Shown one piece after another: positions 1 to 64,000 of a stretch of DNA of 64,000 nt; positions within the stretch are counted from its first letter, which is position 1, and every line of letters begins with the position of its first letter. Source of the DNA: Buxus sempervirens. Taxonomy: Eukaryota > Streptophyta > Magnoliopsida > Buxales > Buxaceae. The stretch covers positions 124,001-188,000 of the forward strand of contig OX387193.1 of NCBI GenBank assembly GCA_947561395.2. Reading direction: 5' to 3'. The notes under the pieces were generated by a model that worked only from the letters and a program-made list of their open reading frames with translations, did no database searches and was not told the DNA's origin. Both the position numbers and the translations under genes were made by a program.

Positions 1-430
1 GTAAAATTTGATTGTAAAGCCATCCGGCTCTAGGGCCTTGTCTCCTTAAATTTCCTTGATAGCCTCCAACATCCCTTCTTCACCCAAGTGCCTTTACAAC
101 ATATCCCTATGAAAATCTGAAATTAAATCAAATCCATGCCATCCAATAGAGGTCTTACATGTACTTTCTCTTTGAAAAGATCTTCAAAGTAAGCGGCTGC
201 CGCCTTTTTTTTGTCATCTTGATCTAGTGAAAAAGACCCTTCCACCTCCAAGTGATCAATGGAATTTGCTCTCCCTCTTGCTGAAGCCATCTTATGGAAA
301 AAAACCAGTATTTTTATCTCCAGAACTAAGCCATAAAGCCCTTGATTTCTACTTCCAACTGATCTCCAATAACGATGCAGCCTTCTTGGAATCTAATTTC
401 AAATCTTGTTAGGTTGCCATCGATAAAACT
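1..430 (-). mobile_element. LINE (L1-type) reverse-transcriptase fragment
   Basis: Read on the minus strand, the first 60 bases give IKEI, a stop, then GDKALEPDGFTIKFY. This matches the conserved KAPGPDGF box that opens the reverse-transcriptase domain of plant L1-type LINEs. The next few hundred bases, which lie upstream in the element, read in broken frames like the linker between endonuclease and RT, including a DML-type segment. The element runs off the left edge, so the rest of the RT lies outside. It is a decayed fragment; the right border is approximate. Confidence 0.6.
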
Positions 431-1130
431 GATAGCTGTTTCTCGTTTCCTCGGGGCCTTTAAATTCAATGAAGAGAGATGAAGGGGCGTTTTTGGTTAA
501 TGCTTCTTTTAATACAGTAAAATTTAAGATGCCATGTCAGTAATACCTCAAATACAATTGGCCAGTTTCAAAAAGCTGATAGCCGTTTCTTGTGTTCCAG
601 GCCTTTTAGTTGAATTCTATTCCGATTGGGAAGATCAACCACTCATGGCGACTGTTCATGAGGGTGGATGCTTGAGTTTTCAACTGTTTTACGGAAGATA
701 TCAGAAAACAGAGCAAACTAAGATCTCCAAATAAGCAGCCACGTCAGTAGTGATGTGGAGTTATAAGGTTTGAGAGTCTCAGGTTTATAGCCTTCGCATG
801 AGTTCACAGATTGCTATATACTATATATAGATTTCTCAAATCTATCAACATGGTTTGCAAGGTAAAATCTTGTCAAAGTGAGAAAAGAAGGAGACATTAT
901 AAGAACTTTCCAAATATAAAACACTACACCGAGAGGTGCCACTCAATGGAACCAATATGAAAACTGCCCATGTCAAAAGAGGGCCCACACATCTATAATC
1001 CATCCTAGATTCGACCACGAGAGGAAACGCATTCCTCTTCGCCTCATTAGTTTCCAAGTACTATAAACTCGTAAGCTCCGATTCGGTAATTCCATTGTTT
1101 TTTTGTCTTCTTCTTGCAACAAGGTAAATT
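431..1130. other. no gene recognised; spacer before the first R repeat
   Basis: No conserved protein is visible on either strand. A TATA-like run (ctatatatag) lies near 820-830, and a short stretch with exon-like composition near 1020-1125 ends in a possible donor (acaag/gtaaat). Without a recognisable product these may be chance. Confidence 0.3.
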
Positions 1131-4100
1131 CAATGCATATGATTTATACTCCAATTCGAATTTATACGTTTTTTTAATTATATATTTTCTTTGTATTTTA
1201 ATGGGTTTTAAGAATTTTTTTCCTTTTTTGATTTTTTTTTAAATATGTTCCTCTTTTGGTTTAGATATCAAGAAGTATCTATATTAATTTATTTTATACT
1301 TTTTGCTATGGAATTTTAGGTTCCGTTTGCTGTTTTTGTTTTAATTTTTTTTATTTTTTCGTTGTTTGGTGCCTTTTGTCACTTAATGTGAATTTGCATT
1401 CTTAGTTTTTTCCCGAATTGTTTGATATTTAATTTTATTTGATTTTATTATTTTCATTAAATCAATTTATAGAAATCTATTTGTATTTTATAATTTTCCC
1501 TTTTTTCATGATTTTAAGTATTAATGAGTTTGTCATCTTCCTCTTCTTTAATTTCATTTAAGGCATTTGACAATTTTTTGTATGAATATTTAAAGGTAAG
1601 ATTAGAGTTTATTTACTCTTTCGTAAATAAATAAAGATTAAATAATTGTTTTTGAAACAATAAAAAACTTGCATTAATGTAAAATATATATATTTTGAAA
1701 TAAGTGGTGGTTTGTTGTTACAATTTATATCTTGACTGAATTGCACATACATCATAGAGCACACATGGAATCATTGTAGGTCACACACTAAATCATCATA
1801 GGGCATGTACCGCATTATCATAGGCCACATGCTACATTATTGTAGGAAACATACGTCATTATCATAGGTCACACACTACGTCTTCATAGGACACACACTT
1901 GTTTAGAAAATAGACTCATAAGGGGTAATCTACTCCAAGGAAAAATTGTTACAGTATACTATTACTTATTTTTAAACATTTTTTAAAAGCATGGCAAGTT
2001 TTTTTAATTATATGAGAAGCCATCAATTAATCTTAGTTTATTTTGTAAAGTATGATTAAAACCTAATTTTGCCATAGTTAAAACTATTTTTACGGTGTTT
2101 TCATATTTTTCGCTTTTTGTGTTTGTGTTCGAATTGATATAAATTGTTGAATTTATTGATATTTATTTCTATTTTGTGCTTTTATTAAATTTTCACATAT
2201 TTTAGAATAGGTTTTACTATTATTTATCATTTACTATAATTTTGGTTTCCTTTGAGATATTTAATTTTCATTTACTTTTTAAACTCATTTTAGTATATTC
2301 AATTATTCTTAATCGGTTGAAGATATATATGTACTTCTTTTTTTTCCTAAATTTCTTTGATTTTTCTTTGTCTTTTTATTCTAATTTTCTTTCGGTAAGG
2401 TATTTTGCATCTGATTCTGTTGCAACAAATATTTTATTCTCCTATTTTCTTTAATATATTTTGTCGTTTTCATATTCTATCATGTTTATTGATATTTCTA
2501 CAAACAATTTTAATGTTTTCCTCAAATTTTCTACCATGGCTGGAGCTTTTTATTGAATCTCAGAAAATCAAAGTTTTTTTGTGACCTTAAAATGTCTATA
2601 TTTTCACTATTTATGTATCTTATGGAATTGATGATTATTATTATTTTTTGTAGGCTTCTATTTCTTGCACACCTAAAGCTAAAGTTATTAGAGTCTTTTA
2701 TTCCTATTTTTCCTTTTCCTAGGATTTTTTTTCGATGAGTCGGCTTTCATGCAATGGAGATCTTAAAATATTTTGCCATTTCCTTATTTGGTTTTTATGT
2801 TTGTGTTAAATATTATTGTGTTTTTGCCGTGGTCCTTTTTCTTTGATATTTTTTATTTTAATATCTGCTATCTTTCGATTTAGTGTGTTCTTTTGAACAA
2901 TTCTCCATTGGTTTGTGCTTTTGCTTGAGTAATCAAAGTTTATATTCCTCTATAATTTATAATGTTTTTATGATTTGAAATTTTTATTGGATACTTTTTT
3001 TTTTCACTGTTTTGTCAGTACTTTATGTTGTAAATTGTAATGAGTTTTCAATAGCTCATTTTTCTCACATTTTTAGGTGTTTATGACTTTTTTGCAAGTC
3101 TCTTGAGCTATTTTTCTCTTTTGAAATTTAGAGTTAATTGTATTATGACGTAGACCCAATGTACAAACAAATGTCGAACTCCTTGTGATGTGGGGGAAAT
3201 TCAAATGAGAGAATTATTTGGAGATAAATATTGAATTGAAGGATCTGTAACTAAGAACTTGAATAACAATTTTTGAAGTGCTAAATCGAGTTCCATAATT
3301 TTTACTGACATCAAACTGGTAAGGTAGTTGCTTTGTTCTTTCTGTGGGGTTTTTGTGCTACACAACTACTATTGACTTTTCTTGTTCATAGATTTTCTGG
3401 TTTTTTTTATTGTTTTTCCCCTCTTGGAGTAAGATTAGGGGAGTGGAGCAGACCAGCTTTTTATTTCGGCAGGCTTCAAAGGTATTTTCATATGTATCTC
3501 ATGGCCAAAATTTTGAGCTTTCTCAACTGATTCTCTAGTGTTTGGGTGGTTTATAAATGGTGAAATACATGTTTTGGTGTTTCTATATTTAGTCAAATGT
3601 TGTTATATTGTCAATGCCTTTTTCGCTTGTGGAATGGTTATCATTGGAAACTTTGTGACAATTACATTGCTTGTTACTGATTTCTTTATAATGAACCTAA
3701 CAATCATCTGAGCATGTGTCGTTATTTTTTCCTTCTTTTGTCACTCATTGATAAAATACTTTGCTCATAAAATTTATTATCAAGTGATGAATATTGAAAG
3801 TTGCATTGTTAAGGACGTATGGTTTTTATATTCTTGTAGGTCTACCATATTGTAGCAAGAGATGTCATATTTCGTATTCATGTGTTGTACTTGTGCCATA
3901 GTACAATAAATGGGAGTTGTTCCTCAACAAGTTTTCAACAGTTGAAATTCTAAATCAGTTTTTTTTCTTTATTTTTTTCCATCGATGCATATGGGGAGAC
4001 TTTAGTTAGTCCTGCCATGTTTTAGATTGTATTTCTGATTGTGGCGGTGGCTGCTTTTCGTTTGATACCGCAACCCTTTGCTTGCTCCGGATTCTTCTTA

Positions 4101-4955
4101 TTTTTGACTACAACTTTTTACTAAAAATAAGGGGAATATTTTATCAGGGTGAACATTTTGAGAATCCATTAATTATGATCACAGAGACAGGTTTGGAGTA
4201 ATGGCATAGTTCCCAGTTATTTCCTTTTTGTGAATAAATTGCAGACCTTTATAAGCTTTGTTCCTACCTTTTTTAAGTGATTTATACATATCTCAGGATT
4301 GATTAGTTGCTAGCTATTGGGTTTTCTTCTCACAAGTAATGCCTTTTCTTGTTATTCTAAATCGGATTTCCCATTAAAAGAATTACTGATGATACTTCTT
4401 GGGAAAATGGGAAATGGCCTGGATCAGTAGTTGTAATGTTACGAGAGGTAGAATGTGGTTTTAGAGGCGAATGTTAGCGAGTAAGGACAACAATGAGACT
4501 AGTAAATGATTATTGAGTGCAGACTTAATGCTACTTTTACTTGGAACAGATTTTATGCCCAACAGCATCTAAGATCATCCTACAGTAAATACTCGGTTAG
4601 TAGGATCATTTCCGTTTTAGCCTTGAGTGAGGATTTTATCATCTACAAACTACAATTGTCATATGACGTTGTTGTCTCCGAGATTGAAAAGTTTAACCTG
4701 TTACTCTCTGCAGATTTCTAAAAGGTCTTTTAAGACATCCTCCATTAGAATGAAAGGAATGGTGGAAATGAGGAACTCTGTAGTTTGAACCCTTCGAAGA
4801 CCCAAAGAAATGTGGAATTTTCTCACTTAAAACTTGAGTGAGAGAGATTCTTGAGGTAATTCTAGCAAAACTTTTGAATCCTTTCACTTTCATTTTTGCA
4901 TCTAGGAAATATGAGTGCTGTTTGCTTTGAGTTAGTTGTAGTATTACAGTTGTCA
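1131..4955 (+). repeat. R repeat, copy A (T-rich, about 3.8 kb)
   Basis: This T-rich stretch recurs several times in the window. Landmarks, in order, are 'gtttagatatcaagaagtat' (about 1262), 'gaattgcacatacatcatag' (about 1739), 'aagcatggcaag' (about 1989), 'tggctggagctttttattga' (about 2539) and 'gagctatttttctctttt' (about 3105), followed by a second part from about 3128 to 4950. The span 1685-4950 is matched closely and almost collinearly by 25148-28410. It contains no open frame with a recognisable product; predicted peptides are F/L/I-rich translations of T-rich DNA. The family is not recognised: no target-site duplication, primer-binding site or transposase motif was seen. Confidence 0.8.
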
Positions 4956-5784
4956 TTTAACTGACTTTATTATCTAGGAATTTATGGTTTTTTCTTTTGG
5001 CCTGTAGAATTTCAGAAGTTCTCTTTAATTGACATTTTAGGCGTCCCTTGTATTGGAGATGTGGGTTTTGCATTATATTCTTGCTTTTATTAGTTTAGTG
5101 GTAAAGCCAAGGATTTAGTTTCATTAACACCTTGACAAGTATCTTATAGGATTGTCAAAGCCAATGATTTGGAGTGCCTAATTTCTTTATCCAATGGACC
5201 TGCTATATTAGGAGTAAGGATGGAAGGCGTGGCATGTTGGCAACGCCAAGAAGGAGCCATCCAAACTTCGTATAGAGGCCTTACCAAATTAAATGGTTTA
5301 CAAACTTTTTCATTTTTGTGATTTGGTAATTATCTATATTCACTGTCTTTTTTACTTATGTTATTCTTTTAAATTTCTTGATATTTATTCCTCTTGTTTT
5401 TATATTCTGATTTTTTTAAATGCTTTTTTTATGATTTAAATATTTTTCCTTCTTTGTTATGCTTTAGGTCTTTATATGTGATTTTCCATTTGGTTTTCCT
5501 TTTTAAGATCGTTTTGGGAGGCAATTATTTATCTTTTGGTTAGGTTTTCCTTTTTAATCTTGTTTCTTTTTTTATTTAGGATTTTTAAAGTTCGTTTTAG
5601 TACATGTTTTTTTTTTAAATTTTATTTATTTATTGTCAATTTGATTTGGCTCTTATTTGCGAATTTTCTTTAGTTTTTTCATTTTAAGGTTCGCTGAGAA
5701 TCCTCATAAGTATTTTTATTCCTTTATATTCTTTGATATCTTTTCGTATTTAGTTTAAACATGTTTTTCCCATGCTTTTTGGTT
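4956..5784. other. T-rich spacer, nothing recognised
   Basis: The left part (to about 5300) has ordinary composition and no recognisable coding potential. From about 5300 to 5784 it is oligo-T-rich with repeated 'ttgatatttatt'-type words, like the unassigned T-rich stretches near 9.2-9.6 and 20.9-21.7 kb. Confidence 0.4.
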
Positions 5785-5793
5785 TTATATTTT
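5785..5793. repeat. 9-bp target-site duplication, left copy (Pack-MULE)
   Basis: TTATATTTT directly precedes the left TIR and is repeated exactly at 7328-7336 directly after the right TIR. One unpaired G (5794) sits at the left junction. Confidence 0.85.
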
Positions 5794-5949
5794 GGGAAAT
5801 TTACAGCAACACCCCCTGAGGTTTAAAAATGATCACTTATAACCCCAGGCTTTTAAAAACCGTCGCTTGCTACCCGTACCGTCAGTTTAAGCGAAACGGT
5901 GTTAAATTTCCAATTTTGAAAGACAAAATTGCCCTTCTCCCTTAAAGAC
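5794..5949 (+). repeat. left terminal inverted repeat of the Pack-MULE
   Basis: This arm of about 156 bp pairs with the reverse complement of 7141-7327, from GGAAA at the outer end to CCCTTAAAGAC at the inner end. Identity by eye is about 85-90 percent outside one indel. Confidence 0.9.
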
Positions 5950-6175
5950 GTGCTCTTATCGAATCTGGGTTTCAAATAAAAAAGATCATCTTCCAAATCG
6001 GATTTCGAATATCAATCCAATAATCCGAAGAACTTTTTGTTGAACCTGCAATCTAAACTCGTTGCCAAACACTCCTCTTTCCTGGTTAAGGGTTTCCACT
6101 TTGGCAGTGCGCCATTGTCTGTTAGCTTCATTTAACACTTGCGAAATGAACTAGGGTTTTAGAGTTCAGCTCCCC

Positions 6176-7128
6176 ATGGCGGCAATGGCACTGCAACTGA
6201 GGTCGAAATATCAGACGTTTAAAAACCCGAGATTCGTTTGTCATTTATCTTCTTCTTCTGACTCCGTAGAAGACAAGAATGATCCTCCATCCACGTCTAC
6301 GGTTACTCCGTCTGCGTCTACGGTTACATTTCCTCCTTCGTTTTCTGCTTATTTCAGCGACATTAAATCAAAACTGAAAGAATCATCGCCTACTCCAAGA
6401 GTTTCCTCGTCTCGCTCTTTCGGGGAATCTTTTTCGTTTGGTTCTTCAAGACCATCGAAACCCGCCTCTTTGGAAGAAATCCGCAAAAGTCTCTTCGAGT
6501 TTTGTCGAAGATGGACTTCGCCTCTGCCTGACGAGGGATCATCTTCGACGTCATCTTCGTCACCACCAACCATCTCGTTTCAGGATCTTTACAAGAGAAA
6601 CGTGATCGAAAAGGGTAAGGATGAGCGCATCGAAGTTGGAGGCGGCACGAGCGGCAAGCTTTCTTTCGAGGCAATTCGTGAAAGCTTAAGACAGGTACGA
6701 GCTTTGTCAAAGAACCAGAATGTGAAGGATCGAGTCAGAGGATCAGGCGACAGAGGGAGCAGGATGCTGCACCCAATGTCTTTAATGGCATTCAGGGACA
6801 GTCTGAGGATCGGCCAAATTCTTCGGTTGTTCATTGGATCAGAGCCGCTTCCAACTTCTATCTTTGGAAAGGAATTGAGTGAGAAGACAGAGAAAGAATC
6901 TTAGGAGCTGAAGACGGAGTTTCTATGGAGATAAACTTAGAAAGCTGCGTCCTGCTGAGACTAAGGGGGATAAGAACTGGCTCTCCCTGTTCGAACTAAA
7001 TCAGAGGCTTGTAAAATTTTGGGAAATGGAGGAGCAAGAGGCGAGTTCAAGGATTAGTGGAGTTTCCTTCAAGGACCTGAGGGAATGCTTAGTGAAGATG
7101 CACACGTCGGACAGTGATAGGGCAAAGA
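6176..7128 (+). pseudogene. captured N-terminal part of a mitochondrial ribosomal protein S15 (uS15m) gene
   Basis: From the ATG at 6176 an open frame of 242 codons runs to a TAG at 6902. Recognisable blocks are SFSAYFSDIKSKLKES (about residues 57-72), ASLEEIRKSLFEFCRRW (about 98-114), ISFQDLYKRNV (about 131-141) and LSFEAIRESLRQVRALS (about 161-177). After 6902 homology resumes in another frame: GDKLRKLRPAE, WLSLFELNQRLVKF, ISGVSFKDLRECLVKM and SDSDRAKK, to about 7128. These match the long N-terminal extension of plant uS15m proteins (the Arabidopsis At1g15810/At1g80620 type, from memory). The RNA-binding S15 domain that should follow is absent; the copy ends at the right TIR. With a stop, a frame change and no S15 domain it cannot make a working ribosomal protein, although the 242-aa frame could be expressed as a truncated product. 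Confidence 0.75.
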
Positions 7129-7140
7129 AGAGAAGAGCGT

Positions 7141-7327
7141 GTCTTTAAGGGAGAAGGGTAATTTTGTCTTTCAAAATTGCAAAGCTAACACCGTTTCGCT
7201 TAAACTGACGGTAGCGGTAGCAAGCGATGGTTTTTAGAAGTCTAGGGGTTATAAGTGATCATTTTTAAACCACGGGGGGTGTCCGTGCCCTTTGCCCAAA
7301 CCTCAGGGGGTGTTGCTGTGAGTTTCC
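7141..7327 (-). repeat. right terminal inverted repeat of the Pack-MULE
   Basis: This is the partner of the left arm, about 31 bp longer because of an insertion near 7270-7300 (cacggggggtgtccgtgccc region) that partly resembles the TIR's own C-rich motif, as if a short piece had been duplicated. The outer end is GCTGTGAGTTTCC. Confidence 0.88.
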
Positions 7328-7336
7328 TTATATTTT
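7328..7336. repeat. 9-bp target-site duplication, right copy (Pack-MULE)
   Basis: TTATATTTT, identical to 5785-5793. Confidence 0.85.
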
Positions 7337-7481
7337 TTCTTCAACAACTTGATTTTGTAATTAGGCAATTTTTGCACATTCACTTTGTTTTTTTTTTCTT
7401 CAACAATTTTATGTTTTTTGTTACCTTTTACCATTCAGTTTTATCTTATTTGTCCCACAAGTTTTCCTTTTTAACTGTTTT

Positions 7482-9172
7482 TGTAACACCCCAATAAACC
7501 GCATCTCGTCCCTTTGGACTAAGATCAGCTAAAGGATGTTAACCAGGCCCTAATAAACATGATGGTAAAGTTTTTCCTTTATTTTTTTTTAAACAAAAGG
7601 CGTATATAACGCCTAGAAAATGGACGATATCCAAGTGTAAGAAATGCCTGATAAACGTGGGTGCAACATGTACTATATGTGTACAGACAAACTAACTATA
7701 AAAAAGGCATTTAAAGTATAAACCATGAGGGAAAGGTATCAAAAGAACCCATTAAAAGTTATATACATGGTTTTACAAAAGTGGGTCATCTAAGCATCTC
7801 ACATCCCTCTCTTTCTCTTTCTATCTACATAAGTCCAAAATAAGATATACATTATCTAAGGAGACCTAGCTGGCCTGAAGAAATCCTCCTCTTTGTAGCC
7901 CAAAGCTTTCTCCTTCCCCTTATCAGCTTTAACTCCAGACGTCGATGGATCTAAAACAAAACCGATAAACCACGTTTGATGAGACGAAGGGTCCCAGTAA
8001 GCAACACTATGCATGCTTTTGAAAACCACAGTTCATGCCATATCTTTTCAATTCCATGATGCATAGCAATGTATCGAAAACCGATGTAATAATGCCGATA
8101 TACATCTTTGCCTATCATTCATGATATTTAGCACAAGCATACAAGGGCATTCATCAATCAATGGAAACCAGCATTAAAATATACTAACTCTTAGCGACAA
8201 CAACCATGTTAATCTCATTCCATTTATAGAGTTAATTAGGTGGTTTAATTGTAAACGTCAGGACCACATCTAACTCTATAGGTTTCCCATATAGGTTAGG
8301 CATCCAACCCGATTCCCCTTGGTATTGGGCATCCTAACGCCGATTCCCCTTAGCGTAGGGCATCCAGATGAAGCTTGGGCATCAGCCACCGATTCCCCTT
8401 GGTGCTGGAATTCAGTACAACTGTCGGCCTCTAGCCGGTATCAATAGAATCCACACATGATGAAACAATAGTATCCAAGGTCATGGCATTTATATTTAAA
8501 CACACCTACTTAAGTTATACGGATCCGCATCTTAAGTTAAAATTTTATGCCTTTCATTTTATTTGGTATCTCACACAATCATTTCCATGTCAACAGAACT
8601 ATGTTTCTCAAGCACAGCCTATAGGGCTACTAGTTCACAATCATCCAGGCCATTGCCCCATGGTTTACATTTCGTTTTCAGATCATGGGCCTATGCCCTC
8701 ATGCTTCCATACATTTCATGTATAAATTCAAGCAATGATTTCTTATGCAAACAGAATATCACATTTATCTCAATTTGCAAACCTACTATAGTCACATGCA
8801 TCTAAAATAAATTGCAACTTATTTAACAGCAACATATAATAATATTAATCCCATACTTGCAACAGAGGTCCGAAATTCATTTTGAATTCCAGAAAACTAA
8901 AACAAGATTTTCTTAGAAGGGTGTTGCTTACCTTGAAGCTATAATCACCTTCTTCTTAGCTTTGGCAACTCAAATATAAAATCAAAATACTGTTTTCTTC
9001 AAATTTCCAACTTTGTCTTCTCTCCAAGCTTAAGGTCCCTTCTTGATTTGAGGACTCTGCTTTATGATTCCAATCTAGGCCTCTGAAGGATCACCTTCAT
9101 AACACAAACCCTGTATCAGTTATAATATTACAATTATAACTTAAAGATTGATCAGAAAGTTGGGATCTTACA
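7482..9172 (+). mobile_element. solo LTR of a Ty3/gypsy-type retrotransposon
   Basis: The block begins TGTAACACCCCAATAAACC, ends GTTGGGATCTTACA, and is flanked by the 5-bp direct repeat GTTTT (7477-7481 and 9173-9177). TG...CA ends, a 5-bp duplication and the TGTAACACCCC start typical of plant gypsy LTRs identify an LTR of 1,691 bp. No second LTR or internal region lies beside it, so it is a solo LTR left after recombination between the two LTRs. A short C-rich degenerate internal repeat (variants of 'ccgattccccttgg') lies near 8310-8405. The matching duplication suggests a moderate rather than ancient age. Confidence 0.82.
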
Positions 9173-9640
9173 GTTTTTCTTCGATGTTTTATTATTTGTT
9201 CACTTATGTGGATTTGTAATTTTTTACTTTCACATCATTTATGTTTTTTAAACTAATGTTGTTTGATGTATTTCTTGATGTTTAATTGTATTTTTTCTTC
9301 TTTTTTTTACATATTTTTATTCTGATTAAACTCTTATCCTCTTCTCTATGTCATAAGGCCTTTATTTCAAACTTTATATTTACGTTGAGAAGGTTGATAA
9401 GTATTATTTCTTTCCGTTTGTGTTCTTTGATGTCTTTTGAAATTTTTTTTCTTTTATACATGTTCTTTCCGTACCTTTCTATTTTTAACTTTTGTTATTT
9501 ATTAATATTCTACGTTCACTTTGTTTATATTTTTATTGATTTCTTGCAATTGTTTTTATTTAATATTTTTCATTCATTTTTACATATTGTTATTGTGATT
9601 TAACTGTTTTCCTCTTTTTTAGTTTTTTTTATTGTTTTTC
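9173..9640. other. T-rich spacer, nothing recognised
   Basis: Oligo-T-rich on the plus strand. The peptides it would encode are F/I/L-rich and match no family. Confidence 0.35.
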
Positions 9641-10310
9641 CCCTCTTGGAGTAAGATTAAAGGGAATGGAGCAGACCAGCTTTTTATTGCAGCAGGCTTC
9701 GAAGGTATTTTCATATGTATCTCATAGCCAAAATTTTAGCTTTCTCAACTAATTCTCTAGTGTTTGGGTGGTTTAGAAATGGTTAAATATCATGTTTTGG
9801 TGTTTCTATATTTAGTTAAATGTTTTTTTTATTAGTAATGTAGATGTTTGTATATATATATATATATGTGAGAAAAGAAAGAGAACTGTACAACGCACAC
9901 AAATCAGTGCAGATGTCAACATGACCAAATACCGCCTATACACCAAACACAAAATGCCTCCCAAGAAATGATTACTACCCTCTATCAATGCTCATATCCA
10001 CACCAAATCTTGGCTCATTACGAAACAAGCCGTTAAATAATGTGCCAAGGACGACCGCTCTCCACCAGAACTACCCAACATCCCATGGTAAGTGTGAGCC
10101 CATCCCTCTTACCGAACTCCCCTCCACAGTACATGTGGAGTATTTTCATGGTAAGTGCGAAAAAGGTATTAACAATATAACAACATTTAGGCAAATGTTG
10201 TTATATTGTCAACACCTTTTTCGCTTATGTGGAATGGTTATCATTGGAAACTTTGTGACAATTACTTGCATTGCTTGTCACTGATTTCTTTATAATGAAC
10301 CTAACAATTG
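9641..10310 (+). repeat. R repeat, copy B, left part (interrupted)
   Basis: 9641-9827 matches about 3395-3595 of copy A (ttgttttTcccctcttggag, gcagaccagctttttatt). After an insertion, 10188-10310 continues with the sequence found at about 3597-3710 (aaatgttgttatattgtcaa, ggaatggttatcattggaaa). The split match shows a later insertion into this copy. Confidence 0.75.
9828..10187 (-). mobile_element. 5'-truncated LINE insertion, about 0.35 kb
   Basis: It interrupts an R repeat. A T-run at the left end corresponds to a minus-strand poly(A) tail, followed by aatgtagatg and a (TA)n stretch closely resembling the 3' end of the full LINE at 56.18-60.87 kb. Both flanks carry a direct repeat of about 15 bp, atttagNNaaatgtt, fitting target-primed reverse transcription. 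At the right, 5' junction about 35 bp (10153-10187) are an inverted copy of the adjoining target DNA (10194-10230), an unusual junction. Confidence 0.7.
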
Positions 10311-10365
10311 GGTTTGTTTAGTCAGTATCACAAGAATCAGGTATGCCTTTGATTCAATTCTTTTC

Positions 10366-11724
10366 CCATTTGCTGCTTGAACTTGATGATACTCTTAGCT
10401 TGAAATATGCGGTTCTTTGGTAATCTAGTAGTTTTTGGTTTTGGTGTTTGTGTGTCGTATTTCCTTTTTGATTCTTGGGCTTTTTGTTAGATGGCTGGCC
10501 ATTAGGTTTGTGTAACTTTTTTAGGGAGGTTTTGAGTTCATTTTGATGTGGAAAAGTTGTCATAGTTTTCATTTGTGTGTATGCATCTTTAGAGTCTTTT
10601 GAAATTCAGTTGACTTAATATTTGATTATTGACTTGAACTGACACTTAATATCTGTGGTAAATTTTTTCATACTATTTTTAGTAAATTTTATTTGGTATA
10701 GGACCTTATCTATTTAATTGTTTTTATATTTTTGATTTTAAATTTGACTTCGTATGATTCTATCTCAATTGAAAGATGATTTATTTTGGCTTAATTATGA
10801 AATTAAAAAGGACGGTATCTCTATTGTTTAACAACCCGAATCTATTGTTTTTTTTATTGGGAAGTAGTGGTTAGAAATATTAAATATCTTAAGGCAATTC
10901 TGAATCATCATTAATCAATCTTGCGTATCAAGTAAACAGAAAATTAGAAAAAACTACATGTTCGATCCCAATTTATACATTTTTTTTAATTAAATATTTT
11001 CTTTGTATTTTAATGGGTTTTAAGAATTTTTTGCCTTTTTTGAATTTTTTTTTTAAATATGTTCCTCTTTTGGTTTAGATATCAAGAGTATCTATATTAT
11101 TTTATACTTTTTGCTGTGGAATTTTAGGTTCCGTTTGCTTTTTTTTATTTTTTCGTTGTTTGTTGACTTTTGCCACTTAATGTGAATTGCATTTTTAGTT
11201 TTTTTCCGAATTGTTTGATATTTAATTTTATTTGATTTTATTATTTTTCATTAAATCAATTTATAGAAATATATTTGTATTTTTATAATTTTCCTTTTTT
11301 TCATGATCTTAAGTATTAATGAGTTTCTCATCTTTCTCTTCTTTAATTTCATTTAAGGCATTTGACAATTTTTTGTATGAATATTTAAAGGTAAGATTAG
11401 AGTTTATTTACTCTTTCGTAAATAAATAAAGATTCAATAATTGTTGTTGAAAACAATAAAAAACTTGCATTAATGTATAATATATATATTTTGAAATAAG
11501 TGGTGGTTTGTTGTTACAATGTATATCTTGACTGAATTGCACATTTATCATAGAGCACATATGAAATCATTGTAGGTCACACACTAAATCATCATAGGGC
11601 ATGCACCGCATTATCATAGGCTCCAAGCTGCATTATTATAGGAAACATACGTCATTATCATAGGTCACACACTACGTCTTCATAGGACACAGTTGTTTAG
11701 AAAATAGACTCATAAGGGGTATCT
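10366..11724 (+). repeat. R repeat, copy B, main part; left arm of a palindrome
   Basis: Collinear with 16780-18130 of copy C, from 'gctgcttgaacttga' to 'gactcataaggggt'. It is immediately followed by the same sequence in reverse orientation, so it forms the left arm of a large inverted repeat. No coding content. Confidence 0.8.
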
Positions 11725-13440
11725 ATGATGATTTAGTGTGTGACCTACAATGATTCCATGTGTGCTCTATGATGTATGTGCAATTCAGTTAAGATATAAA
11801 TTGTAACAACAAACCACCACTTATTTCAAAATATATATATTTTACATTAATGCAAGTTTTTTATTGTTTCAAAAACAATTATTTAATCTTTATTTATTTA
11901 CGACAGAGTAAATAAACTCTAATCTTACCTTTAAATATTCATACAAAAAATTGTCAAATGTCTTAAATGAAATTCAAGAAGAGGAAGATGAGAAACTCAT
12001 TAATACTTAAAATCATGAAAAAAAGGAAAATTATAAAATACAAATAGATTTCTATAAATTGATTTAATGAAAATAATAAAATCAAATAAAATTAAATATC
12101 AAACAATTCGGGAAAAAACTAAAAATGCAAATTCACATTAAGTGGCAAAAGGCACCAAACAACGAAAAAACAAAAACAGCAAACAAAACCTAAAATTCCA
12201 CAGCAAAATGTTTAAAATAAAATAAAATAATATTGATACTTCTTGATATCTAAACCAAAAGAGAAATATATTTAAAAAAAAATGAAAGAAGGCAAAAAAT
12301 TCTTAAAACCATTAAAATACAAACAAAATATATAATTAAAAAAAGCGTATAAATTGGGATCGAATATGTAGTTTTTTCTTATTTTCTGTTTATTTGATAT
12401 TCAAGATTGATTAATGATAATTCAGAACTGTCTCAAGATATTGGATATTTCTAACCACTACTTCCCAATTAAAAAACAATAGATTCGGGTTGTTAAACAA
12501 TAGAGATACCGTCTTTTTTAATTTCACAATGGGGCCAGAGTAAATCATCTTTCAATGGAGATAGAATCATATGAAGTCAAATTTAAAATCACAAATATGA
12601 AAATGATTAAATAGATAAGGTCTTATACCAAATAAAATTTACTAAAAATAGTATGAAAAAATTAACCACAGATATTAAGCGCCAGTTCAAGTCAATAATC
12701 ATATATCAAGTCAACTGAATTTCAAAAGACTCTAAAGATGCATACACACAAATGAAAACTATGACAACTTTTCGACGTCAAAATGAACTCAAAACCACCC
12801 AAAACAAGTTACACAAACCCAATGGCCAGTCATCTAACTAAAAACCCAAGAATCTAAAAGGAAATATGACACACAAACACCAAAGCCAAGAGTACAATCA
12901 AAGAACCGCAAATTTCAAGCTAAGAGTACAATCAAGTTCAAGCAGCAAATGGGAAAACAAATAAAAATATAAATAAATATCAAGACCTCATGGCATGAAA
13001 AAAGATGAAAAGAGTTAAATCGGTACATGTAAAAAACAAATAAAAATACAAATAAATATCAAGAAATACGGAAAAATGACATTAGCAACAAAAAAAAACC
13101 ATAAATGATGTGAAATATTAAATAAAAAAAAGACTAAATCACAAAAGCGAACAGTGACAAAATCATTTAGAAAAAGAAAAGAGGGGGGAAGCTTGGGAAA
13201 AATGATAAAAAAAAAACCGAGTGAAAAAGGTATAAAAAAATTAAACAATTAAAATATGTTTCAGGCTTCCAGTCATACCTTAAAAAATTCAGTACACCCA
13301 TTTATAATTTTAAATTTAGTTATTTTGATTTTCTTTACATTTTCAATACATTCATTTTTTTTTCTTTTTTGAGATAACATTCCCAGTAAGTTCATTTAGT
13401 GCAATTTTACATTTATTTCTTCAGCAAGCTTAACCTATTT
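11725..13440 (-). repeat. R repeat, inverted copy (B'); right arm of a palindrome
   Basis: Reverse complement of about 16290-18005 of copy C. It starts with 'gatgatttagtgtgtgacct', passes 'ggcatttga'-type and 'gatatctaaaccaaaagaga' landmarks, and ends with 'cagcaagcttaacc', the complement of 16291-16304. It faces copy B head to head. Confidence 0.82.
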
Positions 13441-13599
13441 GAAAAGTCTTTTGAAGTTATTTTTGAAAGAAATTTTTTATAAACATTAAAATGATACGAT
13501 TTTCAGTTGTTTTAAAAATAATACTAATTCTCAATTACCAAGTGAACGTATGCTAAGACTATTCATGGAATAAACTTTTTTAATGAAAATTGAATGACC

Positions 13600-14525
13600 G
13601 AACAAACCCATTAAATGCGCAGTTTCGTACGACCCTTTAAAGTTGCATTGTAATTTGTAATCATGTTCCAATGGGGGCAGATGAAGTCACGAATAACATG
13701 AGCATTAATTTCCCTGACCTTAGTCTCCACAATGCATAACAAGCTGAGTTTCTGAACTCGAAACAAATTCTTGACTTCGAGTTGCTTGGCGGGGTCATTT
13801 GACCCCCTTATATTCCATGACGCACACTTAAACATGGGTTAGGGTATTGTCGTTACCCCCCCCCCCCCCCCTCCAAGACCATGTCTGATCCGTCACCTTT
13901 CCCACCATTCTTTGCTTGTTTCAAAGCAATTTCATCAATAGAGATCAGCTTCTTCAATTTCTTTTTATGTTTTTTCCTCAAAAGAGAAACCTCCTTTTGT
14001 ACATGGGTATGATTATCATCCACGAGGCATTCAAACTTATTTGGGGTTTCGATCACCAAGTTACTTGAGGCAGCTGGTGATAAACTGTTACCCGATTCTT
14101 CGGGTCGATCCAACATCTACACAGTATGAGACTCACTTTCTCGTAAATGGGCGCTTACCTTTATTCTTGACCACTTCCCAGGCCGGCTTTGATGGGGTAG
14201 ACTCATTGTTCATTCCGTTTGTTTCCACTTCAGGCCCTTCAACCACTTGGCCGACTTTAGGTTGGATTGACCTTCCAGTAGGAACCCATACTTTATGCGA
14301 GATTGCCTTGTGGCAGGGCAGGTAGCTTCGTTATGCCCAAAAACCTTACAATCGTGACACGGCTTGAGGGAATACACACTCCAGGCCAATCTCAACACAT
14401 ACACGAGCAAATTTAAGTCTAGTTTTGCTTTCGGTTGCTTCATCAAGGTACAGTGGTTTCCCCAAACCACTAGCTAGGAAACTCAGCCCCGATGGAGTCC
14501 AAAATTCCATGGGAACATTTGTCAA
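13600..14525 (-). mobile_element. LINE fragment: ORF1 zinc knuckle to start of endonuclease
   Basis: On the minus strand, about 14470-14210 encodes CHDCKVFGHNEATCP, a CX2CX4HX4C zinc knuckle typical of the ORF1 product of plant L1-type LINEs. Further on (13835-13611) the frame reads FKCASWNIRGSNDP and LLCIVETKV, the opening of the ORF2 apurinic-type endonuclease. The rest of the endonuclease and the RT are missing. A C-run (about 13857-13872) lies between the parts. The fragment sits between the inverted R copy B' and copy D, with breaks in frame. Confidence 0.75.
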
Positions 14526-15420
14526 CTTAATTGTTACAGTATACCATTACTTATTGTTAAACATTTTTTAAAAAGCATGGCAAGTTCTTTTAATTATATG
14601 AGAAGCCATCAATTAATCTTAGTTTATTTTGTATAGTATGATTAAAACCTAATTTTGCCATAGTTAAAACTATTTTTATAGTGTTTTTCATATTTTTTGC
14701 TTTTTGGCTGGAGCTTTTTATTGAATCTCAGAAAATCAATGTTTTTTTTTTACCTTAAAATGTCTATATTTTCACTATTTATATATCTTATGGAACTGAT
14801 AATTATTATTACTTTTTGTAGCCTGCTATTTCTTGCACACCTAAAGCTAAAGTTATTAGAGTCTTTTATTCCTATTTATCCTTTTCCTAGGATTTTTTTT
14901 CGATGAGTCGGCTTTCATGCAATGAAGATCTTAAAATATTTTGCCATTTCCTTATTTGGTTTTTATGTTTGCATTAAATATTATTGTGTTTTTGCCGTGG
15001 TCCTTTTTCTTTGATATTTTTTATTTTAATATCTGCTATCTTTCGATTTAGTGTGTTCTTTTGAACAATTCTCCATTGGTTTATGCTTTTACTTGAGTAA
15101 TCAAAGCTTATATTCCTCTATAATTTAATGTTTTTATGATTTGAAATTTTTATTGGATACTGTTTTTTTCACTGTTTTGTCAGTACTTTATGTTGTAAAT
15201 TGTAATGAGTTTTCAATAGCTCATTTTTCTCACATTTTTAGGTGTTTATGACTTTTTTGCAAGTCTCTTGAGCTATTTTTCTCTTTTGAAAAGTATTTTT
15301 CCTTTTTTTGGCTTTCCACTTTTTATTATGTGAAGGTAATTTTTTTAATTGGTAATTCAGCCTTTTGATCAAGTGTATTTCTCCTTTTTTCTTTAGTAAC
15401 AAGTATCTTAGCGGATACGC
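14526..15420 (+). repeat. R repeat, copy D (internally deleted)
   Basis: Begins with 'gttacagtataccattactta' (as near 18151) and jumps from the 'catattttttgctttttg' segment straight to 'gctggagctttttattgaat' (as near 18752), so about 400 bp present in copies A, C and E are missing. It ends at the border of the first GA-rich TIR element. Confidence 0.75.
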
Positions 15421-15990
15421 CATAGTTATTAAAGGCGGTCGCCTAGGCGCCTAGAGAAAGAGAGCGACAGGGAGAGATGCGAGAGAGAAAGAGAGTGACA
15501 GGAAAGAGAGGCGAGAGAGCGAGAGCGACAGGGAATGAGAGAGCGAGACAGAGAGAGCGACAGAGATAGAAAGGCGAGAGTGAGAGAGGGCGACGGAGAA
15601 AGAGAGAGCGAGACACAAAGAAAGAGAGAGCAAGAGTGAAAGAGAGACCGAGAGCGTGATAGTCCAGTCGCTCTGTTCGTTGGAGAAGAAGAGAAAAAAA
15701 AAAAAGGACAGTGACGAAGCTTGACGAAAAAGAAGAGGAGAAGAGTAAGAAGACATACCTTGCGGCTCAACGAAGCTCGACAAAGAAGATGGAGGAGAAG
15801 CTTGTTTCTGTTTCTGTTTCTTCTTCATTTCTCCTTTTGGTTTGCTCATCCAGGCGAACAGTCGGTTGCCTGGTCGCCTAGGCTATCGCCTAGTTCGCCT
15901 AGGCACAGCTCGCCTAGGCAACATGACGCTTGGGCCTTGAGGAAATGCCTAGTCACGTAGGCACCTTAGCGACCGCCTTTAATAACTATG
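15421..15990. mobile_element. GA-rich TIR element, copy 1 (570 bp)
   Basis: It has ends of about 31 bp in inverted orientation: CATAGTTATTAAAGGCGG at the left and the complement of CCGCCTTTAATAACTATG at the right, continuing into CGCCTAGGCG-type words. The interior holds a purine-rich GAGAGCGACA-type simple sequence on the plus strand (about 15452-15660) and a cluster of CGCCTAGG motifs (about 15865-15925). No transposase. The superfamily is unclear because no target-site duplication can be defined. Open frames here, such as long Ser/Leu runs on the minus strand, are products of simple sequence. Confidence 0.7.
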
Positions 15991-18900
15991 CTTTAAGGTC
16001 TTCATATTTTATTTTCTATTTTGGTTTCTTTTGATTTTTTTTTTTGGTTCAATTATTTATTCCTCTTTAACTTTTTTGATTTAGTATGTTTACTATATGA
16101 ACTTTTTTTTTTCTCTTCAATTGATTTCATATAAAATGACTTGTAAAAGATGTCAAGTAATATAATATAATTTGGATAATTATGAAGCTTCTTGTCATAT
16201 CTTAATGAAAGAACAACAAATGACATGGTAGGATTCAATTCAAAATAAGAATAAAAGTTGATAAAATAAAATAAAAAAGTTCAAATAAGGGTTAAGCTTG
16301 CTGAAGAAATAAATGTAAAATTGCACTAAATGAACTTACTGGGAATGTTATCTCAAAAAAGAAAAAAAAATGAACGTATTGAAAATGTAAAGAGAATCAA
16401 AATAACTAAATTTAAAATTATAAATGGGTGTACTGAATTTTTTAAGGTATGACTGGAAGCCTGAAACATATTTTAATTGTTTAATGTTTTTATACCTTTT
16501 TCACTCAGTTTTTTTTTATCATTTTTCCTAAGCTTCCCCCCTCTTTTCTTTTTCTAAATGATTTTGTCACTGTTCGCTTTTGTGATTTAGTCTTTTTTTT
16601 ATTTAATATTTCACATCATTTATGGTTTTTTTTTGTTGCTAATGTCATTTTTCCGTATTTCTTGATATTTATTTGTATTTTTATTTGTTTTTTACATGTA
16701 CCGATTTAACTCTTTTCATCTTTTTTTATGCCATGAGGTCTTGATATTTATTTATATTTTTATTTGTTTTCCCATTTGCTGCTTGAACTTGATTGTACTC
16801 TTAGCTTGAAATTTGCGGTTCTTTGATTGTACTCTTGGCTTTGGTGTTTGTGTGTCATATTTCCTTTTAGATTCTTGGGTTTTTAGTTAGATGACTGGCC
16901 ATTGGGTTTGTGTAACTTGTTTTGGGTGGTTTTGAGTTCATTTTGACGTGGAAAAGTTGTCATAGTTTTCATTTGTGTGTATGCATCTTTAGAGTCTTTT
17001 GAAATTCAGTTGACTTTATATTTGATTATTGACTTGAACTGGCGCTTAATATCTGTGGTTAATTTTTTCATACTATTTTTAGTAAATTTTATTTGGTATA
17101 AGACCTTATCTATTTAATCATTTTTATATTTGTGATTTTAAATTTGACTTCATATGATTCTATCTCCATTGAAAGATGATTTACTCTGACCCCATTATGA
17201 AATTAAAAAGGACGGTATCTCTATTGTTTAACAATCTGAATCTATTGTTCTTTTTATTGGGAAGTAATGGTTAGAAATATTCAATATCTTGAGGTAGTTC
17301 TGAATCATCATTAATCAATCTTGCGTATCAAGTAAACAGAAAATTAGAAAAAACTACATGTTCGATCCCAATTAATACGTTTTTTTTAATTATATATTTT
17401 GTTTGTATTTTAATGGGTTTTAAGAATTTTTTGCCTTTTTGATTTTTTTTAAATATATTTCTCTTTTGGTTTAGATATCAAGAAGTATCTATATTATTTT
17501 ATTTTATTTTATACTTTTTGCTGTTGAATTTTAGGTTCCGTTTGCTTTTTTTTATTTTTTCGTTGTTTGTTGCCTTTTGCCACTTCATGTGAATTTGCAT
17601 TTTTAGTTTTTTCCCGAATTGTTTGATATTTAATTTTATTTGATTTTATTATTTTCATTAAATCAATTTATAGATATCTATTTTATTTTTATAATTTTCC
17701 TTTTTTTCATGATTTTAAGTATTAATGAGTTTCTCATCTTCCTCTTCTTTAATTTCATTTAAGGCATTTGACAATTTTTTGTATGAATATTTTAAGTTAA
17801 GATTAGAGTTTATTTACTCTTTCGTAAATAAATAAAGATTAAATAATTGTTTTTCAAAACAATAAAAAACTTGCACTAATGTAAAATATATATATTTTGA
17901 GTTAAGTGGTGGTTTGTTGTTACAATGTATATCTTAACTGAATTGCACATTTATCATAGAGCACATATGAAATCATTGTAGGTCTCACACTAAATCATCA
18001 TAGGGCATGCACCACATTATCATAAGTCACAAGCTGCATTATTGTAGGAAACATACGTCATTATCATAGGTCACACACTACGTCTTCATAGGACACACAC
18101 TTGTTTAGAAAATAGACTCATAAGGGGTGATCTAGTCCAAGTAAAAATGGTTACAGTATACCACTACTTATTTTTAAACATTTTTTAAAAAGCATGGCAA
18201 ATTTTTTAATTATATGAGAAGCCATCAATTAATCTTAGTTTATTTTGTAAAGTATGATTAAAACCTAATTTTGCCATAGTTAAAACTATTTTTATAGTGT
18301 TTTCATATTTTTCGCTTTTTGCGTTTGTGTTTGAATCGATATAAATTGTTGAATTTATTGATATTTATTTCTATTTGGTGCTTTTATTAAATGTTTATTT
18401 ACATATTTTAGAATATGTTTTTCTCTTATTTATCATTTACTATAATTTTGGTTTCCTTTGAGATATTTAATTTTCGTTTACTTTTTAAACTCATTTTAGT
18501 AGATTCAATTATTCTTATTCGGTTGAAGATATATATGTACTTCTTCTTTTTTTTCTTAAATTTGTTTGATTTTTCTTTGTCGTTTTACTCTAATTTTCTT
18601 TCGATAAGGTATTTTGCAGCTGATTCTGTTGCAACAAATATTTTTATTCTCCTATTTTCTTTAATATATTTTGTCATTTTCATATTCTATCATGTTTATT
18701 GAGATTTCTACAAACAACTTTAATGTTTTCCTCAAATTTTCTACCATGGCTGGAGCTTTTTATTGAATCCTAGAAAATCAATGTTTTTTTGTGACCTTAA
18801 AATATCTATATTTTCACTATTTATATATCTTATGGAACTGATAATTATTATTATTTTTTGTAGCATGCTATTTCTTGCACACCTAAAGCTAAAGTTATTA

Positions 18901-19457
18901 GAGTCTTTCATTCTTATTTATCCTTTTCCTAGGATTTTTTTTTCTGTGAGTCGGCTTTCATGCAATGAAGATCTTAAAATATTTTGCCTTTTCATTATTT
19001 GGTTTTTATGTTTGTGTTAAATATTATTGTGTTTTTGCCGTGGTCGTTTTTTTCTGATATTTTTTATTTTAATTCTGCTATCTTTCGATTTAGTGTGTTA
19101 TTTAGAACAATTCTCCATTGGTTTGTGCTTTTACTTGAGTAGTCAAAGTTTGTATTCCTCTATATTTTAATGTTTTTATGATTTGAAATTTTTATTGGAT
19201 ACTTTTTTTTCACTGTTTTGTCAGTACTTTATGTTGTAATGAGTTTTCTATAGCTCATTTTCTCACATTTTTTTGTGTTTATGACTTTTTTGCAAGTCTC
19301 TTGAGCTATTTTTCTCTTTTGAAATTTAGTATTTTTCCTTTTTTTCGCTTTCCACTTTTTGTTATGTGAAGGTAATTTTTTTAATTGGTAATTCAGCTTT
19401 TTTGATCGAGTGTATTTCTCCTTTTTTCTTTAGTAACAAGTATCTTATAGGATACGC
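15991..19457 (+). repeat. R repeat, copy C (most complete copy)
   Basis: Runs from the end of one GA-rich TIR element to the start of the next. Order of parts: 'ctttaaggtcttcatatttt', 'ggttaagcttgctgaagaaa' (16291), 'ggtatgactggaagcctgaa' (16446), 'gcttgaacttgattgtactc' (16783), 'acatgttcgatccc' (17357), 'catagggcatgcacc' (17999), 'tggctggagctttttattga' (18748) and 'gagctatttttctcttttga' (19303). With the TIR element it forms a tandem unit of about 4.03 kb. No coding region. Confidence 0.8.
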
Positions 19458-20048
19458 CATAGTTATTAAAGGCGGTCTCCTAGGCGCCTAGAGAAAGAGA
19501 GCGACGGAAAGAGAGGCGCGAGAGAGAGAGAGGCGAGAGAGTGATAGAGAGAGCGACAAAGAAAGAGATGTGAGACGGAGGGAGAGAGAGAGAGAGAGCG
19601 ACAAAGAAAGAGAGGGGAGAGAGCGAGAAAGAAAGAGCAACAGGGAAAGAGAGAGTGAGACAGAGAGAGCGACAGAGAAAGAAAGGCGAGAGAGAGAGAG
19701 AGAGAGCAACGGAGAAAGAGAGAGCAAGACACAGAGAGAGAGCTAGAGTGAAAGAGAGAGCGAGATAGTCCAGTCGCTGTGTTCGTTGGAGAAGAAAAGA
19801 AAAAAAAGGACAGTAACGAAGCTCGACGAAAAAGAAGAGGAGAAGAGTAAGAAGACATACCTTGCGGTTCAACGTAGCTCGACGAAGATGATGGAGGAGA
19901 AGCTTGCTCTGTTTCTGTTTCTTCTTCATTTCTTATTTTGGTTTGCTTGCCCAAGCGAACAGTCGGTCACCTGGTCGCCTAGGCTATCGCCTAGTTCGCC
20001 CAGGCACAGCTCGCCTAGGTGCCTTAGCGACTGCCTTTAATAACTATG
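19458..20048. mobile_element. GA-rich TIR element, copy 2 (591 bp)
   Basis: Same ends as the copy at 15421 (CATAGTTATTAAAGGCGG; complement of TGCCTTTAATAACTATG) and the same interior plan: GA-rich simple sequence (about 19492-19770), then the stretch encoding EKLAL-like residues, then CGCCTAGG motifs. The GA tract differs in repeat number. Both copies sit at the same place in the larger repeat, so they probably multiplied with it. Confidence 0.72.
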
Positions 20049-20870
20049 CTCTAAGGTCTTTGTATTTTATTTTCTATTTTGTTTTCTTTTGATTTCTTTT
20101 TTTTTGGTTCAATTATTTATTCCTTTTTAACTTTTTTGATTGAGTATGTTTACTATATTAACTTTTTTTTTCTCTTCAATTGATTTCATATAAAGTGACT
20201 TGTAAAAGATATCAAGAAATATAATATAATTAGGATAATTATGAAGCTTCTTGTCATATCTTAAAGAAAGAACAACAAATGACATGGTAGGATTCAATTC
20301 AAAATAAGAATAAAAATTGATAAAATAAAATAAAAAAGTTCAAATAAGGGTTAAGCTTGCTGAAGAAATAAATGTAAAATTGCACTAAATGAACTTACTA
20401 CGAATGTTATCTCAAAAAAGAAAAAAAATGAATTTCTTGAAAATGTAAGGTGAATCAAAATAACTAAATTTAAAATTATAAATGGGTGTACTTAATTTTT
20501 TAAGGTATGACTGGAAGCCTGAAACATATTTTAATTGTTTAATGTTTTTAATACCTTTTTCACTCGGTTTTTTTTAATCATTTTTTCCAAGCTTTCCCCC
20601 TCTTTTCTTTTTCTCAATGATTTTGTCACTGTTCGCTTTTGTGATTTAGTCTTCTTCTTTTTTAATATTTCACATCATTTATGGTTTTTTTTTTTTGCTA
20701 ATGTGATTTTTCCGTATTTCTTGATATTTATCTGTATTTTTATTTGTTTTTTACTTGTACCGATTTAACTCTTTTCCTTTCTTTTTATGCCATGAGGTCT
20801 TGATATTTATTTATATTTTTATTTGTTTATTACATGTACTGATTTAACTATTTTCCTCTTTCTTGATATT
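20049..20870 (+). repeat. R repeat, copy F (partial)
   Basis: Collinear with 15991-16750: 'ggtctttgtattttattttc', 'ggttaagcttgctgaagaaa' (20348), 'ggtatgactggaagcctgaa' (20503), 'gtaccgatttaactcttttc' (20757). It then dissolves into T-rich sequence. Confidence 0.75.
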
Positions 20871-21738
20871 TATTTGTATTTTTATTTATTTTTTTACATT
20901 CTTACTTCTTCATTTTTACTTTTGTTTTTTGTAAAATTTTCCGTTTGGTTTTGAATTTCATTTTTTTACATCACGTCTAGAAGGTTAATGAGCATTATTT
21001 TATTCTTTTATGTTCTTTATTTATTTTTATTTTTTTGCCATTATGTTTTGACGTGTTTTACCATACCCTTCCTTTATTATTATTATTATTATTTCACTTC
21101 AAGGATTTGTTCAATTTTCATTTTTGTTATTTATTCATCTTCGTCATTCTTGTTTATATTTTTTTCTGTTTTGATTTGTTTAATTTCTTTCTTGACAATC
21201 ATCTGTATTTTAATATTTTGAGATTTATGGTTAAATTTTGTGATTTTAATTTAAATTTTTTCTTCTTTTTTTTGTACTATTGTTTTTATTTTGGACTTTC
21301 TATTGAGGTTTCTTTTTTAAATTATTTGTCAAGTGTTTATATTTCTTTTTCTTAGTTAAGCTTTGCACTTACTTATCGCTTTTATTTACCGTCTTATTTG
21401 GTTTTTCTTTCTTTATGGTTTAATGAGATTCATAATAAATATTTGTATTCTTTATATGCTTCTTCTAATCATATCTCTACCTTTATGATTTTCTTTCTTC
21501 AATTATTTTTAATTTTTCATTTCTGCAATTTACTAATTTTCCGCATGACTTTTGTATCTTTCATTGAATTTATTTGCGAAATTTCTGGATACTTATTTTT
21601 ATTTTTATACTTTGATTTTTTCTACATATTTTGATTATGATTTGTCTATGTTTCTTTTTGCACTGTAAATTAAGGTTTTTATTTATGTTTCATTTTAACT
21701 TTTGCTTTAATTAGTGCTTTTTATTTTTTATTGGTTGT
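20871..21738. other. T-rich spacer, nothing recognised
   Basis: Very T-rich plus strand with short ATT runs (about 21077-21093). No conserved protein or RNA gene seen. Confidence 0.35.
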
Positions 21739-22429
21739 ATCTTCTTAGCCTTGTCCAGGAGGAGTAAGGGAGATCTCTATGTGTTGTTGCGACAGGAAGA
21801 TCCTGGAGGATAGGCTACTTCATGCTATTAGGATAGCATGGGAATAGGGTGGCCTGAGGAGACCGGATGGGGGGTTTGAGGAGACCGGGATAGCTAAATG
21901 TAGTTGTGTTATGTGTTGATCAAGAGATCCTTCTTCCCTGGCTGCAGGTCCCTATTTATAGGCTGTTTTGCTTGATCAACAAGTTTCCCAATGTTCCCAC
22001 TTTTAAGAAGTTGAAACCCCACATTGTAAAACACTCCACGTTTAGGAAGAAGGGTGCCCCACTTCCTATGTTTTAGAGACCCCTCATCCTGTGGATTTTT
22101 TCCTAATAAATCCTACGTGATGGGGGTTTCTTAATGAACTCTACTTCCCTATTTTTGGGGGACATATAGCCATGTAGGATTCTATACTTACTGGGAGACT
22201 TGTAGCAACGTAGGTCTTTATTTTACCACTGGGATACGGCGGGTGTAAACAGTATTATTATAAAATAATATTTTTAATAGTTGTAAAGTTTTTTTAATTT
22301 TTAATTTTAAAATTTCTAGACTCTTCAAATGTATTAAAAATGTATTAAAAATGTTTTGGCATAAGTGACTTTTGATAAAATTTTAAGGAAATGGGCTGAC
22401 ATATATATTTTGAGTGAAACGTTTTTGAT
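21739..22429. other. unassigned island of ordinary composition
   Basis: Between T-rich blocks lies about 500 bp with balanced composition, an internal near-repeat ('gaggagaccgg(a/g)', about 21855-21885) and a TATA-like ctatttatagg at 21951-21961. It resembles the promoter part of an LTR, but no TG...CA ends or flanking duplication could be fixed. From 22260 to 22429 it is AT-rich. Confidence 0.3.
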
Positions 22430-22990
22430 CGGTAATAAAGATTATATTAAAATGAAACTGAAACAAGATACATTGTTGTACACCAAAGGTGTACATAACA
22501 CCCACCCCTCCCCGTCCTCTACCAGACATTGAAATCCGTAGACATTAAAACATCATGACCTTTCAACCCCTCACAAGACTCCACAGCAGACGCCCAATAG
22601 AGGAACTTGGCGAGTATTTGAAGAGAGCATCCCGAGACTTTTACTTATTCTCAAAGATCATGTTATTCCATTCCTTCCAAACTGCCCACATCATTGCCCC
22701 CGGTGTTAACCTCCAAAAAACCTAATAGGAGAGTCTTCTCCTATTGGGATCCTCCAACATAGAAGAAGTTTAGATACATCTTCGGGTTGTACCCATGCTA
22801 CACCAAATTTAGCTAAGAAAGCATTCCAAATTCCACTTGTGACCGGGCAATGAATGAGAAGATGATTGACTGTCTCCACATCAGCTTTGCAAAGACTGCC
22901 CCGCCTAACTATACTATAGGATAAGTCAAATATCACTAGTGACATCTCAAGTGAGATATTCAACGGAGACGGGATTTTTAACCTCAAGCT
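22430..22990 (-). mobile_element. LINE 3' end fragment with RT-associated zinc-binding domain
   Basis: Minus-strand frame 22987-22706 encodes LCKADVETVNHLLIHCPVTS followed by GIWNAFLAKFGVAWVQP. This is the zf-RVT domain (C...HLxxHC...W) at the C-terminus of plant L1-type ORF2. The 3' UTR continues to about 22434, where 'ttttgatcggtaataaag' marks the tail side, as in the other LINE 3' ends here. Everything upstream of the zinc domain is missing. Confidence 0.75.
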
Positions 22991-25147
22991 TATTAGCCTG
23001 ATTAGTCGACCAATGAAACTACCCCACCTATTTCTAGCTTAGCCTATCTTATAATCTGTTCAGTCTGATGCGCCCCCATCTTATAAGATAAGAAGCTCGT
23101 CTGCGCCCCCTTTAGATAATCTAGACAGGGGTGAGCGTACGCCACATATTTGATACTCTGGTATCTCGTATTTTAAGCGAAAAAGACGGGCTTTATTAAA
23201 CGAGTCTACTTTTTTTTCCTCCGTCTTACGAGTGAAAAAGCATGTTTAGCCCAAAACAAGGGCTTTCTACAACTATGATCATAAGAAAATGAGTCTTACG
23301 AGGGAAATCTCATTTTTAATGAAAAATCCCGGGTTTTGGCACTTTGTTCGAGTTCCAGGAGGAGGAAGAAGAGAGCTAAGAAGGCCGAAGATAGGGCTAT
23401 TGATCATGTCGTAGATCAGGCTATTGATCTTGATCTAGTCCCTCTCCCTCTGTTCTATTTGCTAGAGAAAGATAAGGTTTAGAGAGAGATCCGGCATATC
23501 TAGCTATTGATCTAGCATATCATCTCGTTGAGCCCCTTTCTCCTGTGTCGTAGTGCCTTCCCTTATTTACATTCCAAGAGGGTGTCTGTCCCCTAGTTTG
23601 AAGATACATATCATGCAGAGAAGTCTCTGGATCTACTTTCTTTCCTTGCACTTCTCTCTCCCTTTGTCAAGATGCTCTCTCACGCCTCACTCGAGCTTAT
23701 GTGAGATCTGATTCTTCCCAAAGCTATTCATTCGCATTTTAATCTAACCTAGTTTTTCAAGAGTCTCTTCCTCAAGCTAGTAAGCCGATCGACCGACCGC
23801 GCTCTCATTCCATTTAAGAAAGCCTTGCTTGCTGGCTCTTCCCCAGTTCCTAAAAACTAATACCATACTAGAGGAGAAGTAAAATACCTAAAGAGAAGAC
23901 TCTGCTGAGATGGCTCAAGTGCTGAGTTTGCATCCAATGCATTTGCATTCTTGTAGTCAGAGCTTTACTTGTACTAAGGTGCAAAGAAGACCAACTCCAT
24001 CGAGAACGCAAAGAGGATTGGATTCTCACCTGACTATCTGAACTCAAGCTTATTAGCCGGATTCCTATTCAACTACCCCGCTTCAAGCCCTGTCCCTCAT
24101 ATAAGATAATTATGAAACCCAAGAAAAAGACCTACATACCTTTTCCTTCTTTGTGCTTTCTTTCTAGTCCCTGTGTTCGAAGATAAATAAGTCCTTCTCC
24201 TTCTTCCTTTCTTTATGCTGCTGGCCTTTTCTAGCCTGATAGTGAATGAAAGTTCAAGCAAGGTATGTAGAATTCCGCTCTTGCTTTGAGGACTATAGTA
24301 AGTACTTTACCTTTTGCTCTTCTCTTGGAGTTCCTTGGAATTCATAATCAATAGCGGGATCTCTCTTTCGACTGAGGTAGGTCACTCACATCTTGGCAAA
24401 CACGCACTACGGGAATTCACTAGAGACAGAGCCTTCTCCTAGCCATCTTCCTCACTAAATCAAGGGAAGAAACTCGAGAAAGAGCCCTATCTGTATCTGT
24501 ATCGACGCCTTCTATGGCTCACACTTCTTTCATCGAGAAAGAAAAAATAAAGGGGAAAAGACAAGATCAAGGGGACTGAACTATATCTTTAGTCGTCTCT
24601 ATCTCTGCGCCTTCTCTTTCTCTTAGCCGTCTCTACGACTAAAGCTAGACTAGACATTCTCAATAGCCTTCTCTTTCTCACCCTGATTTGTCTCTTCAGC
24701 GGGAAAAAGACCTGCAGGGAAATTAGAGAATGAATTAGATCTCTAGCCATCTCTACGACTACTGACTTCACTTTGGGCTACTACTTGAAGGGGGAGGCTC
24801 GCTTCACTCTAGAATACGAGCTACTATCCCTTCGATAACTAGGGATCCTCAACTGAAATTGAGGAAAACAAGTCAGATACTCTCTCTCGGGCGAGAACTA
24901 GAGTTATGAGTACCAAAAGTACCGAGATAAAGAGAAAGAAGACTTTTAGCTCCCTACTTTGAGGAAAAGAACTAAGATCAAGTAGAACCTCACCGAAACT
25001 ATCCTTGAAGGAATAGTCACCCAAAACCTATAGAAAGGAAAAGCAAACTATCTAGCGGAGGGTATATACTCAAGCTAAAGAAGAGAAGGTAGACTAGACT
25101 AGATCAATAGCCTTGTCCTAGACATAATCTCTAGCCGAATCTCCCTT
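22991..25147. other. possible nuclear insertion of mitochondrial DNA (NUMT), non-coding
   Basis: This block differs sharply from its AT-rich neighbours: near-balanced composition, many 'ctag', 'gaaagaaag' and 'cttctctttctc' words, and no conserved open frame. The texture resembles plant mitochondrial intergenic DNA. A degenerate repeat 'ctcaagcttattagcc(t/g)gatt' occurs at 22983-23003 and about 24053-24072. The right edge is sharp: at 25148 the R repeat starts abruptly. No mitochondrial gene was recognised, so the origin is inferred from composition only. Confidence 0.4.
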
Positions 25148-28100
25148 ATCTCAAAATATATATATTTTGAAATAAGTGATGGTTTGTTGTTACAATTTAT
25201 ATTTTGACTGAATTGCACATACATCATAGAGCACACATGGAATCATTGTAGGTCACGCACTAAATCATCATAGGGCATGCACCGCATTATCATAGGCCAC
25301 AAGCTGCATTATTGTAGGAAACATACGTCATTATCATAGGTCACACACTACGTCTTCATAGGACACACACTTGTCTAGAAAATAGACTCATAAGGGGTAA
25401 TCTAGTCCAAGGAAAAATTGTTACAGTATACCATTACTTATTATTAAACATTTTTTTAAAAGCATGGCAAGTTTTTTTCATTATATGAGAAGCCATCAAT
25501 TAATCTTAGTTTATTTTGTAAAGTATGATTAAAACCTAATTTTGCCATAGTTGAAACTATTTTTATAGTGTTTTCATATTTTTTGCTTTTTGTGTTTGTG
25601 TTCGAATTGATATAAATTGTTGAATTTATTTATATTTATTTCTATTTTGTGCTTTTATTAAATTTTCACATATTTTAGAATAGGTTTTACTCTTATTTAT
25701 CATTTACTATAATTTTGGTTTCCTTTGAGATATTTAATTTTCATTTACTTTTTAAACTCATTTTAGTACATTCAGTTATTCTTAATCGGTTGAAGATATA
25801 TATGTACTTCTTCTTTTTTTTCCTAAATTTCTTTGATTTTTCTTTGTCTTTTTACTCTAATTTTCTTTCGGTAAGGTATTTTGCATCTGATTCTGTTGCA
25901 ACAAATATTTTTCTTCTCCTATTTTCTTTAATATATTTTGTCGTTTTCATATTCTATCATGTTTATTGATATTTCTACAAACACTTTTAATGTTTTCCTC
26001 AAATTTTCTACCATGGCTGGAGCTTTTTATTGAATCCTAGAAAATCAATGTTTTTTTGTGACCTTAAAATATCTATATTTTCACTATTTATATATCTTAT
26101 GGAACTGATAATTATTATTATTTTTTGTAGCCTGCTATTTCTTGCACACCTAAGGCTAAAGTTATTAGAGTCTTTTATTCCTATTTACCTTTTCCTAGGA
26201 TTTTTTTTTCGATGAGTTGGCTTTCATGCAATGAAGATCTTAAAATATTTTGCCCTTTCCTTATTTGGTTTTTTTGTTTGTGTTAAATATTATTGTGTTT
26301 TTGCTGCGGTCCTTTTTCTTTGATATTTTTTATTTTAATATCTGCTATCTTTCGATTTAGTGTGTTCTTTTGAACAATTCTCCATTGGTTTGTGCTTTTA
26401 CTTGAGTAATCAAAGTTTATATTCCTCTATAATTTAATGTTTTTATGATTTGAAATTTTTATTGGATACTTTTTTTTTTCACTGTTTTGTCAGTACTTTA
26501 TGTTGTAAATTGTAATGAGTTTTCAATAGCTCATTTTTCTCACATTTTTAGGTGTTTATGACTTTTTTGCAAGTCTCTTGAGCTATTTTTCTCTTTTGAA
26601 ATTTAGAGTTAATTGTATTATGACGTAGACCCAATGTACAAACAAATGTCGAACTCCTTGTGATGTGAGGGAAATTCAAATGTGAGAATTATTTGGAGAT
26701 AAAAATTGAATTGAAGGATCTGTAACGAAGAACTTGAATAACAATTTTTGAAGTACTAAATCGAGTTCCATCATTTTTACTGACATCAACCTGGTAAGGT
26801 AGTTGCTTTGTTCTTTCTATGGGATTTTTGTGCTACACAGCTACTATTAACTTTTCTTGTTCATAGATTTTCTGTTTTTTTTTATTGTTTTTCCCCTCTT
26901 GGAGTAAGATTAGGGGAGTGGAGCAGACCAGCTTTTTATTTCAGCAGGCTTCAAAGGTATTTTCATATGTATCTCATGGCCAAAATTTTGAGCTTTCTCA
27001 ACTGATTCTCTAGTGTTTGGGTGGTTTATAAATGGTGAAATATCATGTTTTGGTGTTTCTATATTTAGTCAAATGTTGTTATATTGTCAATGCCTTTTTC
27101 GCTTATGTGGAATGGTTATCATTGGAAACTTTGTGACAATTACTTGCCTTGCTTGTCACTGATTTCTTTATAATGAACCTAACAATCATCTGAGCATGTG
27201 TCGTTATTTTTTCTTTCTTTTGTCACTCGTTGATAAAATACTTTGCTCATAAAATTTATTATCAAGTAATGAATATTGAAAGTTGCATTGTTAAGGATGT
27301 ATAGTTTTTATATTCTTGTAGGTCTACCATATTGTAGCAAATGAGATGTCATATTTCGTATTCGTGTGTTGTACTTGTGCCATAGTACAATAAATGGGTG
27401 TTGTTCCTGAATAGGTTTTCGACAGTGGAAATTCTAAATCTGTTTCATTTTTCTTTTCTTTTTTCCGTGGATGCATATGGGGAGACTTTAGTTGGCCCTG
27501 CCATGTTTTAGATTGTATTTCTTATTGTGGTGGTGGCTGCTTTTCACTTGATGCCACAGCCCTTTGCTTGTTCCGGATTCTTCTTATTTTTTACTACAAC
27601 TTTTTACTAAAAATAAGGGAATATTTTATCAGGGTGAACATTTTGAGAATCCATGAATTATGATCACAGAGACAGGTTTGGAGTAATGGCATAGTTCCCA
27701 CTTATTTCATTTTTGTGAATAAATTGCAGACCTTTATAAGCTTTGTTCCTACCTTTTTTAAGTGTGATCTATAGAGCTCTTAGGATTGATTAGTTGCTAG
27801 CTATTGGGTTTTCTGCTCACAAGTAATGCCTTTTCTTATTATTCTAAATCGGATTTCCCATTAAAAGAATTTCTGATGATACTTCTTGGGAAAAAGGGAA
27901 ATGGCCTGGATCAGTAGTTATAATGTTACGAGAGGAAGAATGTGGTTTTAGAGGCGAATGTTAGCGAGTAAGGACAACAATGAGAGAAGTATATGATTGT
28001 TGAGTGCAGACTTAATGCTACTTTTACTTGGAACAGATTTTATGCCCAACAGCATCTAAGATCATCTTACAGTAGTTAGTAGGATCCTCCCCTTTTTAGC

Positions 28101-28410
28101 CTTGAGTGAGGATTTTATCATCTACAAACCACAATTGTCATATAACTTTGTTGTCTCCGAAATTGAAAAGTTTAATCCATTACTCTCTTCAGATTTCTGA
28201 ATAGTCTTTTAAGACATCTTCCATTAGAATGAAAGGAATGGCGGAAATGAGGAACTCTGTAGTTTGAACCCTTCGAAGACCCAAAGAAATGTGGAATTTT
28301 CTCACTTAAAACTTGAGAGAGAGACATTCTTGAGGCAGTTTTGGCAAAACTTATGAATCCTTTCACTTTCATTACTGCATCTAGGAAATATGAGTGCTGT
28401 TTGCTTTGTT
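25148..28410 (+). repeat. R repeat, copy E (about 3.26 kb)
   Basis: Nearly collinear with 1685-4925 of copy A, including the second part ('gacgtagacccaatgtacaa' at about 26622; 'ggaatggttatcattggaaa' at about 27109; 'gaggaactctgtagtttgaa' at about 28248). It starts abruptly at 25148 in the middle of the repeat and diverges after 'atgagtgctgtttgcttt' (about 28408). Identity with copy A by eye is well above 90 percent. No coding region. Confidence 0.8.
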
Positions 28411-28580
28411 TTGTTTTGTTTTTTTGATGATTCAGAGAGGCTTTGTTTTGAATTATGGTACTTTCGGTACATACAACTTTTTGTAGTGGATTAAGGGTTG
28501 TTCTTTTTAGACATTCTTATTTAATTTATGAATAATGGTTTGAACTGCTGAGGAATTTATGAAGGCCATTTCTTTTTCCT

Positions 28581-28583
<3 letters not shown>

Positions 28584-28662
<79 letters not shown>
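28584..28662 (+). repeat. (CT)n microsatellite
   Basis: About 79 bp of CT dinucleotides with one interruption. The long Ser/Leu frame across it is an artefact of the repeat. Confidence 0.95.
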
Positions 28663-28752
28663 GTGCTTTCTCTCCCTCTTTTTATTTATTTATTTATTTT
28701 GTGTGTTAACTTTTCTGAGTATTAAAGTGGTTTTGGTTTTGAGTTTTCATAG

Positions 28753-28874
28753 ACAATGGACAGGTGGAAAATATGACTGCAGATTTAATTAGCAGTCAGC
28801 TCCTTCTTTTGGATGCTGAAGACCCAAAGAAAGATATCAAATTATGAATTCACCTGGTGGATCTGTAACTGCTG
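28753..28874 (+). pseudogene. CLPP3: one decayed exon of a plastid Clp protease proteolytic subunit (ClpP3-type)
   Basis: The exon reads GQVENMTADLISSQLLLLD, then AEDPKKDIKL, then after a small deletion NSPGGSVTAG in another frame. This is the conserved region of ClpP containing the substrate-binding GGS loop; the MTADL...SQLL wording fits the ClpP3 type best. It has an acceptor (ttttcatag) before 28753 and a donor (gctg/gtatgt) after 28874, so it came from genomic DNA rather than a spliced transcript. The loss between KDIKL and NSPGG shifts the frame. The catalytic Ser exon and all others were not found nearby. Functional ClpP3 is part of the chloroplast stromal Clp core. Confidence 0.8.
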
Positions 28875-30156
28875 GTATGTCTCTTAAGTTCACTTAGTTC
28901 ACTAATTTTTTGTTAGGGGTTACTTCCAGTTTCCCCATCTTTGTCTGGTTAATTTATCATTTAACTTTTTAATATTTTATTGCAAATTTAGTGTATAATA
29001 TAAGTGCAATTGACCTTTTCTAAGGAGTTTGCTTACTCATTATAATACGACACTTATGCTGATTTGTTCTTTTGACCAATAATTTGAGCGTACCCATTAT
29101 GCTTTGACTTAACTAGGAGATCCTACTGCACATTTATAGCTAATAGGCAGCCCTTAATGTCATATTTTGTGAGCATTTAGACATATTCTGCATCCACATA
29201 TGGCTGATGATATGAACAATATCGAATTAAATAATAAAGTAGAGAAAGTTAGATAATCACATTATTGTTGCCTTAGTTTGTAAAGAGGTTTTCTTATTTT
29301 TATCAAAGTGTTTCTTCCTGGTCAATCTTGATAAGCATCTCTCACATTAAATGCTTTTGATTGCAAGTAAATTTATTGTATGAACTAAAATTAAACTAGC
29401 ATGAGCAGTTTCGCTCCATTTTATACTGGAATAACAGTACCTATATTGAATTTTTAGTCACAAAGCGGAAGATAGAATAGAATATGTGGAGATGTATCAT
29501 TGTTTTAGTTGAAAAATCAGATAGAAGATATAATATGAATAAGAAATAGACCATTTGGGAAATGGTTATTTTTTATTCTAAATCTGTGTTGAGTCAATGG
29601 ATAGTGTAATTTTGATAGTTGCCTGAATTGACAGAGGGCAGTGATATTTCATACTCCATTTGAGGAATCTGATGTTGCAGATATAATAAGATGTCAGAAA
29701 TTGTCTATTTCTGCATATATAATAAGATATCAGAAACTGTCCATTTCTATTGTAGAGTTGTAGACAACCCTCAGAAGAACAAGTATAATCATTCTTCAGT
29801 TATATGTAATATAATCTGAAACAGTTCTCTGTTCAATAATTAATCATTAGAATCTACTTGCAAAGGAAAAATACTTATTTGTTTCATTATTCAACACATC
29901 ATTTTTGAGGTAGTGTGATTGGATCATGGATTCTTTAGTAACTACTAATTTAGTTGATATGTTCCTTCATCTTTGAACGGACAAAATTGAGTTGGTCAGA
30001 AATGATTTATATACATTGAATCTACCCAAATTATGGTTCTTGATAGATCGGAATGTTAGAACACAGGAGTTGTGTGGCTGAACACCGAAGTTTAGTATGT
30101 AATAAGTTCCTATATGTCCCATCATGTTTTCATATGATTGTTTGACTTAAATTAAG
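28875..30156. other. no gene recognised between the ClpP3 and HDA5 fragments
   Basis: AT-rich intron- or spacer-like sequence. A near-repeat 'atataataagat(g/a)tcagaaa' (about 29681-29700 and 29717-29735) is the only structure noted. Confidence 0.35.
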
Positions 30157-31021
30157 GTTTCTGAGAAGGTTTCCAAGGGGAAGTTGAATTCTGCAGTTGC
30201 CATTGTTGGACCTTTTGGACATCATGCAGGGCCGGATGAAGCAATGGGATTTTGTCCATACAATAATGTGGCAATAGCAGTAGCATCCTGTTGAATGAAA
30301 GAGTATGAATCAGTTTATATTGCTAATAACGTATAATATCTTCACTCTCTAAAGGTAAAAAAGCAAACATTTTGTTTTCTTTTTTTAACTTTTTCTTCCA
30401 ATTTAAATTATATTAGTTTCTATGTTGGCACCTTATCTTGTTTTTCCTATTGCAGCCAGAATAGGGTATTCACAAAATCTTCATTGTAGATTGGGATGTC
30501 CATCATGGAAATGGTACTCGGATGTTCTGGAAGGATCTTTGAGTCTTGTTTTTCTCTGTTCATAGGTAAACATGTAAAATTACTAAATTATTTGAGATTT
30601 TTCTTGCTTTCTTTCTTCGTATTGCTTTTTCCTTTCCCTCCCTCCCCACCCTGCCTCCTGCAGCCTCTCTTCCCCTTTTTTCTTCATCTTTTTCAGCGAT
30701 CTAAATCTTTTTGATTGTTGCACTCCTGTAAGTGAATGAAGGCTTAGAATATTTAAAGAGTAAACTGTATGTGTATATTGTTTAATAAATAGTGTTTGTG
30801 CTTGTTAGAACTCCTCTAATGTGGTTGTTGTAATAAACATTGTCTGCCAAACTCACAAAGTTGTGGTTTTTATTTCAGCTTAGCCACTAAACATTGTTAC
30901 TGACTCCCAGGTTTGACTTTGGACCGTTTATTGATTCCGGTGGCCACAGACCATATATTGATTTCTGTTGCCACGGATTTCAATCCAGACGTAATTTTAA
31001 TATCCGAAGGATTTGATGCAT
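30157..31021 (+). pseudogene. HDA5: HDA5/HDA18-type class II histone deacetylase pseudogene, three exons
   Basis: Exon 1 (30157-30302): VSEKVSKGKLNSAVAIV, GPFGHHAGPDEAMGFC and PYNNVAIAVAS, then LLNER after a frameshift; the active-site GHHA is preserved. Exon 2 (30456-30565): PE, stop, GIHKIFIVDWDVHHGNGT, RMFWKDL, stop, VLFFSVHR; the zinc-binding DVHHGN core is preserved. Exon 3 (about 30911-31021): LLIPVAT and DFNPDVILISEGFDA, with a small internal duplication of the IPVATD motif. Introns are retained with GT/AG borders (ttgcag before 30456, ag/gtaaac after 30565). Exons that should lie between exon 2 and exon 3, and those before and after, are absent. Two stops, a frameshift and missing exons make it a pseudogene. 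The functional protein deacetylates lysines in histones and other proteins. Confidence 0.82.
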
Positions 31022-32500
31022 GTTAGCTCAATTTTTCTAACCAAAATCTTTCTAATTCTTAACTTCCTGTTTTCCTTGCATATTTGCTTTGTTGGCTGCA
31101 TCAACTAAGCATTTTTCACTGGTAAAATTTGACTTGAAAATATTTCACTTCACTTAAAAGTCAATACATTCTTTTTTTTCTTTGCATTTATTAGATGATA
31201 AAGCCATAAATTTTTGTCCTATAAAGCCATAAATTGGTTGTGTAAAAATATAATCAAACTCACTTATATCAATTTAAAATTTTAAGCAAAGTCACTTATA
31301 GAGTTTTATGACATTTTAATGACTAAAACATCATCCATCATGCAAATCCTTGTATTTGAGCTGCTATTTTTAATTAAATCACTGAAGGTATATTTTTCCC
31401 AAATGATTTAATAAACAGCAACACAAATTAAATGAGTTCAGACTCTAGGTTTAGTGAACCTTTGAGGTCTCATCTCCACTACAAAAAGACTAAACAACAG
31501 TAAAATAAAAACCAGTCCAATTGGAAAAAGAAAGGAAAACAAAATTAAATAAATAAAATGAAGCCTGTGATACAGAGTTGCTGCCAGAATTCTGAAAGAA
31601 GGGAAAAAAAATTTTAAATCAAAAAATGCAAAAATGGAAGCTTAACAAGAAGGATTTTCATTGGCACAACCGTAGTAAGATATTCTTTCATCTGAAACCA
31701 CACTAGAGCCTACATTTAATTTAATTTGTTTTCTTCTTATTTTAATTTTCCCCCATTCTTGTGGTTATTTAATTTTAGGCGCATGCTCTGTTTTCTTCTG
31801 TTTGCTTTAGTTGTTTAGTATTATAAATTACACTTTTTGTGTTCATTTCTCATTTCAAAGAATCATTTTTTGCAACATTGAACATTTGAGTTTTTTTTTT
31901 CCTTTTTTATAATTAAATCTATAGTCTAAATTAGGTTATGGTTGAATTTTCCCCCTCCTCTCTAATATAACCTACTCCATGGTGTTGAGAATGAATAGGG
32001 ATGATAGCGGTATCCTGTTGGAGAAGGAAGGAAATGTTTCAGTCCAGTCCTTTTTTCATTCCTCCTAGAATTGTGGTATGATGAATGTGGGTTCCTCATA
32101 TTTGACTTGGAAGTCTCTTATTCCATCAAAGGTTTTGCAATGCCTTTTTACAAGTTTTTAGACAACTTGTCTTATGATTGACAGCTTTAGAAAGAGGGGT
32201 TGGCGTATGTAGAGGATTTTTACATAAAAGTCACTGCTTTAAATTCTAGTAGTTGGATTTGTGATCAGTGAAAGTGAAAGATGTTCATATGTTATATAAT
32301 CAATTTTAGTTGCAAGGACTCCTAAGTTCTATAGATCTCCATTCAGGGACTTGTCCGTCCCGTTTCGAAAGTACAAGAAATCCTTAAATGAGTACATTTG
32401 AGGACTGGAAATGTTTGCATAGTGATACTAACTATGTCCTTCTTAATGAATATGATGATATTGTATTTTGATAGACTGACTAGGTGAATGAAATTAGAGC
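31022..32500. other. no gene recognised
   Basis: AT-rich sequence without conserved frames on either strand, up to the truncated 3' end of the LINE. Confidence 0.35.
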
Positions 32501-32504
32501 TCTC

Positions 32505-35500
32505 ACTGAAGATCCCAAGCATCTGAGAAGCTAAGAAAAATAGATAAAAGTTCCATTTTCACCAGTTGCAACTAGCCAAGAAGAACCTTTTATAATGACT
32601 TCCTTTAAATATTTTTGAAGTTGCTTCCAAATAAAAGAATGCTTTCTTTTCACTGAAGCATCTAGAAAAGCACAATCAGGAAAGTAAAGTGATTTCATAA
32701 TGGATTTCCAAAAGCACCAGTGAGTAGAGTGAAGCTGCCAAGCAGCTTTCAACAAAAGAGCAGTGTTTGCGAGTTTAGAGCTTTTAATGTTCAATCCCCC
32801 ATGACGCAAGGGCAAGGTAATTTGATTCCAACATATAGTTGGGAAAGCATGTTTCTCTGACACCTTTTGCCAAAAAAAATCCTCTGGCTATTTTGTCCAA
32901 CCTTTCATGGATTGATGAAGGAAGAAGGAAACACTGCATGTAATAGTTGGGAATGGCAGAGAGGACCGATTGTATCAATGTTGTGCGACCCATTCGGGAT
33001 AGTAGTAAAGCTTTCCAATTAGACAATCGGTCTTGAACCTTTGTGATCAAATCCCTGCAGTCCTTAGGAGTAGGCTTCTTGAATAATACTGGAAGGCCAA
33101 GGTACTTATCTACATTGCCATTTACAGATATATTGAAAATACTTGTGATTTCTGCTCTATCATGATGCCAGGTAGTTTTACTGAAAAAAATAGAAGATTT
33201 TGAGTAATTGAGTTCTTGACCTGATTCAGCACAGAATTTATGCAATAGCCTGATCAAGCGATGTGCCTCTCTGCTGTTAGCATGACCATATAAGATAATA
33301 TCATCAACGAACATTAAATGTGTTAAAGGTGGACTGCGGTGTGACAGCCGTATACCATTGAACCTGCCTTCCATCTCATATCTAGAAATTGCTGGACAGA
33401 ACTTGCTGACAGAGGATAAAGAGATAGGGGGATCATCAACGAACATTAAATGTGTTAAAGTTGGACTGCGGTGTGACAGCCGTATACCATTGAACCTGCC
33501 TTCCATCTCATATCTAGAAATTGCTAGACTCAGAACTTGCTGACAGAGGATAAAGAGATAGGGGGACAAAGGGTCCCCCTGTCTCAAGCCTCTGGAAGCC
33601 TGAATATTCCCAACTGGTGTGCCATTAAATAGGGCACTATATGTGGCTGATTGCACACATGCCATAATCAAATTAGAGGTCCGCTCATTAAACCCACATG
33701 TTGTCAACACTTTTCTCAAGAAACTCCAGCTTACTTTATCGTAAGCTTTAGAGAAGTCCAATTTTAAACCCTAAAAACCCCAGTGGAGTGTTTTTATGGG
33801 GGGTTTTTGAGCTTATGGAGGAAATGGCATATTTCATGATGGATAAGGATGTTGTCATGAATATTTCTGCCAGGTACAAAAGCTGCCCGTGTGGGATCAA
33901 TAAGTTTAGGTAACAGTGGTCTTAGCCTCGACTATGATTTTAGAAATAATCTTGTAGCTCACATTGCAGAGGCTAATGGGCCTATAGTGATTGAGTGACC
34001 GCGGGTTGGTCACCTTTGGCACGAGGATTATGAAAGTATAATTCAATCCCTGTGGTAAAGTACCATATTGAAAGAAGTGTTGAACAGTTTCCACAATTTT
34101 TTTACCAACAGTGTCCCAGGACTTCTGATAAAAGATGGCTGGAAAGCCACCAGGGCCAGGGGCCTTAAAAGGAGGCATCTCTTTCACAACTTGCCAGCTT
34201 TCATCGTTAGAAGGTACCTGAATTAATGCCATATTCTGAGCATTTGTGATTTGAGATTGAATGAGCCCTGGCAACTGAATTTCTGTGCAGTCTGGATTGG
34301 CCCTGTACAGAGAGTCAAAATAACTTAAATAAGTAATAATATGAGATTCCATCTGATTATATTCAGTTAATTCCACGTTGTCTACAGTTCTAAGTGAATG
34401 GATGAAATTCCGACCACGTCGGATCAAGGTAGTCTTATGGAAAAATCTGGTGTTCAGATCCCCATATGATAGCCACTTCACACGGGATTTTTGGAACCAG
34501 TATACTTCCTGTTGTGACAGCAGCTTGGAGTACTCTTTTTGCAAGGCCTGTTCCTTCAAGATCAAATTGGCTTCTTTGCTTTCGGAGATGGATTCCTGCA
34601 ATGTCTGAATTTGGGCTTGAATCTGAGCAATTTTCTCATGAATATTCCCCACTTCCATTTTGTTCCACTTCTTTAATTGCCATGCTAAATTTTGAAGCCG
34701 ACTTGGCAGCAACAATGATGTTGAACCTTGCTCCCAGACTTTATGAATGAGTTGATGATTCGATGGTTCCTCTAGCCACAAGGCTTCAAACCGAGACGGT
34801 CGGCGTTTAGCTCTGTCCTTGTGGAGGAGATTCAAGATCATTGTGCAATGATCAGATACGACAATAGCCTGAGAACACAATAGAGGATTAGGGAATAAAT
34901 CAAAAAAAATTTCTGTTACAAATCCTCTATCAAGTTTCTCAGATATTCTGTGGAAGCCGTGTTGCCCGTTGGTCCACGTGAATTGTGGACCTTTGATAGG
35001 TAACTCACACAGGTTACAGCTTTGGACAAATTGAATAAACTTCTCTGTTTGAATTCTGTTGAGGGGAGAACCACCACGTTTATCAGCTTGTGATAGCATC
35101 GCGTTGAAGTCTCCAAGGATTAAAGAAGGCCCACCACGAGACTTACATAGTCGTTCAATCAGCTCCCATTGCTGCTGTTGAATATGGAGATGAGAACTAG
35201 CATGTAAAAAAATAAGTTGACAAGATTTATCAGTAAAGCTCAGCTGCATTTCAATCAGCCAATGAGTTGAGAACAGAATAGATAAGGAGATGTTATTTGA
35301 CCAAAGGATTAGAAATCCTTCCCGACGATTGATCGAAGGTTGGATAAAACAATTAGGGAAACCTGATTTTCTTGCGATCCGCTGGAGAGTTTTATCTGTT
35401 GATAACGTTTCAGAAAGCAGAACAATATCAGGGGAGTTTTTCAAATTTTGCTCTTTAAGATGTCGTTGTGTCAGAGGCCTCCCCAAGCCTCGACAGTTCC

Positions 35501-36170
35501 AAAATATAATACTCATGACTGCGGACTCCCTAAGGAGTCAGAAGAAGATGAAACAGAAGGAGAAAGAGTGAGTGGTAGTTTTCTCTTTTTTTCTCTCAGG
35601 TTGTGGAGCACTAGGTTCCAGATCACCAGAAATCTCCTTCAGGCTTTTATTGGAAGCCTTCAGCACTAAGTTGGAATCATGGTAGCGCTTGGAGGAATGG
35701 AGCAGTTTTGGTAGTCTTTTCCTTATATCCGACAACTTGAGATGCGGGGATTTTTCAGCTGTAAAAACAACATTGAAGCAATCAGATTCAGATGACAATG
35801 GCAAGGCCCCAGATAATGTAACATTAAGGGTTGGCGTGGATCCATCCTCCCTGTAAGAAAATGGGTTGGGCCAAGAAGAATCTTAGGGTGCTGAACGAAG
35901 TAATTGATAGCGTGGCCCCTCTATTAATGATTGAGGCAGTGACGTAGAGTTGAACAATGTAGCGACACTACCCATTCCTTTCTACTTCGTTTTATTTTTA
36001 CAAACTTGCCTTCCGTAAGTAGGTTCAGTTCATGGATTGGATGCAACAAGGGAGATTGGCACAGTGGTGATGAGGATCGTCGGCATTGGAAGAGCTGTGG
36101 CTGGGGCATCTATTCTTGGAGATCTCATTCTGGCCCGGAGTAGAGGTTACAGACGAGAGCATTTGAGTTG
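32505..36170 (-). mobile_element. L1-type LINE, near-complete ORF2, 3'-truncated
   Basis: On the minus strand, 35516-33906 is a 536-codon frame starting MSIIFWNCRGLG, the endonuclease start, with LLSETLSTDKTL, LILGDFNAML, QFTWTNGQHG and the catalytic-type VVSDHCTMIL. The RT follows: FKAPGPGGFPAIFYQKSWD, then LNHYRPISLCNVSYK. After a break it continues at 33761 with MDFSKAYDKVSWSFL, RGLRQGDPLSPYLFIL, FVDD, YLGLPVLF and WKALLLSRMGRTTLI, then CWNQITLPLRHGGLNI (32863-32531). The zinc-binding C-terminus and poly(A) end are missing, so the 3' end was lost. Sequence from about 35538 to 36170 is probably the 5' part of the element and has no clear ORF1 motif. At least two frame breaks prevent a full ORF2. 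Confidence 0.88.
33301..33567 (-). repeat. 132-bp in-frame tandem duplication across the LINE RT active-site box
   Basis: Two adjacent copies, 33301-33432 and 33433-33567, are nearly identical. Each encodes AISRYEMEGRFNGIRLSHRS followed by LTHLMFVDD, where FVDD corresponds to the catalytic Y/FxDD box. The reading frame continues through both copies within the 325-codon frame 33761-32784. Confidence 0.9.
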
Positions 36171-36530
36171 AATAGAGTATGCGCTAACTTTTGTAAATTT
36201 GATAAAGTTACATGCCATTTTTCTGATATATTAAAAGGTATTTTTTAACTTTCATTTCAATTCCTACTCTGGAAAAAAATTTCCTAAAGATTATTGATAC
36301 TACATCCAAACACTAGAAAAAAAAGAAAAAGGAAAATTTTTTCCTAGAAAAAATTATGATTTTCTTGAAATAGAGCCTAAAGGTAAAAAATTCTCATTTT
36401 CAATATAATTTTCTGAAGTCCATCTAAAGAGGCGAAAAACTATGATTTTCTTGAAAATATGTTTGGATGTTAAACGTTTTGAAAAGAAAAACATTTTACA
36501 TCAAAACAAACAGAGGCTAAGAAATTTGAA
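36171..36530. other. AT-rich spacer
   Basis: No gene seen. It contains degenerate 'ttttcttgaaa' words at about 36360 and 36444 that may belong to the outer part of the neighbouring foldback element. Confidence 0.3.
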
Positions 36531-37340
36531 AAAATTGTTGAAATGACCGCATTTTCCCAAGTATTTACAAAAACATGCTTGAAAAAGTCAAATGTCAAAA
36601 AATGTTCAACTTTTCCAGTGGAATTGCATTTCAATTTGAAATCATTGTAGATTGATTAATTGCGTAATTTATGACTAATCGAAATCATTGTAACAGTTTT
36701 CAAAGTTCAAAAGTTGTCATTCGATTAATCATACGAAAGTACAATTAATTGAAACCAAATGAATGTTGAATCGGCCTTTAATCGTATGTTGATCATGTAT
36801 CCATGAATTTCGATCAAACGGATACCTTTCAATTAATTGTAAAACAATGATTTAAGATTTTGGTTAATCAAAATTTCAAATTATTAAATGATACATGTTA
36901 GATCTTCAATGATATCAAACAAATCATCAATGAATTATGAATAGAAGTATGACATTTGTGGGATACATACAATATTAGGTTGACCATCATGAAAACAAGC
37001 ATGATCATCTCATGATATAAGTTAAATTTTCGAAAGATACAAGTTTAATAATCCACGGATACAAGTTAGTTCATCGTGAATCTTTGATAATTGTTGCCAC
37101 TTTTCGATTAATAGAAAATACTACTTGATTAATAGACTAATCTCAATGTCGATTGTTCGATTGGTGTAATTGAATATTTTGTTAATTAATCGTAAATTAT
37201 GCAATTAATCGAGCTGTAGTGATTTCGAACTGAAACGCAATTACATGAGAAAAGTTGCGCGTTTTTGAACATTTGAATTTTTAAAGCATTTTTTGAAAAT
37301 ACATGAGAAAATACGGTCCTTTCCATAATTTTCCAAGAAA
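36531..37340. mobile_element. foldback (long-TIR, MITE-like) element, about 0.8 kb
   Basis: The left arm (about 36531-36685) and the reverse complement of the right arm (about 37181-37335) align over about 150 bp: 'gaccgcattttc' with 'gaccgtattttc', 'caacttttcca' with 'caacttttctca', and 'gattaattgcgtaattt' with 'gattaattgcataattt'. The interior is AT-rich with repeated 'attaatcg' words. No open frame, and no target-site duplication could be fixed, so the superfamily is unknown. Confidence 0.6.
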
Positions 37341-37903
37341 ATTATATACTACACTCTCTTTGTAGAAAATACATTTTTATTAGTATTTGCACATTTGATC
37401 AGTTTTGACTTCAAAATTTTGCGTACACATACTTTTACTTTTAAAGGATAAATTATAACTTGTCAATACAATCAAAAATTGCTTCTTCTGTTTTTTCTAG
37501 AATCTAATAAGAAAGTACCTTTTTGTTTTTTTCTTTGTGATTAAATAGAAAGGTTGTCAACAGTCATGTTCCATAGACCAAGTGGTACCATCCGACGGAC
37601 ACATGCCCGTTTCAGAAGGGGCTCCCATACTCCAAAACAAAGGAGAGGGACTCATTTAGCACGTTCCATGGCATCATCCATGAAACACATGGTTGTATGC
37701 CCTGTTTCAAAAGGGGACCCTAAGCCAAACGGTGGCTTTTAGCATCACTAGCGATATGCATGTGTTAAAAAGAAAAATTTTATTATTAAATTTTTTTTTT
37801 GAGAAAATATGACCTGCTAAAGGAAAGCATGATAGAAAAAATTTTAAAATTTTGATTCACTAGAAAATATTATCTGTGTTAGAAAACAATCTTGAATTAC
37901 TGA
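37341..37903. other. no gene recognised
   Basis: A stretch of balanced composition (37550-37740) carries short repeated words such as 'tgtttcaaaaggggaccc' and 'cgtttcagaaggggctcc' (about 37609-37626 and 37702-37719). No protein family recognised. Confidence 0.3.
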
Positions 37904-38765
37904 TGTTGGAATATAAAAACAAAGAAAAGTATGTGGTCTAAATATAAAACGCAGATAATTATGAATAAGGGAAATATTGCGCCTGCATTAGATTGAATCA
38001 TTCTAATTATAAATTTAAGCAGCTTGGTAAAGATAAATAGGTAATGATTATTATTATGTTTGTATTATTTACATTGGCATTATCCGTGAACAAAAAGGGT
38101 CAAAAACATCAATTCAAAATTTGAGTTTGTTAGATTTGATTTTATCTCTTCTAAAAGATATCCTTCCTATCTATTTTTTGAATTTAAAATAGAGAAGAAT
38201 CTGGATATCTGGAGAGATTATTGGAGCATTACTTTAAGAGAAGAAAAAAATTTCATGAGGATTTGATTGTCTAGATCCATGAACCATTGTTGTTCTTTCA
38301 CTTGTACCCTGAGAAATCCATCAGAGTTCTGTTGGAGGTTACACTGCTAGAGTTCCAATTGCTGAACAAGATTTGTTCGTTTCCACAAGAAAGGATCCAG
38401 AAATTATGGAGTTGTTAAAGCTTGTTGACTTAAAAAGGTTCTTCAATGTATTCCAAAGTGTTAGAGTCAACAAGAGTTCTTGTCTAGTTTGAACCACTGG
38501 TTGTAATTTTATTGTCTTTCATAGTGGACGTTTTGGGTGGTGCCTATAGCCCGAAAGGTTTTTACTTGAAGGGTTTTTATTTTGAAGAATTCTTCAAGAG
38601 TTTTTCCCTTCGTTAACAAAATTGTTATGTTTATGTTTTAGATTTTTTTGCAAATAATTTTGTTCATTGGATTCATCTAGATCTCGTTTTGACATTTAGT
38701 TGAAAATTAGAATTCCACAAATACACCTATTCAATCCCCTTCTAGGTGTTTATAGGGTCTAAGCA
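37904..38765 (+). mobile_element. probable Ty1/copia LTR remnant
   Basis: The right end contains 'acacctattcaatccccttc' and 'taggtgtttatagggtctaa', a wording characteristic of the end of many plant copia LTRs, and finishes in CA at 38764-38765. A TGTTGGAA start at 37904 is plausible, but flanking duplications do not match, so the left border is uncertain. No internal region or coding part of the element follows. It looks like an old solo or truncated LTR. Confidence 0.45.
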
Positions 38766-40577
38766 TTTCTTTCAATTATCTAAATAGAAAATGTTAAAAA
38801 ATAAATAGGTAAAGATTATCTAAACGGAAAATGTTATTTTCCTATTAAAATAGGATTTTTTTTATTTAGAATCGTTCCTATTAGAATAAGAATATTCAGC
38901 TTCATTATTTACACTATTTTTATCTAAACAAAAATTGATCATGTATATCTACTCTTTACTTTGTTTGAGGATTCTTCTGTTGGTAGGAAGTTTTGAGGAA
39001 GGAAAGTAATTACATACGTGACAAATTTTGGGCATTTGAAAATGTAAACATAGGGTGGTATAGGATTGTATTTAAGATGATTTTTGAATTTGAAATTAAA
39101 GATAAATCTCATTTGAACAACTAATTTTAACCAATGAAGCTGAGACTTGAGTACACATCATGTTGGTGCAACAAAATTGGGAATATGGCGGTAAGTAAGT
39201 GGGGGTATTTAGGCACTGATTAAGAGGCCAAAATTGGCTAGTTCTCTTTTTAAGTAGAAGTAATCTATATATATAATATATAGCAATCAGTATTTGCCCA
39301 GGACTCACGACAAAGTTCTAAACCTCAAACAGAAGCTGAATTAACAATGGCCGTTAGTCTTCCCAAACGGAAGAGGAAAGCCTTGCAAAATGCAAACAGA
39401 AAGCTTGGCAATATGTAAACAGAAGAAAAGCAGTGGTAGCAGCAATGGCCATCGGCCTTACCAAAACGGAAGACAAAACAAGCGTAAAGGCAATATTTAT
39501 TTTCTCCTCTTTTCATTCAAATAGAAGGCCTTTCTATCTGTATTATTTTCTCACAGAGCTGTACTTTCAGATCTATCCTTTATCATAGCCTTAATCCAAC
39601 ACATTCGAATATATCATATATAGTTGGAAAACTTTGTGTATCATATGTTTGTTGAAATTTCTAAATGAAAGTGACATTGAGGATTTTTCTATACCTTTTG
39701 AGGATGTTAACGTCGACATGACGTTTAAATTTCAGAATGAAATTGGCATTTAGGCATGAACTCGTGAGGATTTTCCTTTGAGGATGTTAACGTCAGCATG
39801 AACATCAATGACAACAACGACAACCACCTCGAAAGTCCCTAAAAGAGCAGCATGGTGGAGACTTCGAAAATGCTTCCCTGTCTGAAGAGATTTAAAAATG
39901 ATTACCCTCAACCTTTGTAGTAGGTTTTGGCACCAGTTTGAACAAATAGTTATTGGTAAGAAACATAGTATTGCTGTTCTGCTTGAATCAATACTTGCCT
40001 CTGACTGCTCCATGATGTTCTTTTATGGAGTTCCATATTGTCATGGATTTCACAAGTAGGTGAAGGATATAGATTTATGGAAATCTTATCAACAGATCTT
40101 TTTTGTGCATCTTTGCACATTGAACCCCTCTATTTTTTCACATCTCAGGCTACTTGAAACAACTGTTTATGGGTGACTACTTTGTAAGCATACAAATTCA
40201 TGCTATCAAGCTGCAAGTTACCCTATATTGCAGTTCATTCTTTTTTCTTTAAATAAAATAATATGGTCTAACTAGAAAATATTGATTAAGGTCTATGTTT
40301 TCCATTTTTAAGGCCCCAGTTTTCATTTAATTCCCTTCTTCATGATTTTTCATTTGATATTTCTGAAGATGGTTCATGATTCTTCAAATAAAGATTTTTT
40401 TATTTTGTTCTCCTGCAGATTTTTTTTTTCTTTTTCCAATGTTCTGTGGGACATTCACAAGTCATGATTGTGTTAGTTCTTGCAGTTACATTCAAGAGAC
40501 TATTAACTTGCGTTGATTGTTTAATTTTGTTGTTTTAGATGTTCAAAATTATATAATGGGAACTAACTCAATTGAAT
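38766..40577. other. no gene recognised
   Basis: AT-rich. A degenerate direct repeat ('aatgaaa(g/t)tg(a/g)cattNaggat' with 'gaggatgttaacgtc(g/a)(a/g)cat') occurs at about 39664-39720 and 39737-39800. No conserved protein seen. Confidence 0.35.
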
Positions 40578-40764
40578 GGTAATAATAATAGGAATGACAA
40601 CATGCATGTCAATGTGAACAAGGATTAACTTGGATTTGATATTGTGTCAACTGATTACTTGTATATCATGAAATGTGCTCAAGGAGAAAATTTTTCTGGA
40701 GGAGAACTTAATCTTCATGGCAACATCGAGTTGAGCCCATCTACAGGAGTTCTAAATTATGGTT
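40578..40764 (+). pseudogene. BCAT: one decayed exon of a branched-chain aminotransferase (BCAT)
   Basis: The frame reads VNVNKD, stop, LGFDIVSTDYLYIMKCAQGE, then NFSGGELNLHGNIELSPSTG and VLNYG, followed by a donor-like g/gttag. This matches the plant BCAT segment 'WDNLGFG...TDYMY..KC...GELxxxGNIELSP...VLNYG', which lies just before the conserved QGLFEGLKAYR exon. The exon border after NYG agrees. Neither the next exon nor the PLP-lysine region was found downstream. The stop lies near where the family has Asn. The functional enzyme does the last step of Leu/Ile/Val synthesis or the first step of their breakdown. Confidence 0.72.
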
Positions 40765-42560
40765 AGGTTTGATGCTATTGGACTTTCCTTTTGTATAATT
40801 CAAAATACGCCTTAAGTTATTTGAGGAGGTGAATAGCCTCTTGAGTGCTTGTCTTTCGCAGGCAAAGAGAGGGAACCGTGATGCTAAAGTGAAAGGAGGA
40901 GCCTTCTTCTCTTGAAGAAATCCAATCTCATCTGTGTGTAAGTCTCTTTCTTGTCCTGTTTATTTTTATCCCATCCGTGTAGTCTCTAATTTTTCTTGTT
41001 CCAACTCTTTTATCCCATCCTCTATGTGGTCACGTTTTATTGTTTCTCAAGTATTTCTCAATTGTATAATTTGTTTTAGTTATTTCAATGTTTGACACAG
41101 ACTCAGCCAGCGTTCCTCTTCTACATTAGGTACTTCTCACCCCTGTTGAAAATATATGATATATAGTACGGTGAACTCTGTCAACCCCTTGTTTGAAAAA
41201 TTTCCATTGTCCCTTTGGACAGAATAGCTCTGTAGTACTCACGTTTGTTAAAAATCTTAAATGTATGCAAGCATGTGGTAGTTGGTTCATACGTGGCTTA
41301 TATGTAGGCATAACAACTGTGTTTAAGGGTGAAATGTAGTATGTGAATTCATATGGAAGAACACATCAACACAGATAATTTTCCAAATAACATGAATTGT
41401 GGAACACGTTTTTGGGTTAAAATGTGTCGCACAAGAGTAATTTACATGCAATTAACATCCCATTCTTCATTTCCCTGTTGAATGTATATCTCTTCCAAAA
41501 AGTTGGAGAATGAGTTGAAAGATTTAAATGTTTGGATGTGCCCTTTTGGTCCTTTTAAGAAAGTACCTTCACTATAGCTTGTGATAAAAGCTAATGAAAC
41601 TGAACTTATGTATTTTATTTTTATTTTTTTGTTTTGCACTCCCTCCAAATGGAATAGATTCATGTATATATTTCCCTTATATGGTCTTCATTGATCTATG
41701 TTTATAAAACATTTGTCATAGTCTGTCTAAGAAAGTTGTCAATATTAGAAATACCATTTTGACCATGTGAAGAATTTTTCAGTACAATTCCTCTGATGGA
41801 TGGGGTGTGACGGAAGAAAATTCATTTGGACATACTCTTAATGGCAGGTGATTGATAGCATTGTTGAACTATTGAGTGTCCATGACAAACACCATAGGGT
41901 CAAAATATGACCTTACCAGATAAATTGTATACAATTTGTTTTGGCAGGGTTCTTTTCTTTTGTTTCTCATAATAGACAAGAGGTTTGTTTTCTCTCTTTT
42001 GGCCTATTTCTCTATGCCATGGTTTGTTGTCGGGGGGAGCAAATGATTGCAAGAATAAGCCAAGCCTTCAGCTTCGCAAAGGCATGTGAGCAACAAAAGC
42101 TTTAAAATTGAGCATAATCAAAAGAAGCTTATGAATAAAGTAGAAGCTCTCAAATGTTTGCCATTCCAGTGGAGTTTATTTGAAGCTTCAACTCTCTTTA
42201 TTGCATTAAATATGGAGACTCTTCGAGGCTGTAGTTTTGTATCAAAAACGATGGTGGCTTAAAAAATTGCCTGTAAATTATCCACCATATAGATATTGCA
42301 TGTTCATATGAAAGTAGGAAAATCACCATAGCATTCATTGCTGTTAGAAGTGATTCATCATAATATTTATTGCCATTGGAGGCTTTTAGATTTGTTTGGT
42401 TAGCTGATCTATAGTCGCCCATTCATTCAATGTGAACAATGTCGAATTGTGCATCTTCAATTAACTTGCTTTGTGCTTAGTACTCCTAGCAGTTATTTCA
42501 ATTCCAAATGCCAGAATAAGATCAAGGATATATGAAATAAGCATTTTTCCTGTGGAAAAG
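40765..42560. other. no gene recognised downstream of the BCAT fragment
   Basis: AT-rich. No further BCAT exon or other family was recognised on either strand. Confidence 0.35.
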
Positions 42561-42566
42561 CTTTTT

Positions 42567-45121
42567 TGTAAAATCCCAGATTTTATTAATATAATAAATA
42601 AATAGACTAATTGGGTTGAAATAAATGCAGGAGATGAAACATTGGTTCAACCCAGAGAAGTCCAAGGTGAATCGGAGGAGAACTTGGAAAGCTAACCTAA
42701 GGTGAGATTTTCAAGTTTAAATTAGGGAGAAATTTTAGTTATTATTATTCAGATTGTTACAGTGTAGAACTAATTAAAAATAAAATTTAAGAATAACTAG
42801 GGAGGTGGTTGAACCATCTAAGAGTGGGAGTTAACCTGGATCAATTGGGTTTATAAATTTGTGTTTTGGTTAGAAGTAGGAAAGATAAAACAATAATAAG
42901 AGTTTATAATAAGGATAAGGGGTAAATGGGTAAAAGAATTGAAATAATAAAATAACCTAAAAGAATGCATGCGCATGTTCACGTTTGGAGAAATTGAACA
43001 GCCGTACGTCCAACTTCTCTTTCTTCTTCCATTCTTCTCATTGCTTTCCAAGGATCAAATCCTAACCATCTTACACCTTTGGAGTAGACTTTTTAGAAGC
43101 AAAAGAGAGGATTCTCATCCATAAAACTCAGGTAAGAATTAAATTAGAAAAAGTTTCTGTTTTGGGAAGTTTAGATGTGTTTAGAGTTCTTAAAGTTGCG
43201 ATTTTTGAATCTAGCAAAGATAGAGGCTTACTGTGATCGGTTGGAAATCCTTTTGGGTGATAGTTAATTGCCGTTAAAGGAGACTTTAGTCCCAAACGAG
43301 GTAAGAAGTCCATTTAAAATTTGCACAAACAGATTTCATGTTTATTCGATATTTAGGTTTATTCGGAGATTTGATGAATTGTTTGCATGATATATGATGT
43401 TTTAATTGTTCGAAGTTGTTCTAACATGTTTATAAAGTATTTTAAAATGATTTAGAATGGATTTGATGCATTGGTTTGTAAGTATTCGAATTTTTATGGA
43501 TTTGCGCAACTTTTCGGAAGTTGCAGTCACGACAGGCCGCCCGAACAGTCGCTCAAGCGCCCCTGTCTGTCTGTTTAAATTTTGAAAAACCCGAGAGCAA
43601 TTAATACTCAGAAGTACTGTCGCCCGAAGCATTGCTTGAGCGATCTTTCGAGCGACCAACCCCTGAAACAACCTAAGTATTAGGCCGTTCAAGTGCCCCT
43701 TGGCCCCTCGAGCGCCTAGTCTGTCAAAATTTTGAAATTATCCAATTAACCTATTTTTTCACTATGAAATTGTTTTTATCCATTTTTAACCTTTGAACTA
43801 TTAAGTTTAGGGTATTTAGAGATAGTTTGCACTGGTGGATATTTAAAATTCATTTTTATTAAGATTTTGGGTAGATTTTACCAAAAAGGTACTTTTACTT
43901 AATACCATTGTTCCAAACAATTCTATTTTTAACCAAAGTTGATTTTATGAGTTCCTACACCTGTATTTGGGTGATATGAAGGTATTTTGTGCATCGATAG
44001 AGTCGATACACATTCGGGACATGGTTGTCCGTTGAAACTTTGAGTTTGGACATATGACTTGGTATATCTTGTTTTGGTTTTTAGATCACAGTTGTGACAA
44101 GGCAGGTGCCTGGTTTGTTATTTCCCCAGGGTGGATTTGGTTATCATTTATATAGATGAGGTTCTGTATTTGTGGGTGTTATTGAGAAGTATGTCTATTC
44201 CTTGGTTTGGTTTTCCACTGTTAAGTGGGCTTAGCAGTTATATGGATCCATAGAATAACTAGTAAATGAAATGTTTATTAGAGAGGTTTGAATTCTATGT
44301 CATAGGCATTTCATCATCTCGAGGATGGTACTGCTTCTGGATAGGTCAGTCGCTACGTTACTCACTCTGGATAGGTTGAGCTGTACAAGCTAACCCATGG
44401 TTGGGTTCTTCCGTTGGTGTTGAATAGCCAGTCTGCAGGTGCGGCTGGTCCACTTGTAATTCGGTTAGATAGCATATTGGCACATTTCTACTCTCTTTCT
44501 CTGGTTTACTATTTCATGAGTCCCATGAGGTGAAATATTTGTGTTAAATCTATTTGTTATTACTGTTCTGTATTCATTGTGGTTATCCTGATTAATCGTT
44601 GCATATTTTATTGTTGTCAACTATTTCCATGACTACTTACTGAAGTGTTGTTTCTCACATATATGTTTTATCGGTTTTGTTTTCAGACATTCCTGGAGAG
44701 GATGTTGCTGTGATTGATACTTCGGGGGATTACTGTGACTACCAGGAAAAGGATTATTTCATTCATGTGTAGGTTCAGGACATGGATATTTGATTTAGTT
44801 TTATGTTTAAGGGATTGACATTAGTTTATTTTATTTGAGGATTTTGATGTTATTAAAGGGATTATTAAAAATTTTATTTATACAACTTTGGTGGATGTTG
44901 TTTATTTTATTTAGTTGACCATTTCCAGACTTTATGGATAAATCTATAATGGATTGTTTTTGGTGGTTTAATTCCGCGTTTCTTGAAGAATTGTCCTTTA
45001 TTTCCGCACTCTGATATAATTAATGAAATTGTATAAGTCTGGATTAGTGTTGTCTGGGCCTTTCCTAAGGAACCGGGTTTAGGTTTATGTTTCTATATAA
45101 ACCTGGATCTGAGGCGTTACA
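42567..45121 (-). mobile_element. solo LTR of a Ty3/gypsy-type retrotransposon, minus orientation
   Basis: Read on the minus strand it begins TGTAACGCCTCAGATCCAGG and ends TCTGGGATTTTACA, closely parallel to the ends of the LTR at 7482-9172 (TGTAACACCCC...GGGATCTTACA). The length is 2,555 bp. The candidate 5-bp flanks (ttttt and tttct) agree in four of five positions. Internal 'cgctcaagcgcccc'-type motifs occur near 43550-43720. No second LTR or internal region adjoins it. It probably belongs to the same broad group as the first LTR but is longer and older. Confidence 0.68.
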
Positions 45122-45712
45122 TTTCTGCTTTTGTTAGGATTTTAATACATGTAGAGGTTAACATTTGTTTTTCTATTATGTTTGTAATACACTTGCTAGC
45201 TAATTATTTGATATTTATTATTCCATTAAAATTTCAAAATGTCTCTCTTTCTTTTCTTTTTCTTTTTTTTTCCGTTTTGATTAGGTTTGGAAACCTAAGG
45301 ACAAAAATAGAGGTTGGATGGGCCTTGAAGCGTTATAGGACCTACACTTTTAAAATTTTATTAGCTTCGAAGGAAAAAAAAAATCTGAAACCGGAGTGGT
45401 ATAAAGAGAAAAAGGCTTTGGATGAATGTTAAAAATAAAAAATAAAAAATTCAAAATCTTTGAAAACTGTGCATTGATTAGGTTGGACTTTTACACACAC
45501 AAAGCTTTTGTTCTTTTGAGAATTTCTCTGATTAATAAATTACTTTCTATAAGTGTTGTGATAAAAAATATTAAATAATGCTTGAAGCGAAAGCTTTCGA
45601 ATTACGTTTTCAGTTTTCAATTTAATTCAAATTATTTTGAAAATCAAGCAATAGGCAAAGCAAAACGTCACAATCACAATTTGGAAAATATAAAGCATTT
45701 ATACCACAAACA
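45122..45712. other. no gene recognised
   Basis: AT-rich spacer. The 84-codon frame at 45178 has no recognisable family. Confidence 0.3.
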
Positions 45713-45722
45713 CATATCAATC

Positions 45723-45926
45723 GAGAAGAAATCGTTTCTCTAATTTGGTCTCTAACGTGACCGTGAGATGCTGCCATGTGAAGCATTTCATGGCCAGTAT
45801 TTTTTCATATAGACCCTACTTGAAATCATTCAAAATAATAAAAAAAATACTAACCGTGAGATGCTCCACATGGCAGCATCTCACGGTAGGGACCAAATTA
45901 GGATAAGGCGACAAACGATTTCGTTC
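45723..45926. mobile_element. Mutator-like MITE, 204 bp, with 10-bp target-site duplication
   Basis: Flanked by the perfect direct repeat CATATCAATC (45713-45722 and 45927-45936). Inverted ends: GAGAAGAAATCGTTT at the left and the complement of AAACGATTTCGTTC at the right, followed by TAATTTGGTC, CCGTGAGATGCTGCCATGTG and their complements. The element is almost one long hairpin. A duplication of 9-11 bp points to the Mutator superfamily. Confidence 0.8.
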
Positions 45927-46030
45927 CATATCAATCATTCATCAAGATAATTTAGAAATGATTATTATCAGTATAAATACTTCAAAACAACAATGAATTC
46001 ATTACTCAGAATATAAATTTTTAATTTTTA

Positions 46031-46063
46031 TCACTTCCCGTGCATCGCACAAGTTTTTGCTAG
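46031..46063 (+). mobile_element. Helitron-type 3' terminus
   Basis: The sequence CCCGTGCATCGCACAAG is a slightly decayed form of the hairpin CCCGTGC-at-GCACGGG seen at many plant Helitron 3' ends. It is followed after a T-rich gap by CTAG (46060-46063) and the expected T. A matching 5' TC end was not identified, so the length and content of the element are unknown. Confidence 0.55.
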
Positions 46064-46288
46064 TATAGATAGATATAAACAGATAGATCGGAAAGGCATT
46101 CAAAACATTATCGCATCGGTTTGTATCGCCGGATTAACAGGAAATGCGTTCTTTCTACCTTCATTATTGGGGTCCATCAATCCACGTTCTATATTAATTA
46201 AAAAAAAATGTGGTTAAGGGCACGATGACGGAAGCCATAAATAAAAATAAAAAAAAACCCAGAAGGACGACGGATGGCTCGCAAGTAG

Positions 46289-46339
46289 AGAGGTGAACTG
46301 GATTTATTTTTTTTTTTTGGTGAAAGAGGCGAACTGGAT
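46289..46339 (-). mobile_element. 21-bp retro-insertion (LINE poly(A) tail) with 15-bp target-site duplication
   Basis: The direct repeat agaggYgaactggat (46289-46303 and 46325-46339) flanks 21 bp, 'ttatttttttttttt' plus 'ggtgaa'. This looks like an extremely 5'-truncated minus-strand LINE insertion consisting only of a poly(A) tail and a few terminal bases. Confidence 0.55.
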
Positions 46340-46411
46340 CGGATCTGAAAACAGATCAGAGAACGATTAAATTAGTTGTCTGGCAAGACGCTATTAAAAA
46401 CACACGGAAAA

Positions 46412-46840
46412 AGGGAAAATTAATTTTTAATGATAAATTTTTTAAAATAATTAAGATTCAGTTAGTAAAGTTTTAAATTTTAATATTTACTAAACACCTA
46501 TCAAAATAATTAATTTTTAGTAATATTTTATTAATACAAATCAACTATTTCATAAAAAAAAAGCTCTTGGATCATTCATTCAAATGATTTATTGACTTTT
46601 ACAAGCCAATTTATTATTTTTATAAATCCAAGCCAATTTACTATTTTTATAAATCCAAAATGGATTGTATAAATCTTAGGAGTAAGTTGTATAAGGGTAT
46701 TTTTAAAATTATTTATTCATAATATATCCCTAAAAATTAATTATGTTGATAAATATGTGTTAAAAGAAAAAAATCAAAAATTTAGTGATTTAATTTTAAT
46801 TATGTTAAAAAGTAACACTAAAAATTAATTTTCCCCCGAG
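46412..46840. mobile_element. AT-rich MITE, about 0.43 kb, TIR starting GGGAAAATTAATTTTTA
   Basis: The left end GGGAAAATTAATTTTTAATG and the reverse complement of the right end GGGAAAATTAATTTTTAGTG match and continue with lower similarity for about 70 bp. The interior is AT-rich and non-coding. No convincing target-site duplication. Confidence 0.6.
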
Positions 46841-47069
46841 AACACCACAAGTATTCTTTTAGTAGGCGCTTCTCGTACCCCGTCTAAATTTTGTACCAAA
46901 AAAACAAAGAGGGTGGGACCGAATCGACCGATACATGAGGGGTGACGCTCAACAGCAACGTATTAACGAAGTCAGAAAATTCTAAAAAACAAGGAATTGC
47001 TCCCGTGATGGCATGAAATAGTCTCGGAATGCTGCCACAAAATGTCAGTTAAAAATGACATTTTTATAT

Positions 47070-47330
47070 TTAAAGATATGAAAAAGCGGGATGATATCGT
47101 CTGCCACAGAGTTAGTGCGGTAGACCCTACAGCCATCCTAGGATGCTGCCATGTATTGCATCCTAGGATGGCTGTTCTTTCAATTTTTTCAATGTAAAAT
47201 GTCATTTCAATGACAATTTACATTAAATGAATAATTATTATTGGATGTTACACATGGCAGCATCCAAGATGGCTGCAAGGTCGCCGCAGCAATATGCGGA
47301 AGATGATTTCATCCAGAAAAAGCATTGTGA
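47070..47330. mobile_element. palindromic MITE, about 0.25 kb
   Basis: The strongest pairing is CAGCCATCCTAGGATGCTGC-catgt at the left (from 47130) against the complement of the right arm ending near 47275 (CAGCCATCTTGGATGCTGCCA). Weaker pairing extends outward through 'gatgatatcgtctgcc' and its partner near 47300-47318. It shares the core GATGCTGCCATGT with the MITE at 45723, so the two may be related. Confidence 0.6.
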
Positions 47331-47385
47331 GATCGTCTACCGCTGGTTCTGCTGATGATTTCAGCCCGTGAGATGCGAGTGGGCA

Positions 47386-47510
47386 TCGTCTACAGCGGGG
47401 CTGTAAACAGCCCCTCACATGTATGGTGTGGGGCCCCCCAAATGAATGGTGGGGCCCCCACGGAATGTGAGAGGCTGTTTACAGCCCCACAGTAGAGGAT
47501 GAACGCTCGT
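47386..47510. mobile_element. short GC-rich palindromic element, about 120 bp
   Basis: CTACAGCGGGGCTGTAAACA at the left pairs with the complement of TGTTTACAGCCCCACAGTAG at the right. A second nested pair (gtggggcccccc and ggtggggcccccac) fills the centre. It is non-coding, strongly hairpin-forming and much more GC-rich than its surroundings. Confidence 0.65.
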
Positions 47511-48208
47511 GAGATGCTGCACATGTCATATCAACTCGTACCCGAATCTTCTCCAACGGAAATCTTACGGGCCCTTTTTTAACGGGGATTGTCATCGGTG
47601 ATTGGTCCCTTGAAATTTAAAAATTCATGTAAACTGTTGAATGTTTTCGCTGTAGTGCACTGGAGCTGCGGGATTTTTGGACGATATTCTCTCCCGGAAA
47701 CTACGAGAAACTGTTCGGCGAGAAACGCGTGCTTCTCGCGACAGAGTTTCTCCGTATCGAAAGGCCTGTCGTTTGTTAATCACAACCCTTGTGCTTTTCG
47801 TGAAACAAATTTAAAAAAAAAAAAAAAGGTTGTCAGGCATTACCGAAATCGAAAATTTTCACCAAAAAGAAAAGCCACTGTTGATCCTTTTTGTTTTTTA
47901 ACCGGGACATACATACTCCGATCTCCACATAGCTTTACCGTAGACGATACAGCTTCATTTCTACTACTTTTTATCTTTTTCGTATTATTATTATTTTTTT
48001 TTTTTGGTGTTCACGTGGACTGGTCTGTGTATTTTTAAAAATTTTTTTTTTGGGCTGGTGTGTGAAACACCGATCCGAGTGCAATGTACATCGTCTACGG
48101 CGTAATAAATGAACAATAATAACTTGGAGACATTTCTACTGCTAAACATCTTTTTCTGAGCTCCACAACCAGAATGCTGTAGGGACTTGTAATTTTGAAG
48201 GAACGAAA
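47511..48208 (+). promoter_or_regulatory. region upstream of the MEB-like gene
   Basis: No coding match. The word atcgtctac or its complement recurs (about 47334, 47387, 47944, 48088), also inside neighbouring MITEs, suggesting MITE debris. The promoter of the gene starting at 48209 should lie here, but no clear TATA box or start site can be named. Confidence 0.35.
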
Positions 48209-48443
48209 ATGGAGAAAGGAGCGCAATGGGATGACCAAGAAGAGGAGGATTTAGGCGTGGCTTTGCATAGAAGGTTGCGCAATCCTTTTGCTACTAGTGC
48301 TCCCTTAAAACCTGTCAATGGAAACGGATCTTCAATGGATGGACAAAATGAAGAAAAGGAGCACAAGGGAGCCAACTCCGTGGTTACAAAGCTTCAAGGT
48401 GGAGGGAAATTCGAAAACACCGTTTACTTCGTCAGAGACGAAG
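48209..48443 (+). CDS. exon 1 of the MEB-like gene
   Basis: Begins at ATG and ends gacgaag/gtaatgg, phase 1. Encodes the acidic N-terminus and VYFVRDE. Confidence 0.7.
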
Positions 48444-51400
48444 GTAATGGTTATGATTCTTGCTTGTTTTTCTGCAATACCTCTATCGACAGTCGAGTGT
48501 ACTTTGCGAGGATGAAATAACAAGCATACAATGACGGAATTGTCCATGACCCTCCAGTCCCCACCTATACTCGATCCCTGTTTCTACTCCGGGGAGGGGC
48601 CGCCCCTCCCGCTATAGTACGAATCGTGACACTTCCTTTTTTATCCTCCGTTTTGAAATGCAAAATATGCCGCTAAAGGCGCTAATTGCTGGGCTGAATT
48701 TCCTATTTATTTCTTTTCTTCCAATGTCCTGTTTTACATCTTAAATTAAATCCTCATTTTTGAGTTGCTTAGAAATCTCCCAAGGTCTCCCACCCATGCT
48801 TGATCCCTTTATGGTGCAAAGCGTGACACTTTTTTCGTTTCGCTCTCTCTCTCCCCCCTCCGTTACGAAATGCAAAGATGCACCTATTTGCTGGGATTAC
48901 CTTCCTAATTCTCTCTTCTTGTGTGTGTGTGTGTGTGTGTTTTTCCCTTTTTCGTTTCTTATCTTCTAATGTTCTGTTTTAAATGCATGAGTTGCTTGGA
49001 AATCTCCCGAGGCCCATCCCCTTGCTTGCTTTTCTATACCGAAGCGGACTCTGAATCCTGTTATAGAAAGCTTAAGAAAAATATTATTATATCATGGATC
49101 TCTTCTCATTCCTAATCAAAAAGGAACAAGAGGATAAATTAATAAAAGCGGAGTGATTCTGCAGCAAGAAACTAATTCTTGGTTCTGTTTCCTCCAAGCT
49201 TTATGCTGGAACCTTCTGTTCTTTTGCATCAGCTAGCTTTCAACGATCTCATATTTTGTCTCAAACACTCTATTATATACATTTAGTTCCTCTTTTAATG
49301 TTAATTGTCGTGATTTGTTCTTTTTGTTCTAGTGGGTATCTGAAAAGGACCTTTTTGTTAAGTGTTCAGACTTTCATTGATCTTTTTATCCAATACGATG
49401 AGTTAAAATTGCTTGATAACTTCACATTCTTTCAGTATTGAAATTAATTCTGCCCAGTGAGTTCACAAATTCCTATTACTTGTACATAGAGAGATTTTCA
49501 GGCAAGGATCTGTTTTAAATTTCTTTATAAATAAATCAAGGCACAATATAACAAGTCAAGAAGTAGATCATGTTGTTGTTCTTTTTTCTTTTCTTTTCTT
49601 TTTGTTCTGGTGTCACTATTATGATCTGGAACTATACATCTCATCTTGATTGCTCCTGTGCTTTAAGGAAAGGGAGTTGTTGCTACTTGCTATCACCTCT
49701 CCTAGATTCTTTATCTCAATGTAATTAATAACCCGATCTGAAAATAAAAATATTTGGTTTTCATCCATAAAAAACATTCATGTCATACTACAATATATTA
49801 TATAGAAATTAACAATTAAAACAGATAAACTAAATCTCGTTGTGGGTATAATATAAACTAAAAATCCAAATTAATACATCAAGAGTTCCATGCATGAGGA
49901 TCAATCAACTGTAAGTCACTAATTACACAATTAAAAAATCATTCCCATTATTGCGGAAATCACAAAAAAGATGGCAAAAACATAAAACAAAGAATAGGAT
50001 AGTAATCAAACATATAACAGAACAAAAAGATTTCCATGGTTTGGCTTAAATGCCTATGTCCATGGGTGAAGATGACGAGAAAAGCTTCACTAAGCAAAGG
50101 CTTTTCTGTAAAGTTGCAAATGCACTAACTTGCACAGAAATCTAAATGAATCACACAAAAGAAGTTTCTAGTTTCCGTGTTTAGATAAAATGATATATTT
50201 CCAACTTATATAGTACCCCCAAAATTTGGGCCGGGGGCTCCACCCTTGCTAAGAACAAATGGAATTGCAAAGGCTCTTCTGTCAAGTAGTGAATGCCCTA
50301 ATTTGCATTAAATGAATCCACTAAATGAATTTCTAATTCTTCTATATGCACAAAAACAACTGCATTCACGCCTTATATAATACCCCAAAAATTCGGGTCG
50401 AGAGCTCCAACCCCAAACCCCCCTCTTGAAACCCTGTTGTGGCTCCACAAATGAACCTCTTAGTGCAGGGCCTTCTCTAGCCATGAAGGCCCAATAAATA
50501 CTAGGAAGATTGAAATACAATACAAGACACCTACAACCCATGAACATGTTCATACAATTGAAATCAGAATTCCACATGTATGAAAATACATTTCATGATG
50601 ATCTAGGTATTGTTTCTGCACTTGGATTTATCACTTAGTTGTCTTGGTCTTTTATATTCCATATTGCTTTGTGAATGAACCTCCTAAGGAATTTATAGAA
50701 AACAAGGTACTTTTTGGAATTTGGATTTGCTGGATACTGCAAACAATTCTCATGATTCTCTACGTTGTCCTCAGCTTCAACATGCCTAAATGGCTAGGCT
50801 GTCTTGCTTCCTTCACACTGAAAGCTGCAAGGAAAACAGGGGATGGAGTTATATTTCATGTGCTTGAATGCGAGAAAGCTTATTAGTATTGAATCCAAAT
50901 GTGTTCCATCACGAATTTGATCTGAAGCATCCTTTTTCCACATTTTAGTAGTTTGTAATTTCTTTTATTTGAACCATTACCTATATATGTGATCCTGGAG
51001 TCCTGATGGAAGTATTACCTATCTATTAATGTCCCGATAGTGTTATATATTGTTTGCAGTAGCACTTGGGCTGGAGATAGGTTCTTTCTCTTCGTTCCAT
51101 GATTCTGGAAATTAATTTCTGGCATTTTAGTTTTGTTAAAGTACAGTTACATTTTCATTTCTTTGACTGAAGGAATATGGAAGTGTCAGCACTGCAGTTG
51201 GTCCTATCAAGTTGGAAGTCCTTGGATAGGTCAAATTCAGTATCTTAACAGGCAGTTTCATGAACTGATGAATGCCAAAAGATTAAACCAGGAGGGATCA
51301 TGTTTTTGTTTAGAGACTGCAGGTTAGTAGATACCAGTAGCTTGAAAGGCAAATATAGCAGTTTTGATGAGTAAACCTTGCATCACCTTAATCACGAGAG

Positions 51401-54400
51401 CATTTACACAAGAAATTGCTTGTCTCATCATCTAGAAGTGCTAAGTCTGTGAACACGTAATTGCAATATAACTTGAAAGTGGACCTTGATTAGACTTCAT
51501 AATAGCAATATAATTATAACTTCAGATATGTTGGGGACTGTGTTTTCTCCTTTTTTCTCTTACCCATTTCTCATGGGTATGTATATTTTTCATATTTCAA
51601 GATACTCTTTCTCATTAAACATAATACATATATCGAGGGGTCTTCAAGTCATAATTATGAGTCCAAGTATGTGTTCTCCTTCTAGGCTTCTCTAGAAATT
51701 GCTGAATTCGCATGTAGGGTGATCTCTCTTTTTCTCTTTTTTTCCCCTCTTTTGGTTTTTGTTATGAATTGATAGGAATTCAGTTATGGTTTTTAGATTG
51801 ATTTTACCCCAAAAAAAAAAAAATTCTCTGAGAATAAATTTAAATCACTTGGTGTAATGATGAAATCCTCAAGCTGCCAACTTGAGAATGCAGGTTGGAG
51901 TCTAATTATGGCCCCTTTGCACAAAAATTTCAAAGTTTATGTCTTTGGCCAGTCCATCTCTCCTGCTTTGGTGGGATCTACACCGGGTTATGGACCTTTT
52001 ATATTATGTAAAATATGTTAGGGTAGGAGATGTATAAATGTATTTGGTGCATGGTTGCAGGATCTGAATCTACTGATGGATCATTTGGAATGCAATTTAA
52101 CAGTGCTAATGTTTCTGAAAAAAACGGAGGAAATAAGGAATCACATTTTTCTCTAGAGAAAATTAACATTCAGAAGAATATTGGCATTGTTATTAATGAT
52201 CAAAGTGAGGAAAATCTGAAGGATGAAAGTCCACCAGATTTAAACCTTCTACCTTCTGAAAAGGAGCATGCAAGTTCCAGGCCTTTTGACAATGGAATAA
52301 TAGAGCATGCAGACATCAGACTAACAGAAGTGAGTAAGCTGGAAGTTGCAGAAGATGATGTTGTAAGGGTTTTGGAGGAGCAGGACACACATGATCTGTA
52401 CTGCCCTAATTGCAATTCTTGTATAACCAAAAGGGTTATTCTACGGAAAAGAAAACGAAAAATTCAAAATATTTGCTATGATTCAAAGCGTGAGAAAATT
52501 GAAACGGTAGTTCAACCTGGTACATTTGATACTGGATTGGATGGTAGTCTTGCAACTGAAACGAATGATCAACCTGATGATTCAGGACCTGATATGTTCA
52601 GATGTTTATCATGCCTCAGCCTCTTTATCCCAACAGGTACTACTCTACCCAAAGCCTATGAAAACAGTGTTTTCGAAATTCATTTCTATTTTTGGAAATA
52701 GTGCACTTTGCAACAGAATAATGTTTCAAATTTTTGTCAAGACAATGTGCTAGCATATCATATGAATATTTTCCATGTTATTTGATGAAAAGATGAGCTG
52801 TCAACTTTGTTTACTTGAAGCAAATGAGAAATTTACATTGATTGAATCATTCTGCTGTCCTGTCATTTGACTAATAAAGATAAATGGGAAATAATCCTTT
52901 TATCATGATCTTTTTATGATAAAGAAATTAGTTGGTACATTAATATTAATCTAATTGGAGATCATTCTGTACATGATCTTTTTTTTTTTTGACGAGTGAT
53001 GAGATTTTATTGAGAAAGAGGAAGATACAAAACTTAAAACCATTCTGTACATGATCTCTACACATATAAGTTAACCGATAATAGCTTTATCATGTGCTAT
53101 TTATCTCCGTGCACTGTAAATAGGATGCATAAAAGTCTAATTTGAATGTTATTAAAAGGAAAAGAAGAAAATTAAACTTAACTTGCCAGTTTTCCCGGGA
53201 ACCCTGATATTATGATGAGTTTTAAGATGAGAGGCAAAAATTGAGAACCAAGCTCCTTGTTTCCCTTCATGATCATCCCCATTTTTATGGTTGGGGTGGT
53301 CCATATATAGATAGTCTAGGGGAAAAAAATATCATCAGAACAAGGTAATGATTCGATTCACTTTTTTATGTAATCAAACTCACATTCTCTTTTTTTCTTT
53401 TTCTTTTTTTCTTTGGCAATATTCCTAATCCAAACATTGCATAGAAATGTTACTGCTATTCACTCAAAATTTGAAGGAAGTGGAGTTTACAGTTATTGCA
53501 GAAAAACCATTAAAAAAATAATTAGTACATTCTATAATTATTTGCTAAGAAACATTTTGTTATCCAAATTTTCTATTTATATCAAGTATATATGAGTCCA
53601 CATGACTTGGATGTTGTGTTGTATATCTGTTTATTTGTAATTTTGTAGCAACTTATTCATCCTCCATTAATTTTTCAAATATAATCATTTTGTTCAACTT
53701 AACAGGGACTGGATTTAAACTATTCCAGATTTTTGGATATGGAAATGATGGTAAAAATGAGCAAAATCTTCAGCACATACCAGCAAGGAGCCCAAATTGG
53801 TTCAATGTCTTTACATCAAATAGGGGCAAAAGAGCAGGTCAGCAAGGTACCATATTTTATGCGACCTTTTTCACCAGAAATAATAAAAAGTTTCCTCTTA
53901 TGTGAGAATGGTTCATTTGCATGTGAGTGGACTGTCTTAGCATCTGGTTATGCATTCTTCTGTTACTGCCTATTGTCAATGTCAGAATTCTAATTTTGAA
54001 GGTTTGAAGGGGTTAAAATGTCAAAAACAATAAATAGAAGGTTTTTGAAATAAAATTTCGAATTAGGGGGAAATTTAAATTTAATCCTTACCCTTAAATT
54101 CTTTTAAAACATCAGAAATGGAATGAACTTTCTCAAATTACAAAATTTAACCCAACAGAGGGATTAAAAATGGAATGAATGGCCACTATGGAAAGACTGA
54201 CTAGAAGCTCCCTTTTTTACCAGCTCATTGTGTATGGAGAACAAGGTATTCATATAAGTAAGAAATCAAGAATTTCCTTTAGACAAAGAGCCATTCTCCA
54301 ATGCTTTGCTGATGTTTTTCCTTTCTCTACCTGATAATATTTGAAGATTCCTTCCAAGATGACTTTTGGGAGTCAGTCTGATACAGCAAATGACCAGCCG

Positions 54401-55459
54401 TAGGTTACATGATTTATGTGGAGTCATCCTTGTTGGTGACTTGTCTAATTGGGGATGGAATCAGCCCAGAACCAAGATGAATATTGGATCTAGCCTGGGT
54501 TTCAGAATATCAAAGAAAAGTATAAAGTGTGATATGAACTTATACTAAAATGCTATGGAATATCCCTGGTTTCATATATAATTTTTTTTTCATAACATTA
54601 AATTGATTAAATGTATATGCAACGCTCGCTAGTATCCATTTTTTTAATTCTTTTTTAAGTTAATCACTATGGGATAGTTTTGAAGATTTCATCAAAAAAT
54701 AGTAAGTGCAGTCTAGTCCAACCAAAAGAAAACTATTCCGCATTCGAAAACTAACACTTTGCTGTAATTCTGTCAATTATGATAGTCTTGATGTATTCCC
54801 TTGCTGTTTGTAGGGCCTACCCATTTCATATCATGCAACAGATATTCATTTTGACCGATCAAAGAAAATTATGTTAAAGTCAAAGATGAACAAGTGCTTA
54901 TTGTGCACCTATGGTTTCTTCCAATTTTCTGTTAAATTATTATCAAAGTATGCATTTCCTTTTTTTGTTTTAATATCTCCATTTTGTTATCATCTTACAT
55001 TTCTCTCTTGCCGCTAATAATTCTGGAAAAAGGTTATTATTTATATAGTGTGTAAAACAGGTTAACAATTGTTCCTCTTCTTCTCTCCTTCAGTTGAATG
55101 ATACTAAAAATCCATGTGTCTCATGCAAGAAAATTTACTGATATTGAACGTTTATTTTACTTGATATGCAGAGACAAGGATTGATAATTTGGAGCATGTT
55201 GAAGTTTCTGTTGAACATTTGAACCCACCATCTTATCCTGACAAAGTAATATCTTACCGTGAAAGTAGTCATTCAACAATATCTTTTTATGGCAAAACTC
55301 TAGTAAACAACGGAGTACCCAAAGAAGATTCAAGTTCAAATCCTTTGCAAGATGGTCTGAATTTTCTGGATTCATCAACAGTAGAGTCTCCAATAATTGA
55401 GAAACGACATGTGGACATAGAACAGAAACCAGAGGGGGCAAAGAAAATGCACAATGCAG
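48209..55459 (+). CDS. MEB1/MEB2-like ER-body membrane-type protein, five recognised exons, C-terminus not seen
   Basis: Joined exons 48209-48443, 51173-51322, 52061-52636, 53706-53846 (or -53837) and 55172-55459 give a continuous frame of about 463 residues. Features in order: acidic start MEKGAQWDDQEEEDLGVALH; NTVYFVRDEGIWKCQHCSWS (a CxxC pair spanning exons 1-2); a long acidic stretch; HDLYCPNCNSCITKRVILRK followed by a basic run; FRCLSCLSLFIPTGTGFKLF; PNWFNVFTSNRGKRA; a polar tail. The CxxC motifs suggest metal binding. This order matches plant 'membrane protein of ER body-like' proteins, which end in a VIT1/CCC1-like iron/manganese transporter membrane domain. That domain is not seen in the window: the gene may continue beyond 64,000 or may have lost it. 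Every intron is phase 1. ATG at 48209 is the first in frame. Exact function is unproven. Confidence 0.75.
48444..51172 (+). other. intron 1 of the MEB-like gene
   Basis: Large AT-rich intron with a (GT)n run at 48921-48941. A degenerate duplication of about 165 bp lies at about 50070-50235 and 50255-50415 (shared 'gcaaaggct(t/c)ttctgt', 'tatataNtacccc', 'gggNcNgggNgctcc'). No coding sequence seen in it. Confidence 0.55.
51173..51322 (+). CDS. exon 2 of the MEB-like gene
   Basis: 150 bp between ttgactgaag and gttagtag. Encodes GIWKCQHCSWSYQVGSPWIG and QIQYLNRQFHELMNAK, the most conserved block of the N-terminal half. Confidence 0.78.
52061..52636 (+). CDS. exon 3 of the MEB-like gene
   Basis: 576 bp between ggttgcag and gtactact. 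Encodes the acidic region, LYCPNCNSCITKRVILRKRK and FRCLSCLSLFIPTG. Uninterrupted open frame. Confidence 0.8.
52963..53057 (-). mobile_element. 61-bp 5'-truncated LINE insertion with 17-bp target-site duplication (intron 3)
   Basis: The exact direct repeat CATTCTGTACATGATCT (52963-52979 and 53041-53057) flanks a T-run followed by 'gagattttattgagaaagag'. On the minus strand this is ...CAATAAAATCTC...poly(A), the end of a plant L1-type LINE. The perfect duplication indicates a recent event. Confidence 0.85.
53706..53846 (+). CDS. exon 4 of the MEB-like gene
   Basis: Acceptor cttaacag before 53706. Encodes GTGFKLFQIFGYGNDGKNEQ and PNWFNVFTSNRGKRAGQQ. Two donors 9 bp apart (gagcag/gtcagc after 53837 and cagcaag/gtacc after 53846) both keep phase 1. 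Confidence 0.7.
55172..55459 (+). CDS. exon 5 of the MEB-like gene
   Basis: 288 bp between ttgatatgcag and gtatgagg, open and phase 1 at both ends. Encodes a polar, weakly conserved stretch (ETRIDNLEHVEVSVEHLNPP...). Called from frame continuity more than from homology. Confidence 0.6.
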
Positions 55460-55781
55460 GTATGAGGGATATACTAGTGTAGCAGATGGAATTAAGATGC
55501 AAAAGCTTATCATGTGAAGCGGCCTTTTGATTTAATTTTCTCTTCTGATGTTTACTGTCTTGGCAAGATGCAGAGTGTGATGAACAATATCTGCAAAACG
55601 TGACTAGATTTAAGCTAGGCTTGAAAAATTAAAAGGGCTTCATTCATGTATCTCTTTCTAATACTGGTTTTTTTTCTTCTTCTTTTTTTTTTCTCCCCTT
55701 TTTGGCATGTCAACCTTTAGATTCAATTCATTTCTTTGTATTTCAGTTCAAGTAATAAAGTTAGAAGCTTTTCTTCTAATT

Positions 55782-55791
55782 CTGATTAGGT

Positions 55792-55822
<31 letters not shown>

Positions 55823-56148
55823 ATACATTTGGTGCTTACTTTTATTTGTGTGCCCAGTTACAGGCTGATCATCAAACAGACTCATTTATTGTCGTTGTCC
55901 TGTCCTGTTTTTCAGAGTTCAAAGACCAAAAGCTTGCTTTTTTGTGAAATGTGAGATTTCTAGTTGAAATCAAACATTAGAAATAGGGTTTGAAGGTGAA
56001 TTAATATTAGGTTTTTCTTTTTTTCCTTTTTGCAATTGTTTGCTGTGAGAACAACTAGATATGTGTTGCATATCGCATGATATGTTGTGTTATATAACAA
56101 CATATCCCTCCTTATATTATTAAAACTAAATTTTATGCTCTGATTAGG

Positions 56149-56183
<35 letters not shown>
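55782..56183 (+). repeat. tandem duplication (358-bp period), first copy plus start of the second
   Basis: The unit 'ctgattaggtt' + (AT)n + 'acatttggtgcttac...ttttatgct' runs 55782-56139. A second unit starts at 56140 with the same 'ctgattaggtt' + (AT)n (56149-56182) and is then cut by the LINE. Its remainder is at 60868-61167. Core copies (55825-56139 and 60868-61167) agree at about 95 percent by eye. Confidence 0.85.
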
Positions 56184-56188
<5 letters not shown>

Positions 56189-59100
56189 ATGAATAATGTA
56201 GATGTGTGTATATATATATGTGTGTATGAGAAAGAGAATAGTAACAAGTATACAATCAGAAGCCCAAAAAACTCTCTACAAAAACCTCACAAACCCCACC
56301 AGCCCCTAAACACAAAAAGCAAAGCAAAAACTATGACAACGGATAACAACACGTGTGCCCCCCAAAGACCTAAATCCAAAGCTGAGCGAGCCATTCAACT
56401 TCGGATCAAAAGCATAGCTCACTTCCAATCTCCTAAATCGTATGTGAAGCCCCTCTTCTCATCATGCTATCCTCAATAATAATAGACGAAAAACACCATT
56501 TTTTCCAGTCCACAATTTCTAAAGGCCACAAACCCCGGAATTCAGGAAGAACCGAAGCCCACGATGCTACAGCAATCACTATGGAGTCAAACACTTGGTC
56601 AGTTGATAGCTGTGTGTCCCTGAAAATCCTATTGTTTCGTTCCAACCAAATGAACCAAGCCATTGCATGGAATAATGTATCATACAACAACTTGCCCCTC
56701 TTCCCCAAGCCCTTAATCCGCCACTGATTGAACCAAGCCATAAAAGTATCTGGTAACACCCAAGAGACCCCTACCATCTCAAGCACTCGTGACCAAATAA
56801 AAGTGGCAAAACGACAATGGACAAATAAATGATCAACACTTTCTCCAGACTCCATACACATAATGCAAATATGCGGAGATAAGGAATTCCTTTTCCATCT
56901 TCTTTGGATTAAATCAGCCGTGTTTATCCTGTATAATAAGGCAGTCCATAAGAATGCCTTAATCTTAAGAGGGATCTTGGGCTTCCAAAGTTGAAGAGAC
57001 GAAAAAGATGCTGGAGGAATTGAGGAAGGTTGTAGAACGGAATTGAAGAAGGATTTGCAGGAGAACATAGAATTGGATGACAAAGACCAAGATACCTTAT
57101 CAGAACCTAGGGGATCAAGAACCACATCCTTTAGGCTGTCAAAATGAGCGAAGAGATCTCTTCCAATTCAGAAGGACGAAGATTCCTTTGAAACGGAAGA
57201 TTCCAAGAGAAACCAGAAGGAGACCATTGTAGGGTATTAGCCACAAAAGCAAAAGGTAGGAGAGCAAGGGAGAATAAACGAGGAAACTGGATGGATTAGG
57301 GCTGACTGCCCCACCATAAATCATGCCAAAAACGAGTCGAAGAACCAGATACAATACTCAACCTAACATGAGGATAAAACAAAGGTGCAATTTTCATAAT
57401 GGCTTTCCACGGGCAGTTTCCTGGAGGTCGTGCCCTCAAGTTAATGAACAATCCATTATCGTCACTACCATATTTACTTGTGATCACTTGACGCCACAAA
57501 CTTTCTTTTTCTGTGCTGAACCGCCACAACCATTTTGCAAGAAGAGAGGAATTCCGGTAGGCTATCATACCCGCCCCAATACCACCCTTTTCCTTTGCCA
57601 AACACACCTTATCCCACCTGACTAAATGAATCTTCCTTTTTCCCCCACCCTCCCAAAGAAAGTCCTTTGGGCTTTCTCAATGATGGTCACAACTCTTCTA
57701 GGCATCCTAAACAAGGACATGAAATAAACAGGAAGATTAGCAAGCACAACCTTGATAAGGATAATCCTTCCCCCCAAAGACAAATAATTCCTCTTCCAAA
57801 GTGCCAATCTCTTCTCCACTCTCTCAATGACTGGCTCCCAAAAACTGACATTACAAGGGGAAGCACCAACAGGGAGACCTAGATACGACATCGGCCACTT
57901 ACCAACCTGACACCCTAAGATCCGACTAAGAGATAAGGACTCATCCTCCGCTAAGTTCAAACCAACAATGGAGCTCTTCTCCCAATTAACTTTCAGACCT
58001 GAAATCATATGGAAAGTATGCAAAATGCTCTTCAACCAGATCATTTGGTCCTTAGAGGCTTCCAAAAAAATCAAGGTATCATCCGCAAACTGGAGGTGGG
58101 ATATTGTTACCTCATTTCTTCCAACCTTAAAACCTTTGATCAAATCCCTTCTTCTACCAAACATGAAAAAACTATGCAAAACCTCAGCTACCAAAGTGAA
58201 TAAAAAGGGGGACAATGGATCCCCCTGGCGAATGCCCCTAGAAGAAGGAAAAAACCCTTTCACCCCTCCATTTACCAAGATAGAGAAATGCACATTATTA
58301 AGGCACCCATAAATCCACTTACCAAAGCCTTTCCATTTCAAGACTGAGTCAATGAAAGCCCACTCCATTTTATCATACGCCTTTTCAATGTCCAATTTAC
58401 ACACGACTCCAGGCTCCTTAGATCTTATCCGGCTATCCACACATTCATTTGCAATGAGAGTAGAATCCATGATTTGACGTCCCTCCACGAAGGCACTTTG
58501 ATTTAAAGAAACGATCCCTGGCAACACCTTCTTCAGCCTAACCGACAAAACCTTTGCTATAATCTTATAAACACTAGTTGTCAAACTTATAGGCCTGAAA
58601 TCCTTGATCCCTATTGCCCCAACTTTCTTAGGGATTAGAACAATGAATGTTGCATTTGTGGCCTTCTGAATAATGCCATTCATGAAGAATTCCTGGAACA
58701 CCTTAAACAAATCATCCTTGACAATCTCCCAATTATATTTAAAAAATTCAATTGTAAATCCATCGGGCCCAGGAGCCTTACCCCCTTTTATCTCCCACAA
58801 AGCTTCCTTAATTTCCTTTAGCACAAACTCTCTTTCTAACCACTTTTTCATCTCCTCACTCACCTTTGATTGATCATTCTCCTTTAATCTGAAGCATAAA
58901 TCTTGCTCCGACTTACAAAGCTTAGCATAAAAATCACAAAGAGCCTGGCCAATGTTCTCATTATCCTCAATACTTCTTCCATCCACCTCCAATCTCATGA
59001 TTGAATTTTTAACTCTTCTCCATTTGCTATTCTATGAAAATAAGCTGTGTTTCCATCTCCCTCCTTTAGCCATCTTATTCTTGACTTTTGTCTCCAATGA

Positions 59101-60867
59101 ATTTCCTCATACTTCATAATTCTTTCCAAAGACACTTTGATCTCCAATCTTCTTCTCCTATCTTGGGGCCCCCAATCCCCATTTCTTTCCTTGATATCCA
59201 ACTTGGCTATTTCATCCAAGGCCGCCTTTTTCTGAATCTCCACCCTTCCAAAGGTTTCCTTATTCCACCCTTTAATTTGATTCTTGACCTCTCGAAGACA
59301 CCCCATAAACCTAAAGCCAGTCCAACCTAAGGAAACATTCCTACCTTCCGTCCACCACCCCAGCATAAGATTCTGAAAGACGTATGAGAAAGCCACATAT
59401 TCTCAAAACGAAAAGGAGAAGGACCAGCCAGATAGAACTCATTAGACAGGAAGATAGGAGAATGATCAGAAACTGGTCTGGGAAGAACCCATTGGGCAAT
59501 TGGCAAAAAGTGATTATCCCAAGAGCCTGAAGCAAGACATCCATCCAACCTAGAACATAGTGGAGGGATTTGGAGATTGACCATGTGAATTGCCCACCCT
59601 GCAAAGGATAATCAATAAGCTCACTCTGCTGAATCCAATTCGAAAAATCCCTCATACTTCTATTGACTCGATTCCTGCCATTATTTGACTCATGGGAAAA
59701 TCTATACACATTGAAATCCCCCACAACGAGCCAAGGATTGGCATCCCTAGGGTTACGATTATCCAACTCCTCCCAGGAAAGCTCCCTACCCTAGCCCAAC
59801 ATGGACCATAAACCGCAGTTAATGTCCACTTGTCACGCAGCGACTCAAACCCTATAGAGACAGAGAAGGTGCCCAAGCAGCTATCAAGCTTGCTAAGGCA
59901 CAAAGAATCCCACAATACTATAATCCCCCCCGATCTCCTCGAAGAAGGCAAAAAAACCCACTCCACCCCTCCTAAACTCCGCATCCCTCTAACCACTCTC
60001 AGACCAACCTCTTCTAACTTAGATTCAACGATAACAATGACTTCAGGTTTCCTAATATTACACATCTCCCTTACCACCCGAATCTTGTCACTTCCCCCAA
60101 AACCTCTGACATTCCAACATAGCATCTTCATAGGTCACTAGACAGGCCCCTATCCCTAAACTTACCTTCGAAGTCTTCCACCGCCATAGAAATGGTCACA
60201 GGTGCCCCACACGGAGAGACAACCTCCTCCAGAACCATCTCAGAAAAGGATGTCACCCTATTCCACAAAACCTCTGACTCCGTTCCCACACATCCCTCCC
60301 TCCTCGTAACATCTTGCTCCCCCCCAATATTCAGGGCCATAACAGCCCTGACCTCCCCTCTTCCATGCCCAACAGTTGTGGCGTTTCATCACATACAATC
60401 AAGTCACTGTGCCACCTAGTAATAACAGCATTAGGAAGGGAAGATAATACTAGTTCATTCCCAGAAGAACAACCTCCAGAATCCTGACCTGCTAAAGGAA
60501 CATTATGAGAACTTGACGAGACACAAAGAGGGTGTGGTACATACCGAGAAGGGGCAATAGGAGAAGCAGAAAGGGGATCTGAAGATATGGGAATGATTGG
60601 AGCACCTCTTAAGACCTCCGCCTCTGCCCAGGACTTCGTCTGGTTGATCTGTTCCAAAGGTGATGAAGCAGGAGCCTTCCCACGCATCTTCGCCCCTTGA
60701 GAATAGACCTTCTGGAGAGAGAAAGATGTACTGTCCTGGCCCATAACATCCTGCCGCCCCTCACCAGAAGCATGATGACCATAATCCTCGTGTACAAGTC
60801 TCCACGTCCCTAGTACGAGCTTCCATACCCCTTGTACAAGTCTCCACGTCTCCACATCTTGGCCCAC
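56184..60867 (-). mobile_element. L1-type LINE, about 4.7 kb, nearly complete ORF2, 5'-truncated in ORF1
   Basis: Minus-strand order: tail of an ORF1-like frame (60867-60128, no zinc knuckle left). Endonuclease from MKMLCWNVRGFGGSDK (60131), with VIVIVESKLEEV, SSRRSGGIIVLWD, WLVVGDFNVYRF and GGQFTWS. Linker with IRWLKEGDGNTAYFHRIANG. RT 58998-57622 as one 458-codon frame, with GGKAPGPDGFTIEFFK, FRPISLTTSVYKIIAKVL, SAFVEGRQI, LDIEKAYDKMEW, SSRGIRQGDPLSPFLFTLVA, LQFADDTLIF and YLGLPVGA. C-terminal zinc-binding domain MCMESGESVDHLFVHC (57125-56433). The 3' UTR ends near 56184 beside (AT)n. About five frame breaks exist outside the intact RT frame. The intact RT suggests moderate age. Confidence 0.92.
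57622..58998 (-). CDS. LINE reverse-transcriptase domain, long open frame
   Basis: 458 codons without a stop, containing the RT boxes listed for the LINE, with FADD as the catalytic box. It starts at MRLEVDGRSIEDNENIG in the linker. It is part of ORF2, not a host gene; the upstream endonuclease is in other frames. Confidence 0.88.
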   Translation of the reverse strand: MRLEVDGRSIEDNENIGQALCDFYAKLCKSEQDLCFRLKENDQSKVSEEMKKWLEREFVLKEIKEALWEIKGGKAPGPDGFTIEFFKYNWEIVKDDLFKVFQEFFMNGIIQKATNATFIVLIPKKVGAIGIKDFRPISLTTSVYKIIAKVLSVRLKKVLPGIVSLNQSAFVEGRQIMDSTLIANECVDSRIRSKEPGVVCKLDIEKAYDKMEWAFIDSVLKWKGFGKWIYGCLNNVHFSILVNGGVKGFFPSSRGIRQGDPLSPFLFTLVAEVLHSFFMFGRRRDLIKGFKVGRNEVTISHLQFADDTLIFLEASKDQMIWLKSILHTFHMISGLKVNWEKSSIVGLNLAEDESLSLSRILGCQVGKWPMSYLGLPVGASPCNVSFWEPVIERVEKRLALWKRNYLSLGGRIILIKVVLANLPVYFMSLFRMPRRVVTIIEKAQRTFFGRVGEKGRFI

Positions 60868-61167
60868 ACATTTGGTGCTTACTTTTATTTGTGTGCCCAG
60901 TTACAGGCTGATCATCAAACAGGCTCATTTATTGTTGTTGTCGTGTTCTGTTTTTCAGAGTTCAAAGACCAAAATCTTGCTTTTGGTGAAATGTGAGATT
61001 TCTAGTTGAAATCAAACATTAGAAATAGGGTCTGAAGGTGAATTAATATTAGGTTTTTCTTTTTGCAACGCTGTGAGAACAACTAGATATGTGTTGCATA
61101 TCGCATGATATGTTGTGGTATATAACAACATATCCCTCATTATATTATTAAAACTAAATTTTATGCT
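60868..61167 (+). repeat. tandem duplication, remainder of the second copy
   Basis: Matches 55825-56139 with about a dozen substitutions and two small indels. The junction at 60867/60868 is the 5' end of the LINE. Confidence 0.85.
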
Positions 61168-62009
61168 TTGGTTTATATTGAAGGATGGGAACCAGGGATA
61201 GTTTGAATTGACCCATATAAATCACGCTAATTTGCCTGTATTTCCACCACCCAACAATTGCTGTATATTCAGGATGAGATGAATACCAGTTATTGTTTTG
61301 GTCGGTGGGATGATGATGGGTACTCTTGCGTAGACCTTAAGCATGAGTTTCATGGAGTTCCTGTCTGGATTCCAGTTTGACTTCAGGGGGTCATCTGAGG
61401 CTGAAGGATTTCCAAAGGAGGTAAAATCAACATCCCTGGTGGTCACAAGCTGTGTGACCAAAGCTGATGTTTACCCACGTGAAAAGTCACACTTGATCCC
61501 ATCTGATTAGATGAAGCTTGCTTGTAGGGAAGCTGGAACCTCACCCACCTTATGGACCAGGTCATCCATGCAGCCCCAAAATCATAGCCCCAGATTGCAC
61601 CCACCAGTCTCTCAGTGAGACTAGCAGGCATCGAATCAGTTGCTGCCGTGTACAGAAGTCCTTGAGTATTTTTACAGGTGGTGAGATGTTTTCTCTAATA
61701 TAATTGGACCAACATCCTTACTTTCTGACTTCCTTTGTTTATCTCTTGACCTACCTCTTTTGGAGTATCCGCCAATATCCATGTAAAGATTCAACTTCTG
61801 CATATGTATTGGTGTGTCATTTTCTTGTTTGTCCAAACATGTAAGACTGCTTGGAGCATTGATATTCTTATCTGATTCAGACTATTTACATTGTAAACGA
61901 ATGACATTTTCAAGGCTTATTTCCTTTTTAAAGGCAAGGATTCCCTTCTCCTTATCTGTCAGCATCTCATCTCTTCTCTCACCATCATCCTAGCACGTTT
62001 AATTTCAGT
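61168..62009. other. no gene recognised
   Basis: Ordinary composition. Several short open frames without a recognisable family. If the MEB-like gene continues, this is intron. Confidence 0.35.
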
Positions 62010-62750
62010 GGTATACATGGTTGTATAGGCAATCTGATCCCCGTACAAACTGTACCGGACCGGTTGGACCGGCTGGTCCAAGGCAATCCGGTGAAAAAAG
62101 GAAGAAAAATGATTTGCTTTGGACCTGCCGATATCGGTCTGGTCCAGAATGGTACAGTCTGGTCCAAAATGGTACCAGCCGTTTCTGTTTTAAAAAATCA
62201 TAAAATTTTAAAAATCTAAAAAAATAAGAAAAATTCATTTATAATTATTATAAATTATAGATGATTGATGTAAGATAAAATAAAGTTGAAAATCTATGTT
62301 ATAATGTTAAATTATATCATATAATTCGATATGTTATAATTATAACAAATAATATGTTATTTTTTATATTTGACATTATAACATATCATATTATATGTTA
62401 TAACATATAATTTAACATTATAAGTTGTTTTTAATATAATTTGACATATATCAAATTATATTTTATATATTATTTTTTGTGATAATATAATTTGACTAAT
62501 AATTATATGTTATAATATTATAATATAACAAAAAATATCTTATGATTTGACATTATAACATATAATATCAACTTCATTATATCATATATCAATCATATAT
62601 ACTTTTTTACAATTACAAATGAATTTTTCTTATTTTTTGGATTTTATTGCTATTTTTAAAATTTTTCTGAATTTTTTGGACTAGCCTGGCTTTGTACTGG
62701 AATTGTCTCTACCAGCCGGTCCGGTAAACCATGGTGGTATAGTTTTTGCC
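62010..62750. mobile_element. AT-rich foldback element with GC-rich ends, about 0.74 kb
   Basis: The left side carries 'accggaccggttggaccggc' (about 62053-62072) and the right side the complement of 'ccagccggtccggtaaacc' (about 62713-62731). Inside these, 'aataagaaaaattcattt' (about 62223-62240) pairs with 'aaatgaatttttcttatttt' (about 62618-62637). The core (62280-62580) is a dense array of ATTATAACATATAATT-type words that is itself self-complementary. Non-coding. Superfamily not determined. Confidence 0.6.
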
Positions 62751-64000
62751 CCTTGATCTTCATATTCTCTTCCCACTCCTTGAGATTGAACTTTTGTTTC
62801 CTTTAATGATGTTATTTCTTTGGCTTTACCATTCCCACCCAAACAATGTATGCCTCGATTATTCCTTATCTTTTGTTTGTTCTGTTATAGACCATTAGTT
62901 GTATCTGGTTTACTCTCCAAAGTTCCTTCAATGATCTCACTGTCCTGGTCTAGAGCAGCAAATATTGATCCCGGTTGACTCGTTCTTATGTTCCCGCTTG
63001 ACTCGGTTTTGAAATATCCTTGTCAGGCTTTTTCCTATCTTCTTCTGAATAGTGATACCACATCCCATGGTTTGTTCGTGTTAACTCCCTCAGCTGCTAT
63101 ACCACCGGTTTTGACTTTACAGTTCTCAGCAAGTGGCTTGTGCAGACATGTTGTTATCTTGTGGCATTATCTTGCTAGAACCAACCTGATGCCAACTCAT
63201 ACCCACGACCAAACATTTCAGATGGATGCTCTCATATTTGACTCTGTCAATGTTAATCGTCGTTGACTCGAGTTATGAGGCTTATTGAAGTTGTTTTATC
63301 ACATAAACAGGCTTATCTTCCATGCTTGATTGCTCCATTTTGAGATTAACTTTCAATTGGGCTCCATCTTCTTTCCAATTTGAAGCTGTACCTCCTTGTC
63401 AAAAACTCATCAGGATTTCTGGGAACCTAACTTATAATGCAGTTTCCATGATTTTTGCTGTCAAAAGTCAGAAGTTTGGAATCCATTTCGATTTATTGAA
63501 GTAATGCTCTGCAACAAGGCACACTTCTAGTACCTAGGTTAATTTCCAATTTCACAAAGCATAGAAGGAAATAGTCAGTGATTTCTATTCCCCAAAGTGA
63601 TTTCACACTTGCAGTACCCAGCCCAGTGATTTATAGTCTTCTCTATTTTTTTTTTCCGATGTAAGTTTAATATGATGATTTAAGAATTAAAAATTTAAGG
63701 TTGTCTCTAAGACTTTGTAAGAAGGGCTTGTTTCAAGATCTAATTTTCCATGTTTTTTGCCTTAGCCTTACAGCTGATGATTGTGGTGCTTGTCCTCTCG
63801 TCATCTTCAGTTTCTGTGAGTTCTTCTTCAGACTATTCAGATTCTACAACTAGGACTTGTATCGTAATCTGCACATTAAGTATGATGTTGTAGGCTGGCT
63901 GTTTTTGTAGTGATGGCATATGTACACTTTGTGTACGGTAGTTTTTGTCCCATAATATTCTTTATATTAAAATAATCACTCTTTCATCCATTTAATAAAA
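62751..64000. other. no gene recognised to the window end
   Basis: Ordinary composition with short open frames, the longest on the plus strand being 92 codons at 62988. No conserved motif. The membrane domain of the MEB-like gene was looked for here and not found. Confidence 0.4.

Follow-up and report, generated by a model that had tools for sequence, protein, structure and literature searches.

A Pack-MULE with a captured uS15m gene fragment and a local duplicate in Buxus sempervirens

More than 3,000 Pack-MULEs are reported from rice, and the gene fragments in them stem from over 1,000 genes; pseudogenisation or loss is given as the commonest fate of such elements, and in maize siRNA effects of captured fragments on their donors are described (PMC13317346). 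Host gene fragments are likewise moved by Pack-CACTA and other Pack-TYPE elements, and Pack-TYPE elements combining material of several loci are on record (PMC8903248).

The element described here lies in a window of 64,000 nucleotides of Buxus sempervirens DNA (G000:C19:124001-188000). Like the Pack-MULEs of rice and other plants it has long terminal inverted repeats (TIRs), a 9-bp target site duplication (TSD), no transposase of its own, and an interior derived from the 5' part of a host gene. The parent of that interior is found elsewhere in the genome, relatives with the same TIR bear transposase sequence, and related elements hold pieces from more than one place. Only the captured gene (exon 1 of uS15m) and a local segmental duplication set it apart from other Pack-MULEs; the structure is the same. 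Pack-CACTA and other Pack-TYPE elements belong to other superfamilies, with different termini and target duplications; the 9-bp duplication together with the MuDR-type transposase of the family points to a MULE. Every defining Pack-MULE feature that was tested is present, and the locus cleanly exemplifies an element type that is already well known rather than a novel one. In the literature searched, to which most papers in subscription journals did not belong, no report of uS15m capture by a Pack-MULE was found. With this locus the long list of captured genes grows by one, and the understanding of Pack-MULEs is unchanged. It is a well-resolved case of gene capture by a DNA transposon: a single genome shows the donor, the two junctions, empty sites and relatives that bear transposase, and through the local duplicate it also allows selection since the capture to be tested.

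The element and its surroundings comprise the following parts, in window coordinates.

5785-5793, plus strand: left copy of the TSD, TTATATTTT, an exact match to 7328-7336.
5794-5960, plus strand: left TIR, beginning with GGGAAATTTACAGCAACACCCCC; the right arm exceeds it in length by about 31 bp (inverted-arm search, alignment with the sister copy).
5954-7128, plus strand: captured uS15m piece, 5' leader and exon 1 to 9 bp short of the inferred splice donor (alignment with the donor, 88%).
6176-6904, plus strand: open frame of 242 codons, a remnant of donor exon 1 (list of open reading frames, three-copy alignment).
7130-7327, minus strand: right TIR, 198 bp (inverted-arm search, TIR alignments).
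7328-7336, plus strand: right copy of the TSD, an exact match to the left copy.
3587-7482, plus strand: stretch, flanks and element, in common with the sister copy at C19:107469-111434 (L010 470-4435), 89.4% identical including gaps.

The exact occurrence of TTATATTTT on both sides delimits the element proper as 5794-7327 (1534 bp). Target duplications of MULEs usually range from 8 to 11 bp. The inverted arms are 93% complementary at the outer ends (5795-5824/7298-7327) and 89% complementary further in (5843-5960/7130-7247). The long TIRs and the perfect 9-bp target duplication of the initial annotation both stand. Its description of the element as intact-looking has to be qualified for the left TIR, which measures about 167 bp and shows 33 gap columns when aligned with the left TIR of the sister. 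The left edge of the captured piece (5954) runs a few bases into the inner end of this TIR. The interior follows the donor exon along its full length and the element carries no transposase; a Pfam search of the 242-aa frame returned no match at E<=1, and the other listed frames of at least 60 aa do not exceed 106 aa. The pattern of arms, TSD and donor match is far beyond chance. The identity of 5794-7327 as a Mutator-like element (MULE) is confirmed, and with a piece of a host gene inside it is a Pack-MULE.

The origin of the interior was traced by a genome-wide DNA search (676.5 Mb, 247 contigs) with the 1552 bases of the element and its TSDs as query. Three matches exceeded 1 kb: the element itself, a sister copy at C19:109722-111289 (91%), and C11:37290876-37292067 on the minus strand (88%). 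The last matches query positions 170-1344, equal to window 5954-7128, and is without TIRs. It contains an open frame of 340 codons whose start codon at C11:37291830 is equivalent to window 6185, and the copied DNA stops 9 bp short of an inferred GT splice donor at the end of this first exon. Later exons encode RLDILGQFRGTPSYMMAPPKEHLVEK (near C11:37288919) and FHPDNMSSSEKMKLELKKVRDEFKMSESDCGSARVQ (near C11:37287752), and Pfam S15 (PF00312, positions 41-81) was matched at C11:37280366-37280488 on the same strand as exon 1. A further exon should lie between the FHPDNMSS exon and that with Pfam S15, but it did not turn up among the open stretches of at least 45 residues there. When compared with uS15m chains of solved mitoribosomes, the exon-1 protein matched 9evs at E=1.9e-32 and 6xyw (At1g15810, Arabidopsis) at E=1.5e-17, and the joined later exons, in a join that omits the unlocated exon and has a filler as its first residue, matched the same chains at E=6.2e-43 and 9.2e-43. 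From these matches, the C11 donor is the first exon of a uS15m gene with several exons, in agreement with the initial annotation, which had named a uS15m fragment and had suggested a search for the full gene in the same genome. Since the S15 domain is encoded in downstream exons, the copy ends before the RNA-binding domain, as had also been proposed, and the captured part is the N-terminal extension of uS15m with the S15 fold left out.

We consider it very probable that the whole history is one of capture by a Pack-MULE, a single insertion, local duplication and neutral decay. A non-autonomous Pack-MULE would have taken up the 5' leader of nuclear uS15m and almost the whole of its exon 1 between the TIRs, perhaps by template switching during gap repair. 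It then inserted once, presumably driven by a MURA-type transposase from relatives with the same TIR, into a T-rich repeat close to where contig C19 begins, generating the 9-bp duplication. The inserted element was duplicated locally, together with its flanks, so that two copies lie about 20 kb apart, and both have drifted neutrally since; the element may also have been silenced. The evidence in hand consists of the TIRs and TSD, the paralogous empty sites, the donor exon, the relatives with broken transposase, the duplication that includes flanks, and the neutral pattern of change. Against the whole history stand the lack of an intact autonomous member among the elements found, the lack of a TSD in the sister and in one further family member (C4b), dN/dS values below 1 in all three comparisons, and the paralogous rather than orthologous nature of the empty sites.

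Among the alternatives, the one that fares best is that the element yields small RNAs that silence or tune donor uS15m in trans. Such an effect is possible, judged from the shared sequence, but we regard it as unlikely. Of the 1156 interior 21-mers, 269 match the donor locus exactly (327 of 1197 for the sister), and the two sequences are identical over up to 97 consecutive bases. Furthermore, C-to-T and G-to-A changes make up 22 of the 36 changes on the window lineage vs 11 of 34 on that of the sister, an excess which hints at methylation of the window copy and is compatible with it, albeit the signal is built on few changes. On the other hand, selection should oppose such effects where the donor is essential (PMC13317346). 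The more specific version, in which the captured exon sits between arms that would fold into a hairpin in a read-through transcript and would feed small RNAs directed at an essential mitoribosomal-protein gene, appears more doubtful still; if true, a transposon insertion would tune mitochondrial translation.

The initial annotation had also recorded that a 242-codon frame is still open, which is correct (6176-6904), and had considered a truncated protein as its product. Compared with the donor, the frame has lost 13 bp near 6802 and 2 bp near 6834, two deletions that jointly restore the reading frame, and it ends in TAG at 6902-6904, where both donor and sister have CAG; the frame of the sister is broken at other places. 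The window lineage has 8 synonymous and 18 non-synonymous coding changes of its own plus 1 stop, the sister lineage 5 synonymous and 15 non-synonymous ones plus 4 stops. The fraction of non-synonymous plus stop changes is thus 0.70 (19/27) and 0.79 (19/24), respectively, vs a neutral expectation of 0.72 derived from the observed spectrum, all counts being small. The purifying selection expected of a functional uS15m paralogue was accordingly not found in the frame. In the frame of the donor, dN/dS was 0.41 and 0.46 for the two copies vs the donor, values that we ascribe to constraint along the branch of the donor; for copy vs copy it was 0.69 (15 synonymous and 35 non-synonymous differences, stop and gapped codons left out). 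The lineage-specific counts, although the numbers are small, were given more weight than dN/dS.

A functional new gene, making a truncated, mitochondrion-targeted N-terminal peptide of uS15m, is therefore very improbable. The frame is open over 242 codons, the leader and start codon of the donor were copied along with it, the encoded protein still matches uS15m (E=1.5e-9), and the copy-to-copy dN/dS is 0.69 rather than 1. These points are outweighed by the neutral-looking lineage changes, by a nonsense change that shortens the frame and two frame-shifting deletions inside it, and by a copy-to-copy divergence that is similar in the interior (0.070) and in the flanks (0.061 and 0.054). A functional open frame was rejected as the leading reading on the lineage-specific coding changes, and the proposed truncated protein is left unsupported, with the sister frame broken and TAG in place of CAG. 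Given the neutral pattern of change, the 242-codon frame is what remains of the donor exon, and the element is most likely a dead passenger.

The relation between the two C19 copies was examined over their common stretch. For aligned bases, window and sister are 94.1% identical in the left flank, 93.4% in the interior and 94.8% in the right flank; the right TIRs are 92.9% identical and the left TIRs less so, 88.1%. The common flanks extend over 2.2 kb to the left (94%) and 155 bp to the right (95%), and beyond the latter lies an insertion found in the window copy only. In the captured piece both copies agree against the donor at 37 positions, which are not polarised, and at two places they carry identical extra bases. 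Because both flanks are common, the sister about 20 kb away is a segmental duplicate and not a second transposition, and the shared differences from the donor together with the shared flanks show that capture and insertion each happened once and that duplication came afterwards. If a single Pack-MULE had transposed twice independently, both copies would likewise have TIRs at both ends and the same interior; this explanation is ruled out by flanks that match on both sides, and we give it hardly any credence.

The insertion next to the right flank of the window copy (7482-9172) is 1.69 kb long, starts with TGTAACACCCC and ends with CTTACA (TG...CA ends), is bordered by a 5-bp GTTTT duplication and is absent at the sister. 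It looks like a solo LTR.

Elements with the same TIR, for which the initial annotation had suggested a search, form a genome-wide family that includes bearers of MuDR-type transposase. The TIR gave at least 110 match rows, those of the element itself counted, among the best 40 of 653 first-look candidates. Fourteen TIR-bounded elements were examined, viz. the element in the window, its sister and 12 others, with 13 partnerless TIR sites among those listed left aside. The 9-bp TSD was exact in 9 of the 14, had one mismatch in 3, which is weaker evidence because end offsets were allowed and the flanks are AT-rich, and was absent in 2 (the sister and C4b). A 7.3-kb member on C4 (C4d, ~C4:19726862-19734169) with an exact 9-bp TSD encodes the PF03108 MuDR DNA-binding domain and a SWIM finger, and a 10.1-kb member on C12 (~C12:26849336-26859419), whose 9-bp TSD has one mismatch, encodes PF03108. 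The Pack-MULE in the window resembles both in TIR and 9-bp TSD and differs from them in having no transposase. The terminal sequence GGGAAATTTACAG is common to all three, and identity to the right TIR of the window is 89% and 86% for the C12 TIRs and 81% for the C4 TIRs. An intact autonomous member was not found; the two transposase bearers fetched, C4d and C12, each have their transposase broken up into separate frames.

The frames of other members were surveyed against Pfam, those of C4a, C10 and C22 being left out of the survey. Ras, PWWP, Redoxin and DUF1221 were matched in four members and an LRR just at the cut-off in one more, and no match was obtained for one frame of C11b and one frame of the 13.8-kb C11a. 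The C11b frame is almost the same as a frame in C4a, and both may resemble a MYB protein. The interiors of C3, C4c and C8 were searched, and all three have donor-like matches of 87-95% elsewhere, apart from the listed TIR matches; those of C4c and C8 each match at least two separate places.

The flanks of the element consist of a T-rich repeat with many relatives in the genome. The two flanks of the sister, joined without the element, were therefore searched genome-wide as an empty-site query, which gave 59 match rows (the sister's own and the flanks of the window counted), 24 of which cross the junction unbroken. All six flank paralogues fetched from those 24 are uninterrupted at the insertion point and are 72-78% identical. 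The empty-site check proposed in the initial annotation thus had a positive outcome, with sites that are paralogous, not orthologous ones from relatives. The alternative in which the arms are part of some larger, unrelated inverted duplication and enclose the gene piece by accident, as might be imagined in so repeat-rich a region, is practically negligible and refuted by the recurrence of the TIR family with 9-bp duplications and differing interiors and by paralogous flanks without insert.

Candidate empty sites inside the window, very old at ~60-64% identity, were dropped as too T-rich for trust. Relatives of the flank repeat (5401-5793) are clustered, e.g. at C6:54.95-55.80 Mb and C11:42.05-42.09 Mb, the C6 cluster being near the contig end.

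Some members of the family deserve mention in their own right. The interior of the C8 member (L026, ~C8:37420798-37422921) matches several places, including a Redoxin piece from C3:51440962-51441651, and a 94% copy of this member is found at C6:41372688-41374396. The C8 member is without 108 bp present in the Redoxin donor, a gap that at first resembled a spliced-out intron. RNA-mediated (intron-less) capture was rejected as the explanation, since the missing 108 bp, read by eye in the direction of the gene, continue the protein frame, which suggests a deletion; the uS15m capture took place within one exon and has no bearing on RNA-mediated capture. At ~C11:8183391-8197203 (L015/L016), 13.8 kb lie between two family TIRs with an exact 9-bp TSD, and one tested frame is without a Pfam match.

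Elsewhere in the window, 1159-28412 is a patchwork of long direct duplications (e.g. 1681-4929 vs 25153-28408, 95%; 1159-3131 vs 17370-19329, 93%) and is a locally duplicated region close to the start of contig C19. Two LINE-like stretches on the minus strand, each over several separate frames, were observed at 32784-35537 (endonuclease PF03372 and reverse transcriptase PF00078) and at 56433-60134 (PF00078 and zf-RVT).
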